From NCBI GenBank assembly GCA_006503475.1, contig RSEH01000316.1, positions 1 through 49,908 of the forward strand: a stretch of DNA of 49,908 nt, written 5' to 3'. The position numbers and the translations under genes are program-made. This DNA is from Stentor roeselii. Lineage: Eukaryota; Ciliophora; Heterotrichea; Heterotrichida; Stentoridae. The notes under the pieces were generated by a model. That model worked only from the letters and a program-made list of their open reading frames with translations. It searched no databases and was not told the DNA's origin. Shown one piece after another: positions 1 through 49,908 of the stretch (its first letter is position 1; each line of letters opens with the position of its first letter).

Positions 1-465
<465 letters not shown>

Positions 466-931
466 ATAAATTTAGTTAATACTCTAAAACATCTGGCGTT
501 TTTGGAAGGCTAATGTTTTTTTTTTATGGAATTTTTAATTAATTGGGAAATTAATTAGGTTTTCGATTAGATGTGATGGGTGTTTTGTGAAAGTTGATGT
601 TGTTTCACTTGAAGGGTTTTATTTTGAAAGGGTTTATTAAGTTTAAAGTAGTATTTGTTTTTCTTGAAGGGTTTTTTTTTTAAGAGTTTAGTAAGTTAAT
701 AAAGTAATGTATATTTGATTTGACTGAATATATCAATAATTCATTAAAATTTATAACAGGTAATTCTTTAGTTATTTTTACATACTTTAGTGAATTCTTG
801 ACATTGAAATGGAAGACTTGTTTATGAAAACTTAAAGTTACAGTCTTGTTCATCACAAATTTTAAATCATCCATAAATCTTATGAAAACCCAAAGAACCC
901 AGAACAAATTCTAATTTTTCATTATTATAAA
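466..931. other. Intergenic region with skew switch between tubulin and calcium channel
   Basis: No credible gene is seen in these 466 bases. The first half, downstream of tubulin, is poor in C on the plus strand. The last 150 bases before the channel start are poor in G. A 75-codon minus-strand frame at 680-907 is AT-driven and resembles nothing. The region should contain the tubulin 3' end and the channel promoter. Confidence 0.7.
608..709. repeat. Imperfect tandem duplication, period about 55 bp
   Basis: The string CTTGAAGGGTTTT at 608 recurs at 663. It is followed in both copies by similar T-rich sequence containing TTTA(T/G)TAAGTT and ending in AAAGTA. The second copy is slightly shorter and diverged. 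This looks like an old local duplication in the tubulin 3' flank; no function is apparent. Confidence 0.55.
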
Positions 932-3900
932 ATGTCTTTGAAAGGAACTATGGAATCAACAATCAAACAAAACCAGGTGATTCCAACATCAACAAACTGC
1001 CACCTAAGAGTAGATTCAAAAGTTCATCTAATGAGTATCTCATCACCAAAAGAAAAAGAATACGATCACCTAATCCAAGAAGACAGTCACCATCAAAGAG
1101 GAATCTACCAAATCAACACAATGAAAAGTCGATCACTTTCAGGAGTTTCTCATCTTTCCAAGCTAAAGAGCTACGAGCAAGAACTCGAGCAAGACCCTGT
1201 AAAAACCACTGAAAGCGACGTTCTAGAGTTAGAAAACTTCCTCCGAATTCGAATCCGAACCGATATGGAAAAAGTTGAAGAACTATCAGATGACTACCCT
1301 GCCCTCGAGTTGCGAAGAGCATTACTCCGAATCAAAAACGCTTTTTCAGAGTTGTGTCGATTGATTGTAACAAGCAGTGCTTTTCAAGTTTTAGTTATAA
1401 TGATCATACTTTTTAATACCGTGATCCTGGCATTAGAGGATCCGAAAGTAACAGACCTTCCTGAGCCTTATCATTCGATTGAACTGTTTTTTGTTTATTT
1501 TTACACTATTGAGTTTGTGTTGATGGTGGCGGCTAATGGAATTATCATGAACTCGGATTCGTACTTTAGGGACTGGTGGAATATTCTTGATTTTACGATT
1601 ATTTTAACGGCTTGGCTTAGTGCTTTCGCTGGATCGGGGTTTAGGCTTTCTGCGCTTAGGTCTTTGAGGATTTTAAGACCTTTAAGGAGTATTTCGTCTA
1701 TTAAGGGCATTAAGGCGCTTGTCTTGGCTTTGATGAATTCTATCAAGCCTTTACTTTCAGCACTTTTTATACTATTTTTCTTTATTTTCGTGTTTGCTAT
1801 TGCTGCTGTTCAGCTTTGGATGGGTCAATTACGAGGAAGATGCATGAATTTAAACACAGGATTTATAGCCAATGATGATTTTATTTGTGGATCCTCCTCT
1901 TGTGGCTTAGAAGAAGAATGTGTTTCATCTCTGAATAATCCTAATTACGGAGTGACCCACTTCGACAATATTTTCATTTCCCTTGTAACAATATTCCAAA
2001 TAATAACCTTAGAAGGTTGGACATCAATAATGATCTACACAGAAACAGGCTTCAGTACATTTTCAATCTTTTTTTACATGCCGTTGATATTCATTGCTGG
2101 AAACTTGATAATCAACTTCACTATGGCCATCATTGCAATTTCTTTTAAAGATATTTCAACTAAAATATTCGAAAGAGACTTGGAAATGGAAAAACATGAA
2201 CTTGTCACTGATTACATTTTTCAAGAAATTTATAAAAATACTGTGAAATTTGATAGAGGGACTATTCAAGAAAGAATTAATTATAAACAGTCTATTGATA
2301 GCAATGAAAGGTTTTTGGCTCATGAGGATAAAGAAGATGAAAAGGAAATTGAAGAAAAATTTGATGAGGAAATTGGAAATAAAAAAATTAAGTTTAATAA
2401 AGCGATTCATGGAAATGCAAGGTCGTCCTCGATTATGGCTGATGAATTCGAAGTTGATAATGAAAGTTATGAACAGTTTTATGATGATGATGATTTTTTT
2501 GAATCAAATTTTGTTATTGATGTTAATACTGCCTTGTCGAGAAATGGGACGATGAGGAATAGAATGGCTTTTAATAAAAAAAGCAGCTCTAATGGGATTT
2601 CTAGACTACTTGAGCCGAAATTTAGCTTTTATCCTGAATTTAAAGGACAGTCGAATATTGAGACAAATCAGATTTTGACTGATATCCACCCAGACTCAAA
2701 TCTCCAAAAAAAGCAAACTCAAGTCTATTTCCAACTACAAAGTGTAATAACCGTCAAGCATAAAACTTTAAACCTTCTAAAAAAAGATCCTTCAAGAGTA
2801 AAAAACACTCGACTAGAAATAGTAGAAACTTTTACACTATCATCAGAAAGCTTTCCAGAAATTTCTCCACCTTCAGAAAAGCCTTTGATTCCAAATGCAT
2901 CAGATTTTTCTTATCATGATTCAGGTACCAAAGACCCACTTTTGCAATACTATCGAAACAATGTAAAGAACAATTATAAAAAATACTCAGAATTCAAAAA
3001 CAAGTTTGCTTTGATGGATTATTTTTCATTAAAATACTCACGAAAAAACGCGTTTTTTTTATTGAAAGTTCATGCAAAGCCGTTTGTTTATGAAAAAAAT
3101 CAGAGTTTCTTTACGACTGAGGGTGACTGGTCAGGACAAGACGTGAATTCAGCAGACATACAGAATAACTTGCTTCTAAGTCAAAGAATGTCTCAGTTTT
3201 CTTATACTCTTTGGCACTCAGGGGCCTGGGGAATGGTTCAAAAAATTTTTTTCCCATTAAAATTTATCACAACTCATCGATTTACCAACAATTTGATGTT
3301 ATTGGCAGTTCTAATAAATACAATAGTCTTAGCTATTGATAGATACGGAATTTCTGCAGATGATGAGAAAATCCTTCAGTCAATTAACTTATTTTTCACT
3401 TATTTTTTTGCGGCAGAGCTGTTTTTAAAAATTGCCTTGTTAGGGCCTATTCAGTTTCTTCGAGACTATATGAATATCTTTGATGCTGCTGTGGTTGTTC
3501 TCAGTCTTGTTGAAATTTTTATTTTATCTGGTGGAACAAGTGCTTTCACTGCCTTTCGAGCAATCCGAATATTCAGGATATTCCGAGTTTTAAGAGTAGT
3601 GAGAATCTTCCGTTACCTGAAATCAATAGCCTTGATAGTGAACTCAATAAGTAAATCAATCTCAAACATCTCCTACTTATTTTTACTTCTAATCCTATTT
3701 CAAATAATATTCACCTTACTGAACATGCAAGTCTTCGGAGGTACTTTCGACTTTGACGAAGGGCTTCCAAGAGGAAACTTTGACAGTTTCCACTGGGCAT
3801 TTGTGACAACTTTCCAGATTCTAAGTGTCGAGAACTGGAATGACATCCTAACATCAAGTTTAAGATGCTCAATGGGTCCTTCCAGTTGTTTATTATTAAT

Positions 3901-6445
3901 TTTTTGGATCATTTTAGGAAATTTTATCCTTTTGAACCTCTTTCTTGCAATTCTTCTTGACAGCTTTGGCCAATCCGAAGAAGATGGTGACCCTGTCAAT
4001 GGAAGAAGATTCAGTACAAGAATGCAGAAAAGAATCGATGACCTTGAAAAAATGGTTGAAAGTGAAAGTGACAATTTCGATTTAAACGGTTTCAAGTTAA
4101 AAACAACTCAACTGGATTACTTGCAATGCCACAAGAGTTACTTTTTATTCTCAAAGACTAATATACTAAGAAAATCCTGTCACACCTTATCACAAAATAT
4201 AATTTTTGAGAACTTTTTACTGATTTTAATTATTTTAAACAGTTTAAAGCTGGTTTGGGATACTTATCTTTTGAACGAGCCTTCAGATTCAATAAAAAGC
4301 AAGATTTCGAATGGTCTTGACACAGCTTTTACAATTTGCTTTGATGTCGAGTTTTTAGTCAAATCAATCTCGTTTGGCTTCGTCTTGAGTTCAGACGCTT
4401 ACTTGAGGGACAACTGGAACAAGCTTGACTTTGTGATCGTTGTCATGTCGACGATTGACATCGCAATCACCAGCATCGACATTCCAGTCATCAAAGTCTT
4501 TCGAGTTCTGCGGACTTTAAGGCCTTTGAAGCTGATAAAACATAACATTTCACTCAAAATCGTTGTCCTTGCTTTACTTGAGTCAATTGTTGGAATCTTG
4601 AATGTCATGATTGTTATTGTCATGGTTTGGCTCATTTTTGCTATTCTTGGAGTTTCTTTACTTGCTGGAAAAATGCATAGTTGTTCTAATGCACTTATTG
4701 ATGATATGGATGTTTGTATTGGATCGGGGTTTGAATGGAAACAGTCAAATTATAACTTTGATAATGTCTTGCAAGCGATGATTACACTTTTTATTGTTAT
4801 GTCTCAAGAGTCATGGCCGAATCGGATGTTTGAGGGAGTCGATGCTAGAGCGGTCGGGAAGTCTCCAGTGACGAACTATAACCCGGCTATTGCGTATTTC
4901 TACATAACCTACTTAATCCTCGCCAACTTCTTCCTTGTCAACCTATTCACCGTGATAGTCTTCGACAAGTTCAACGAGGCAAAAAGAAACGAGAGCAGTT
5001 TATCCTCTCTCCTCCGTTCCAAAGAGCAGGTGCTCTGGACCGAGATCCAATCTCTAATCCTCAAATCAAAGCCCTCAGCGTCAAAGGCAAAAATAACATC
5101 AACCTTCCGTAAAAAATTCAACACTCTCTGCAAAAGTCGAACTTTCGACCTAGTGATAATGTCTTTCATCCTGATCAACATGCTATCAATGGCGATGTCC
5201 TACGAAGAAGCATCATCATCATACAACAATGCGCTGGACATCATCAGTCTTATCTGCACCCTGGTCTTTATTTCAGAAGCCATAATAAAAATCATCGGAT
5301 TAGGACTTCATTACTTCAAAAGCAACTGGAATCGATTTGACTTTGCAATTGCTTTATCATCGACCGTCGATATTATTTTAACTTATTCTCAGTCGAGGAG
5401 TGTTCCGTTTTTAAGACAAGGGCCTCAACTGGTTAGAGTTCTGAGAGTCATTCGAGTCACTCGCTTGTTGAGACTGGTGAAGTCTTTAGAGACTTTAGAG
5501 AAATTGGTTACTATTATGACTTATTCACTTCCTGCGATTTTAAATGTACTTGGATTACTTTTGCTTGTTTTTTTTATTTATGCGGTTTTAGGGTCGTTTT
5601 TGTTTAACTCTGTAGCTTCACGAGAAGGGGTTGATGATTATTTTAACTTCAGCAACTTCCATAACTCGATGATTATTCTTTGGAGGATTTCAACGGGAGA
5701 AGATTATCCAACAATAATGAGCGATTGTATCAATTACTTGAATAATTACGTTTATGTTCTTTATTTTTTGACTTTCGTTGGAATTATTGACTTTGTGGTT
5801 CTTGACCTGTTTATAACTGTCACTTTGCAGTACTTTGAAGAGTTTTACATGAATCCTTACAATTCAGTCAGTCTATTCACGGAGGACTTGAAGATCTTTA
5901 AGACTCACTGGATCTCAGAAACAAAAGATTTTAACTTCAAAATCGATAAAGATGGACTCATTTCGCTTATAGGAAAAATCGCTCTTGACTTCAAGTTTCT
6001 AAAAACTGAAGACAAAGTAAATGTCTTGAAGTTAATCGCGGTCATGAACATTGAAAGTGACATTGAAGGAAAGTTTTACTTTCACGACGTTCTTTATGCT
6101 GTCCTTCGAAGGAAGTACTCAAAAAAAATCAACAAAAGACAGTTCAAGATTGATTTCACGATAATGAGAATGGAAGACATCAAAACGAAAAGAGAACTAA
6201 AAATTCTTAGAGAAACTTACGCGAAAGGAAAATTTAAAAGTAAAACAAAACCAAGTACTTCAAGAAGAGGGACGAAAAAAATAGAAGATCAAGAAAATGG
6301 AGGTTTTTACGACACTGTTTTTTTAAAGGCTGTTTTTCTTGGGTGGAAAAAATTCGCAAGTCATTCTTCAGAGTACAACGCGGAAGTGACTCCACAGTTC
6401 AGCGACGTTGAGTACCCTGGAGACAACTCAATAGTAAACGATTAG
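932..6445 (+). CDS. Four-domain voltage-gated Ca2+ channel alpha1-like subunit
   Basis: An 1837-residue pore subunit with four six-helix repeats, like animal Cav and Paramecium ciliary Ca2+ channels. S4 voltage sensors with arginines every third residue are visible in each repeat, for example LSALRSLRILRPLRS (about 238-252), AFRAIRIFRIFRVLRVVRIFR (II), VIKVFRVLRTLRPLK (III) and LVRVLRVIRVTRLLRLVK (IV). The selectivity-filter positions read TLEGW (E361), SVENW (E967), SQESW (E1293) and TGEDY (E1590). This EEEE ring predicts Ca2+ rather than Na+ selectivity. The I-II linker (about 400-760) is long and charged. After repeat IV comes an EF-hand-like/pre-IQ stretch ending FHDVLYAVLRRKY, as in Cav and Nav tails. 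No intron is needed. Its stop is 24 bp from the stop of the convergent SET gene. A role in membrane excitability, ciliary reversal or contraction is inferred. Confidence 0.93.
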   Translation: MSLKGTMESTIKQNQVIPTSTNCHLRVDSKVHLMSISSPKEKEYDHLIQEDSHHQRGIYQINTMKSRSLSGVSHLSKLKSYEQELEQDPVKTTESDVLELENFLRIRIRTDMEKVEELSDDYPALELRRALLRIKNAFSELCRLIVTSSAFQVLVIMIILFNTVILALEDPKVTDLPEPYHSIELFFVYFYTIEFVLMVAANGIIMNSDSYFRDWWNILDFTIILTAWLSAFAGSGFRLSALRSLRILRPLRSISSIKGIKALVLALMNSIKPLLSALFILFFFIFVFAIAAVQLWMGQLRGRCMNLNTGFIANDDFICGSSSCGLEEECVSSLNNPNYGVTHFDNIFISLVTIFQIITLEGWTSIMIYTETGFSTFSIFFYMPLIFIAGNLIINFTMAIIAISFKDISTKIFERDLEMEKHELVTDYIFQEIYKNTVKFDRGTIQERINYKQSIDSNERFLAHEDKEDEKEIEEKFDEEIGNKKIKFNKAIHGNARSSSIMADEFEVDNESYEQFYDDDDFFESNFVIDVNTALSRNGTMRNRMAFNKKSSSNGISRLLEPKFSFYPEFKGQSNIETNQILTDIHPDSNLQKKQTQVYFQLQSVITVKHKTLNLLKKDPSRVKNTRLEIVETFTLSSESFPEISPPSEKPLIPNASDFSYHDSGTKDPLLQYYRNNVKNNYKKYSEFKNKFALMDYFSLKYSRKNAFFLLKVHAKPFVYEKNQSFFTTEGDWSGQDVNSADIQNNLLLSQRMSQFSYTLWHSGAWGMVQKIFFPLKFITTHRFTNNLMLLAVLINTIVLAIDRYGISADDEKILQSINLFFTYFFAAELFLKIALLGPIQFLRDYMNIFDAAVVVLSLVEIFILSGGTSAFTAFRAIRIFRIFRVLRVVRIFRYLKSIALIVNSISKSISNISYLFLLLILFQIIFTLLNMQVFGGTFDFDEGLPRGNFDSFHWAFVTTFQILSVENWNDILTSSLRCSMGPSSCLLLIFWIILGNFILLNLFLAILLDSFGQSEEDGDPVNGRRFSTRMQKRIDDLEKMVESESDNFDLNGFKLKTTQLDYLQCHKSYFLFSKTNILRKSCHTLSQNIIFENFLLILIILNSLKLVWDTYLLNEPSDSIKSKISNGLDTAFTICFDVEFLVKSISFGFVLSSDAYLRDNWNKLDFVIVVMSTIDIAITSIDIPVIKVFRVLRTLRPLKLIKHNISLKIVVLALLESIVGILNVMIVIVMVWLIFAILGVSLLAGKMHSCSNALIDDMDVCIGSGFEWKQSNYNFDNVLQAMITLFIVMSQESWPNRMFEGVDARAVGKSPVTNYNPAIAYFYITYLILANFFLVNLFTVIVFDKFNEAKRNESSLSSLLRSKEQVLWTEIQSLILKSKPSASKAKITSTFRKKFNTLCKSRTFDLVIMSFILINMLSMAMSYEEASSSYNNALDIISLICTLVFISEAIIKIIGLGLHYFKSNWNRFDFAIALSSTVDIILTYSQSRSVPFLRQGPQLVRVLRVIRVTRLLRLVKSLETLEKLVTIMTYSLPAILNVLGLLLLVFFIYAVLGSFLFNSVASREGVDDYFNFSNFHNSMIILWRISTGEDYPTIMSDCINYLNNYVYVLYFLTFVGIIDFVVLDLFITVTLQYFEEFYMNPYNSVSLFTEDLKIFKTHWISETKDFNFKIDKDGLISLIGKIALDFKFLKTEDKVNVLKLIAVMNIESDIEGKFYFHDVLYAVLRRKYSKKINKRQFKIDFTIMRMEDIKTKRELKILRETYAKGKFKSKTKPSTSRRGTKKIEDQENGGFYDTVFLKAVFLGWKKFASHSSEYNAEVTPQFSDVEYPGDNSIVND

Positions 6446-6469
6446 AATAATGTTAACTTTAATTCAATG

Positions 6470-8221
6470 CTATCTACTCGCCTCATTTTTCAAATTCGCG
6501 TAAAGGCTTCTAAGGTATTTCCTCAACGGGTAAATATTTTTAATTTCCTTTAAAGTCTTCCCAGCCATGTGGTTTTCAATGCTTCCTCCTTCCTTTAAAC
6601 CCATCAAAATCGCTTTAAGCTGATGAAGCATCGCGTTTTGCTTAGCGAGGATCTTTTTCTGCCCGACTCGATAAATCACAGCAAATTTGAGTCTTCTTGG
6701 AAGGTTTCGATGAAGTAAGTTTAAGTCTTGAGCGACAGGAGTTCCTTTGCTTTCAAGTTCAGATAAAAGGGCTAAAACTGCTTCAACTACTGAAAGTTCG
6801 ACATTGATGTTTGAAGGAGAAACTTTTAATGTTGGTTCAGTTAAATTCAGACTGTTGTAGTCGAGGTTCTTGCGGAAGTACTTTAGAAGGTCGAGGTTTA
6901 AGATGGAGGATTTGAGGATTATAAGTTCTGTCACGTCTGAGAGGCTGGCGTTTGGGAAATCAGATTTGTAAGACTTTTCTTTTATGTCTTGGATTGATAA
7001 TGGACCTACTCTTCCCATGTTGTTTGCCCAGAAGAATAGGTAATAGCTCTCGAACCAGTTGTTTTCTAGAGAAATTCCGTATTGAAGAAGCCAGTCACGA
7101 TTGCTTAGGATTTTTATTTGGTTGAAGATCTGGCTTCCTTGTTTTATACCGGTATAAGCATCAGTACTAATAACAAGATAATCCCCACTAACATGATTTT
7201 CCTCTTCCACATCCTCATCATCATCAGCAAAATCAACAATAAAAACTTCTTCCTCATCATCAGAACTTTCAAAATCATCTAAAGCCCTTTCCAATTCCCA
7301 AACAGTCTTCATCCCCTTAAACCCTTCTTTTTTCTCCAACAAAAACCTATCAAGTCTACTCTTATACCTGACAACCTCTTTGCCACTACCCTTAACAGGA
7401 CTTCCTAAAAAATCCCTAAAGTCGGCATCCTTTTCAACGACCCCCGCCCTCTGACTCAAGACATCAGCATCAAACTCTTCAAAAACCAATTCTCTATTCT
7501 CAAAATTCATAAAGTCCGCAACAGGTACAAGTTTTATCTCTCCAAAAACAACAGCCCTTGTACTTAAAGTTCTAAAACTCCAGTCAAAAGTCTGTCTTAA
7601 AAGAGTTCCAGAAGGAAAAACCTGAGAATGTTCTTCAAAAACTTCAGACAAATTTTTGAATTTTTCCTCTATCTTCAAATTCAGCTCTTCAACTGAAAAC
7701 ACCAAATGCGGGTCTTGTAATTGAGAAAGTTCATGATCAGACCAGTCAACGAGTAGTTCCAAGTCGCTGATGGCTTCGAAGTAAGTCGCCCATTTGCTCC
7801 CCGGGCCTTTGGATTTTTCATAAATAAGGAAAACTAGCAGAATGTCGAAGTCTGCCTCTGGGTGTCCTGCGAAGTGATAAGGGTGGCTTGAAAAAATCTC
7901 GCTGATTTCACTTGATTTTGCTTGTTTTGGAGAGAGGATTAGAGATGATGGAATAAATAAAAAAGCCTTGTTCGGTGGAAGGTCTATTTTAGCTCCTAAT
8001 CCTATTGTGCCTTCTTCCCAGTATGCTACTGGGAATTGAACCTGAGTAGTGATTACACTTGGCATTATTACTCCGTTTGAGGATGCCCAATTAAAAAATT
8101 TTAGGTATTTTGGGTTACTTTGGGCACGTTGGGATTTTTCTGGGTTTACTGATGGGTCTAGTGTCACTGTTAGGTCTTTTCTGGATAGGGCTCCCCCGCC
8201 GCCTTTGATTTTTGATTCCAT
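6470..8221 (-). CDS. SET-domain protein, Rubisco-LSMT/SETD3-SETD4-like lysine/histidine methyltransferase
   Basis: 583 residues. The N-terminal part follows the split SET domain of the LSMT/SETD3/SETD4 group: a start like FFNWASSNGVIMP, a GLGAKIDLPPN segment, then FDWSFRTLSTRAVVF and LVPVADFMNF. Next come a long acidic insert (around SSDDEEE) and the second SET half KILSNRDWLLQYGISLENNWFE, followed by a helical C-terminus like the LSMT substrate-binding domain. The family usually has N-H in the LADLxNH motif; here it is M-N-F, so the His is missing. The substrate cannot be predicted. The start at 8221 is preceded by CCTCTAATAAG, a motif shared with other starts in this window. Convergent with the Ca2+ channel. 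Confidence 0.8.
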   Translation of the reverse strand: MESKIKGGGGALSRKDLTVTLDPSVNPEKSQRAQSNPKYLKFFNWASSNGVIMPSVITTQVQFPVAYWEEGTIGLGAKIDLPPNKAFLFIPSSLILSPKQAKSSEISEIFSSHPYHFAGHPEADFDILLVFLIYEKSKGPGSKWATYFEAISDLELLVDWSDHELSQLQDPHLVFSVEELNLKIEEKFKNLSEVFEEHSQVFPSGTLLRQTFDWSFRTLSTRAVVFGEIKLVPVADFMNFENRELVFEEFDADVLSQRAGVVEKDADFRDFLGSPVKGSGKEVVRYKSRLDRFLLEKKEGFKGMKTVWELERALDDFESSDDEEEVFIVDFADDDEDVEEENHVSGDYLVISTDAYTGIKQGSQIFNQIKILSNRDWLLQYGISLENNWFESYYLFFWANNMGRVGPLSIQDIKEKSYKSDFPNASLSDVTELIILKSSILNLDLLKYFRKNLDYNSLNLTEPTLKVSPSNINVELSVVEAVLALLSELESKGTPVAQDLNLLHRNLPRRLKFAVIYRVGQKKILAKQNAMLHQLKAILMGLKEGGSIENHMAGKTLKEIKNIYPLRKYLRSLYANLKNEASR

Positions 8222-8561
8222 TTCTTATTAGAGGTGATTTTGATGGGTTTCTTTTTTTACTGGTGGTTGTTTGGCTTGGGTTAGGGTTAGTTGGACAGTA
8301 GTTAACTAGTTTTTTGACTGCCATGATTTTAACTTACTATATTTTTGTTAGTCCTTTTTGGTGAAGATGGGATGATGAAAAGATTGGCTTTGGGTCTTGT
8401 GTGGTATGCTTTTTACGGCAGAGAAGAAAAATAGTACTGACAGTAAATTTATGAAATTAATTAGGTATGAGAAGGCATAAATTTCGAATACTTCTCTTAA
8501 GTCCTCTGAATCCCTGACCATTCTAAAATGATCTAAATATTCCACAGGTGAATAAATATAA
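8222..8561. promoter_or_regulatory. Divergent intergenic region between SET gene and cysteine-rich gene
   Basis: 340 bases between two divergent start codons. The motif CCTCTAATAAG (minus strand, 8224-8234) lies just upstream of the SET start, and AT-rich AAATAAATATAA precedes the plus-strand start. A 65-codon minus frame at 8348-8545 begins only with GTG and is not accepted as a gene. Confidence 0.5.
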
Positions 8562-10679
8562 ATGTGGAGTCTAGTGTTCTTCTCAGTAGGGACCCTCTCT
8601 CAGAATTGTCCAACATACAGTTGCCACGAGGGAGGATTCGACATATCACCAGTATGTGGTACCTTATCCTCAGACAATAACATAATATTGCAAGCTTGCG
8701 ACAATTCAACATCAGCATTTTGTGACGTGACAGGAACGATAACAAACAACTACACCTGCACATTAAACCCTCCATTCCCCCAAAGAATTCAATACCCAGG
8801 AGAGCGTTGTTTCAGTGATTCCGACTGCATCACTCAGTCCTGCGTGGACGGGTACTGCCAAGGTCAGAACGCCGGCGGAACTTGCACAAGAAACGCTGAC
8901 TGTTCAGTGGGATACTTCTGCTCTGCAGGCTTTTACTGTGCGCCGCAAGTGAGTTACGGAGAATCCTGTTCTCATGACTACATGTGTCAAAACAACCTCG
9001 CTTGCAACAGGACTCTCTTCGACGACGGTCAATGTGTTTATTACTTCTCAATCCCTGTGGGCCAGGGGGTTGGAATGTGCATTGATATGCTTACTGAAGG
9101 GGTCTCGAATCTTTGTGCTTCTGGAACTTGCACACTTCTGTCGCCGACTGACTCGGTGGGAATTTGTTCGCCTGTTTGGTATTCACCTTCTTTAAGCTAT
9201 CCCAGGATTTGCACTAATGACTTCCAGTGCCAGGGAACTGATGGACAGGGGAACTATACGAATGGGACTTGCTCTTGTGGAATGGATATGCATGGATTTG
9301 CTTATTGTGATGCACTTAGTGGAGACCCTCCTGCACAGACTTTGCAGTATTTGTATGAACTTCATGTTAATAGCACAGGGATTATGAATTGTCATACGCA
9401 GAGAAGGTTTGAGTATGAATGTTTGTCTGGAAACTTAGGACATTCTGCACTTGGACTTGTTGATCAGATGAAATTGTTGTCGACTGATACGGCTAGGTAC
9501 CAGGGAAATGACTTTTGTGTTAAAAGTATCTTTAATCATCAGTTTTTTAATCAGGGACCTGCTGCTTATCAGTGCAAGGCTTATGGCTGTGCCTATGTAG
9601 GAGGTTGGGAAGCAGGAACCTGCATCACCTACACGCAAGGAACAAACGCATTCGCAATAAACCCTTGTTCCTCAACAAGTTCTCTCCCCTACTGCGACTA
9701 CACTAAAGCCGAGAACAACAAATGGAGAAACGTGACCTGTGGAACCAAGACAACCTTCATAGTCCGTTACCCAGGAGAATTATGCAGCCAAAACAGTGAC
9801 TGTACTTCAAACAAGTGCATAAACGGAGTATGCCAAGGAACTCTAGTAGGAGGAGCTTGTGGTTCAACAACCGAATGCGACGTGGGTCTCTTCTGCGTGA
9901 GCAAAAACTACAGATTCACCTGTCAAGCCCAGATCCCAATGTACGAATACGGATGTGGAACAGACTTCGACTGCCTTCCTTACGCAGGGTGTAAACTTCT
10001 GCCAAGTGGCCCTCCAGGCATGTGCGTGCCTTACTTTTCACTGGCCAATGGAACCGCCACAACTTGCAACAATGGCTTGTCGCTTCTTTGTACTTCTGGA
10101 GCCTGTTCAGGAACTGGCTTTTCAGGAGTCTGCACAACAGCACCTGTTTCTATTCAAGCTTTAGGAACTCCTTGCACGAGACATGGAGACTGTTCAGGAA
10201 AGAACTCTTATGGTCAGATGTTCAACGGAATGTGTACTTGTGGGTATAACAATGAAGGAAATAGATATTGTCAGCCATTCCTTGGAGACGCTCCTGGAGT
10301 CGCTTTGCTTAAGTTGATGAAGAAACATTATAAGTTAGGAGGAGGTGTTGAAAAGTGCAACTCGGCGAGAAGGTTCTCAGATGACTGTTACTCAGGGTTT
10401 GAGACGAACTATACCTGGACTTATTTGAACTACACCATGTTCCCTATGTTGGTTGGAAATGATTATTGTGTTAAACAAGTTTACACCTCGGCTTACTGGA
10501 GTGCGATTCCTGATCCTGGTCCAAACCCACCTGGTCCACCAAAACCTATTCCTACCCCGACTCCCATTCCTCCACCTTACACCCCTGGAGGTGATCCGGC
10601 AGTGATTATCGAATATGAATCTTCTTCTGATTCTTCTGCGGCTTTCCTCGTCCTCGCATGGCTTATGGCTTTAATCTAG
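8562..10679 (+). CDS. Cysteine-rich secreted/GPI-anchored surface protein with duplicated module
   Basis: 705 residues. An N-terminal hydrophobic signal peptide (MWSLVFFSVGTLSQ) is followed by two copies of a roughly 330-residue cysteine-rich module. Each module contains YPGE-x-C-x(2)-(D/N)SDC, then C-x(2-3)-G-x-CQG, a C-rich middle, CSCG/CTCGYN, an RRF-x(3)-C segment and GND(F/Y)CVK. A proline-rich linker (PDPGPNPPGPPKP) leads to a hydrophobic tail SSAAFLVLAWLMALI after small Ser residues, which is typical of a GPI-attachment signal. The single-module protein at 30858-31991 is clearly related. No enzymatic motif is seen. A cell-surface coat or adhesion role is inferred from topology only. 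The next gene starts just 10 bp after its stop. Confidence 0.8.
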   Translation: MWSLVFFSVGTLSQNCPTYSCHEGGFDISPVCGTLSSDNNIILQACDNSTSAFCDVTGTITNNYTCTLNPPFPQRIQYPGERCFSDSDCITQSCVDGYCQGQNAGGTCTRNADCSVGYFCSAGFYCAPQVSYGESCSHDYMCQNNLACNRTLFDDGQCVYYFSIPVGQGVGMCIDMLTEGVSNLCASGTCTLLSPTDSVGICSPVWYSPSLSYPRICTNDFQCQGTDGQGNYTNGTCSCGMDMHGFAYCDALSGDPPAQTLQYLYELHVNSTGIMNCHTQRRFEYECLSGNLGHSALGLVDQMKLLSTDTARYQGNDFCVKSIFNHQFFNQGPAAYQCKAYGCAYVGGWEAGTCITYTQGTNAFAINPCSSTSSLPYCDYTKAENNKWRNVTCGTKTTFIVRYPGELCSQNSDCTSNKCINGVCQGTLVGGACGSTTECDVGLFCVSKNYRFTCQAQIPMYEYGCGTDFDCLPYAGCKLLPSGPPGMCVPYFSLANGTATTCNNGLSLLCTSGACSGTGFSGVCTTAPVSIQALGTPCTRHGDCSGKNSYGQMFNGMCTCGYNNEGNRYCQPFLGDAPGVALLKLMKKHYKLGGGVEKCNSARRFSDDCYSGFETNYTWTYLNYTMFPMLVGNDYCVKQVYTSAYWSAIPDPGPNPPGPPKPIPTPTPIPPPYTPGGDPAVIIEYESSSDSSAAFLVLAWLMALI

Positions 10680-10689
10680 TAATAGGATA

Positions 10690-12594
10690 ATGAGTTTACG
10701 TGATGTGTCTGAGTTCATCAAACTCATACCTGATACTTGCTCTGTGATGCAAATTGCTTGCACTGATCGTAATACTTTTGTTCTTTCTACATCAGGAAAA
10801 ATTTACTCTTGGGGCGAACTTACGTTCGCATTAGGACGAAAGCCGAAAGAAGAAAAAGATCTGGTACGGCCTATGCTGTTGTATTCTATTGAAAAAGAAA
10901 ATATTGCCAATATCGCGTGTGGAACAAATCACGTCTTGGCTTTGTCAAGTGATAGGAAAGTCTTCAGCTGGGGAGATAACACCTTCGGGCAACTTGGACA
11001 TGGAGACACTTTGAATAGAATTGAACCGGCTCAGGTCTTGGATGTCTCTGATGTCGTCAGAATCTCGGCTGGACCTGAATTTTCTGTCGCGATTACTGAA
11101 AAACAGGATAAAAGCGTACTTACATTCATGTGGGGAAATAATAACCAAATCAAATTGAGAAAAGTCAATGATGATGAACAGGCCAGGTCTGTCGCTCCTG
11201 TAAAAGTGCTTCAGCCTGCCTGGGGAAGTCAAAATCCTCAAATCACAATAAAGTCAAATAAAAGAGGAAAAAATTATGCATTTAAAAGCATCGTCGGAAA
11301 TGATGTCGAAATGGGAAACCTTACAAAAGGCGACGTTGAGATCATCCAGACTGAAAATTCTCATCTTTTAAGAAAATTCGAAATTCTTACCCAGAGGTCG
11401 AAAGAACTTGAAAAAAGTGTCTACAACTGCGACTTGTCTGCTGATGCTGGAGGAATCACTGAAGACCCGGTTCTTCAAAACATTATTCAAATTTTAAATA
11501 AAACCAACCTAGACCGTGAAAAAAAAGAAAAAATCATAAAAGAAAAGGAACAATATCTTCAAGTTATTGAAAAAAATATCTCAAAAATTGAAGTGGACCT
11601 CAAGTCTTTACAAGTTCGAGAAGAGGCTTCAAGAGAATTAATTGATAAACTTGAAGATGATATCAAGTACTTCGAATATGAACATGATAAACAATCACTG
11701 GACGATAGAAAACTTTTGACGATTCAAAAAGCTAATGTCACTGAAGCTACTGAGGAGTTCAGTAAAATCTGTGATGAAAAAACACGGAAACAGAAAAAAA
11801 TCTTAGTTGAAAATGATAAAGCTTCTTTTATTAAGGAAGAAATTCAGAAGTTAAAAGAAAATAATCAGGAATCTGAAAGACGGGCAAAAATTTTCACCCA
11901 GATCAAGGGGATTAGAAAGGAGCAGCTTATTTACAACTTCTTTGAACATAGCCAAAAAGCAGTGAATAAAGAAATTGATAACATGGAAAGTATTTATGAT
12001 ATTGTTAAGGATAGTGAAATTGAAGCGATTAGTAAAAATTTACAGAAGAATAATTTGAATGAATATATTGAGCACTCTTTAATGGGACTTGAACATCTTC
12101 TTTCTGAGATCGAAATGATGAAAAAACCTGAAAAACCTAAAAAAATCAAAGGAAAAGTCTTGCAAGACCTTTCATTAGAAGATGAAAAGGAAGAAAAAGC
12201 TCCTGTAAACCAAACTACCCAAGAAGATGTTTCAAATTATTCAAGTGAAGAGGAAAAAGAATATATTCCCATTGAACAGGAAAGTAGTGAAAGTCTTGAA
12301 GATAAACTTGTGACTGAGGAAGATAAGCCGAAGGAAGTAAGGATCAACTTCGTTTATAAAAAACTTAACATTATTTGGACTGCTCTTGAAAAGTTTATCT
12401 TTTTGACTCAAGAAAAAGATACTCTCATTTACGGACTGTTACAGGAGACGGTTAACTCTGTTTGTCGTTCTGAACTCTTGGAAGATGAAGACGAAACTGA
12501 AGAAATAGGAGATAAACGAGAACTGATGAAGAAGATTCTTAGTAAATCAAAACTCACCAAAACTATGCAAGTGATAGAAAATAAAAGGAAGTAA
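10690..12594 (+). CDS. RCC1-repeat protein with long coiled coil
   Basis: 634 residues. Residues about 20-140 carry RCC1-type beta-propeller repeats: IYSWGELTFALG, VACGTNHVLALS-like ACGTNHVLALSSDRKVFSWGDNTFGQLGHGD, and ISAGPEFSVAI. That is only two to three blades instead of seven. Residues about 210-470 are strongly predicted coiled coil (K/E-rich heptads). The rest is acidic with a conserved-looking helical segment near LNIIWTALEKFIFL. Such RCC1-coil hybrids are common in ciliates; partner and role are unknown. The ATG is 10 bp after the previous stop, and the first RCC1 blade needs this start. It converges on the 12607-13671 gene with 12 bp between stops. Confidence 0.75.
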   Translation: MSLRDVSEFIKLIPDTCSVMQIACTDRNTFVLSTSGKIYSWGELTFALGRKPKEEKDLVRPMLLYSIEKENIANIACGTNHVLALSSDRKVFSWGDNTFGQLGHGDTLNRIEPAQVLDVSDVVRISAGPEFSVAITEKQDKSVLTFMWGNNNQIKLRKVNDDEQARSVAPVKVLQPAWGSQNPQITIKSNKRGKNYAFKSIVGNDVEMGNLTKGDVEIIQTENSHLLRKFEILTQRSKELEKSVYNCDLSADAGGITEDPVLQNIIQILNKTNLDREKKEKIIKEKEQYLQVIEKNISKIEVDLKSLQVREEASRELIDKLEDDIKYFEYEHDKQSLDDRKLLTIQKANVTEATEEFSKICDEKTRKQKKILVENDKASFIKEEIQKLKENNQESERRAKIFTQIKGIRKEQLIYNFFEHSQKAVNKEIDNMESIYDIVKDSEIEAISKNLQKNNLNEYIEHSLMGLEHLLSEIEMMKKPEKPKKIKGKVLQDLSLEDEKEEKAPVNQTTQEDVSNYSSEEEKEYIPIEQESSESLEDKLVTEEDKPKEVRINFVYKKLNIIWTALEKFIFLTQEKDTLIYGLLQETVNSVCRSELLEDEDETEEIGDKRELMKKILSKSKLTKTMQVIENKRK

Positions 12595-12606
12595 AGTAAT
12601 TTACAG

Positions 12607-13671
12607 CTAACTTGATATCATTAGTAATTCTTCTACTGCTATTGATTGACATCTTAAGAGGGTTAATAGATCTTCTTTCTCTGGATTGAATAAATCACTT
12701 GGATGGTCGGTGAACTCTTGGAAACTGCTTTTGTTGACTGAACTTATTGAATTGAAGTCCATAAAGACTTTAGAAAAATCTTCTAATAGCTTAGAAAATT
12801 TTTCATATCTTTTTTGTACTTCATTTTTTATACTTAACAACACTCTTTGGGCTTTGCGAATGTTGTTTTTCTCTACTTTCTTGATAATGTATAGACTTTT
12901 TTGATCAGCTGCATGCATTTCTTGAAGAACCTCTAGGTATTTATTGCCAATTTGATATCCCCCATCGAGTTTGCTAGGAAAATCATTGCCGAATTGGCAA
13001 AATTTTATATTTTCCTTTTTTTTAAGCTCCTCTATTTTGTCAAGGGCTATTTTTAAGTCAATATTCAAATTCCTAATTTCTTCATCTTTCAAATTTTCCC
13101 TCAAGTATATATCCCTAACTTTCTCCTCCGATTCTTTAAACATTTTTTCAGCTTCATTTTTCCCAACTTTCAATTTTTCAACTTCCTTATTCAAACCCTC
13201 AACTTTCTCCAGTAAAATTTTGATTTTTTCTTGATTTTCATTTTCAGCAAGATTTTTTTCCAAAACAATTTTCTGCAGTATTTTTTTTTCATTTTCAAGT
13301 TTTTCCAAAGAATTACGATTTTGATTTGAAAGTTCAATTGAATGAGTTTCAGCCATAGAGTCACTAGACTTAGGTCTACACCTTGAAAGTGTTGAAAGTT
13401 TGCCATCAGTATCATCTTTAGTCTCACATCGTGATTCAATGAGTTTTCTTCTCATATCATCAAGTTCTTCAAATTTATGTTTTAAATTCGCAACTTTAGC
13501 TTGAATGATACTTGCAATGGGGATCGGGTTGACCGTCGGTCCTTGTTTAAGAGTCAAGCTGAGGTCTTTAGTTTCAGGTTTCGCTTTAGTTCTAGAAATA
13601 AATTGAGTTGAAAGCTTTTTTCGATTCGAAGAAGAAGTTCTGAGTGTTTCAGGGGTTTTTCGATGTTGCAT
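12607..13671 (-). CDS. Coiled-coil protein, unrecognised
   Basis: 354 residues, basic and Ser/Thr-rich at the N-terminus (about 1-55, RTSSSNRKKLSTQFISRT). A long heptad-rich coil follows from about 115 to 215 (EKLENEKKILQKIVLEKN and so on). A C-terminal helical region with NDFPSKLDGGYQIGNKYLEVLQEMHAADQKSL may be a small conserved domain. No family is recognised; a cytoskeletal or basal-body role would be a guess. The start ATG is preceded by AT-rich AGTTAAATTTA. Only 12 bp separate its stop from the stop of the RCC1 gene. Confidence 0.7.
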   Translation of the reverse strand: MQHRKTPETLRTSSSNRKKLSTQFISRTKAKPETKDLSLTLKQGPTVNPIPIASIIQAKVANLKHKFEELDDMRRKLIESRCETKDDTDGKLSTLSRCRPKSSDSMAETHSIELSNQNRNSLEKLENEKKILQKIVLEKNLAENENQEKIKILLEKVEGLNKEVEKLKVGKNEAEKMFKESEEKVRDIYLRENLKDEEIRNLNIDLKIALDKIEELKKKENIKFCQFGNDFPSKLDGGYQIGNKYLEVLQEMHAADQKSLYIIKKVEKNNIRKAQRVLLSIKNEVQKRYEKFSKLLEDFSKVFMDFNSISSVNKSSFQEFTDHPSDLFNPEKEDLLTLLRCQSIAVEELLMISS

Positions 13672-13801
13672 TAAATTTAACTATGAAAGGTTTTTAAGAA
13701 GATGATTTTCTGGATTTGGAAAAATTTTCATTGAGATTTGGAAGTTCAGAGGTTTGGCCTTATGATAGCTTATTATTTGAATATTGCATTATTTGAATAG
13801 T

Positions 13802-14320
13802 TTACATTACCTGACGTCTTCTCTTACAGCTCAGCATTAGTTGCTTCCCTATCGAGGTCCAGATTGAAAGGTGGTGTCTTGAAGGATCAGCGAATTTCAT
13901 TTTACGTACTTTAGATTGAAAATCTCGATATTTGTGCTTGTTTGGATCGTTTTCTCTCGCGAAGTTCAGATCTTTTAAAGCTCGATCATATTCTCCGTTT
14001 GAAAAAAATGCTTTTGATCGGAAATAATAAGCTTTTGAGTTGCTTTCGTCGATTTCAAGAACGTTGGTGCAGAACATTATCACTTTGTTGAGGTCTTCAT
14101 TTAGATGCAGGTAACAACTTGAAAGTTTTAGAAACGTCGGAATCTGCAAGTCTTTAACTAATTTAAATTCAGTTTCTTTATCGAGACCTTCACTTTTAAA
14201 GACGTGGTTGATCATTATGATTAGCTTTGAGAATTCTTTTATTGCTTCTTTGGTTTCGCCTTTTGACTTGAATTGTTGTCCTTTTAGTTTGAGTTCGAAT
14301 AGCTTATCAAAAATGCTCAT
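13802..14320 (-). CDS. Small TPR-repeat protein
   Basis: 172 residues. I take the ATG at 14320; an in-frame TTG just upstream is not a credible eukaryotic start. The protein has three helix-turn-helix units of TPR type. The clearest is around residues 70-140: LKLSSCYLHLNEDLNKVIMFCTNVLEIDESNSKAYYFRSKAFFSNGEYDRALKDLNFARENDPN. The layout resembles TPR co-chaperone or immunophilin tails, but no partner domain is present. The C-terminus is basic (SCKRRRQVM). A protein-protein adaptor role is inferred. The upstream spacer holds CTTATAAAAC just before the start. Confidence 0.75.
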   Translation of the reverse strand: MSIFDKLFELKLKGQQFKSKGETKEAIKEFSKLIIMINHVFKSEGLDKETEFKLVKDLQIPTFLKLSSCYLHLNEDLNKVIMFCTNVLEIDESNSKAYYFRSKAFFSNGEYDRALKDLNFARENDPNKHKYRDFQSKVRKMKFADPSRHHLSIWTSIGKQLMLSCKRRRQVM

Positions 14321-14476
14321 CAAGTTTTATAAGAGAATTATTTATAAGTACTAGATAATCAGTGATTATTTACCTTGTATGAGGTTTTAATTAAGGTCGT
14401 AAGGGCTCTGGTAATTATTTTCTAAGAGTTATTATATAAATATTACAATAAACCTTTAACCTTCCTCTAGTTTCAA

Positions 14477-17400
14477 TTAATTAAGAGCTTTTAAAAGACT
14501 GAACAAGCCAAGATAAGCCAACCCTGAAAACTCTCCGCCCTTAACCTCACCCAACCCTTCCTGATCCTCAATAACTTCCACAAATTCCTCAACAATTCCA
14601 AATGCCTGCATTTTCCCAACAACCCCTAACCTGATCCCAGCAATAATCATCCAAAACCTAGAAATACTTCTAATCTTTGCATCACTTCCATCGAAATCCT
14701 TTACAAACAACTGAGATCCAAGCACTTCAGAACATTTTTTCCACATCTTCAGAACGACTTGAGAGTCAAACAAACTTGGCGCAACATTAAAAGCCAGGAG
14801 TTGATTAATTGAACAACGATATTCAAGTTCCTCATCGTAACACCCAAGAGTGTCTTTAAAGATTCCAGTTTCTCTCACAAGTTCAGGTCTCACGAACCTC
14901 GAACTTCCATCGTTCGGGATAAAGTAAAGATCTCTAAAAGACCCTCTAATGAGCTCTGCCCAGTCTTTTAAAAATATTTCACCTGACTTTCCCTTGTTTG
15001 AATAACTAAAATGATTTGAAAAATCTGGAAAATCTGAGAAAAAAAGAAGGGACTTGTAAAGCATTGAAGATAACTCGATTAATGCTCCTGTTCGTGAAGG
15101 ACTTTTGCACCAACTCTCACCTGCCTCGGTAAGGACAAGACCGGATTCAACGTCGAATGACGAGTTGAGCATTGAAGTCAGTAGAAAAAGGGAAAAATCT
15201 TGAATGGTCTCTGTTTCTAGATTTTTTTTTAAAATTTCCTTGTGAGAACTGTCTTTTTCTATGTAAAGCGAAAGTTGGTATAAAAAGTGAATTGAAGTTG
15301 ATGGCTTTGGATTTTGTTTCAACTGAAAAGCGAGAGATATTAAAAGTTCTTTTGAATGATCTGCTAGATCTAGTAGCAATAAAAGTTCGGATGACCAGAA
15401 ATGCTCGAATCTTAGAGATGATGAATTTGAAGGATCACATAAAAACTTAGGGTCTTCTGTCCATACCTGAAGAAACCACATTTTTAGTGAATCTGGGATA
15501 AAAGAGCATTTTAACATATGCTCACTCAGGTAATTTCTTGAAGATTTTTCTAGTTTTTTTAAAACTTTTATCACGAGGGTAGCGACCAGGTCACGATGAA
15601 GTGACTTGATAATGATAAAAATATCATTTAGGTAAAAATAAAGAACTTTTGATTTTAAACTTTCCAGTCTTTTCAAGAAGTAGTCAATATACCAATCCCC
15701 TTCACTCAAATTTCGAACAACTGGATGATCTACACTTTTTTCATTATTTTTCAATCTAAGCAGAACTCCCTTTATTCCACGGAATTTTATCTGTTTTCCT
15801 CCAGGAAACTCATAAATTCCACTTTCTTCCCTCCTACTTCCCCAAAAAATCAAATAAAAATCATGAAAACTCAGCTGGTCAAACAAAAACTCATGAAAAC
15901 CATCTAAAAGTTTATAAATCTTCAAAATTTCTTCTTCAAAAACAGGTCGAGTTTTAACAACAAGAACATCTCCAACCAAAAACTCTTGAACCTCAAGAAA
16001 ATCTCCAAGATCTCCACGATGAACTTTTCCAAAATCACTAAAATTTAACCCTTTCAATATAAAAGGGACTCCATTGACAAATTCTTGATTTTTTTGATAT
16101 TTTCCTGTGATTTGAATGCGACAAAACAATTCGATTTTATCAATAAAGCTGGGAAGATGAAAACTGAGTCTAACAGGTCCTGCTTGGCAGAAGCCCATGC
16201 GAGTGAAGACCCAGAACTGAGAATGATTTTCAGGATTTTCTTTTTTTATTGTAAGGATATTGTCAGATAATTCTATTATTTCACTTTTCGAGTATCCAAA
16301 GTCTTTCCAGATTTCACGAAGCAAGTTCATCCGATGTCTTAAGTGATGAAGAGTTGGGGATGAATATGGAAGACTTGGAAGGTTTTTTTCTACTAATAGG
16401 ATGTTGTTTGTGTAACCGTCCCATGTCGTGTAGTGCTTTTGACTTGTGTCGCAAAACCATTCATGTTTGTTACTGCAAAACTTGAAACCGTATTTCATTC
16501 CTTTCTGGCTTATGGGAAATTCTAATGCGCATATCCAAAGTTTTTGGTTTGATGGAGATGGATGGGTTGAAGGCTCGAGTTTTAATGGTACTTTCCAACC
16601 ATCCCAGTCACCGAATATGTCGACTGAAGAGAACTTTGACTGTTGGTCAATCAACTCAACAAATACCTGAATACCATTCTCAACTCCCATAAGTTTATGA
16701 CCCGGAACTCTAAAAAATTCCTCAGAATACTTCAAATACGATCTTCGTTCATCAACAACACTAAGCTGCAAAGGAATAATTTCATCATATCCCCTAGTAG
16801 AAGCAACTGACGCCATCGCACCAGCAACAGCGACTAAATTACTAGAAACATCAAAACTTCCTCTCAACTGACTAACAGTTGGATTATCATGAGTAAAATC
16901 ATAAAAAACAAAAGGAATTCTACTAAACCTGACCCAATCCTCATCTTCCAGTCCTTCAAAAGATTTCCATTTTTCAACCCCATAAAAATCATCTCCAAAG
17001 TCCTCCATCAAATTCTTCTTCAAAGAAGAAACTGATCCACAAGCGAGACTTTCTCTTAAAATCAAATTAAGTCCAATGAAACTCGCATAAAGACTGTCCA
17101 TCTGAGGCGAGTCAGTGAAAAGTTCAGCGAAAACCAGAAGGTTCGGGTTGACCTTCCTGGCGATTTCCACTAAATGTCTTGAAACCCACAGAGGAGTACC
17201 GTGGCAGTTGTCAAGACGAAAGCCTGAAAAGGTCTGAGCCATTGAAATTACGTGATTTTCGATGATAGGAAACCAGGATGAACATGAAGACTGACTTTTG
17301 CCGTAGTTTAACTTGACACAATCATTCCAGGTTATTACAGATCGATATAAATAGTTCCATTTTAAGGAAATGTCAGGGTAAAAACGCTTTGGAGAGTAGA

Positions 17401-18721
17401 TAAAACCGTTTAAAAGTACTGCCTCGCCTGAAGGAAGTTCTGTGAAATATGCACGGACTAGAGGTTTTTCTTTTGTTACTTCGAATACTCGAAGTTCTAA
17501 CTTGTGGTAACGGATTTCAGCTTCGATGTTTAGAAATATTTTCAGTGATTTTCTTGAAAACTTTAAAGTTAAATAGTTGTTCAGCTCCATGATTTCCTTG
17601 CTAGCTTCTCGAATCACCACATCTCGAGAAATCCCTGAAAATAAAGCATTTTTCCAAAGTGCTGGAAAGTCGATTTCAGCCTGAAACCTTCCGACCCCTA
17701 ACCCTTTGAGTCCTTTTTTAATTAAAAACCCTTTGATGCCTATTTCTTTAAAGTTTTCAATCAATTCCAAATCCTTCAAATCAAAATTCCTAACTTCTTG
17801 ATCAACAAGTCCTTGAAGCATTTTCTCAGTATCAACACAAAAAAACTCAAAAAGTCTTAAATCCTGGACCCTTTTCCTTAAAACTTCCATCGTGTACTGC
17901 AAATGCTCTTCATTTTCAATGCGATTTGCAAATTTAAATTTAGTCCTCGACTCTTCCATGTCTTTAGATAGTTTTTTCAAAGCGTAGTCAAGTTCAAAAG
18001 CAACTTTTAAATGAGGAGAGTTGTTTAAAGTATAAGCCGCGTCACTAGACAAGGAAAATATCGGGTTTGTTGAAGAGCAGTGGCTTAGGACTAGGTCAAC
18101 AACGATCCCTGCTCCCATTTCTTGGATTTTAAAGACCTGGTCTTTTAATTTTTGTGATTTTTCTGCTGGGGTCAGGTCATTTTGAGTGAAAAAACAATCG
18201 TTTAGCTCTGAATAGTCCCCAATGCAGTATAAACTCCCTAATTTTCCAAGGTGTTGCACTGATGTTATATGAAAAAAGTTAAAGCCGATTGATATTTGAC
18301 GGGATAAGACTTTAGGCCAATCTTCTAAAGGCCCCAAGCATCTTGATAGGTTTGTTTGCATCCGGATATCGCTTACTTCGATTCTTGTTGAATTGAAGGA
18401 AAAACTTGGCTGGACTAGAATTCTTAGTTTTTCTTTTGATTTTGTGGAAAGAACACTGGTTTTTAGTTTTAGGTCTATTGGACCTGGATGATTTACTTGG
18501 AACTCGGAGAACAGGGTTCCCCAGAGATCTTGAGAAATTTTTAGAAGGGTTTTATTTGCTTTTAAGATTATCGAGTCTTGATTATCGTCTTTAAGTAGAT
18601 CTGGATCAAATCCTAGAAGTTTTACATGAATTGTATCCATCACTTGTGCAAAGTACCCAAAGCCAGGAGGAGGTTGATTCCCATCAGGTTTATTTTCAAT
18701 CACAATGACAACTTTCTTCAT
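14477..18721 (-). CDS. AGL: Glycogen debranching enzyme (AGL-like) with inserted carbohydrate-binding module and degenerate glucosidase half
   Basis: 1414 residues (human AGL is about 1530). The 4-alpha-glucanotransferase half is well kept: LGPLEDWPK and QHLGKLGSLYCIGDYSELN, GIVVDLVLSHCS, GFRLDNCHGTP (Asp504), NLLVFAELFTDSPQMD (Glu533), VFYDFTHDNPT (Asp612) and ASTRGYDEIIPLQLSVVDERR. At about 690-780 sits a module like AMPK/CBM48 or CBM20 (VDIFGDWDGW, MKYGFKF, CDTSQKHYTTWDG). The C-terminal alpha-1,6-glucosidase half is shortened: the usual TWMD...PR-G-VEI motif reads ESWCKSPSRTGALIEL (about 1200-1216), losing the catalytic Asp, and the terminal ETQAWS reads EFSGLAYL. The frame is open throughout, so this is not a simple pseudogene. 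It probably acts in cytosolic glycogen turnover. The start could instead be Met28 (18640). Confidence 0.88.
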   Translation of the reverse strand: MKKVVIVIENKPDGNQPPPGFGYFAQVMDTIHVKLLGFDPDLLKDDNQDSIILKANKTLLKISQDLWGTLFSEFQVNHPGPIDLKLKTSVLSTKSKEKLRILVQPSFSFNSTRIEVSDIRMQTNLSRCLGPLEDWPKVLSRQISIGFNFFHITSVQHLGKLGSLYCIGDYSELNDCFFTQNDLTPAEKSQKLKDQVFKIQEMGAGIVVDLVLSHCSSTNPIFSLSSDAAYTLNNSPHLKVAFELDYALKKLSKDMEESRTKFKFANRIENEEHLQYTMEVLRKRVQDLRLFEFFCVDTEKMLQGLVDQEVRNFDLKDLELIENFKEIGIKGFLIKKGLKGLGVGRFQAEIDFPALWKNALFSGISRDVVIREASKEIMELNNYLTLKFSRKSLKIFLNIEAEIRYHKLELRVFEVTKEKPLVRAYFTELPSGEAVLLNGFIYSPKRFYPDISLKWNYLYRSVITWNDCVKLNYGKSQSSCSSWFPIIENHVISMAQTFSGFRLDNCHGTPLWVSRHLVEIARKVNPNLLVFAELFTDSPQMDSLYASFIGLNLILRESLACGSVSSLKKNLMEDFGDDFYGVEKWKSFEGLEDEDWVRFSRIPFVFYDFTHDNPTVSQLRGSFDVSSNLVAVAGAMASVASTRGYDEIIPLQLSVVDERRSYLKYSEEFFRVPGHKLMGVENGIQVFVELIDQQSKFSSVDIFGDWDGWKVPLKLEPSTHPSPSNQKLWICALEFPISQKGMKYGFKFCSNKHEWFCDTSQKHYTTWDGYTNNILLVEKNLPSLPYSSPTLHHLRHRMNLLREIWKDFGYSKSEIIELSDNILTIKKENPENHSQFWVFTRMGFCQAGPVRLSFHLPSFIDKIELFCRIQITGKYQKNQEFVNGVPFILKGLNFSDFGKVHRGDLGDFLEVQEFLVGDVLVVKTRPVFEEEILKIYKLLDGFHEFLFDQLSFHDFYLIFWGSRREESGIYEFPGGKQIKFRGIKGVLLRLKNNEKSVDHPVVRNLSEGDWYIDYFLKRLESLKSKVLYFYLNDIFIIIKSLHRDLVATLVIKVLKKLEKSSRNYLSEHMLKCSFIPDSLKMWFLQVWTEDPKFLCDPSNSSSLRFEHFWSSELLLLLDLADHSKELLISLAFQLKQNPKPSTSIHFLYQLSLYIEKDSSHKEILKKNLETETIQDFSLFLLTSMLNSSFDVESGLVLTEAGESWCKSPSRTGALIELSSMLYKSLLFFSDFPDFSNHFSYSNKGKSGEIFLKDWAELIRGSFRDLYFIPNDGSSRFVRPELVRETGIFKDTLGCYDEELEYRCSINQLLAFNVAPSLFDSQVVLKMWKKCSEVLGSQLFVKDFDGSDAKIRSISRFWMIIAGIRLGVVGKMQAFGIVEEFVEVIEDQEGLGEVKGGEFSGLAYLGLFSLLKALN

Positions 18722-18730
18722 ATATATCTA
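18722..18730. promoter_or_regulatory. 9-bp spacer between divergent start codons
   Basis: The sequence CAT-ATATATCTA-ATG joins the start codon of the debranching enzyme (minus) to that of the 226-residue gene (plus). If both starts are right, the shared promoter must be this AT-rich 9-mer plus coding sequence. If the debranching enzyme starts at Met28 the spacer grows to 90 bp. Confidence 0.5.
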
Positions 18731-19411
18731 ATGCTAGGTAAATACCCAGACCTAAGCTCAATCAAAAGACACCCAGCTCACAAAGACCTGACAGTAAAAA
18801 CCCGTTATTCAAAGAAGTTATTTTCAAGGATCCAGAAAACAAATGGCCCAGCATATCGACAAATTTTTTCAAACTCAGTCATCAACGCCCCATCAAAGCT
18901 AAACACTTTTAATTCAAAGCGAACAAGTCCACTTCCACCGTTATCAGCAAGTCTTGACAGTCCAGCTGACTTGATATTTTTTAATGTTTCATCTGAAGAG
19001 CCTCATCCAAAGAAAATGATGCAAAAATTGCAGAATTGTTCGAATTACGAACAATTTCAAAACACTTATATGAGAAGGTTTATCAAAGAACTGCCACAAA
19101 TTGACAAAAAAAGGAAAAACTTGAGTCTTGATGAGAGAAACTCAAGAGAATATCCTCTTGATTTCAGTCAAAAAGCTAAAGAAAGAGGAATTTACCAAAA
19201 GGTGAAGGGAAAAATGAAACTTGTTGAAATGAAAGAAAAGAAAAAAAATGTAAAGGAAAGTGATTCACAGACAAATGATACTGAATATGAATTTCACCTT
19301 ATTGTTGAAGATGATGGGAATGAAAATGAACTTGCTTTGATGCAGGTTAAAATGGTTGAAGAGATTGAAAATAGAATCTTAAAGAGTCAAATGAATAAGG
19401 TAGCTCTGTAA
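18731..19411 (+). CDS. Basic/charged protein, unrecognised
   Basis: 226 residues from the ATG at 18731. An upstream in-frame ATG at 18626 lies inside the opposite-strand debranching enzyme and is not used here. The protein is Ser/Pro/Lys-rich at the N-terminus (SKRTSPLPPLSASLDSP). A middle helical stretch follows (QNTYMRRFIKELPQIDKKRKNLSLDERN), and the tail is lysine-rich then acidic, with a possible coil. No family is recognised. It converges on the 19454-22204 gene with 42 bp between stops. Confidence 0.65.
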   Translation: MLGKYPDLSSIKRHPAHKDLTVKTRYSKKLFSRIQKTNGPAYRQIFSNSVINAPSKLNTFNSKRTSPLPPLSASLDSPADLIFFNVSSEEPHPKKMMQKLQNCSNYEQFQNTYMRRFIKELPQIDKKRKNLSLDERNSREYPLDFSQKAKERGIYQKVKGKMKLVEMKEKKKNVKESDSQTNDTEYEFHLIVEDDGNENELALMQVKMVEEIENRILKSQMNKVAL

Positions 19412-19453
19412 TAAAGCTTAAGATAAGAGCTGAAACCTTAAATACAATAATTA

Positions 19454-22204
19454 TTACATTCGAATACCCTGCGTGCATAACCTAAGATAATGACTTTCAA
19501 GCTCTTCAAGGATTTCATAGTAATTCTCCTCTTTCACGCCAAATAAAAAATCCGAGCAGTTCCGAAACTGCGGAATTCGAGTCTTCGCCGCAACTCTTTC
19601 AAACTTCTTCAAATAACTAGAAGTGTCCACAAAGTTTCTAAGGGATTCTTCAAAAATCGTTTCAAGTTCTTCAATAGAAAAAAAGTCTTTTTGTACTGCA
19701 GGCTGAAGTTTCACAGGTTTTTTCATGTAAACTTCTTTCGAGACCCAGCAATCAATTTTCTTTTTAACGTTCCATTGTAACTTCTTCGGTTTAATCGACT
19801 GAGACTTTCTTTTTAAGAACTCTTTCGGTTTTCCTTCAATTTTCTTTTCTTCTTGCATGGCTTCTTCATCGATATCTTCAAGTTTATCGTATTTTTCCTT
19901 GGTTTTTAAAGGATTTTCGAATTGTTCTTTTATTTCTTCAGTTGCGTTTACAGTTTTTTCGTTGTTTTCGTTGATTTGAACGGTTTTTGTCTTTCGTTTC
20001 AAGAAATTTCGGAAGATTTTTTTTGGTTGAACAGGAATCGGGTTGGAATCAGGAAGATCTTCATAGTTTGTTTGAAGCGGCTTTATTGGAATGTCGTCTC
20101 TATTCAAAAAACGATTTTTTTCAAGGTTTTCATTGAAATTCGAGAAATTTTGGTCTTTTTTCATAGAATTCTTGACAAGCGCCACCCAAGTCCCTGTTCG
20201 GTAAAGTGAGTTGAAGTCTTTTATCATTTTCGAGTGCATTTTCGGCATTTCTTCAATCATTCGAGCTAGTAAAGTGTCAACTCCTTCTTGCTGTTCGTTT
20301 TGCATGTCGAAAATCATGATTTTTAAGTCTTGGATGCTTTTAAAGTGACCTTGCATCCTGCGAGTTTTAAGGATTTTCCTGGTTTTCCAGCCAATTACGA
20401 CATTTTTCAGGAGATATTTGAATCTTCTGTATTTCAACATGTTAGAAACAACGTATTTCCTCACGTAAAAGCCTTTCCAGTTACGTTGGATGAAAGTTGC
20501 TGAGTAGTTCAAGAATTTTTCTAGTGTCTTCAAGTCGGGAAGAGATGGCTTCAAAGGACTTTGAAAAGTTTTGTAAAATAATTGACTCCAGTAGTCAAAA
20601 TGAACAAAAAGCAATGATTTTCTTTTGAGGGAAAAAATTATGTAAAGACTTGACTCTTGTTTACGGATTTTTTGAAGATTTTGGATTTTTTTGGTTTTTA
20701 ACTCGAAAAGATGAAATTTGCTGAGTAGGAGAATTAAGAAGGGAGTTATGGACTGGATTGAATCAGGATTGGATGCATTAGGTTCGAGATCGAAATCGTT
20801 TGAGGTTTGCTTCAAGGTGAGTAGTTCAAGAGATTCTTGATGGGATATTGGAAAGTCGCTGGATTCTTGCTTTGAGAATGGCATGTTGAATGACTCTAAT
20901 GATCTTTGGGAGTCGAATAAAAAGGCCTGACCTTCAGTATTAATTATTGGGGAATGTGTCATATCCAGGACTAACGGTTTTATTGACTTTTGAATGAAAT
21001 CATTAACTTTTTTCGATTTCTTATTTATTTCTTGCAATACAATCAAAGGTTTACTAACAACTTTAGCCTTGATAAGGCTAAACTCATAATAACTGACCTT
21101 TTTCCCTCTATTGATTACTTTCCGCACCTCAAGACTCGAAACAAGAGGTTTAAAAGAACTAAAAAATGTTTGTTTTTTTAAAATCTCCACTTTTTTCACA
21201 GGTTTTTCATGAAAAACCAATCCACAAACAGGTTTTTTCATAAACTCAATCGAGTATCTCTTAATTATTTTCACTTCTTTAACCATCCGATTTGCAACAC
21301 TTTTGCTAAAAACTTCTTTTTTCCTGTCTGAATTATTTTCATTTTCATCTAAAACAACAGGCATGACACAAGGCAATTGACAAGGCAGGACTTCAAAAGT
21401 TTCACAATTGACAACAAGAGCACTACAACTATCAAGGAAAATTTCATATAAAACAGAGATAGTCCCTGGCAAAGGAACTTCATCTCTGACCCTGAATTCA
21501 TTAAAACAAGAAAATTCCGAATCTAAAATATCCACATTCGAGTAATTATACTGAAAGAAAGGAATTTCCGGCATAAACATATTCGGGTCCTCAAATGAGA
21601 GGTTAAGTTCTTCACTAGCACTTGGTTTATGATCTTCTAAAGTATCGAAAACTTCCTCTTGACGGTGAATTTCTAACTCTTCTTTTTCGAATTCAAAATC
21701 ATTACTTTCATGCTTATCGACCCATTTTTGCATGAACTGTTTACAGATCCTATCCTTTACCGAGCCTATTTCCGCGACATGAGCAGTGAAAAGATCATTA
21801 AAGTTGAAATTTCCACTTAAACTCGGAGTTCGACTATTATTCAAAGCGATTTGTTTTTCTTTAGTTTCTTCAGGCAATTGACAAGAACTAGGGTTTTTTC
21901 TTATTGTTTTTTGAATTTTTTCAATTTCCTTCAAAGTCCTTTTTTCAGCTCTTTGAGTGTCACTTTTGCGAGTTCTTAAGTCTCTCTGTTCTTTGTAAGT
22001 CAAAAGTGTTGATTCAGGTTCTTTTTTTGGTTTTTCAGGTTTTTTTAAAGGACTTTGTTTGGATTTGGGACATGCGGAGATCGGTCGAAGCTCTGAAGGC
22101 TTTTTTTCGATTTTTTTCCTGGATTGAAGGACTGGCTTGATGACTCGAGGAGGGTCTGAGGACTGTTTGGACAGGGTGGACTGGGGATATTTCGATGAAG
22201 ACAT
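19454..22204 (-). CDS. Large IQ-motif protein, otherwise unrecognised
   Basis: 916 residues from the ATG at 22204 (MSSSKYPQST). An in-frame ATG at 22246 would overlap the divergent gene and is rejected. Residues 1-110 are Lys/Pro-rich and disordered. A clear IQ motif (ATFIQRNWKGFYVRKYV) sits near 570-590 and is followed by a basic helix (YRRFKYLLKNVVIGWKTRKILKTRR), which predicts calmodulin or light-chain binding. The rest is low-complexity basic and acidic sequence. The C-terminal 90 residues (SIEELETIFEESLRNFVDTSSYLKK) look structured. A calcium/calmodulin-linked cytoskeletal role is inferred only from the IQ motif. Confidence 0.7.
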   Translation of the reverse strand: MSSSKYPQSTLSKQSSDPPRVIKPVLQSRKKIEKKPSELRPISACPKSKQSPLKKPEKPKKEPESTLLTYKEQRDLRTRKSDTQRAEKRTLKEIEKIQKTIRKNPSSCQLPEETKEKQIALNNSRTPSLSGNFNFNDLFTAHVAEIGSVKDRICKQFMQKWVDKHESNDFEFEKEELEIHRQEEVFDTLEDHKPSASEELNLSFEDPNMFMPEIPFFQYNYSNVDILDSEFSCFNEFRVRDEVPLPGTISVLYEIFLDSCSALVVNCETFEVLPCQLPCVMPVVLDENENNSDRKKEVFSKSVANRMVKEVKIIKRYSIEFMKKPVCGLVFHEKPVKKVEILKKQTFFSSFKPLVSSLEVRKVINRGKKVSYYEFSLIKAKVVSKPLIVLQEINKKSKKVNDFIQKSIKPLVLDMTHSPIINTEGQAFLFDSQRSLESFNMPFSKQESSDFPISHQESLELLTLKQTSNDFDLEPNASNPDSIQSITPFLILLLSKFHLFELKTKKIQNLQKIRKQESSLYIIFSLKRKSLLFVHFDYWSQLFYKTFQSPLKPSLPDLKTLEKFLNYSATFIQRNWKGFYVRKYVVSNMLKYRRFKYLLKNVVIGWKTRKILKTRRMQGHFKSIQDLKIMIFDMQNEQQEGVDTLLARMIEEMPKMHSKMIKDFNSLYRTGTWVALVKNSMKKDQNFSNFNENLEKNRFLNRDDIPIKPLQTNYEDLPDSNPIPVQPKKIFRNFLKRKTKTVQINENNEKTVNATEEIKEQFENPLKTKEKYDKLEDIDEEAMQEEKKIEGKPKEFLKRKSQSIKPKKLQWNVKKKIDCWVSKEVYMKKPVKLQPAVQKDFFSIEELETIFEESLRNFVDTSSYLKKFERVAAKTRIPQFRNCSDFLFGVKEENYYEILEELESHYLRLCTQGIRM

Positions 22205-22228
22205 TATAATGAAGGTTATAATTATTGA
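22205..22228. promoter_or_regulatory. 24-bp spacer between divergent start codons
   Basis: This short AT-rich spacer separates the IQ-protein start (minus) from the 145-residue membrane protein start (plus). It contains TATAAT and GGTTATAATTATTGA, both TATA-like. It must serve as a bidirectional promoter or initiator if both starts are right. Confidence 0.5.
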
Positions 22229-22666
22229 ATGGATTTTATTCTGCACCTGGTGGCTGGAATCAACTTGATCTATATCTTGAAAGTTAGTTCAAAGAGAAAG
22301 TTCTTCTGTGTCTGTGATAAAGTCACTTTTGGGTCGAGAACTCCTCAGTGCTTGTTAGGAGCTTTTTTGCATTTGTTTTGCATGTTGCTTGTTTTACTTG
22401 AGGTCCCTGGGTACTGCTTTTATCCGGTTTCTTTTTGGCTTTTTGACTTGTTTTTTTCAGGGATTTATACTTATAAGAGCTATAAAGAACTATGCACTGG
22501 ATGTGCTTTGGCTTATGTTTTGAGTCTTTTTTTGACTGTCAGGGCTTTTCTAGAACTTTCTTATACGCCTTATTTGGTGATTGGGTTTTATGCTACTGTC
22601 ACTTTTTTTAGTCTTTGCTTTACGGCTGCTAGTTTGGAAAAGAATACGGGGAATAAGACTTGTTAA
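22229..22666 (+). CDS. Small multi-pass membrane protein, unrecognised
   Basis: 145 residues with four hydrophobic helices: about 2-18, 40-70 (LLGAFLHLFCMLLVLLEVPGYC, then FWLFDLFFSGIY), 90-108 (ALAYVLSLFLTVRAFLEL) and 112-133 (YLVIGFYATVTFFSLCFTAASL). Cysteines are numerous, with CVC near the N-terminus and a terminal KTC. The size and four-helix plan recall small tetraspan proteins, but no signature is recognised. The membrane compartment is unknown. The next same-strand gene begins 70 bp later. Confidence 0.6.
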   Translation: MDFILHLVAGINLIYILKVSSKRKFFCVCDKVTFGSRTPQCLLGAFLHLFCMLLVLLEVPGYCFYPVSFWLFDLFFSGIYTYKSYKELCTGCALAYVLSLFLTVRAFLELSYTPYLVIGFYATVTFFSLCFTAASLEKNTGNKTC

Positions 22667-22736
22667 GAAGGAGTTTATAAAATTGTGGAGTTTCGGTTGA
22701 AGACTTGTTAAATAACGAGAGTTATTCATAATAAAT

Positions 22737-23309
22737 ATGTGTAAACTTAACATTACTTGTGCAGTATTGGATGGAGCTTGCAGTTGTTCTGCACAACCAA
22801 CCAGCGAAATAGTCAAAACAAAGCAAAATTCATTACTTTCTGAAATTTTATCTCAGATTAAGAGAAACCTTATAGATTCAAATTCTGACACCTTCACTGA
22901 AACCAACGAAAATTCTACTGAATATTCAGTTTCTCCTGATCACAATGATGAAGAAATTGAAGACTCTGCATTAATAGACCTGGTTTCGCCTCCACTAACC
23001 TCAGCTATAATAGGAAAACCTTTTGCTTTCATATTCGAACTAAGAGGTCGCAGAGGAGTTGTGATGGATCCAACAGAGTTGAAGGTCACACTCAAAAGTT
23101 TGGAAAATGACTTGGAGGTTGAATTGGGTCGTCTGGTTGTGAAGGGGACCTGCTTCTTCAGAAAAGTTGTACCGGCTGAGGCTCTTGGCAAGTGTCTTAT
23201 CACAGTAACTGCAGAAAAAGAAGGTGTTAGCCCTTTAGTGATGCAGGTTAATGTTAGGTACAGTAGGGATAAGATTGGAGGTAAAAAGAGAAAGACTCAG
23301 GATCAGTGA
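22737..23309 (+). CDS. Unrecognised protein with C-terminal Ig/filamin-like fold (tentative)
   Basis: 190 residues. The N-terminus is Cys-rich (MCKLNITCAVLDGACSC). An acidic, Ser/Thr-rich linker (about 45-85) leads to a roughly 90-residue beta-rich domain: IIGKPFAFIFELRGRRGVVMD, LKVTLKSLENDLEVELGRLVV, KVVPAEALGKCLITVTAEKEGVSPLVMQVNV. The GxPFxF...G...V..S pattern and length suit a filamin-type or other Ig-like sandwich, though the match is weak. It ends in basic KKRKTQDQ and stops with TGA, which supports the standard code. The function is unknown. Confidence 0.6.
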   Translation: MCKLNITCAVLDGACSCSAQPTSEIVKTKQNSLLSEILSQIKRNLIDSNSDTFTETNENSTEYSVSPDHNDEEIEDSALIDLVSPPLTSAIIGKPFAFIFELRGRRGVVMDPTELKVTLKSLENDLEVELGRLVVKGTCFFRKVVPAEALGKCLITVTAEKEGVSPLVMQVNVRYSRDKIGGKKRKTQDQ

Positions 23310-23658
23310 AGATTTAAATTTGATGAAGTTTAAAGATTTAAGATTAGGTATAAGTTTTAGACATTTAATTTTGGTTTAAATCGAATTTACTGTTTTTTTT
23401 ACTGATTTTTTTGGAAATAATAAAAATTCTATTTTTTTTGTCATGAATCAATATTCATAGGTAATGATAGTAAATCTTTAGTAAAATAAGTTGATTAGTG
23501 GTGTTTCAGTGTTAAGATTTATTCATCTTGATGAGATTTTTTTCATATATAAATCTAGAAAATTCAACTTTAGAATCAAGGACTTTGAAAATTCATTCAG
23601 ACTTGTGAAGTTTGAGTTGAATCTGATTTCTATATCTTAACTTTAATGAAATGAATAA
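23310..23658. other. AT-rich intergenic region, no gene seen
   Basis: 349 bases of AT-rich sequence between two plus-strand genes, with T-runs in the first half. No open frame, RNA gene or repeat stands out. It presumably holds the 3' end of the upstream gene and the promoter of the GAR-domain gene. Confidence 0.6.
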
Positions 23659-25773
23659 ATGGAAAATCAGTTAGTAACACTTTCGATAGACCTCGAATAC
23701 TTAAAAACTCAAGACTCTTCAAAAGAAAATACAATTTCAATCCACCTGAAAATAAATTCCCATGAAGAAGTCCAGAAATTTCCATTCATCTTCCATTCAA
23801 TAATCATCACATCTCCAGACACCTCAATAGACTTAGAATTCCATCAAAATACCAATTTTCTCGGGACAGCATCTCTAAAGCTTCCAGATCTCTTCTGCCT
23901 AAATCACGAGTTTTCGATCTACCCACTACCAAACCAAGAATTATTCCCAGAAAAGCAAAAACATTCAAAATACGACAAAAGCTCTTCAAAACCAATAGGA
24001 AAAGGATTTTTAACCATAACAAACTCATCCGAGCCTTCAGAGCCTATCCAATCAAGTCTCTGCCACGACATCGCGCTGAACATTCAAAAGCTGATCCGAA
24101 ATCCTCCAGAAATTTCATTAAAAGAACTAGAAAACCTAAGAGTCCTCATAATCGGACTAAACTCAAAGCTAAAAACTTTGATTTTACTGCAACAAAGAGT
24201 CGAATCTTACCAAAACTTTTCAGAAAATAGTTTAAATAAAAGAGAAGACACCCAAAACTCAGTGCTTACAACTTGCTCGAGTCTTGAAAGTCAAAACTTA
24301 AAACTTTCAGATGAGTTCCGAGAAATGAACCTGAAACGAGAAGAACTTCAAAAAGAATTCAATCAACTTGAAGAAAGATTCAAAGAAAAGTGTCTTGAAG
24401 AAGACAGGCTCAAAGGCGAACTGAAAATAAAAGAGTCTGAAATTTTCAACTTTCAGGCACAGATGAAAAACTTTGAAGAAATCGAAAGATTTATCAGAAA
24501 CTTGCAAAAAGAAAAGGAAAACTTAGAAGAAGAAAGGAATAAACTTCGCGGTGACTTTAAAGAAACCATTGAAAACTTTTCAAAAGAAATCTTTTTGAAA
24601 GATGAAGAAATTTCTAAAAAAGATGAAGAAATTTCAAAACTTTCTTCTACCATCATTGAAAAAAATGAAGAGATTTCAAGACTTTCAGGTCAAAACGAAA
24701 GAAAAACAATTGAAATCAATGAACTTCAAAGTTCAGTTGAAGAGCTAACCCGAGCCATTAACGCTTATAAAGACCTTCAAAGAAGATGTGAAACATTCGA
24801 AGAACTATTAAAAAAACACCAATCTGAATGCGTTTCACTTCATTCAGCAATCGCTTTAAACCAGGCAAGTTACAAGTCATCAATATTTGACTTAAACCTC
24901 GAAAAAACCACTCAACTTCAAATGATTTCTGCATTACATTCAGAAATTTCCAAACTTTCAACAGAAGTTCATGAAAAACTGACTCTTTACAGATCAGAGC
25001 AAATAATAACTCAAGAGTTAAGATCGAAATCAACGATTATTCAACAGAAACTTTGCAATACTTTAGATGTGAATAAATTGTTTAATCAAGTCAAGTATTT
25101 AAGCACGAGTATGACGGAGCTAAGAGATAAACTTGTGGAAGATAATGATGAACTTGTCAGGCAAGTCTTGCAAATCACTGAGGATTATTTAAATGCTGGA
25201 AAAGTTATTCAACAGGTCAGGGATATCATTGAGGACAGGGATAATGAGATTAATATTTTAAGGGATTTGATTGCTGAATTGCAGAATAAAACTATTTATT
25301 ATCCTGTTAAGGATGACCCTGTTGATGAAGCTATTGCTGATTATCTTAATTCTAGGTCGGAACCTTTGCCTGTTACTTTTATTAGGGAAGAGTATGGACT
25401 TTATTTGTTTGGCACGAAAAGAGTTTTTATTAAGTTGGAGAATAATCGAATTATCAGTAAGGGATAAACAGTCAGGGTCGGAGGAGGGTTTATGAGAATC
25501 GACGAGTTTGTGAATACTTACACTGCTATTGAACTTGACAAAATCAATGAAAGAAAAAGCGAAAGAAATAAACCCGGCCGCAAGGCACTTATGGGAAAAG
25601 TACTAGATAACATTGTCGGTGAGAAATGTTCTAACAAAGATGTGTCTAACGAAACAGCGACTAGAATTTTGCAAGATGCTTTCAGCTCAAGTTCAGGATT
25701 CTCGAAATGTTTAGTCGCACCAAGGAGGAACAGTGGAGCTCGGTTATCAAGATCGAAGACCTTTAAAGATTAG
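23659..25773 (+). CDS. C2-like/coiled-coil protein with C-terminal GAR (GAS2-related) microtubule-binding domain; one 15-nt intron
   Basis: 699 residues after removing the intron at 25457-25471. Residues about 1-125 form a beta-rich, C2-like region (LVTLSIDLEYLK, NFLGTASLKLPDLF, GKGFLTI). Residues about 180-550 are a long coiled coil with local heptad duplications (KDEEISKKDEEISKL). About 555-635 match a GAR domain: PVTFIREEYGLYLFGTKRVF and, across the splice, NRIIIRVGGGFMRIDEF (GAS2 proteins have VMVRVGGGW-x-L-x-x-YL). The splice joins A to TC and recreates Ile exactly, so the two exons are clearly one gene. GAR domains bind microtubules, so this is probably a cytoskeletal linker of the ciliate cortex or basal bodies. 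The tail is basic and Ser-rich. Confidence 0.85.
25457..25471 (+). other. 15-nt intron (phase 1) in GAR-domain gene
   Basis: The sequence GTAAGGGATAAACAG has GT-AG ends and TA at positions 9-10. Retained, it gives an immediate in-frame TAA; removed, it restores the GAR core motif. It is confirmed at protein level by the family motif on both sides. Confidence 0.9.
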
Positions 25774-26207
25774 TTATAATATGGATTCCAGATACTTAAA
25801 TAAACAAATTTATGAAAATCCAATAGCTGGTATCTTTATACATATATACTATAGCCTATAAACCAATCCTTTATAAAATTAACGATTCACCAAAAATAAT
25901 AAAATCTAATCAATAAATATCTGAACCCATGATTTGAATAATCATTAAAATACTTCATCATCAATACATACATCATCATAAAAATATCATCAATTCAAAC
26001 ATCATCATAAAAATATCATCAATAAAAACATCCTCAATCCAAATTTTCATAAATGCCAATCATCAAAAAAACAAAAAAATAGCCAATCCCAAATCCACCA
26101 AAAAAATATCCAATCACTAAAAATACATCATCACAATTCCCATCAAAACCAACAATCTCCATCTCCATAAAACAAAATCTCCAACTTTTATCAGTCCTCT
26201 AATAAAG
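25774..26207. promoter_or_regulatory. G-depleted upstream region of calpain gene
   Basis: 434 bases without a gene. From about 25950 to 26195 the plus strand has almost no G and is made of A, C and T (CATCATCATAAA, CCAATCC). The region ends in CTCTAATAAAG directly before the calpain ATG. Comparable G-poor tracts precede the channel gene and PSF3, so this may be a promoter signature. Confidence 0.5.
25971..26028. repeat. Two tandem 29-bp units (CATCATCATAAAAATATCAT...)
   Basis: The unit beginning CATCATCATAAAAATATCAT at 25971 repeats at 26000 with changes only in the last few bases. A degenerate third start (CATCCTCAAT) follows. This is a simple-sequence expansion within the G-depleted upstream region. 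Confidence 0.75.
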
Positions 26208-28559
26208 ATGTCCCAATACGTGAGTTCATTTTATTCTCAAACAATCCTCGTGACATCCGACCTCGAAGAGGTAAAATCGCGAGTAGAGCAACTTCTCAAA
26301 AAACACTCAGACAAGGACAAAAAGTTCATCGACCCCGACTTCGGGCCCAGTCCAAAAGACCCAAAAGGCGAGCTTTCAATCTTCTACCCAAGCGACGAGT
26401 CAGTTTCGATGCAAGGCGACTCCTCAGTGGGCCAGTACAACAACGTTGCAGGTCTCAACATCGACATGATTTCCTGGCTTCGTCCAAAAGACTTCTGCAA
26501 AGACCCCAGAAAATGTGCCTTCGTGACTGAAGAAGAAGAAGAAGAAGACGAAAGAGGAAAAAAATTCGCTCAAAAGTCAAAAGTACCGAAAAAAGTCGGA
26601 GGCGCTTCTTCATTAGATGTAATGCAAGGAAACCTTGGCGACTGTTGGTTTATTAGCGCTATGGCACTTGTCGCGATTCGTGATGATTTGTTTCAGTCGA
26701 TCACATGTGCAGGAGCTTTCAAGTCTTATGAGTCCAGAGGACTTTACGTGTTTAAAATGCATAAAAATTGCAGGCCGCATTATGTTATTGTTGATGATAG
26801 GGTACCTTGTTTAGAACGAGCCAGGGGTGACTACCTTCCCGCTTTTGCTCGATGTCGCAACCCAAACGAGTTCTGGGTGAGTCTAATTGAAAAAGCTTAT
26901 GCAAAGCTCAACATCAGGTACATCAATCTAACCAGTGGCTTCATCGACGAAGCCTTGCAAGATCTGACAGGTTTCGCGCCAGAAATGACTCGTTTCAGTC
27001 CTTCAATAGACGTTGATGACCTTTGGGATAGTCTTAAAATGTATGTTTATACCGGGTCCCTCATTGGAGGGTCTTTGAACTTTTTAGGAAGAAAGGACTA
27101 TCAAGAAGATGAAAAACGTGAAATTCAAAGAGAAGCGAAAATGAGTGGAATCCAATATGGACATGCTTATGGAATTCTTGATGTTAGAGAAGTCAACTAT
27201 GAAGGCAACGTGGTCAAATTACTCAGGATTAAAAACCCTTGGGGAAAAGATAACAATTTAGAATGGAATGGAGAATGGGGAGACCAAGATAAACGTTGGA
27301 CTTCTGAAATGAAGAAAAAATATAATGATGCAGGATTGCAGATTCCTTCTAAACTTGATAAGGATGAGTTAGAACATAAGTTTGGAAAAAATGACAATAT
27401 TTTTATTATGCAGATTAGTGATTTCGCAAAGTATTTCAATACTTTAATGATTGTTAGAGATTTCCCTGATGAATGGAGTGGAATTAGGTACTTTACAAGA
27501 TGGAATCCAGGCTTCGGTCTTCCTCCAAGATCTGTGAACTGGGCGAAAAATCCAGTTTTTTCTTTTGAGCTGAAGAAAACTACTGAAATGAGCATCAGGT
27601 TACAGCAGCCTGATCCAAGATGCTTCGCAGATGCTCGTCCTCCAATGCGAAAGCTGGTTTTAATGTTCTTAGTGATGAAACAAACCGAATCATCATTGAA
27701 AAACTTTTCTAATTCAAATGTTGTCATGCAAAGTAATGCTGCTGACTCGAGATCTGTTTCTTCTGACAAAGAATTACCTGCTGGTCGGTATTTGATCTCG
27801 ATTTTCACTGTTAATGAAGGAACTGTTTCTGATTGTTATCTTTCTGTTTATTTTAACTGCAAAAAGAATGAAATTGTGTTTCAGGATTCCAGTTGGGAAG
27901 TCATTTTAGAGGAGGAAGAAGAAGACTTGCAAAAACCTAAAACTAGACCTAAGGGACCACTTAAGGCTAAGGTTAAAGCTAAGGAAGAAGAGAAAAAGAA
28001 TGGTAAAGATGAAGAAAAGGAAGATGAGGATATTGTTATTGAGACTAATGAAACTGTTGATGAACTTGAAGTCGTTATTAAAGATCCTGCTGCTCTTGAG
28101 CTAGAAACGGAAGTTACTATGTGTAACTTACTCGGTGTAAACTTCCAAGACTACAAAGACTTCCAAGGCATGAGTATTTCGAAGCAAACCGAATTATCAA
28201 GTCTTAAAACCCTTCCACCAGGAATTCTCGACTTCAACGATTACTGTTTAGGTTCACGAGGAGTAAGCGTATTAATAAGTACAATAACCTCATACAAAGA
28301 CCTAAGAGTTCTGGGCCTAAGCAACAACCAACTAACAGACCACGTGTTGGTAGAACTATCAGGACGTTTATGCCGCCTGAAAAACTTAGAAGAAATCAAC
28401 GTTTCCAACAACCCAGAACTAACAGACCGTTCAGCAGCTGCTCTTTTGTACCTGGCGGGGCGGGTGAAAACTTTGAAAAAAATCGACGTAAGCCGAACAT
28501 CCGTTTCTCTTGACTTGGCTCATCAGATCCTTGCAAGACTCAACAGAAGAGGTAGTTAA
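26208..28559 (+). CDS. Calpain-type cysteine protease with C-terminal leucine-rich repeats
   Basis: 783 residues. The papain-like calpain core is complete: GNLGDCWFISA gives Cys146, YGHAYGILDV gives His319 and IKNPWG gives Asn343. After the core comes a calpain beta-sandwich (C2L) domain (FPDEWSGIRYFTRWNPGFGLPP, PVFSFELKKTTEMSIRLQQPDP). A Lys/Glu-rich low-complexity linker (about 570-630) leads to a C-terminal leucine-rich repeat block (LRVLGLSNNQLTD, LEEINVSNNPELTD, LKKIDVSRTSV). Classical calpains carry penta-EF hands there instead. This should be a cytosolic Ca2+-regulated protease with an LRR targeting module. The ATG follows CTCTAATAAAG directly. Confidence 0.92.
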   Translation: MSQYVSSFYSQTILVTSDLEEVKSRVEQLLKKHSDKDKKFIDPDFGPSPKDPKGELSIFYPSDESVSMQGDSSVGQYNNVAGLNIDMISWLRPKDFCKDPRKCAFVTEEEEEEDERGKKFAQKSKVPKKVGGASSLDVMQGNLGDCWFISAMALVAIRDDLFQSITCAGAFKSYESRGLYVFKMHKNCRPHYVIVDDRVPCLERARGDYLPAFARCRNPNEFWVSLIEKAYAKLNIRYINLTSGFIDEALQDLTGFAPEMTRFSPSIDVDDLWDSLKMYVYTGSLIGGSLNFLGRKDYQEDEKREIQREAKMSGIQYGHAYGILDVREVNYEGNVVKLLRIKNPWGKDNNLEWNGEWGDQDKRWTSEMKKKYNDAGLQIPSKLDKDELEHKFGKNDNIFIMQISDFAKYFNTLMIVRDFPDEWSGIRYFTRWNPGFGLPPRSVNWAKNPVFSFELKKTTEMSIRLQQPDPRCFADARPPMRKLVLMFLVMKQTESSLKNFSNSNVVMQSNAADSRSVSSDKELPAGRYLISIFTVNEGTVSDCYLSVYFNCKKNEIVFQDSSWEVILEEEEEDLQKPKTRPKGPLKAKVKAKEEEKKNGKDEEKEDEDIVIETNETVDELEVVIKDPAALELETEVTMCNLLGVNFQDYKDFQGMSISKQTELSSLKTLPPGILDFNDYCLGSRGVSVLISTITSYKDLRVLGLSNNQLTDHVLVELSGRLCRLKNLEEINVSNNPELTDRSAAALLYLAGRVKTLKKIDVSRTSVSLDLAHQILARLNRRGS

Positions 28560-28610
28560 TTTCATGGTTTTCTAAAAAGATATGAAATCTTTAATTCTGA
28601 ATATAAATTC

Positions 28611-29129
28611 ATGGGATGCGCTATCAAAATGAATGCTTCGAAAAGAGAGGTCAGAATGGATCAGCCTTCGCAAGGGGTTCCTAGTCATTCTAATACTTTA
28701 CCTGATTTTGGAAGCAGGAGGAATAGTCAAAGAAGGGCTTCTTCTATGATGGTTAATGAAAATGAATTTTGGGGAGTGATTCCTTTTTATGTGTTGAATA
28801 ATCGTGTCAGGTTGCTTTGTTTTGAGGTTTCTAATAAAGAGGCTTGTGAAAGGATTGGGCTTTGCTTTGATGATATTCTTGATTTTTTGATAAGTGAGTC
28901 GGAAAAAACGAATTTAAATGGATTGGTTGTTAATGCCAAGCAGTTTAAATGGATCTTTAAATACGGAAATAGTGAAAAGGTTATTCAAGCTATTGGTCTT
29001 CAGAAGCAGAAAAATAATATTACTGTTATGGAAGGACTTACTAGAGAAAATCTTAAAAAGAAGCAGAAGGAACTTAAATATGCGTTTTCTGTACTGAATG
29101 ATGCTAATTTTACTAGGTCGACACAATAA
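28611..29129 (+). CDS. Small protein with possible N-terminal acylation site (MGC), unrecognised
   Basis: 172 residues. It begins MGCAIK, a Gly2-Cys3 start often seen in myristoylated and palmitoylated proteins, though Lys6 is not the preferred residue. Residues 8-50 are basic and Ser-rich. From about 52 onward a folded domain is likely: NEFWGVIPFYVLNNRVRLLCFEVSNKEACERIGLCFDDILDFLI. A lysine-rich helix follows. I do not recognise the family. It starts 51 bp after the calpain stop on the same strand. Confidence 0.6.
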   Translation: MGCAIKMNASKREVRMDQPSQGVPSHSNTLPDFGSRRNSQRRASSMMVNENEFWGVIPFYVLNNRVRLLCFEVSNKEACERIGLCFDDILDFLISESEKTNLNGLVVNAKQFKWIFKYGNSEKVIQAIGLQKQKNNITVMEGLTRENLKKKQKELKYAFSVLNDANFTRSTQ

Positions 29130-29232
29130 TTATAGATGGATTTTTTATAAATAATTAAGAACAATTTGATTATTTAAAGTATGGATAAAGAAATAATGTT
29201 TTGAACATTGAAAAACTTAAATTAATAATCTA

Positions 29233-30834
29233 TCAACAACTAAAATACTTTAAAAACGATTCAAGTTCTCGTTCTTCTCTAACCAACTCCACCACTTCTT
29301 TAAACTCTTTACAAGAACTCATCAACTTTTTATCAAAAAGCCTCCAGACTTTCAGCACTGTATCTGAAGAAAAAGTTGCAACTTTTTGATAATCATCAAA
29401 AATCAGAATATCTTTGATTTCACCTGAATGCTGATTCATATCCTTCGCACTTCTCGAAACACTTTGAGAGTTATTCAAATCACAAGAACTATTATCAATA
29501 GTCACAATAGCTCCACTTTCAAGTCCAAAAGCTAAAAATTTACCATCATTAGTCGAACTTACACTTCTTATCCTTCCTTTTCCTTTAATACAACTATGAA
29601 CTGACGCCACTTTTAGATCTTTCAAATCGAGAATCTTGAAAAAGCCTTTAACAGAACAAACAATTAAGAAGGATTTGTTTAGTGCAAGAGAACTGATTTC
29701 TCTTGAAAATGAAGTAAATATCTTCAAAAGAGAAAAGTTTTCTAAGCTGAAAACAGCGATTTCGCCTTCTTTTGAAGCTGAGAGAAAGAATTGATCAGTG
29801 AATAGAACTGAAACTATTTCGTCTTTGTTGCAAGTGAAAGAATGAGTGCACTGCAAAGAGTTCATATCCCAAATTTTCACCAAATTTTCCTTAGACCCTG
29901 AAGCTAAAATAGTTCCATCTCTGTTGAAGTTGACAGCTAATACCCAGTTTTGATGTCCATTTAAAATAGATATAATTTGATACTTCTCAACTTCCCAGAT
30001 GATAACTCGACTATCAGCAGAGCCAGACACTAAAAGATTTTCATCAGGATTAAGTGAGAGGCATATGACTAAATTGCTGTGTTCTCTTAAAGTCCTCAAT
30101 TCTGAAAAAGAATTCGTGCACCAAACCTTAATAGTCTTATCTGAAGACCCAGAAAAAAGTCTTTCAGTCTTACTTGACAAGGCAAGGCTGGTGACTCCTC
30201 CTGAATGTCCTTTTAAAGTGAATTTTAAATGATTTTTTTCTGTTTCCCATACTTTTATTGTCTTGTCGGTAGACCCTGAGAACAAAAGACGAGAATCTTC
30301 TGAAAAAACAAGAGAAATTATGTTTTTCGTATGACCTTCGACCTCTAGGCCGAAGGTTTCGGATAAATAATTTAATGTTGCTCGAACTTCGAGATTTTCT
30401 GAACTTTTTTCTCGCTCGATCACGAAATCATTAAAAAAAAAATTTACTTCTTGAAGGATTGGGACTGTTACCTGAGTTTTTATTAAAACAGTAGAAAAGA
30501 GATGGTTGATTTTTTGTTTGTTTTCAGGATTTTTCCAGTTGTTTTGTAAATTTTTATAATACTGTATGGTTTTATCTAGTTTTTCAAGAGCTTTAATAGA
30601 AAGTTCCTCGATTTGAGACAACATTTTGTGTGTAATCATCAATATTGAAATTCTTACTTCTTTTATCAGTTCAAGTCTTCTGCTTACCTCGTCCTTAACT
30701 TTTGAGTAGCATTTAAAATCAGAGCAAGACTCACAATTTTTTAAATGCAATAAAAAGTGTTCCTCACAAAAGAGCACATTGGTGTTATTCTCACATTTAA
30801 AGTCTCCTTTTTTAATACAGACAACACAGTTCAT
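29233..30834 (-). CDS. WD40-repeat protein with N-terminal zinc-binding and coiled-coil region
   Basis: 533 residues. The first 45 residues are Cys/His-rich (CVVCIKKGDFKCENN, LFCEEHFLLHLKNC, SCSDFKC), like a B-box-type zinc finger. A helical coil follows (about 45-110). About seven WD40 blades then run from residue 165 to the end, several near-perfect: GHTKNIISLVFSEDSRLLFSGSTDKTIKVW, GHSGGVTSLALSS...SDKTIKVW, GHQNWVLAVNFNRDGTILASGSKENLVKIWD. The B-box/coil/propeller order resembles a TRIM protein without a RING. It acts as a scaffold by inference. It is the last gene of a dense minus-strand array, starting 23 bp after the upstream gene's stop. Confidence 0.85.
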   Translation of the reverse strand: MNCVVCIKKGDFKCENNTNVLFCEEHFLLHLKNCESCSDFKCYSKVKDEVSRRLELIKEVRISILMITHKMLSQIEELSIKALEKLDKTIQYYKNLQNNWKNPENKQKINHLFSTVLIKTQVTVPILQEVNFFFNDFVIEREKSSENLEVRATLNYLSETFGLEVEGHTKNIISLVFSEDSRLLFSGSTDKTIKVWETEKNHLKFTLKGHSGGVTSLALSSKTERLFSGSSDKTIKVWCTNSFSELRTLREHSNLVICLSLNPDENLLVSGSADSRVIIWEVEKYQIISILNGHQNWVLAVNFNRDGTILASGSKENLVKIWDMNSLQCTHSFTCNKDEIVSVLFTDQFFLSASKEGEIAVFSLENFSLLKIFTSFSREISSLALNKSFLIVCSVKGFFKILDLKDLKVASVHSCIKGKGRIRSVSSTNDGKFLAFGLESGAIVTIDNSSCDLNNSQSVSRSAKDMNQHSGEIKDILIFDDYQKVATFSSDTVLKVWRLFDKKLMSSCKEFKEVVELVREERELESFLKYFSC

Positions 30835-30857
30835 ATTTTATATTCTACTTAAATATC

Positions 30858-31991
30858 CTAAAAGACCATAAAACCTAAAACCAAGAAATTCACAGCGACT
30901 CCTAAACCAAAGCTAGTGATTTTCATATCTTCTTTAGCATCCCAGTACATATACGTAAAGATTTCCTTGATGCACTTATCATTATTCTGTATGACAGAAT
31001 AGTTATAATAGTGCAAAATATCATATTTCAGCCTGTCATACAACTTAGGCTCCCACTTCCTCATACAGTTGAAATCCCATCGTCTTTCACTGGAACAAGC
31101 TAGAATCGACTTGCTGCTAACCCAACCCTTCAAAGACTTCAGCAAGCTTACTGAAACCGAGTCTCCAGGGAAAGGTCTGCAGTACTTCTGACGGTCTTTA
31201 TTCATTCCACAGGAACACTCACTATAAAATTTATGATTTTTATCAGTGCAATCTCCCTGAACCGTGCAAGGTAAAGGTAAAGTTTTACTAACAGAAGGTT
31301 CAACACATTGATACTTCCCCTTAACAAGCCCACATTGAATTTTCTCACAAATAAGATTGGTAAAATCCTTACATTCCAAAACTTGTTTTCCAACTTTCAC
31401 AGAAAAATAAGGTCTACACATTCCAATATTATGTTGAGAATCAATATCACATCCTGCACTATTCACACAGTCTTCATCTTTAAAACATCCTAAACTTCCA
31501 GGTCTCAGCAAGTCAAAGCATCGATTTACTTGAAAATCATCAGGTTTACAAGTAAGTCCAGGTTGGCATTCATAAGAAAATTGGCAAGGGGATAACTGCG
31601 GCTTTCCTACACAAATAGAGTCAAAACAACTACCTGAGACACAATTTTCATCTGACCAACAAGGAGACTCCCCTGGGTAAAGAGCTGAGTAGTTCAAGGT
31701 GGGGTAGGAGCATTTCACGTTGTAGGTACTCGAGTCGTTTGTGTCGAGGTGGTCGAGATTGCAGAAATTGTAATGAAGGTCGTAGTTTTTACAGCCAATC
31801 CCTGAATATACGCTGATGTTGCCCCCGTTTAAAGGCTTCAAGGAGTATATCAGGCAGGTTGAGAGAAGGTCTGTCGAGGTTGTTGAGGAATTGCATGTGT
31901 ATATACCGCAGGGACCGGAATCTAACCATTCGTTCTGCTTTAAGGGTGAAAATAGGGACTCGCTTTCTGTCAACATGAGCAGGAAAAGCAT
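30858..31991 (-). CDS. Cysteine-rich surface protein, single module, hydrophobic C-terminal anchor
   Basis: 377 residues. It has a signal peptide (MLFLLMLTESES), one copy of the cysteine-rich module, and a hydrophobic tail (FGLGVAVNFLVLGFMVF) that is either a transmembrane or a GPI signal. The motifs are the same as in the 705-residue protein at 8562-10679: YPGESPCWSDENC, C-x-D-x-ICVGK, FYSECSCGMN, PGDSVSVSLLKSL, ACSSERRWDFNC and NNDKCIKEIF. The two are therefore paralogues 20 kb apart on opposite strands, one with the module doubled. A cell-surface role is inferred. It lies 19 bp after BolA and 23 bp before the WD40 gene. Confidence 0.78.
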   Translation of the reverse strand: MLFLLMLTESESLFSPLKQNEWLDSGPCGIYTCNSSTTSTDLLSTCLIYSLKPLNGGNISVYSGIGCKNYDLHYNFCNLDHLDTNDSSTYNVKCSYPTLNYSALYPGESPCWSDENCVSGSCFDSICVGKPQLSPCQFSYECQPGLTCKPDDFQVNRCFDLLRPGSLGCFKDEDCVNSAGCDIDSQHNIGMCRPYFSVKVGKQVLECKDFTNLICEKIQCGLVKGKYQCVEPSVSKTLPLPCTVQGDCTDKNHKFYSECSCGMNKDRQKYCRPFPGDSVSVSLLKSLKGWVSSKSILACSSERRWDFNCMRKWEPKLYDRLKYDILHYYNYSVIQNNDKCIKEIFTYMYWDAKEDMKITSFGLGVAVNFLVLGFMVF

Positions 31992-32010
31992 TTTTATTTC
32001 TAAGGATTAG

Positions 32011-32322
32011 TTAGTGGCTTGGGTAGTCAAATATGAAGTGGTTGGAATTGTAGGCTTCGTATTCTTGAGGAGTCTTCGCCCAGATTACAAGGTGGGTTAA
32101 GTCAAGGTTTAGGGAATCTTCTAGGGATTTATAAACCGAATAGGTTCTCTTTGTTAAAGATTGTCCCTCAAATTTTGAAGAAACGATCAAGACTCTAAAG
32201 TGTGTCTCTTTTGAACTCTCATACATCCAGCTTTCATCGATTATTTCTAAGTGACTTGGATTGAATTCTTGAGCTTTCAGATGAAGTAAATCTTTGACTA
32301 CTGAGAAGCACCTTTTGAGCAT
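32011..32322 (-). CDS. BOLA: BolA-like protein
   Basis: 103 residues, the normal BolA length. BolA hallmarks are present: NPSHLEIIDESW...ETHFRVLIVSSKFEGQSLTKR, then a YSVYKSLED helix and a C-terminal VIWAKTPQEYEAY (family consensus A-x-TPxEW). The usual RHR of the helix start reads KRT. BolA proteins pair with monothiol glutaredoxins in Fe-S cluster trafficking, in cytosol or mitochondria. No clear targeting peptide is seen (MLKRCFSVVKDLL could be one). It is flanked by same-strand genes at 40 bp and 19 bp. Confidence 0.9.
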   Translation of the reverse strand: MLKRCFSVVKDLLHLKAQEFNPSHLEIIDESWMYESSKETHFRVLIVSSKFEGQSLTKRTYSVYKSLEDSLNLDLTHLVIWAKTPQEYEAYNSNHFIFDYPSH

Positions 32323-32362
32323 CTTTTATATGAAAAAAAAAATTTTCAAGTTTATTAAAACA

Positions 32363-33007
32363 TTATCTATTACTAGAACTAACCTCCTTACAAGCCATCT
32401 CCCACTTTTTCCTAAATGGAATTTTCATGCGATCAGCAACCATCTCCTTCTGATAGATTTCTTTGATAATCTCACAATCAAAAAACCCATCAGCCAAATC
32501 AATAACACTTCTGCAAGTGTTTGACCCTGGCTGACATCTAGACTTTGCTTTAATCTGAACTTCTTTGTTAAGGTCAAGTTTTAAATTCAAAGATTTTGGA
32601 CTAGTTTTCATTGAAATCGACTGAAAGGAACTATTCGAAGGAAGAGATTCGCTGGTGGAGGGAAGAGTTTCTTGAATTAGTTTTTTTTCTGATTTTATTG
32701 AATTTTCCAGCTTTTGAGGCTTTGGGATATTGGGAATTAAAGGAATTTTTAACTTTTTAGGCATTTCTAAGTCTTCTATTTTACTCGATTTCAAGATTTT
32801 TTCTAACAAATTCTCAAAGTCAGATTTCCGGAGTTTAGCCACTGACAAGCCGAGCAGGCTAAGAGCTAATAAGCAGCTATTATGTAAAGGACTAGGAAAT
32901 TGCTCTAGAAATAAGCAAATCGCTGAGTTTGCTTTAAGAAATTCCATTAGATTTAATAATTTGTTCAATGAGGTTTTTTCTAGAGTACCAAATATATGAG
33001 TGATCAT
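32363..33007 (-). CDS. Unrecognised helical protein
   Basis: 214 residues. The N-terminal 75 residues are leucine-rich and helical (TSLNKLLNLMEFLKANSAICLFLEQFPSPLHNSCLLALSLLGLSVAKL), possibly an alpha-helical domain rather than a membrane segment. The middle is Pro/Ser/Lys-rich and disordered. The C-terminal 60 residues look folded (CRSVIDLADGFFDCEIIKEIYQKEMVADRMKIPFRKKWE). No family is recognised. It belongs to the tight minus-strand array and ends 40 bp before the BolA start. Confidence 0.6.
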   Translation of the reverse strand: MITHIFGTLEKTSLNKLLNLMEFLKANSAICLFLEQFPSPLHNSCLLALSLLGLSVAKLRKSDFENLLEKILKSSKIEDLEMPKKLKIPLIPNIPKPQKLENSIKSEKKLIQETLPSTSESLPSNSSFQSISMKTSPKSLNLKLDLNKEVQIKAKSRCQPGSNTCRSVIDLADGFFDCEIIKEIYQKEMVADRMKIPFRKKWEMACKEVSSSNR

Positions 33008-33095
33008 TATTAATAAGAACCCAATAGTTTATTGATTTAAAACGATTAAGTCCTTGAAGAAATTCTTTAAATTGATCACTATTCATTATTAATCA

Positions 33096-33470
33096 TTAGA
33101 TAACTTCGCAGCCTGAACTGCAGCAAGTCGGGTTTTCTTTGAGATCTTTTGTTTGATTCAACCAGTTTATTTTCATCATTATTCTTCTTTCGAGGTCTTC
33201 AGTCTCTGAGAAATTGTTGTGCTTCAAACATTCGAGCTGGCTTTCGATGTTGTTTTCAATATTTTCTAAGTCTTTCTTGATGAATGTCAGCTGCTTTTTT
33301 AAATAGCTTTTCGAGACTATTTCGGAACCACTGAGATTGTTTAGGTCTTCTGATGAATCAGTTAAAGAAAATGATTCAGAAGGACTTTGTGAGTGGACTT
33401 TTTCTGATGTTTTTGAGTTTTGGATTGAAAGCTGGTCGCATTTGTCGAGGTCTTTCGAATTTTCAGACAT
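33096..33470 (-). CDS. Small coiled-coil protein ending in a CaaX-like box (CEVI)
   Basis: 124 residues. The first half is Ser-rich and polar. Residues about 55-110 form a helical coil (SYLKKQLTFIKKDLENIENNIESQLECLKHNN). The C-terminus is TCCSSGCEVI: Cys-Glu-Val-Ile fits a CaaX prenylation box, and the preceding CC could be palmitoylated. This predicts a membrane-tethered small adaptor. No family is recognised. It is the first gene of the minus-strand array, with an 88-bp gap to the next. The upstream minus strand is G-poor. Confidence 0.6.
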   Translation of the reverse strand: MSENSKDLDKCDQLSIQNSKTSEKVHSQSPSESFSLTDSSEDLNNLSGSEIVSKSYLKKQLTFIKKDLENIENNIESQLECLKHNNFSETEDLERRIMMKINWLNQTKDLKENPTCCSSGCEVI

Positions 33471-34751
33471 GGATAATTCTATTATACTGTTGAAAGATAG
33501 ATATTTATGGATTAATAGATAAGGATTGAGAAAATTTCAGGAGATTAGGAAGAGGGATTGAAAATGTTATTGGGGAAGGAAATTTTTTTCAACGGATTTA
33601 TTTTAAATTATTTTTTTGATTCAAGTTTGAATACTAATGATTAATATTAAGGATCTTGAGACTAATATAACAAAAAATAGTAATAGTAAAACTTTGTTTA
33701 GATTTATTGGGATTTTAAATAATATTTTACAATTTTAGATTAAGGAATAGACACTTTAACAATTTATAGCACCTGCTCTAACTAGTCTTGCACCTGGTAG
33801 TCCTTTCCAAATCAACCTCTTAGCGCAGTTAAATGCTGATAAAATTTCTTATATGTTTAAAGTGTTATCAAATCTGAGTGTCTATTGAATTTATTTAAAA
33901 ATTATTTTTTTCAATATTTTTTTATTAAATAATCTATCTATCCCTAGCAATAACTAATAAAACCTCATTCAAGGCTTCATTCTATCATACCAAAACCCAA
34001 TCTCTTCTATTTTAATTGCATGTAAAATGCATTTCACTCAGCATAGTAATTTAGTTTATTTCCACTTCTATACATTCTCCATCAATTTAAAGTGCACTTC
34101 CTATGCGGTTATATTTTAAAAGTTTTGAAAGTATGAAGTTATTGTAATATTTTTGAAGCTTTTTGTGAAAATAACTGCTGTCTAGCCAGATATATGTTAA
34201 AACTTATATTATAAGTATGTTAAAGACAAAGAATAAAACTAATGAAATATTCAGGATTAGTCTTAGTTGAGTATTAGCTTATAATCTATATAAGTTATAT
34301 ATAAAGAAAATGCTCGAAATAGTTATTATACCAATCGATAATAAAAAGTTCATGAAATCTTAAAGAAATAACAGAATAAATTAGGTTAAATTTTAGAGAT
34401 TTATAAGAGCATGCATATATTTATATAAAAATTTAAGGTGAAAAATTATAAATATAGGAGATTTAACGATAACTAATTCTATAAAATAGTAAGTTCAATC
34501 ATTTTCTTATTACAACCCAAATATTAACTCCAACCACTTATTCAACTTGAACAAGATAAATCATATAAAAAATGTCAAATCATATCACAAAAATTCTAAA
34601 TCAAATCAGTAAAATCCCAAAAAACCCATAAAATCAATACAAAACCTCCTAAAATCCAAATCATAAAAAGCGATTCCTAAAGCCCATATCCCCATCAATA
34701 ATATTTCCAATAGTCTAATAAATAAATGAATCTATAATAAAAAGAGCGGGA
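33471..34751. other. Largest gene-poor gap, about 1.3 kb, AT-rich
   Basis: No protein gene is visible on either strand. Most of the gap is very AT-rich, with stops in all frames. One relatively GC-richer island at 33746-33886 is bounded by an inverted repeat (separate entry). The last 250 bases are G-poor on the plus strand and lead to PSF3. An upstream ATG (34726) opens a 3-codon uORF before the PSF3 start, just after TCTAATAAA at 34714-34722. Confidence 0.6.
33746..33886. ncRNA. Candidate structured RNA bounded by a 10-bp inverted repeat (tentative)
   Basis: AATAGACACT at 33746-33755 pairs perfectly with AGTGTCTATT at 33877-33886. Just inside, CACTTTAACA and TGTTTAAAGTG can extend or compete with the stem. 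The interior has GCACCTG twice (33769 and about 33792) and is richer in G+C than anything else in the gap. I compared it by memory with U1-U6, 5S, tRNA, SRP and U3 and see no match. The strand is unknown. It could be a lineage-specific small RNA gene or a short inverted-repeat element. Confidence 0.3.
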
Positions 34752-35318
34752 ATGATAAAACAAAGCTACTGGGACATCGACGATTTTTTATCAGAAGAAG
34801 AGCCAGTAACAATCGAAATCACTCAAGACCTGAAAGGTCTCGGTTTACTCGACCAGTCAAGTGAAAAGTTAGACTTAGAAAGCGGTTCTCGATCAACACA
34901 ACCTTTATGGATTGCTTTAACAATGGTGAGTCGGGAAATGGCAAACGTCGCAGTTCCAAAGTACTTCGAAGAGTCTTATCGCAACACCTTAGAAGCCGAC
35001 CCGCGGATTATATCGTTGCGAGAAAGGTCTCATTACTTTTTTGAAGTCGGAAGCAAACTCAACACAGTCCTTCAAGGGTCGAATTTAACTCCACTCTTGT
35101 TGAAAGTCTTTATTGCTAGGGTCTTGCATTTACACAATGAAGCTTCTAACAACTCTGACCCGAAAATTATGAAGAAATTAACTGAACTTGAACTTGAAAT
35201 ATATGAAAAAGCAATGAAAAGTTTAAGGGAGTATTCTGAGTGGAGGGATAGGAAGTTTGATATGATTCGAGCTTACCAGAATAATGAAAAAAATACTAAG
35301 AGGTTTAGAGTTGGATAG
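34752..35318 (+). CDS. GINS3: GINS complex subunit PSF3
   Basis: 188 residues, close to the usual 190-215. The pattern follows PSF3 through its length: SYWDIDDFLSEEEPVTIEI, LKGLGLLDQ, QPLWIALTMVSREMANVAVPKYFEESYRNTLEADPRIISLRERSHYFFEVGSKL, LLKVFIARVLHLHNEASN, KLTELELEIYEKAMKSLREYSEW. GINS (SLD5, PSF1-3) joins MCM2-7 and CDC45 in the CMG helicase at replication forks in the nucleus. No intron is needed. The start is the first ATG after a tiny uORF. It converges on the ankyrin gene with 43 bp between stops. Confidence 0.92.
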   Translation: MIKQSYWDIDDFLSEEEPVTIEITQDLKGLGLLDQSSEKLDLESGSRSTQPLWIALTMVSREMANVAVPKYFEESYRNTLEADPRIISLRERSHYFFEVGSKLNTVLQGSNLTPLLLKVFIARVLHLHNEASNNSDPKIMKKLTELELEIYEKAMKSLREYSEWRDRKFDMIRAYQNNEKNTKRFRVG

Positions 35319-35361
35319 AATCGGTTTGGGGAAGTAATTAATGTGAGAATTAGATTGTTAA

Positions 35362-36213
35362 TTAGCAGAAAGAGTCTAGATAACGACCAAGAGTCAGACC
35401 GAAAACCAAATTTTTTGTAATAACCGAATCTTCATAACTATTTTGAGCAGATGAGCTATTCTCCCCAACGAGTTTACTTTTGTTAAAAATATTCCAAAGC
35501 CTTACCTTATAAGTATTCAAATTTTTTAAATTGTTGATAAGTACCAAAAGAGTTTCAATTCCAGAATTATAAGCAATATACTCTTCTTCATTTTCCGGCG
35601 GGAGTACCTGAATCACAGCATTTAAAGCATTATCAACAAAGCTCAATCCATCCCCTTCACAAACATCAGAAGAGCATCCAAGCCTGAAGAAGTACTCAAG
35701 GCTTTTATACGACAAATGATAAGCAGCAACCCCCATCAAAGTCCACTCATAAACCTCATGACTAGAAAAGAACCCGTTGATATTTGTCACATACGACATG
35801 TTATTCTTAAGTTCTTCAACATTATCAGCATAAATGCAGTTAACAATCCTTCCTTCCACATCCAAATCAACAGCAGGGTTAAGTGCAAGTTGACTTCGAA
35901 CGGTACAAGTGAGTCCAAGTCCAGCTAAAAATTTGATGATTTTTAAATGTTTCTTCCTCAAAGCGATTTCAAGAGCACTTCTTCCAGAGTTGTCTTTAAT
36001 TTCAGCTTCCACCAGCCCAGCTTCAATCAAAAAAGCGACTTTCGAGCTTTGCCCATTCAACACCGCATGATGAAGAAGGGTCAATCCTTGAGAGTCAATT
36101 AAATTCTTGGGAATAACATCAGCAAACTCTCTTAAAACATCAATTGACTTGTAACTCAGAAATTCCACAGTGATTTTCAACCTTTCACCAACATCCAGCT
36201 CCTCCCCTTCCAT
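35362..36213 (-). CDS. Ankyrin-repeat protein
   Basis: 283 residues. Two clear ankyrin repeats lie at about 40-105: DSQGLTLLHHAVLNGQSSKVAFLIEAG and DNSGRSALEIALRKKHLKIIKFLAGLG. A degenerate repeat around WTLMGVAAYHLSYKSLEYFFRLG follows. The rest is helical with a less regular C-terminus. No catalytic domain is present, so an adaptor role is inferred. The ATG lies only 16 bp after the TTLL stop codon on the same strand. Confidence 0.8.
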   Translation of the reverse strand: MEGEELDVGERLKITVEFLSYKSIDVLREFADVIPKNLIDSQGLTLLHHAVLNGQSSKVAFLIEAGLVEAEIKDNSGRSALEIALRKKHLKIIKFLAGLGLTCTVRSQLALNPAVDLDVEGRIVNCIYADNVEELKNNMSYVTNINGFFSSHEVYEWTLMGVAAYHLSYKSLEYFFRLGCSSDVCEGDGLSFVDNALNAVIQVLPPENEEEYIAYNSGIETLLVLINNLKNLNTYKVRLWNIFNKSKLVGENSSSAQNSYEDSVITKNLVFGLTLGRYLDSFC

Positions 36214-36229
36214 TAATACGCTTAATTAA

Positions 36230-37687
36230 CTAATTAAAAGCAGTGTCACATGAAAACTTATTCAAAAAGCTTCGAGACCGCGAGTGAGTAGTGTCAAGAC
36301 TATCGAAATTCAAAACTTTCGACACAGTTCCAAGCCGGTTAAACGAAACTCGGCCTTTATTCGGACTTTTCAATCCTGCACGTTTTGCACTTTCAACTCT
36401 TTTAATTCTAGGAACGTAAACCAGTTCTAACAACCCTCCAGTCCAAAGGATCTGAGAATGTTTCAAGAATTTCGAGTAACAGAACTGGTCTGCCCCTGGG
36501 TAGATTTTAATGAACCCTCCACAGTTCGCATCTTCAAATTCATCACGAAGTTCTTGAGCGTAAAATTTAAGTTCAGAGATTTCTTGCTTTGTTTTTTGTC
36601 TTTTTTTCGAGTAGTTTGAATGAATTTTGTCGAGTTTTGAGTAACACTTTTCGTTAAGACTGATAAGTTTTAACGTGTCGTGAATCACGGAGTGCTTTAC
36701 ACGATGGTCCAGTTGGGAGTCAGTTGTAAAGCTGGGAGTGAAATTCACTTCTAAAAGCCAAGGGCGGAGGTCACTATCGACTAAAACATCGAAACCTAGC
36801 ACTTCAAAGCACATCCCGTTGAAGTAGTCATGACTCTGTGCGGACTTGTAAGTATTCGCCAGGAATGGCTGAGCTGTTAGAAGTGTTTTAATTATCAAGT
36901 CACAAATATCATCCCAAAGTCCAGCAGAGTCTTTTCCTTGCATTTCCAGGTCTTTCAAAACACTAGAAAGGCTTCTTTTATGAGAGTTGGAAGAACCTTC
37001 ATCGTCATTCTGCACGAAGTTCGTGTTGTTCTTGTTGATTGCGTAGTTCGTCAGGTGCATGAAACGATTGTCTTTGTTTAATCGGTCTGGCTCTTGGTAT
37101 TGCTCAGTTGCGAAACGCGCCAGGCCCTCCTCATGAATAAAAACTCTTAAAGGGTCGCAGCCGGCGACTAAGACGTAAATTCGAAGGTCGAACTTCAGCC
37201 CGTCGATGAGAAGAGGGTTGTTTATATAGACTTGCGCTATCGAGTTCTTCAGATTTTGAAGCTCTTCCCATCGGTCTACTATAAAAATTCCTTTTCCTTG
37301 AGAACTCGCCTCTGGCTTTACTATTAAAGTTGGGCAGGCTCCTTTGAAATGGGATTTTAACTTTAAGATTTCTTGTGGAATCAACCAGGTTGAAGGGTAA
37401 AAATCGTAGTCGTTAGGAAATGATTCTCGGAACCGGTTTAGGTTTTTTGCTAGGCAGTTCTTTCGAGAAATTTCAAACATACCTGGAAAATGATTCACTT
37501 TTTGAGACTTTTTCATCTTTGAGAGCTGGGTTACAGAAACTGAACCATCTTGCCATGAAATATCCCATTCACCGTCTTTGCTAACAGTCCAAGAAAGACC
37601 TTTAACTACATTTTTGATAACAGGATACTTTGTATCTATCTACCAGTTACTTTCCAAATTAACTTTTAGCTTTTTATGGTTCTTCAT
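36230..37687 (-). CDS. TTLL: Tubulin tyrosine ligase-like (TTLL) enzyme, likely polyglutamylase; one 15-nt intron
   Basis: 480 residues after removing the intron at 37636-37650. Without splicing the frame would begin only at 37516 and lose the family's N-terminal motif. Spliced, it reads KLKVNLENTKYPVIKNVV, then EWDISWQDGSV and KVNHFPGMFEISRKN, exactly as in TTLLs. The ATP-grasp core is intact: TLIVKPEASSQGKGIF, GLKFDLRIYVLVAGCDPLRVF, NRFMHLTNYAINKNN and RPWLLEVNFTPSFTTDS. TTLLs ligate Glu, Gly or Tyr to tubulin tails; the sequence style is nearest the TTLL4/6-type glutamylases, which is inference. It acts on axonemal or cortical microtubules. The stop lies 16 bp before the ankyrin start. Confidence 0.9.
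37636..37650 (-). other. 15-nt intron (phase 1) in TTLL gene
   Basis: Read on the minus strand it is GTAACTGGTAGATAG. It contains an in-frame TAG if retained. Removal joins GAA-A to AT-ACA and restores VNLENTKYP, a TTLL signature. A 16-nt alternative (GTAGATAGATACAAAG) breaks the frame and is excluded. Confidence 0.88.
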
Positions 37688-37933
37688 GAATTTTATTCCC
37701 TTTTATAATGGCCCGATAACCCAGGTTCGCGGTTAAATATGAAGAATTTGATAAACCAAAAACTTAAACCCAAAAATAACTTAAAACATTCTCTCTCTCA
37801 AAAAACGATTCCAGAAAAAGATGGAAAATTTCAAATTCACTATCAAAGTATTTTTCAATATCTAAAAAGATAATCCCCGGTCCAACTAACCTCCAAGCAA
37901 AGCAGGGCAGTATTCTTAACTCTTCTAATAAAC
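37688..37933. promoter_or_regulatory. Divergent promoter region, TTLL and R/E/D-rich gene
   Basis: 246 bases between two divergent starts. TCTAATAAA (37924-37932) lies immediately before the plus-strand ATG. Near the TTLL start, ATTATAAAAGGG on the minus strand is TATA-like. No gene is seen. Confidence 0.5.
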
Positions 37934-39451
37934 ATGTCATCGATCAAAGACCCGAACCTTTCATTCACTGAAGACCCTTCTCAAAAAGGTTATAAAACAC
38001 CTCAGGGTCCTTTTCCAGGCTTTCCAGGAGGTCTAGGCCCTGGTTTTCCTCCATCCCCAGAAGCTTTCGCTGGTTTGTCAATGCCAATGCTGCCTCCTAA
38101 CCTCTTACTAGCCATGCAAAGCAACCTTCCACCAGAGAAAGTGCGAGAAATGCTTAACGAACAAGCAGACATGCTAGAACAAATGGTCTCTAAAATGAAA
38201 AACGCTCAAGAAGATGAAGAAAAACGTAAAACGAAATCTCCTGAAGAAAGTGAAAGTTTTAGAGGAAATAATTCTAGGAGAACTGCTGAATTTGAAGGAA
38301 GACGGATTGATAATGAAAGGGATTCGAGAGAGTTTAGAGAAAATAGGGATTATCGTGATTCTAGAGAGTTTAGGGAACTGAGGGATAGAGATTTCAAGGA
38401 AGGGAGGGAATTTAGAGATGGTAAGGAAGGGAGGGAGTTTAGAGATGCTAAGGAAGGAAGAGAGTTTAGAGAACCTAGAGACTTCAGGGACCCCAGAGAC
38501 TTCAGAGACACTCGAGAACTTCGGGATAATTACCCTGAAAAGCGACAACTTGACAGAAAAGAAGAATTTTACACTCAAAGAGACTCAGAAATGCTTAAAC
38601 AAGAACTTGCCTCGGTTAAGCTTAGAGAAGAATCAACTTATCTAGAACTTCAAAAAGCTCATCATCAAATTCACATGCTCGAGTCACAACTACTTGAACT
38701 CCAACGAAAACACTTCTCAGAACTCGAACATCTTAACTTTGAAAATATTGAAGTTAAAAGAAAACTTGAAGCTGCTGAATTCCGAAACGTATAAAGTAAA
38801 CAGACTAGTTTAATGAAAGAAAATGACTACTTGAAAAGTCAAATCTCTAATATTAAGAGACAACAAGAAAGTTTTGATCGAGAAGAAGCATACCGAGATG
38901 AGTCTTACCGAAGAGAAAATCGAGAAGTAAGAAAATTCAGGGAAAATAAGGAAAAAATAGAAATTAATGGAAAAAAAGACTATTTGGAAAGAAAAGATAG
39001 TCCTGAAGAAGGGTATAGAAGGGAAGTTGGGAAAAGAATTCCTTCAAAAGACCCCAGGGCTGATGATCGGTCACCTGAGGAGTCTTTTAATAGAAGAAAA
39101 CCTGTCGTCAAGGTTGAGCCTATTGTTGATTTAGAACCGAAGAAAAAAGAGTATATGCCTGTTCGGACCATTGTCAATACAAGTAATAATGTCACTGAAG
39201 CACTCACTTGGAATACTCATAAAAGAAATGAACGACCTCCTGCTGCAAATGATAATCTGCAGCTTAAACTCAATGATTTAGTCGCGGATCAGGGAAGACT
39301 TAAAAGTGAAATTGAAAGGTTGTCGGAAACTAGAGGACAAAATGCTGCGAAACGAAGAGGGGATCTTGAATTAGAACTTTCAATTTGTGAGTCTAATATC
39401 AACTCGTTAACGGCGAAGATTAGGAAAATGAATTGGTTGTCGAATTCTTGA
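37934..39451 (+). CDS. Arg/Glu/Asp-repeat coiled-coil protein, one 15-nt intron, unrecognised
   Basis: 500 residues after removing the intron at 38789-38803. The N-terminal 60 residues are Pro/Gly-rich (GPFPGFPGGLGPGFPPSPEAF). A helical stretch (about 60-100) is followed by a charged repeat zone (about 125-215) built from R-(E/D)-F-R-(D/E) units such as REFRELRDRDFKEGREFRD. A coiled coil (about 220-300) spans the intron. A second basic/acidic zone follows, and the C-terminal 70 residues form a helical hairpin-like segment ending MNWLSNS. The alternating charge resembles RD/RE-rich RNA-binding or cytoskeletal scaffolds, but no family is recognised. Both exons are in the same frame, and only the intron's TAA separates them. 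Confidence 0.75.
38789..38803 (+). other. 15-nt intron (phase 0)
   Basis: GTATAAAGTAAACAG has GT-AG ends and TA at positions 9-10. Its second codon is TAA, which would end the protein in mid-coil. Removing it continues the coil as EFRNTSLMKENDYLKSQ. Confidence 0.85.
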
Positions 39452-39486
39452 TTACTTATTAATAGTGTTTTTAGTATTCAAATAAA

Positions 39487-40353
39487 TCAAGAGTTACAAG
39501 ACACTTTCCTTGAAAGCTTGATAAGATTTTCACCTCCCGCAGGTAATCCAGAAGATAAACAAGGAAAGCTGACCTGATTCGAAATATCCAGAAAATTAGA
39601 TCGAATTCCTTTGCGAGCAAGACTAAGTTTAACCTTGATAGCTTCATCCATTCCTCCAATCCAATCAGGAGTCCTCTGAACCTCCTGCAACTGATCAAAC
39701 TGTTTAACAATACTCACATCTTTTCCATTTTCATAAGTATTAGGATGTCTAGCAACTCCAATCAACGAGCTTTTAAGTTTCCTGATCCTTCCAACTCTAC
39801 TCATATAAACATATTGAAAATCTTCTTCATCCTCTTCAAAAGTTTGCAGTTTTCTTTGAACGACCTTGCTTCGAGCACGAGTATCAACTTTGACCTGCAC
39901 ATTTTCAATAAGTCTCGTTTTGATCCTAGCCCAGTCCTGTAGTTTCCTTTGCAAAGCGATACTCGAAATAGAGTCTTTCACTATTTTTTCTTTGAAACTT
40001 GTAATACGACTTTCAATTTGCACATCAATCAAAGGGTTGATACTTTCTATTGACTTAGAAGGGTTCCGATAAGCCTGGTAAGACTTATGAGTTAAAATAT
40101 CCCTTCGACCCCTGCCAGTTCTTCTCTCGCCTTCTTCCTGAGCCTTGCCAGTCCTGCAAGACCTCTCCACCAGCTCCATCCTGCCGTCATTCAAATCATT
40201 TGACAGGTTTTGATGAATTCTTTGCCTTAAGTCCTGCGAATTTTGCCAGATTTCAGTTTTCGTGATGAAAATTTTTTTTGAATTCTGTGAAGGGCAAGCC
40301 TTGCCTGAGGTAAGAGGACTTCTTTTAAAGTTCGTTAACTCGGAAATTTGCAT
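39487..40353 (-). CDS. Basic protein, unrecognised
   Basis: 288 residues from the ATG at 40353. The open frame extends to 40464, but that part runs antisense through the start of the L-2-hydroxyglutarate dehydrogenase and is not used. The protein is rich in Arg, Lys, Gln and Ser, with helical segments (IESRITSFKEKIVKDSISSIALQRKLQDWARIKTRL) and an acidic patch FEEDEEDFQYVYMSRVGRIRKLKSS. The C-terminal part (DWIGGMDEAIKVKLSLARKGIRSNFLDISNQV) looks folded. No family is recognised. Its start is 10 bp from the divergent L2HGDH start. Confidence 0.6.
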   Translation of the reverse strand: MQISELTNFKRSPLTSGKACPSQNSKKIFITKTEIWQNSQDLRQRIHQNLSNDLNDGRMELVERSCRTGKAQEEGERRTGRGRRDILTHKSYQAYRNPSKSIESINPLIDVQIESRITSFKEKIVKDSISSIALQRKLQDWARIKTRLIENVQVKVDTRARSKVVQRKLQTFEEDEEDFQYVYMSRVGRIRKLKSSLIGVARHPNTYENGKDVSIVKQFDQLQEVQRTPDWIGGMDEAIKVKLSLARKGIRSNFLDISNQVSFPCLSSGLPAGGENLIKLSRKVSCNS

Positions 40354-40363
40354 TAAATTAAAA
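40354..40363. promoter_or_regulatory. 10-bp spacer between divergent start codons
   Basis: CAT-TAAATTAAAA-ATG separates the minus-strand unknown gene and L2HGDH. The L2HGDH start is well fixed by the FAD-binding GGGVIG motif 10 residues downstream. The minus-strand start is less certain, because a downstream Met would widen the gap. Confidence 0.45.
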
Positions 40364-41554
40364 ATGATCACTGATGTCTTGGTTATTGGCGGAGGCGTCA
40401 TCGGACTTTCCATGGGTCGACATCTGGCAGGTAGAGCCAAGGTCATGGTCATTGATAAAGACACCTGCGGCTTTCATACAAGTGGCAGGAATAGTGGAGT
40501 GGTCCATGCAGGGATTTATTATACTCCTGGAAGTGCCAAGGCCAAGTACTCAGTTCTTGGGAATAAGGCTTTGACTAGTTTTTGTAAGGAAAAAGGAGTC
40601 GCTTTGGAGAATATTGGAAAAATTATTGCACCGAATAGTCCTGAGGAATATCAAAAAATTGACTTTTTGTTTGAGAGAAGTATTCAGAATGGAGCTCCTG
40701 TTAAGATTATTGATTATCATGAAGCTAGGGAAATTGAACCGAGGATTGTAAGGCAGGATAAATATTTGTGGTCACCTAGCACGTCTATCGCGGATAATAA
40801 AGGAGTTATACAGGCTCTTAAGGATGATTGTTTGAAATCTGGAGTTGATATCAGGGAAATGACTAAATATCTTGGGTATACTGAAACTGGTTGGGGGAAT
40901 ATTGTTGAGACTTCGCAAGGAAAGGTTTATGCGAAGTATGTTATTAATTGTGCTGGACTTTATGCTGATAAGGTTGCACATGATTTTGGATTTGGTCTTG
41001 ATTATGAGATACTTCCTTTTATAGGGCTTTACTTATACGGCAGACCCGGAGTACCCGGTTTTAAAACTTTAGTATATCCATGTCCCCTGGGTAAAAACGA
41101 GTTTTTAGGTGTCCACACAACGAACAACACACGAGGAGAGTTCATGTTAGGCCCTACAGCGACACCCGCCTTCTGGAGAGAGCAATACTCTTTAAAAACC
41201 TTCAACTTTTTCGAGTCAATCCAATCAATCCGTCGTTATTTAATGTGTCTGCTGTCTCCTTCAAGGCCTTTTTACATGAAGCTATTGAAGCAAGAAATCA
41301 GGAAGTACAACAAAAAAAACATAGTTGCAGATGTAGGAAGAATAGTTCATGGTATCTACCTCGAAGACTACCTGACCTGGGGCCCATCAGCGATTTTTCC
41401 CCAACTCGTGAGTAAAAAAAGCAACGAGCTAATCGGGGACTTTCTAATCGAGCGCAACGAGAAAAGCCTTCACTTCATCAACATAGTCTCCCCCGGGTGG
41501 ACAAGTGCCTTGGCATTCACGAAAGACGTTGCCGACAGCATCAACCTAAACTAA
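40364..41554 (+). CDS. L2HGDH: L-2-hydroxyglutarate dehydrogenase (FAD-dependent)
   Basis: 396 residues from the ATG at 40364; the open frame upstream starts only with GTG and is antisense to the neighbour. The N-terminal Rossmann motif is DVLVIGGGVIGLSMGRHLAGRAKVMVIDKD. It is followed by the family signature TSGRNSGVVHAGIYYTPGSAKAKYSVLG, later YVINCAGLYADKVA and a C-terminal INIVSPGWTSALAFTKDVAD. The enzyme oxidises L-2-hydroxyglutarate to 2-oxoglutarate, a metabolite-repair step, passing electrons to FAD and normally located in mitochondria. The protein starts almost at the Rossmann strand, so an N-terminal targeting peptide is short or absent. It converges on the 41574-42203 gene with 19 bp between stops. 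Confidence 0.92.
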   Translation: MITDVLVIGGGVIGLSMGRHLAGRAKVMVIDKDTCGFHTSGRNSGVVHAGIYYTPGSAKAKYSVLGNKALTSFCKEKGVALENIGKIIAPNSPEEYQKIDFLFERSIQNGAPVKIIDYHEAREIEPRIVRQDKYLWSPSTSIADNKGVIQALKDDCLKSGVDIREMTKYLGYTETGWGNIVETSQGKVYAKYVINCAGLYADKVAHDFGFGLDYEILPFIGLYLYGRPGVPGFKTLVYPCPLGKNEFLGVHTTNNTRGEFMLGPTATPAFWREQYSLKTFNFFESIQSIRRYLMCLLSPSRPFYMKLLKQEIRKYNKKNIVADVGRIVHGIYLEDYLTWGPSAIFPQLVSKKSNELIGDFLIERNEKSLHFINIVSPGWTSALAFTKDVADSINLN

Positions 41555-41573
41555 TCACTATTCAACACTTAAT

Positions 41574-42203
41574 CTATTTAAAATAAACCCAAACAGCTCC
41601 AAGCTCATCACATCCTTCAAACACGAAATCAGCTCGACTTGCTGAATGTTTAACAACAGCTGAAACATGAGAAGTTCCTTCGCAATTTTCCATCCATCGT
41701 ATATTTCCATCGACTCTCAACAATGCGAGTTTTTCTGCCTCACAGTGACAATTTGTAACAATATTTAAAAAATGATGATCTGGAAGTTTCGTGACTGTCA
41801 AATAATCATCTGTGAAGAGCATTTCGAATTCTTTCCAGTCTTTTTCTATTTTTTGAAGAAAACGGGTCTGGCTTAGAGTTTTTGACTTTTTTAGCCCGAT
41901 TTGAATTTTTGATGAATAAGTGACTGACCCGGTGATGTTCACCTTTCCATTGAATACCAATGAGGAGTCCTTCGCGATTATCTTGAAAACTTGCACTGTG
42001 TCTGAGTTTAGGTAGGAAGTTATTAGGGAATCGGAGGAGAGACTTGTGATCTCTGCGCTTTCACATGATAAAGTTGTCTCTTCTGGAAGGGATACTGATG
42101 TCGCGTTTATCAGGTCTTCGATGTGAATGTTTCCTGGAACACGGATTGGGTCCTTTGCTAACACTTTTAGAGTGGAAAGTAAGATATAGATTGCAAATAC
42201 CAT
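41574..42203 (-). CDS. Secreted or membrane-lumen protein, unrecognised
   Basis: 209 residues. It begins with a signal peptide (MVFAIYILLSTLKVLAK). The mature part is beta-rich, with repeated short strands (ATSVSLPEETTLSCESAEITSLSSD, SLVFNGKVNITGSVTYSS). It ends in a Cys-containing domain (NCHCEAEKLALLRVDGNIRWMENCEGTSH, FEGCDELGAVWVYF). N-glycosylation sites such as NAT and NIT are present. The repeated strands suggest a small beta-helix-like fold, which is inference. No family is recognised. Its start is 14 bp from the MCU start. Confidence 0.65.
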   Translation of the reverse strand: MVFAIYILLSTLKVLAKDPIRVPGNIHIEDLINATSVSLPEETTLSCESAEITSLSSDSLITSYLNSDTVQVFKIIAKDSSLVFNGKVNITGSVTYSSKIQIGLKKSKTLSQTRFLQKIEKDWKEFEMLFTDDYLTVTKLPDHHFLNIVTNCHCEAEKLALLRVDGNIRWMENCEGTSHVSAVVKHSASRADFVFEGCDELGAVWVYFK

Positions 42204-42217
42204 TTATTGTCTAATAA
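42204..42217. promoter_or_regulatory. 14-bp palindromic spacer between divergent start codons
   Basis: TTATTGTCTAATAA is an imperfect palindrome (TTATT/AATAA arms) between the starts of the secreted protein (minus) and MCU (plus). The plus strand reads TCTAATAA, the motif seen before other starts. Both starts are well supported: a signal peptide on one side, a mitochondrial presequence on the other. Confidence 0.6.
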
Positions 42218-43111
42218 ATGATCAGCAAAATTCTTAGAAGCATCACTTCTGTTGAGTTAACGTCTAGTGTTCCACCGAAGTTAGTGCTTAACTTGAATGG
42301 AACTCAACATGAATTCAAACTTCAAGGGGAAAAAATGGTCTCGAACCTTTTTGATGACATTAAGTCTGCTGATAGATCTATTAAGAGCTTATCAATTACT
42401 GCTGAAAATGAGCAGGTCGATATCTCAACCCAACTCTCATCCATAACCAAAAAAGAATTCACGCTCTCCCTAAACAAAACAAAAATAAACGTTCTTCCCG
42501 GTCTAGCAATGTTCATCCGAGGAAACGAGTCCTACTACTCCAAATGCCACGACTTAGGAGTTCCATTTAACGAGGCCCGTTCCATAGCCCGTTTCCTGGA
42601 CACCCTAGAGACCAACCTTCCAGAAACTTTCAACCAATCCGACCTTCAAGAAGCCTTAAAAGTAGCAAAAACTTCATTTTCTTCATTTCACGAAGAAGAA
42701 GTCGAAATCCTAAAAAGACAACTTTCAAAGTTCGAGTCCGACCTGAAGCCACTGACAGAAGAAATGGAATCAATAAAGAAAAGAGCAGAAAATTACGCAG
42801 ACCGAATGCTTAAAGTCGGTCTTGGGGTGCTTTGCTCTCAATGGCTCGGCATCTGCTACGGCACTTTCGTCGTTTACGGCTGGGACGTGATGGAACCCTT
42901 TTCTTACATGGTCGGGTCGACCTGGGCACTGCTTGGCTTCGGATGGTTTCTTCGGCAACGACAAGAGTTTTACCCTGCTTCTTTCAGGGAAATGATTTAC
43001 ACTGGACGTCTTGTCAAGTTGATGCGAAAGGAAAAGTTTCCAAATGAAAGAATTGATTTGTTGAAGAAAAATATTGAAATGATTAGAAAAGTAATCAATG
43101 AAATAGAGTAA
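42218..43111 (+). CDS. MCU: Mitochondrial calcium uniporter pore subunit
   Basis: 297 residues. The selectivity-filter signature WDVMEP (Trp222-Pro227; family WDxxEP) lies between two membrane helices: about 196-220 (VGLGVLCSQWLGICYGTFVVYG) and 228-248 (FSYMVGSTWALLGFGWFL). The RQEFYPASFRE after helix 2 matches the family's RQEYxYPxARDR. Coiled coils flank the helices (about 150-190 and 270-297). The first 20 residues are basic/hydroxylated, consistent with mitochondrial import. The N-terminal domain is beta-rich as in animal MCU. It conducts Ca2+ into the mitochondrial matrix across the inner membrane. No partner subunit gene is visible nearby. Confidence 0.95.
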   Translation: MISKILRSITSVELTSSVPPKLVLNLNGTQHEFKLQGEKMVSNLFDDIKSADRSIKSLSITAENEQVDISTQLSSITKKEFTLSLNKTKINVLPGLAMFIRGNESYYSKCHDLGVPFNEARSIARFLDTLETNLPETFNQSDLQEALKVAKTSFSSFHEEEVEILKRQLSKFESDLKPLTEEMESIKKRAENYADRMLKVGLGVLCSQWLGICYGTFVVYGWDVMEPFSYMVGSTWALLGFGWFLRQRQEFYPASFREMIYTGRLVKLMRKEKFPNERIDLLKKNIEMIRKVINEIE

Positions 43112-43201
43112 TATAAATGACGGCTAATAGAAAATGCCGAATAGAAAAAAGGATTCGCTAGCTGGGACTCTTTAGTCTGATGTTAGAATATCTTTAACAT
43201 T

Positions 43202-43654
43202 TTAAGAAATGCTTTGAGTGAATGACTGCCCGATGGTTTTCACTTTTTCTTTGGATCGAAGAGAAATGATGCTGTCGAGAGAACGCTCTAAATCGGTTTG
43301 AAAGCTCTGGTTCGAGTCAAGAGGCTTCAGACGGAGTCTTGAGTAGTTCTGGAGATGTTTCTTTTGTTTCATTGAAATTCGTGAACGTGATTTGAAATAG
43401 TCCTTTGAGGATGGAGATAATTCGTTTTTTAACTTTTTTTGAAGGATCTTCGTGAAGATGCAACTTTCTATTGGCCAGTGGTGAGGCTTTGACTTGCTTT
43501 TCAGTGGGTTTCGTGATAGGTGAAGATTTGTTCGATGTCGTGGCTTGCTGTAGCTTTTTTCGAGTTCCTGCATGTAAACGTTGGTTTTTATGATTTCTTT
43601 TTGGGTTTTTAAGAGTTTTTGGTACTGTTGCATTAGGGAAGGTAGATATTCCAT
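43202..43654 (-). CDS. Small highly basic protein, unrecognised
   Basis: 150 residues, rich in Lys, Arg, Ser and Gln. The N-terminal helix (MEYLPSLMQQYQKLLKTQKEIIKTN) is followed by basic stretches (KPRHRTNLHLSRNPLKSKSKPHHWP and SRSRISMKQKKHLQNYSRLRLKP) and an acidic-basic C-terminal helix. It could bind nucleic acid or microtubules by charge alone; no motif is decisive. It converges with MCU, 90 bp between stops. Confidence 0.55.
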   Translation of the reverse strand: MEYLPSLMQQYQKLLKTQKEIIKTNVYMQELEKSYSKPRHRTNLHLSRNPLKSKSKPHHWPIESCIFTKILQKKLKNELSPSSKDYFKSRSRISMKQKKHLQNYSRLRLKPLDSNQSFQTDLERSLDSIISLRSKEKVKTIGQSFTQSIS

Positions 43655-43802
43655 CAGGTTTGAAAGTTTATATCGGTTGTTGGAGAATATTCAACTTTAT
43701 ATAAAATTGGGTATTGGAATAAGAATCGAAAATAATTTATGTTTCTAGAAATATAAAACCCCCCGGCTTTAATAAGATCTTCTGATTTGATTTGTTTATA
43801 AA

Positions 43803-45263
43803 ATGGCACGTATTCATGGGGATCAGATTGGTTCAGAAAATGAAAGATCACCGAACTCAATTGAAAACAGGGAACCTCCGGATAATCTTCCAGTGCAGGT
43901 CAATAACTCAGTGCAAGTCAATAACTCAGTGCAAGTTTTGAATCATAGTGAAAATAGAGATGCAGATGTTTCTTCTAGGAATAATGAACACAAAGAAAAG
44001 CCTAAAGAAATAGACCATCCTCAAAAACACACCTTAAAAGACTATAAGTCTGATGAACAAATCGCATATCTTAAAATTGAAAAATTTCTGAAAGATTTAA
44101 TTATAATTCCAGGTTTCAAAAATCCAAAAATTCAAAAAATCAATAAAAACTCAATATGTGTCCTTGTGGCAATCAATTCATCAAGTTCATCAAAATCTAA
44201 ATCATTTGAACTCTTTCCTATTCTTCTTGTATACACTCTCCCTAACTTGATTGAAATAGAATTTTTCATTTGTGATGAAAAAAGACCTTTGGAAATAAAT
44301 CCTGAAGTTAAGCCTAACTTAGAAGAAATGATGAAAATTTTAAATAATAAATTACCGGGTTATCGATACGAAATAAAGCATCAAAAAAACTGTGTAGTAT
44401 TTAAGTCGGCATTCGTCCTTGAAACGAAATTCGAGTCGATCCATTTCAGCAAAATTTTGAAAACTTTCAGTCACGCTCTGAAAATTTTTACTGATACTTC
44501 CGAATTTTTTTACAAAATACTGAAAAATGAGAGATTTGACTTTCAACTTGAAAACTACAAAATCCCTGAAAAAGTCGAGCGATTTTTTATATCAGAGCCG
44601 GAATCAGTTTACTGTATCTATCCTTTTGAATATAAAACTGTCCACTTTTGTAAAAATTGCTTTGAAGATGAAAAAAAACTCTTGACTAAATTGAAAACTG
44701 AAAGAAATGAGTTCTTTTGGTACGTGATTGATGATGAAAATCAACAAATTTACTATCCGAGGTTTGGAGAAATGAAAAGTCTTGCTGAAGTCACTGGGCT
44801 TAATAAAATTGATGGAAGAATTAAAAGCATTAGTGAGCCAACTTCAGTGAATCATGTTTTAATTTGTTTCCAATTTTTCAATAAATTACTTGAGAAAAAA
44901 ATTTTCCTCTCTGATTTTTTTTCAATTTTTTTTATTGTCGAAGAAAAAGGAAAAGCAATGATTGTGATTGATGAGCCTCTTTTAAATACTGTCAACTTTC
45001 AAGATGAAGGTCGCGAAATGATTGAATTTTTGAGGATGGCACTTTTGAATCTTTTCGGGAAGATTAACTTCGCAGAGGCTCATGTGATGAATATTTTTGA
45101 TCAGCTTGAAAATGTTGACTTTGAGACTGGAACTGCTGAAGTTCTGGGTGATAGAGTTCAACTTGTACAAATGACGCCTGAATTTAAGGTTGAAGAGAAT
45201 ACTGTTTTATATGGATATTTTTGGAGGCAAGAAGAGGTTTACTTAGTTTTGAGGATTTCATAG
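43803..45263 (+). CDS. Unrecognised 486-residue protein with N-terminal mini-repeat
   Basis: 486 residues. The first 85 are polar and disordered and contain an 18-bp/6-residue tandem repeat (VQVNNS twice, then VQVLNH). The rest looks folded, mixed alpha/beta, with many aromatic residues: LKIEKFLKDLIIIPGFKNPK, FPILLVYTLPNLIEIEFFICDE, FEYKTVHFCKNCFEDEKKLLTKL, FFIVEEKGKAMIVIDEPLLNTV. CKNC is a lone CxxC. No domain family is recognised. Codon use is AT-rich. The next gene is convergent, 376 bp away. Confidence 0.65.
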   Translation: MARIHGDQIGSENERSPNSIENREPPDNLPVQVNNSVQVNNSVQVLNHSENRDADVSSRNNEHKEKPKEIDHPQKHTLKDYKSDEQIAYLKIEKFLKDLIIIPGFKNPKIQKINKNSICVLVAINSSSSSKSKSFELFPILLVYTLPNLIEIEFFICDEKRPLEINPEVKPNLEEMMKILNNKLPGYRYEIKHQKNCVVFKSAFVLETKFESIHFSKILKTFSHALKIFTDTSEFFYKILKNERFDFQLENYKIPEKVERFFISEPESVYCIYPFEYKTVHFCKNCFEDEKKLLTKLKTERNEFFWYVIDDENQQIYYPRFGEMKSLAEVTGLNKIDGRIKSISEPTSVNHVLICFQFFNKLLEKKIFLSDFFSIFFIVEEKGKAMIVIDEPLLNTVNFQDEGREMIEFLRMALLNLFGKINFAEAHVMNIFDQLENVDFETGTAEVLGDRVQLVQMTPEFKVEENTVLYGYFWRQEEVYLVLRIS

Positions 45264-45639
45264 AATGTATGAATATTATTGTAGAATTATTAATCAAGTA
45301 GTCATTAATACTATTGAGAGGTGAATGAAGGCTCTTGTTTCTATCTAATAAAATATGCGATATTTTACCGATTCAATAGAAATATCTTATCACAGAAAAC
45401 TTTATAAAAGTATGTTTCTCATAAAATTAATAATGAATTGTGATTATATCCATACGTGAATTGATCCTAGATTATTTTTTTTTTGAGATACTTATCAAAA
45501 TTGTGAAAACCAAAGACAAAGAGGAATTAATCTTCCTTATGTCTTTACTCCATTAATCACCCTTACCCAGAAATCAATTATTAGTTATTAATTTTTTAAG
45601 CTAATAGATCATTAGGAAAGAGCTCTTAATAATGTATCG
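45264..45639. other. Intergenic region between convergent genes
   Basis: 376 AT-rich bases with no supported gene. TCTAATAAA at 45344-45352 is followed two bases later by an ATG (45355) opening a 34-codon frame. Its context copies the start motif seen elsewhere, but the frame has no recognisable content. Confidence 0.55.
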
Positions 45640-46053
45640 CTATTCCACATACATCTCAGAAATACCTGCGGTTTCTTCACAAAAGTATTCAATCATCAAT
45701 TTTCTCAGTTGACTCATTACATTTTTGCAAATTTGGCATTCCGTATTGTTATGCTGGCATGCTCTAACCTTGATTATACTAAAATAGATTTTTGGATTGA
45801 GAGCTTGGCAATCAGTAATAATCTGTTTAAAATCTTCTTTTCTTATAGGCAGGGAGAGGTTATCAAGAGAGCTACAATCATAAGATTCGCATATGTTAAC
45901 TAGGTCAGAATTTATCTTCACTTTTGTTCGGTAGAGTTGAAAATGCTTTTGAATGAGCTTATTTTTAGTAATGCGCAAATCTGTACAATGCATTTCAATG
46001 AAATTATCTAGCTTGTGTTGTCCTGAGTCGTAATCCATATTATTATTAATCAT
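45640..46053 (-). CDS. Small protein with C-terminal CxxC cluster, unrecognised
   Basis: 137 residues from ATG 46053. A second ATG six codons in (46038) has the more usual AT-rich leader and may be the true start. The protein is mixed-charge and helical; its C-terminal part holds CQHNNTECQICKNV, a possible zinc or disulfide cluster. No family is recognised. It lies 52 bp downstream of the kelch gene stop on the same strand. Confidence 0.5.
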   Translation of the reverse strand: MINNNMDYDSGQHKLDNFIEMHCTDLRITKNKLIQKHFQLYRTKVKINSDLVNICESYDCSSLDNLSLPIRKEDFKQIITDCQALNPKIYFSIIKVRACQHNNTECQICKNVMSQLRKLMIEYFCEETAGISEMYVE

Positions 46054-46105
46054 TCACTTCAGCTATTTTTGTTTATCATTAAACGAATCTATAAAAGACA
46101 ATTAC

Positions 46106-49100
46106 TCAGAATATCAAGAAAAATATCGTATTCGGCAGTGTATCAATAGGCGCAACTTTAATCGAATTCCTTTTCCAAGTCGCAGGCCTAAACACATTTT
46201 GAATATTGACCCTCCTCTCAGAAATTTCTTTCATAGCTGTAAAAGCATTTTTCCTTCTCTCCACCTTATCAGTAAACTTCTCAATAAGTCCCATAAACGA
46301 GGCAAAAGTTCCCATCATTCCAAAAATGGACCCAAGTAGAGCTCCCAAGAAAATAACCGACGATTGATTTTCAATCCTCTGAGTGACCATTGCCGTATCA
46401 CTTTCACTAATCATTATATCGACCCTAAGATGCAACTGCAAGTTAAGTCTGTCTAATTTTTACGTTTCTCTAGCAGCGACTGATCCAGCTTCAGGCATTT
46501 GCGCGACAGAAACATGAAACCCGGTTTCTTTATCAGGCCATTTGTCGATTTCACTTGTAAAGACCTGAATGTTTGTTACTGAAGGAGTGAACTTCAGGTG
46601 GATCTTTGATGGACTTGTGCCTCTGAATAACTTCGCTTTTGGAGGCTTGATTGAAGTGAAAATACTGCTGATTTCTTTTGGAATTGAGGAAGTTGCTGAA
46701 ATGTTTACTGTTAAAGCACTGGCAAAACTGAACTTTTCTTTTAGGATTAAACGAATTGAAGGGTTTTTTGATGTGAGATGAAGGGAGTCGTATTTTGAGT
46801 AAATGAAACAGTTTTCGTTGATTTTACCGCAAGTTATTGATTTTTTTGAATAGGATAAACCTGAATCTTGGTAATCGATTAATGGACTGCAATTTGAATC
46901 TTCTATGCAGGCTCCTCCGTAGATGTAAAAGGTTGAGTTGATTTCTAGGAATTTTGATGATATTTCTTCTTTTAAGGTTATTACTGGCACTAATGCTCTG
47001 ATTTCGTCGATGTTGTTCAAGGTGTACTCCAGAAATGCTGCTAAAATTGTTAGAATGCAAGCGAAACAGAAGAAAATAGTGAAAACTCCGCCGAAACTTG
47101 TTTTTCTGTGAATTACTGGAACTCCAAGTTCATTCCCATGATGACTCACAAACAAATCAATAATCTTTAACTTAACCCAAAGCTCATGAACACAAATACT
47201 AAAGAAGAGCAAAGCAGCCGAAATTCCAGCAAAAATATACCAAAGATCAGTGGTAAGTCCCTCAAGTCTTCCTAATCCACTTCGATAAACCGAAGGTTGA
47301 ATAGAGCTATTCTTAGGCAAATAAAACCCTAGTTTCGGAAAAGCAGATCCAATAGGACAAGCATAGCTTGAAGGGCACTGAAGACAAGAGCTAGCTCCAG
47401 GTCTATCATTATAATAATTTTCATCGCAAGGCATACACTGTTCAACACTAGTCGACGCCAAGATATCATTAACCCTTCCAGGAGGACAGTCCATGCAAAT
47501 TCCATTCAAAAAATAACTTCCTTGAGGGCAAGGTTCGCAAGATTCATTGAAAGTTCCAGGCGAGCAGTCAAGTTGAATTCCGTCATCAGTGTTAAACGAG
47601 ACTTTGATTAAGTTATTTGAGATCCTTCTGTAAGACTTGTAAACCTCATTGGACCCGCCGCCTCCGAAGATGTAGATCGAGTCTTCAAAGTGCACCCCGC
47701 TGTGCCCCCATAGTTCGAGCTGGTACCTGGTCGGAATTATCCAGTACTTCTCTGAGGACCTTTCGTAGACCAGCACTGTTGGAAGAAGGATCAAAGAGTA
47801 AATCGATCCTCCTAAGCGGATTATGTGATTTTCTGTCACTATCACTGTCGTTTCTGAACCGATCATTGACTGCTCTTGGAGAAGACCTAGTTGCTTAAAG
47901 GACTTTTCTATAAGTTCAAGTCCTTTAAATGTGAAATTCACCAGCTTCTGGTTTGGGTAGGAATTAAAGTCACTTCCTCCAACAATCAAAAGTGAGTAAA
48001 TCGTGTTATTCATTGCTTCTACCCAGCACTTCGCATCATACAAGTTGTTTAAAGTAACAACATCAGGAATTCTAATCCTCGCCTTATTCAAATCAAAAAG
48101 GTTACTCGCGAAATCATAAGTCCAGATTTCATCAAATCCCTTATCTTTATTTTTCCCTCCCACAATAAAAATCATGTCATTGTGGAAAGTCAAAGAACTT
48201 AAATACCTAACAGAAGGTCCGTCATTTTCACTGATAATTTTATACCAATACAACTCAGGTTCATGCAAATAATATAAATCGTTAAGCAACCCGCTTTCCC
48301 CAACGCCTCCGAATATTGCGAGTACATCGCCTTGAGTCTTGGAGCAAGCGAATAACTTGCGAGGAGAAGGAACAGCTCCTAATGTATTTAAACTTGTCCA
48401 AAGTATCTGGTCCACGTCGAATGCCCAGAGGTCATTGTAAAGAACCTCGACTTCGCTTGAGGCCCCGTTCGTGGCTCCGTTGCTTCCTCCAAAGATGTAG
48501 ATTTTTCGGTTTATTGTGAAAGAACAGTGGTACACTCGCTCACTTGGAGATAACCAGTTATTCACTAGAACTGAAAATGTTGGAGGGTTTGTTGAAAGGT
48601 CTATTTTATTGATTGAGTTGAAGACTGTTGTTGAATCACGGCCGAATAGAAGGTAAAGGACTGAATCGTCTTGAACTTTTGCACTCGCTATTGAACCTTT
48701 TTCGGTACCAAAGCCGAGGAAATGCCAGGTGCTTGTGGCGAAATTGAACTTATAGACTGTGTTGTGTTCATAAGTGCTTTCTGTTATTATTCCATATAAA
48801 ATATACATCTCATTGTTGTATATGCAGGAGTAATGATATAGTCGCATTAGAGGAGCCTTTCCATTAACAGTAACGATTTCCCAAAATTGTCCTTCAAGAT
48901 CATATCTAAACAATTCACTTCCAGTTTCAAGTCCAAGCACTAGACTATAAAACGAGTATCCAAATACATAAAGACTTCCATTAAAGTACTCAAGACTTGC
49001 ACCCATCCTAGGACTAGGAACTTTTCCATTATTTTCCATCTTCCTAGACTCCAGGGTGTTAATGTCAATTCTAAATAATTTTTACAAAACCAAGTCATTT

Positions 49101-49588
49101 ATATAATTACTTCCTTTCATACCTCCAAAAATAGCGACGAATTCAGAAGAGTTATAATTAAAAGACGTGAATCCAAAGCTCATCACATTCCCGATCTGAT
49201 GACCTTTTAATTCTTCTTTAGTCCATGCATTGTTTTCCAAGTTAAATATGAAAATTTCTGTAAAGTATCCAAATGTTAATATTTTTTTATCACTTCGAAG
49301 AATTGTTGAGAAAGTTGTGATGCCTGAAGGGATGTAGTCTGAATCAACTCGAATTTTCTTCCAGGTCATTGTTTTCAAGTTAAAAGAGTTTACATCTGAA
49401 ATGACTTTGTCGTTGCTCATTTGGTTACCTCCTATTATATAAATTGAACTGGATGCTTTGTCTAGTACTGCAGATGGGGAAACCATTTGAGGAGGCGGAC
49501 TTCGTGATTCGGGAATTGACTTGAAGTTGATTGATGATGATAGGGAAATTAAAGAAATAATGATAATCATTATATTGGTAAAATCCAT
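46106..49588 (-). CDS. Kelch-repeat, cysteine-rich, multi-pass membrane protein; two 15-nt introns
   Basis: 1150 residues after removing introns at 49071-49085 and 46449-46463. A signal peptide (MIIIISLISLSSS) is followed by kelch repeats from about 30 to 560, with many G-G and Y...W pairs: SIYIIGGNQM, VAIFGGMKGSNYINDLVL-IDINTL across splice 1, IYIFGGSNGATNG, DSIYIFGGGGSN. A cysteine-rich stretch (about 670-750: CSPGTFNESCEPCPQGSY, CPPGRVND, CLQCPSSYACP) resembles GCC2/GCC3-TNFR-like modules. Two membrane helices follow (LWYIFAGISAALLFFSIC, FGGVFTIFFCFACILTILAAF), then a lumenal beta-rich region. Splice 2 brings in a third helix, LGALLGSIFGMMGTFASFMGLIEKF. This predicts an outward kelch propeller on a membrane anchor. 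The role is unknown. Confidence 0.85.
46449..46463 (-). other. 15-nt intron (phase 2), second of the kelch gene
   Basis: Read on the minus strand it is GTAAAAATTAGACAG. Retained, it stops the frame after AARET; removed, it gives AARETLNLQLHLRVD and adds the last 118 residues with the third membrane helix. It shares its first nine bases with the other intron of this gene. Confidence 0.85.
49071..49085 (-). other. 15-nt intron (phase 2), first of the kelch gene
   Basis: Read on the minus strand it is GTAAAAATTATTTAG. Removal turns NDLVL-stop into NDLVLIDINTLESRKMENN, restoring a kelch blade that continues with PSPRMG. It is supported by repeat structure on both sides. Confidence 0.88.
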
Positions 49589-49804
49589 TATTTGAACAAT
49601 TAGTAATTTTTTAAGATTTTGGTAAATTTTTTGATTGATTATAGACTTTTAGAATTATTATTGAATTTATAATGGTCCTGATACTAAGATATTAATTGGT
49701 GAATTTCTACTAATTTTCAATACTTATTTAAATTTCAATTAGCTTACGAAATACTTTATAAAAAAACAGCAGCATTAATATTACTAACAGCTTAGAGTAA
49801 TCTT
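49589..49804. other. AT-rich spacer between Fanzor-like gene end and kelch gene start
   Basis: 216 bases, about as AT-rich as the other spacers. Directly after the Fanzor-like stop (minus strand) there is a weak hairpin around AGCTGTTAGTAATATTAATG (49774-49800 region). In known Fanzor and TnpB loci the guide RNA is encoded at or past the 3' end of the gene, so this segment is the place to look; nothing in the sequence alone proves it. Confidence 0.4.
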
Positions 49805-49908
49805 CTATGGAGAACTTTGGCGTCTGAGAAGCTTCGGACGCTTTTTTCCAGCTTTTTTCATCTCCAGGCATTTCAGGATGTTGATGGCACCATTAATATC
49901 TCTATTCC
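49805..49908 (-). CDS. C-terminus of a TnpB/Fanzor-type RNA-guided nuclease (partial, runs off the window)
   Basis: Thirty-four residues and a TAG stop are visible on the minus strand, reading in from the right edge. The segment (W/R/G)-NRDINGAINILKCLEM carries the RuvC-III signature of TnpB, Fanzor and Cas12 relatives, (D/N)RDxNAAxNI, whose Asp is the last catalytic residue. The following KKAGKKRPKLLRR matches the basic tail with an R-P pair common in eukaryotic and giant-virus Fanzors, unlike most bacterial TnpBs. G+C is roughly twice that of the adjacent spacer. Fanzors are usually carried by DNA transposons. Whether the gene is intact or part of an element cannot be seen here. The main alternative is a bacterial IS605/IS607 TnpB. 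Confidence 0.65.
   Translation of the reverse strand, partial: NRDINGAINILKCLEMKKAGKKRPKLLRRQSSP

What the first reader, a model, noticed from the sequence alone, without database searches (positions are those of the whole stretch)
49805..49908. Fanzor-like RNA-guided nuclease C-terminus at the window edge
The minus-strand frame reads NRDINGAINILK...GKKRPKLL-stop. The RDxNGAxNI motif is the RuvC-III core of TnpB/Fanzor nucleases, and the R-P in the tail is typical of the eukaryotic (Fanzor) branch. A Fanzor in a ciliate macronuclear genome with 15-nt introns would be an unusual host. A transposon-linked nuclease kept in a macronucleus raises the question of domestication, since ciliates normally eliminate transposons from it. 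Composition also changes sharply at the stop codon.
Basis: partly seen in the sequence, partly recalled or inferred. Interest (0 to 1): 0.85.

Follow-up and report, generated by a model that had tools for sequence, protein, structure and literature searches.

The report
Mobile Fanzor nuclease in a ciliate
The window ends inside one of at least nine near-identical copies of a jumping element that encodes a Fanzor-type RNA-guided DNA cutter, in what looks like the working (somatic) genome of a Stentor-like ciliate, and some copies appear to interrupt ordinary genes.

Summary
The minus-strand frame at 49805-49906 is the C-terminus of a Fanzor1-type protein. The window is a whole contig (C249) that stops inside the gene, so the rest was read from a 98%-identical relative on C499: a 608-aa frame, open at its 5' end, with RuvC-I, the catalytic-glutamate motif, zinc ribbon and RuvC-III, closest to solved Fanzor1 proteins (SpuFz1, E=1.6e-26). 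Domestication is not supported: nine near-identical right ends lie in nine different flanks, eight of these contigs stop inside the element, and decayed relatives exist. The right border is 26 nt after the stop codon. A G-rich left end was found on two contigs and tied to the element through a helicase gene split between C49 and C394. The ends share no inverted repeat. At three empty sites (two paralogous, one inferred) GGTAATA directly precedes the right flank; all nine occupied ends read AGTAATA. I infer a Fanzor1-only mobile element whose guide RNA runs into the right flank and whose target motif is (G)GTAATA. Guide RNA, cleavage, the mobilising enzyme, somatic copy number and the species were not shown; one of two left ends lacks the motif.

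The parts
49805..49908 (-). C-terminal 33 codons plus stop of a Fanzor1-type nuclease: RuvC-III motif NRDINGAINI and RP tail; cut by the contig end
49779..49804 (-). 26-nt non-coding right end of the element; same boundary in nine of nine copies
49779..49784 (-). GTAATA at the right border: host target motif or its copy; preceded by A here, by G at the three empty sites
49759..49778 (-). first 20 nt of host flank; by analogy with SpuFz1 the predicted guide of this copy (inference)
   Evidence: guide logic from PMC10432273 passages
49831..49831 (-). private difference of this copy (T in C499, C here, element strand); the contig ends exactly 77 bp beyond it, as a k-mer assembler would do
49589..49778 (.). 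AT-rich host intergenic flank (GC 0.195), 190 bp to the start codon of the next gene
46449..49588 (-). host kelch-repeat protein gene next to the insertion (context, not part of the element); 15-nt introns proposed at 49071-49085 and 46449-46463

Best explanation
The window ends inside one copy of a compact mobile element whose only visible gene is a Fanzor1 nuclease. Shown: the gene family; nine near-identical right ends with one border and different flanks; a repeated left-end sequence on two contigs; no inverted repeat between the ends; GGTAATA directly before the right flank at three empty sites. Well supported but indirect: that the left end belongs to this element (it and a right end are the two sides of one split helicase gene) and that some insertions interrupt coding sequence. 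Inferred: a short RNA is made from the 3' end of the gene into the flank, the flank part is the guide, and the protein cuts uninserted copies of that site next to (G)GTAATA, so that repair from an inserted copy restores and spreads the element, as proposed for TnpB (recalled). The enzyme that makes new insertions is unknown. In a polyploid macronucleus such cutting would drive the element through the many chromosome copies.
For: SpuFz1 E=1.6e-26, PpFz1 3.7e-23, GtFz1 2.4e-8; RuvC-I VDPG aligned to PpFz1 and GtFz1 (weak: E=0.0021 and 0.11; SpuFz1 not listed there); catalytic E motif, zinc ribbon and RuvC-III. Nine right ends whose first 170 flank bases match only themselves, except for paralogues on C448 and C112. 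The innermost private difference plus 77 bp equals the element length on the contig in three of three copies that differ from C499. Empty sites: C448, C112, C49+C394 joined frame of 598 codons. GTAATA accounts for 22 of 6102 TA sites of the window, so finding it at both paralogous sites by chance is about 1.3e-5 if only TA were required. C268's first 20 flank bases match the C448 empty site 20 of 20.
Against: No RNA, cleavage or expression data. RNA folds of the right end were not better than shuffles in four of five (z -0.47; -0.17, 0.73, -0.44 and, for C268, -2.92). One of two left ends (C265) lacks GGTAATA. No contig holds a complete element: the part between the left end and the C499 frame is missing, so the start of the frame is a guess. 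If the motif were only GTAATA, the occupied end could be cut by its own guide. C130's predicted guide matches the C112 site only 13 of 20. No transposase was linked, and DDE_3 found none in the genome (six-frame search, rang in 3 of 14 control genomes).
Confidence: 0.78

Rival explanations
1. The copies are germline-limited elements (IES-like) that are normally cut out of the macronucleus; the assembly caught germline or partly retained forms. The GTAATA on both sides would then be a TA-bearing repeat whose single remaining copy restores the gene. (This shares the family and mobility claims with the best explanation and rivals only the somatic part.)
For: Joining C49 and C394 at one GTAATA restores an open helicase frame. 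Three of nine insertions lie in apparent coding sequence: a helicase (C394), a kinase (C130) and an unnamed predicted frame (C268). Blepharisma has TA-bound and partly retained IESs (PMC9942856, passages and section 17).
Against: Contigs run from unique flank into the element without a break at the junction and, where it can be checked, stop 77 bp past the last private difference; a common excised form should have given a contiguous gene or a break at the junction. No empty version of the same nine flanks was found with 170 bases of each. Read coverage was not available and the assembler is not known.
Confidence: 0.25
2. A domesticated host Fanzor with a somatic role.
For: C499 keeps a 608-aa open frame with the expected active-site motifs.
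Against: Many near-identical dispersed copies, decayed relatives with stops and shuffled pieces, and insertions in apparent genes.
Confidence: 0.05
3. Bacterial or viral DNA in the sample rather than a ciliate element.
For: TnpB relatives are common in bacteria; large viruses carry Fanzor genes (PMC3627910, section 5). The zinc-ribbon part also matches phage transposase families (best 8.3e-8).
Against: Flanking genes that were identified are eukaryotic-type (kelch, UPF1-like helicase, kinase, RING finger) and the assembly has telomere-like arrays. No relative was confirmed in viral contigs or prokaryote genomes; that tool had no positive control here and reaches mainly close relatives.
Confidence: 0.03

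Closest known systems
SpuFz1 / SPu-1 element of Spizellomyces punctatus (Fanzor1; PMC10432273 and PMC3627910, passages and section 5 read)
   Same: Homologous nuclease (E=1.6e-26); one-gene element; many copies; guide expected from the flank next to the gene's 3' end
   Different: SPu-1 has 33-bp inverted repeats and putative TA duplications; here the ends share none and the site is GGTAATA; the RuvC part has an acidic E/S/K-rich stretch, so that query 222-378 corresponds to 731-789 of the SpuFz1 chain
PpFz1 of Parasitella parasitica (9cf0) with its RuvC insertion (PMC11423790, passages read)
   Same: Second-best match (3.7e-23); also has an extra stretch in RuvC
   Different: Judged from the aligned pieces, its insertion lies at another place than the acidic stretch here (inference)
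Stand-alone tnpB elements of the IS200/IS605 group (recalled)
   Same: No inverted repeats at the ends, fixed short target retained on one side, guide read from the other flank
   Different: Eukaryotic Fanzor1 protein; Y1 transposase not searched for
IS607 elements, which carry Fanzor2 in eukaryotes (PMC6188088, PMC3627910, passages read)
   Same: No terminal inverted repeats
   Different: Protein is Fanzor1-like, not Fanzor2; serine recombinase not searched for

Membership tests
Fanzor1 | Sequence homology to characterised Fanzor1 from REC to C-terminus | tested here: met
   the three top PDB hits are Fanzor1 proteins each time (tested on the C499 relative)
Fanzor1 | RuvC triad D / E / D (SpuFz1 D383, E541, D606) | tested here: met
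   In the alignment, with one offset of 394, E541 and D606 fall on the E of DEFKTSS and the D of NRD in C499; the first D (VDPG) aligns only weakly to PpFz1 and GtFz1. Positions from PMC11423790 and PMC10432273 passages. The window itself holds only the last D
Fanzor1 | C4 zinc ribbon (TNB, PF07282) | tested here: met
   38 bits on the C499 relative, cut-off 26.3
Fanzor1 | Complete N-terminal WED/REC part | tested here: inconclusive
   C499 starts inside the frame; left ends give only possible first codons
Fanzor1 | Carried by a transposable element | tested here: met
Fanzor1 | RNA from the gene's 3' end into the flank; RNA-guided cleavage | not testable with these tools
   only folding was tried
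Bacterial TnpB | Reaches the NCBIfam guided_TnpB cut-off | tested here: not met
   33.2 bits against 100
Mariner-type Fanzor element (as SPu-1) | Terminal inverted repeats | tested here: not met
   (score 5 against shuffled mean 5.4, 814 of 1000 shuffles as good). Rests on one left end being paired with the right ends
Mariner-type Fanzor element (as SPu-1) | TA target duplication | tested here: inconclusive
   GTAATA on both sides in C49/C394, absent in C265
IS200/IS605 or IS607 element | Y1 or serine transposase in the genome | not tested

The most novel reading that the evidence does not exclude
A Fanzor1-only, repeat-less element lives and spreads in a ciliate somatic nucleus: it enters at GGTAATA, its flank-derived guide cuts uninserted copies of the site among the many macronuclear copies, and the single G-to-A difference at its own right border (AGTAATA) protects inserted copies. 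This would be an RNA-guided drive acting in soma.
Probability: 0.15. Interest if true: 0.9.

Novelty: new member of a known kind. Interest (0 to 1): 0.58.

Why it matters
Searches of the held open-access papers for Fanzor with ciliate, Stentor or macronucle turned up no report of a ciliate Fanzor (mostly listings, and most subscription papers are not held). Ciliates typically keep transposons out of the somatic nucleus (PMC9942856 section 17), so an RNA-guided nuclease element that seems to be retained there, with empty sites and a predicted target motif, makes the role of Fanzor in element survival directly testable. The GGTAATA motif also gives a ready hypothesis for a new nuclease specificity.

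Tried and rejected
Domestication: rejected (many copies). Inverted repeats: none found (the looser 15-nt search listed only the first 100 of 193 places and was inconclusive). Folded guide RNA at the right end: no signal above shuffles in four of five folds (C268 z=-2.92). A DNA hairpin ATTACT/AGTAAT at the right end is only suggestive (11 of 200 shuffles as good). No Rfam match in window and L004. C178 relic as a lead to the left end: too short. Paralogue-based searches for left flanks from C448 and C112 found none. DDE_3: none. The naive 15-nt intron counts over the window showed no peak; only the kelch-gene intron is convincing. Viral and prokaryote relatives: none confirmed among 3, 64 and 124 pattern matches. 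Sampling 100 contig starts plus 17 other contig ends did not reveal the left end by itself; one sampled start (C265) was recognised only after C49 was found; 19 further contig ends gave no other. A C265-C499 pairing (shared TTGAG) was considered and left open.

Full report
Observation. The window is the whole contig C249 of a 44.39-Mb, 522-contig genome. On the minus strand 49906-49805 reads NRDINGAINILKCLEMKKAGKKRPKLLRRQSSP-stop and is open at the contig end. These 33 residues give no Pfam match at E<=1. The same DNA, 98% identical, ends a 608-aa frame at C499:1-1827 that is open at its 5' end.

Identity. The C499 protein matches Pfam TNB (38 bits) and, among all PDB chains, three Fanzor1 proteins: SpuFz1 1.6e-26, PpFz1 3.7e-23, GtFz1 2.4e-8; the other two of five hits were 0.5 and 0.71. 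The N-terminal part alone gives PpFz1 1.5e-6, GtFz1 2.2e-4 and SpuFz1 0.024; a profile of the C-terminal part with two relatives gives SpuFz1 8.6e-39. RuvC-I (VSVDPG) is shared with two decayed relatives in the genome and aligns weakly to PpFz1 and GtFz1. SpuFz1's catalytic residues are D383, E541 and D606 (PMC11423790 and PMC10432273 passages); counted on the alignment with one offset of 394, E541 and D606 fall on the E of DEFKTSS and the D of NRD. The bacterial TnpB model stays below its cut-off (33.2 of 100); phage transposase families match the zinc-ribbon part (8.3e-8). An acidic E/S/K-rich stretch follows RuvC-I.

Host. CCCTAACA arrays lie at contig starts (for example C26, C40, C48) and, judging by positions, at contig ends; C40 seems to have both (capped list). 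This repeat is reported for the heterotrich Blepharisma (PMC9942806 passage). Only 1 of 100 sampled contig starts was telomeric. The neighbouring kelch gene has a 15-nt stretch GTAAAAATTATTTAG whose removal joins two kelch-coding frames, and probably a second, but a count over the window showed no peak at 15. Long frames end with all three stop codons (TAA 11, TAG 7, TGA 2). I read this as a heterotrich with the standard code, Stentor-like; that is inference and no species name was obtained. That Stentor has tiny introns rests on a cited title seen.

Copies. A DNA search found nine right ends at 97-100% identity: C499, C249, C268, C60, C130, C230, C319, C394, C68; two further hits were a relic (C178) and a low-complexity match (C168). 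The 27-nt end pattern with up to 3 mismatches occurs nine times, never in the control. All nine share the sequence to GTAATA, then the flanks differ. Eight of nine contigs end 76-130 bp inside the element; C499 ends after 1853 bp. Three copies differ from C499, and their contigs end 77 bp beyond the innermost difference (53+77=130, 35+77=112, 12+77=89). C230, C394 and C68 carry 77 bp, while C60 (89, no difference) and C319 (76) do not follow simply. Contigs below about 10 kb seem absent (the shortest seen, C500, is 10,043), which would explain why the inner repeat is missing. Decayed relatives lie on C461, C504, C401 and C178, with stops and rearranged pieces.

Empty sites and left end. C268's flank has a paralogue on C448 with no insertion. 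There the site lies in a 133-codon predicted frame without a confident family. C130's flank is part of a kinase-type gene whose paralogue on C112 is intact over 476 codons, at about 76% DNA identity. C394's flank opens straight into a 390-codon frame that begins inside a helicase domain. A search for that domain (22 matches listed) showed its first part, positions 2-87, at C49:119-337, reading towards the contig start. C49 ends in sequence shared exactly over 75 bp with the start of C265. Joining C49 and C394 at one GTAATA gives one 598-codon frame. This is what ties the left end to the element; no contig holds both. The left end is G-rich and is followed, 32-35 nt in, by ATGATGGAAATGGATATG, possibly the start of the Fanzor frame. 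The ends share no inverted repeat. At three of three empty sites the seven bases before the right flank are GGTAATA; at nine of nine occupied ends they are AGTAATA. The two left ends differ: C49 has GGTAATAGAT before the shared part, C265 has no such motif. So duplication of GTAATA, or a retained target as in IS200/IS605 elements (recalled), cannot be told apart.

Mechanism. By analogy with SpuFz1 (guide from the right flank, motif CATA; PMC10432273 passages; PMC11423790, names the motifs of SpuFz1 and GtFz1 the other way round in one sentence) the guide of this copy would be 49778-49759 and the motif (G)GTAATA. C268's predicted guide matches the empty C448 site 20 of 20; C130's matches C112 13 of 20. 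Guide RNA and cutting were not tested, and folding gave little support.

Somatic residence. The unbroken passage from flank into element argues that the inserted form dominates at these loci in the sequenced DNA. It is inference: reads were not available and the assembler is unknown. Retrotransposon sequences in a heterotrich macronucleus are on record (PMC9942856, section 17).

Print record. Fanzor with ciliate: 5 papers, 4 listed, none seen to report one (passages of PMC12203969, the others listing only). A broader mixed search listed 15 of 668 papers, none of the 15 holding Fanzor. TnpB with ciliate: 10 papers, 9 listed (passages of PMC6188088, PMC12203969 as above, the rest listing only). 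Fanzor with Stentor: 0. Fanzor with macronucle: 1, on PGBD5 (listing). Bao and Jurka's species table has no ciliate (PMC3627910 section 5). Yoon et al. (PMC10711439) has no occurrence of ciliate or Stentor in its main text. Saito et al. mention branches hosting SAR groups (PMC10432273 passage). Supplementary tables were not read.

Noticed in passing
L008 483-1422 against L066 559-1498 (C268 / C448): A 940-bp stretch with a RING-finger gene is inverted between two paralogous regions that are otherwise collinear.
   Followed up: partly
C401, C461, C504:150500-167240: Three contigs share kilobase stretches at 77-94% identity that include broken Fanzor relatives; C461:9280-11450 matches itself many times over, as a tandem array would.
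   Followed up: no
L172 (C265) left flank against C499 right flank: C265's left flank ends in TTGAG and C499's right flank begins with TTGAG; they may be two sides of one insertion that is not at GGTAATA.
   Followed up: partly
window 1-465: The other contig end lies in the 3' part of a beta-tubulin-like gene (recognised by eye, not searched), so that end too may break at a repeated sequence.
   Followed up: no
L171 about 1-75 (minus): The left end is a G-run sequence (GGGGGTGGCGAGGGTGGTGGGG) that could form a four-stranded structure; not tested.
   Followed up: no
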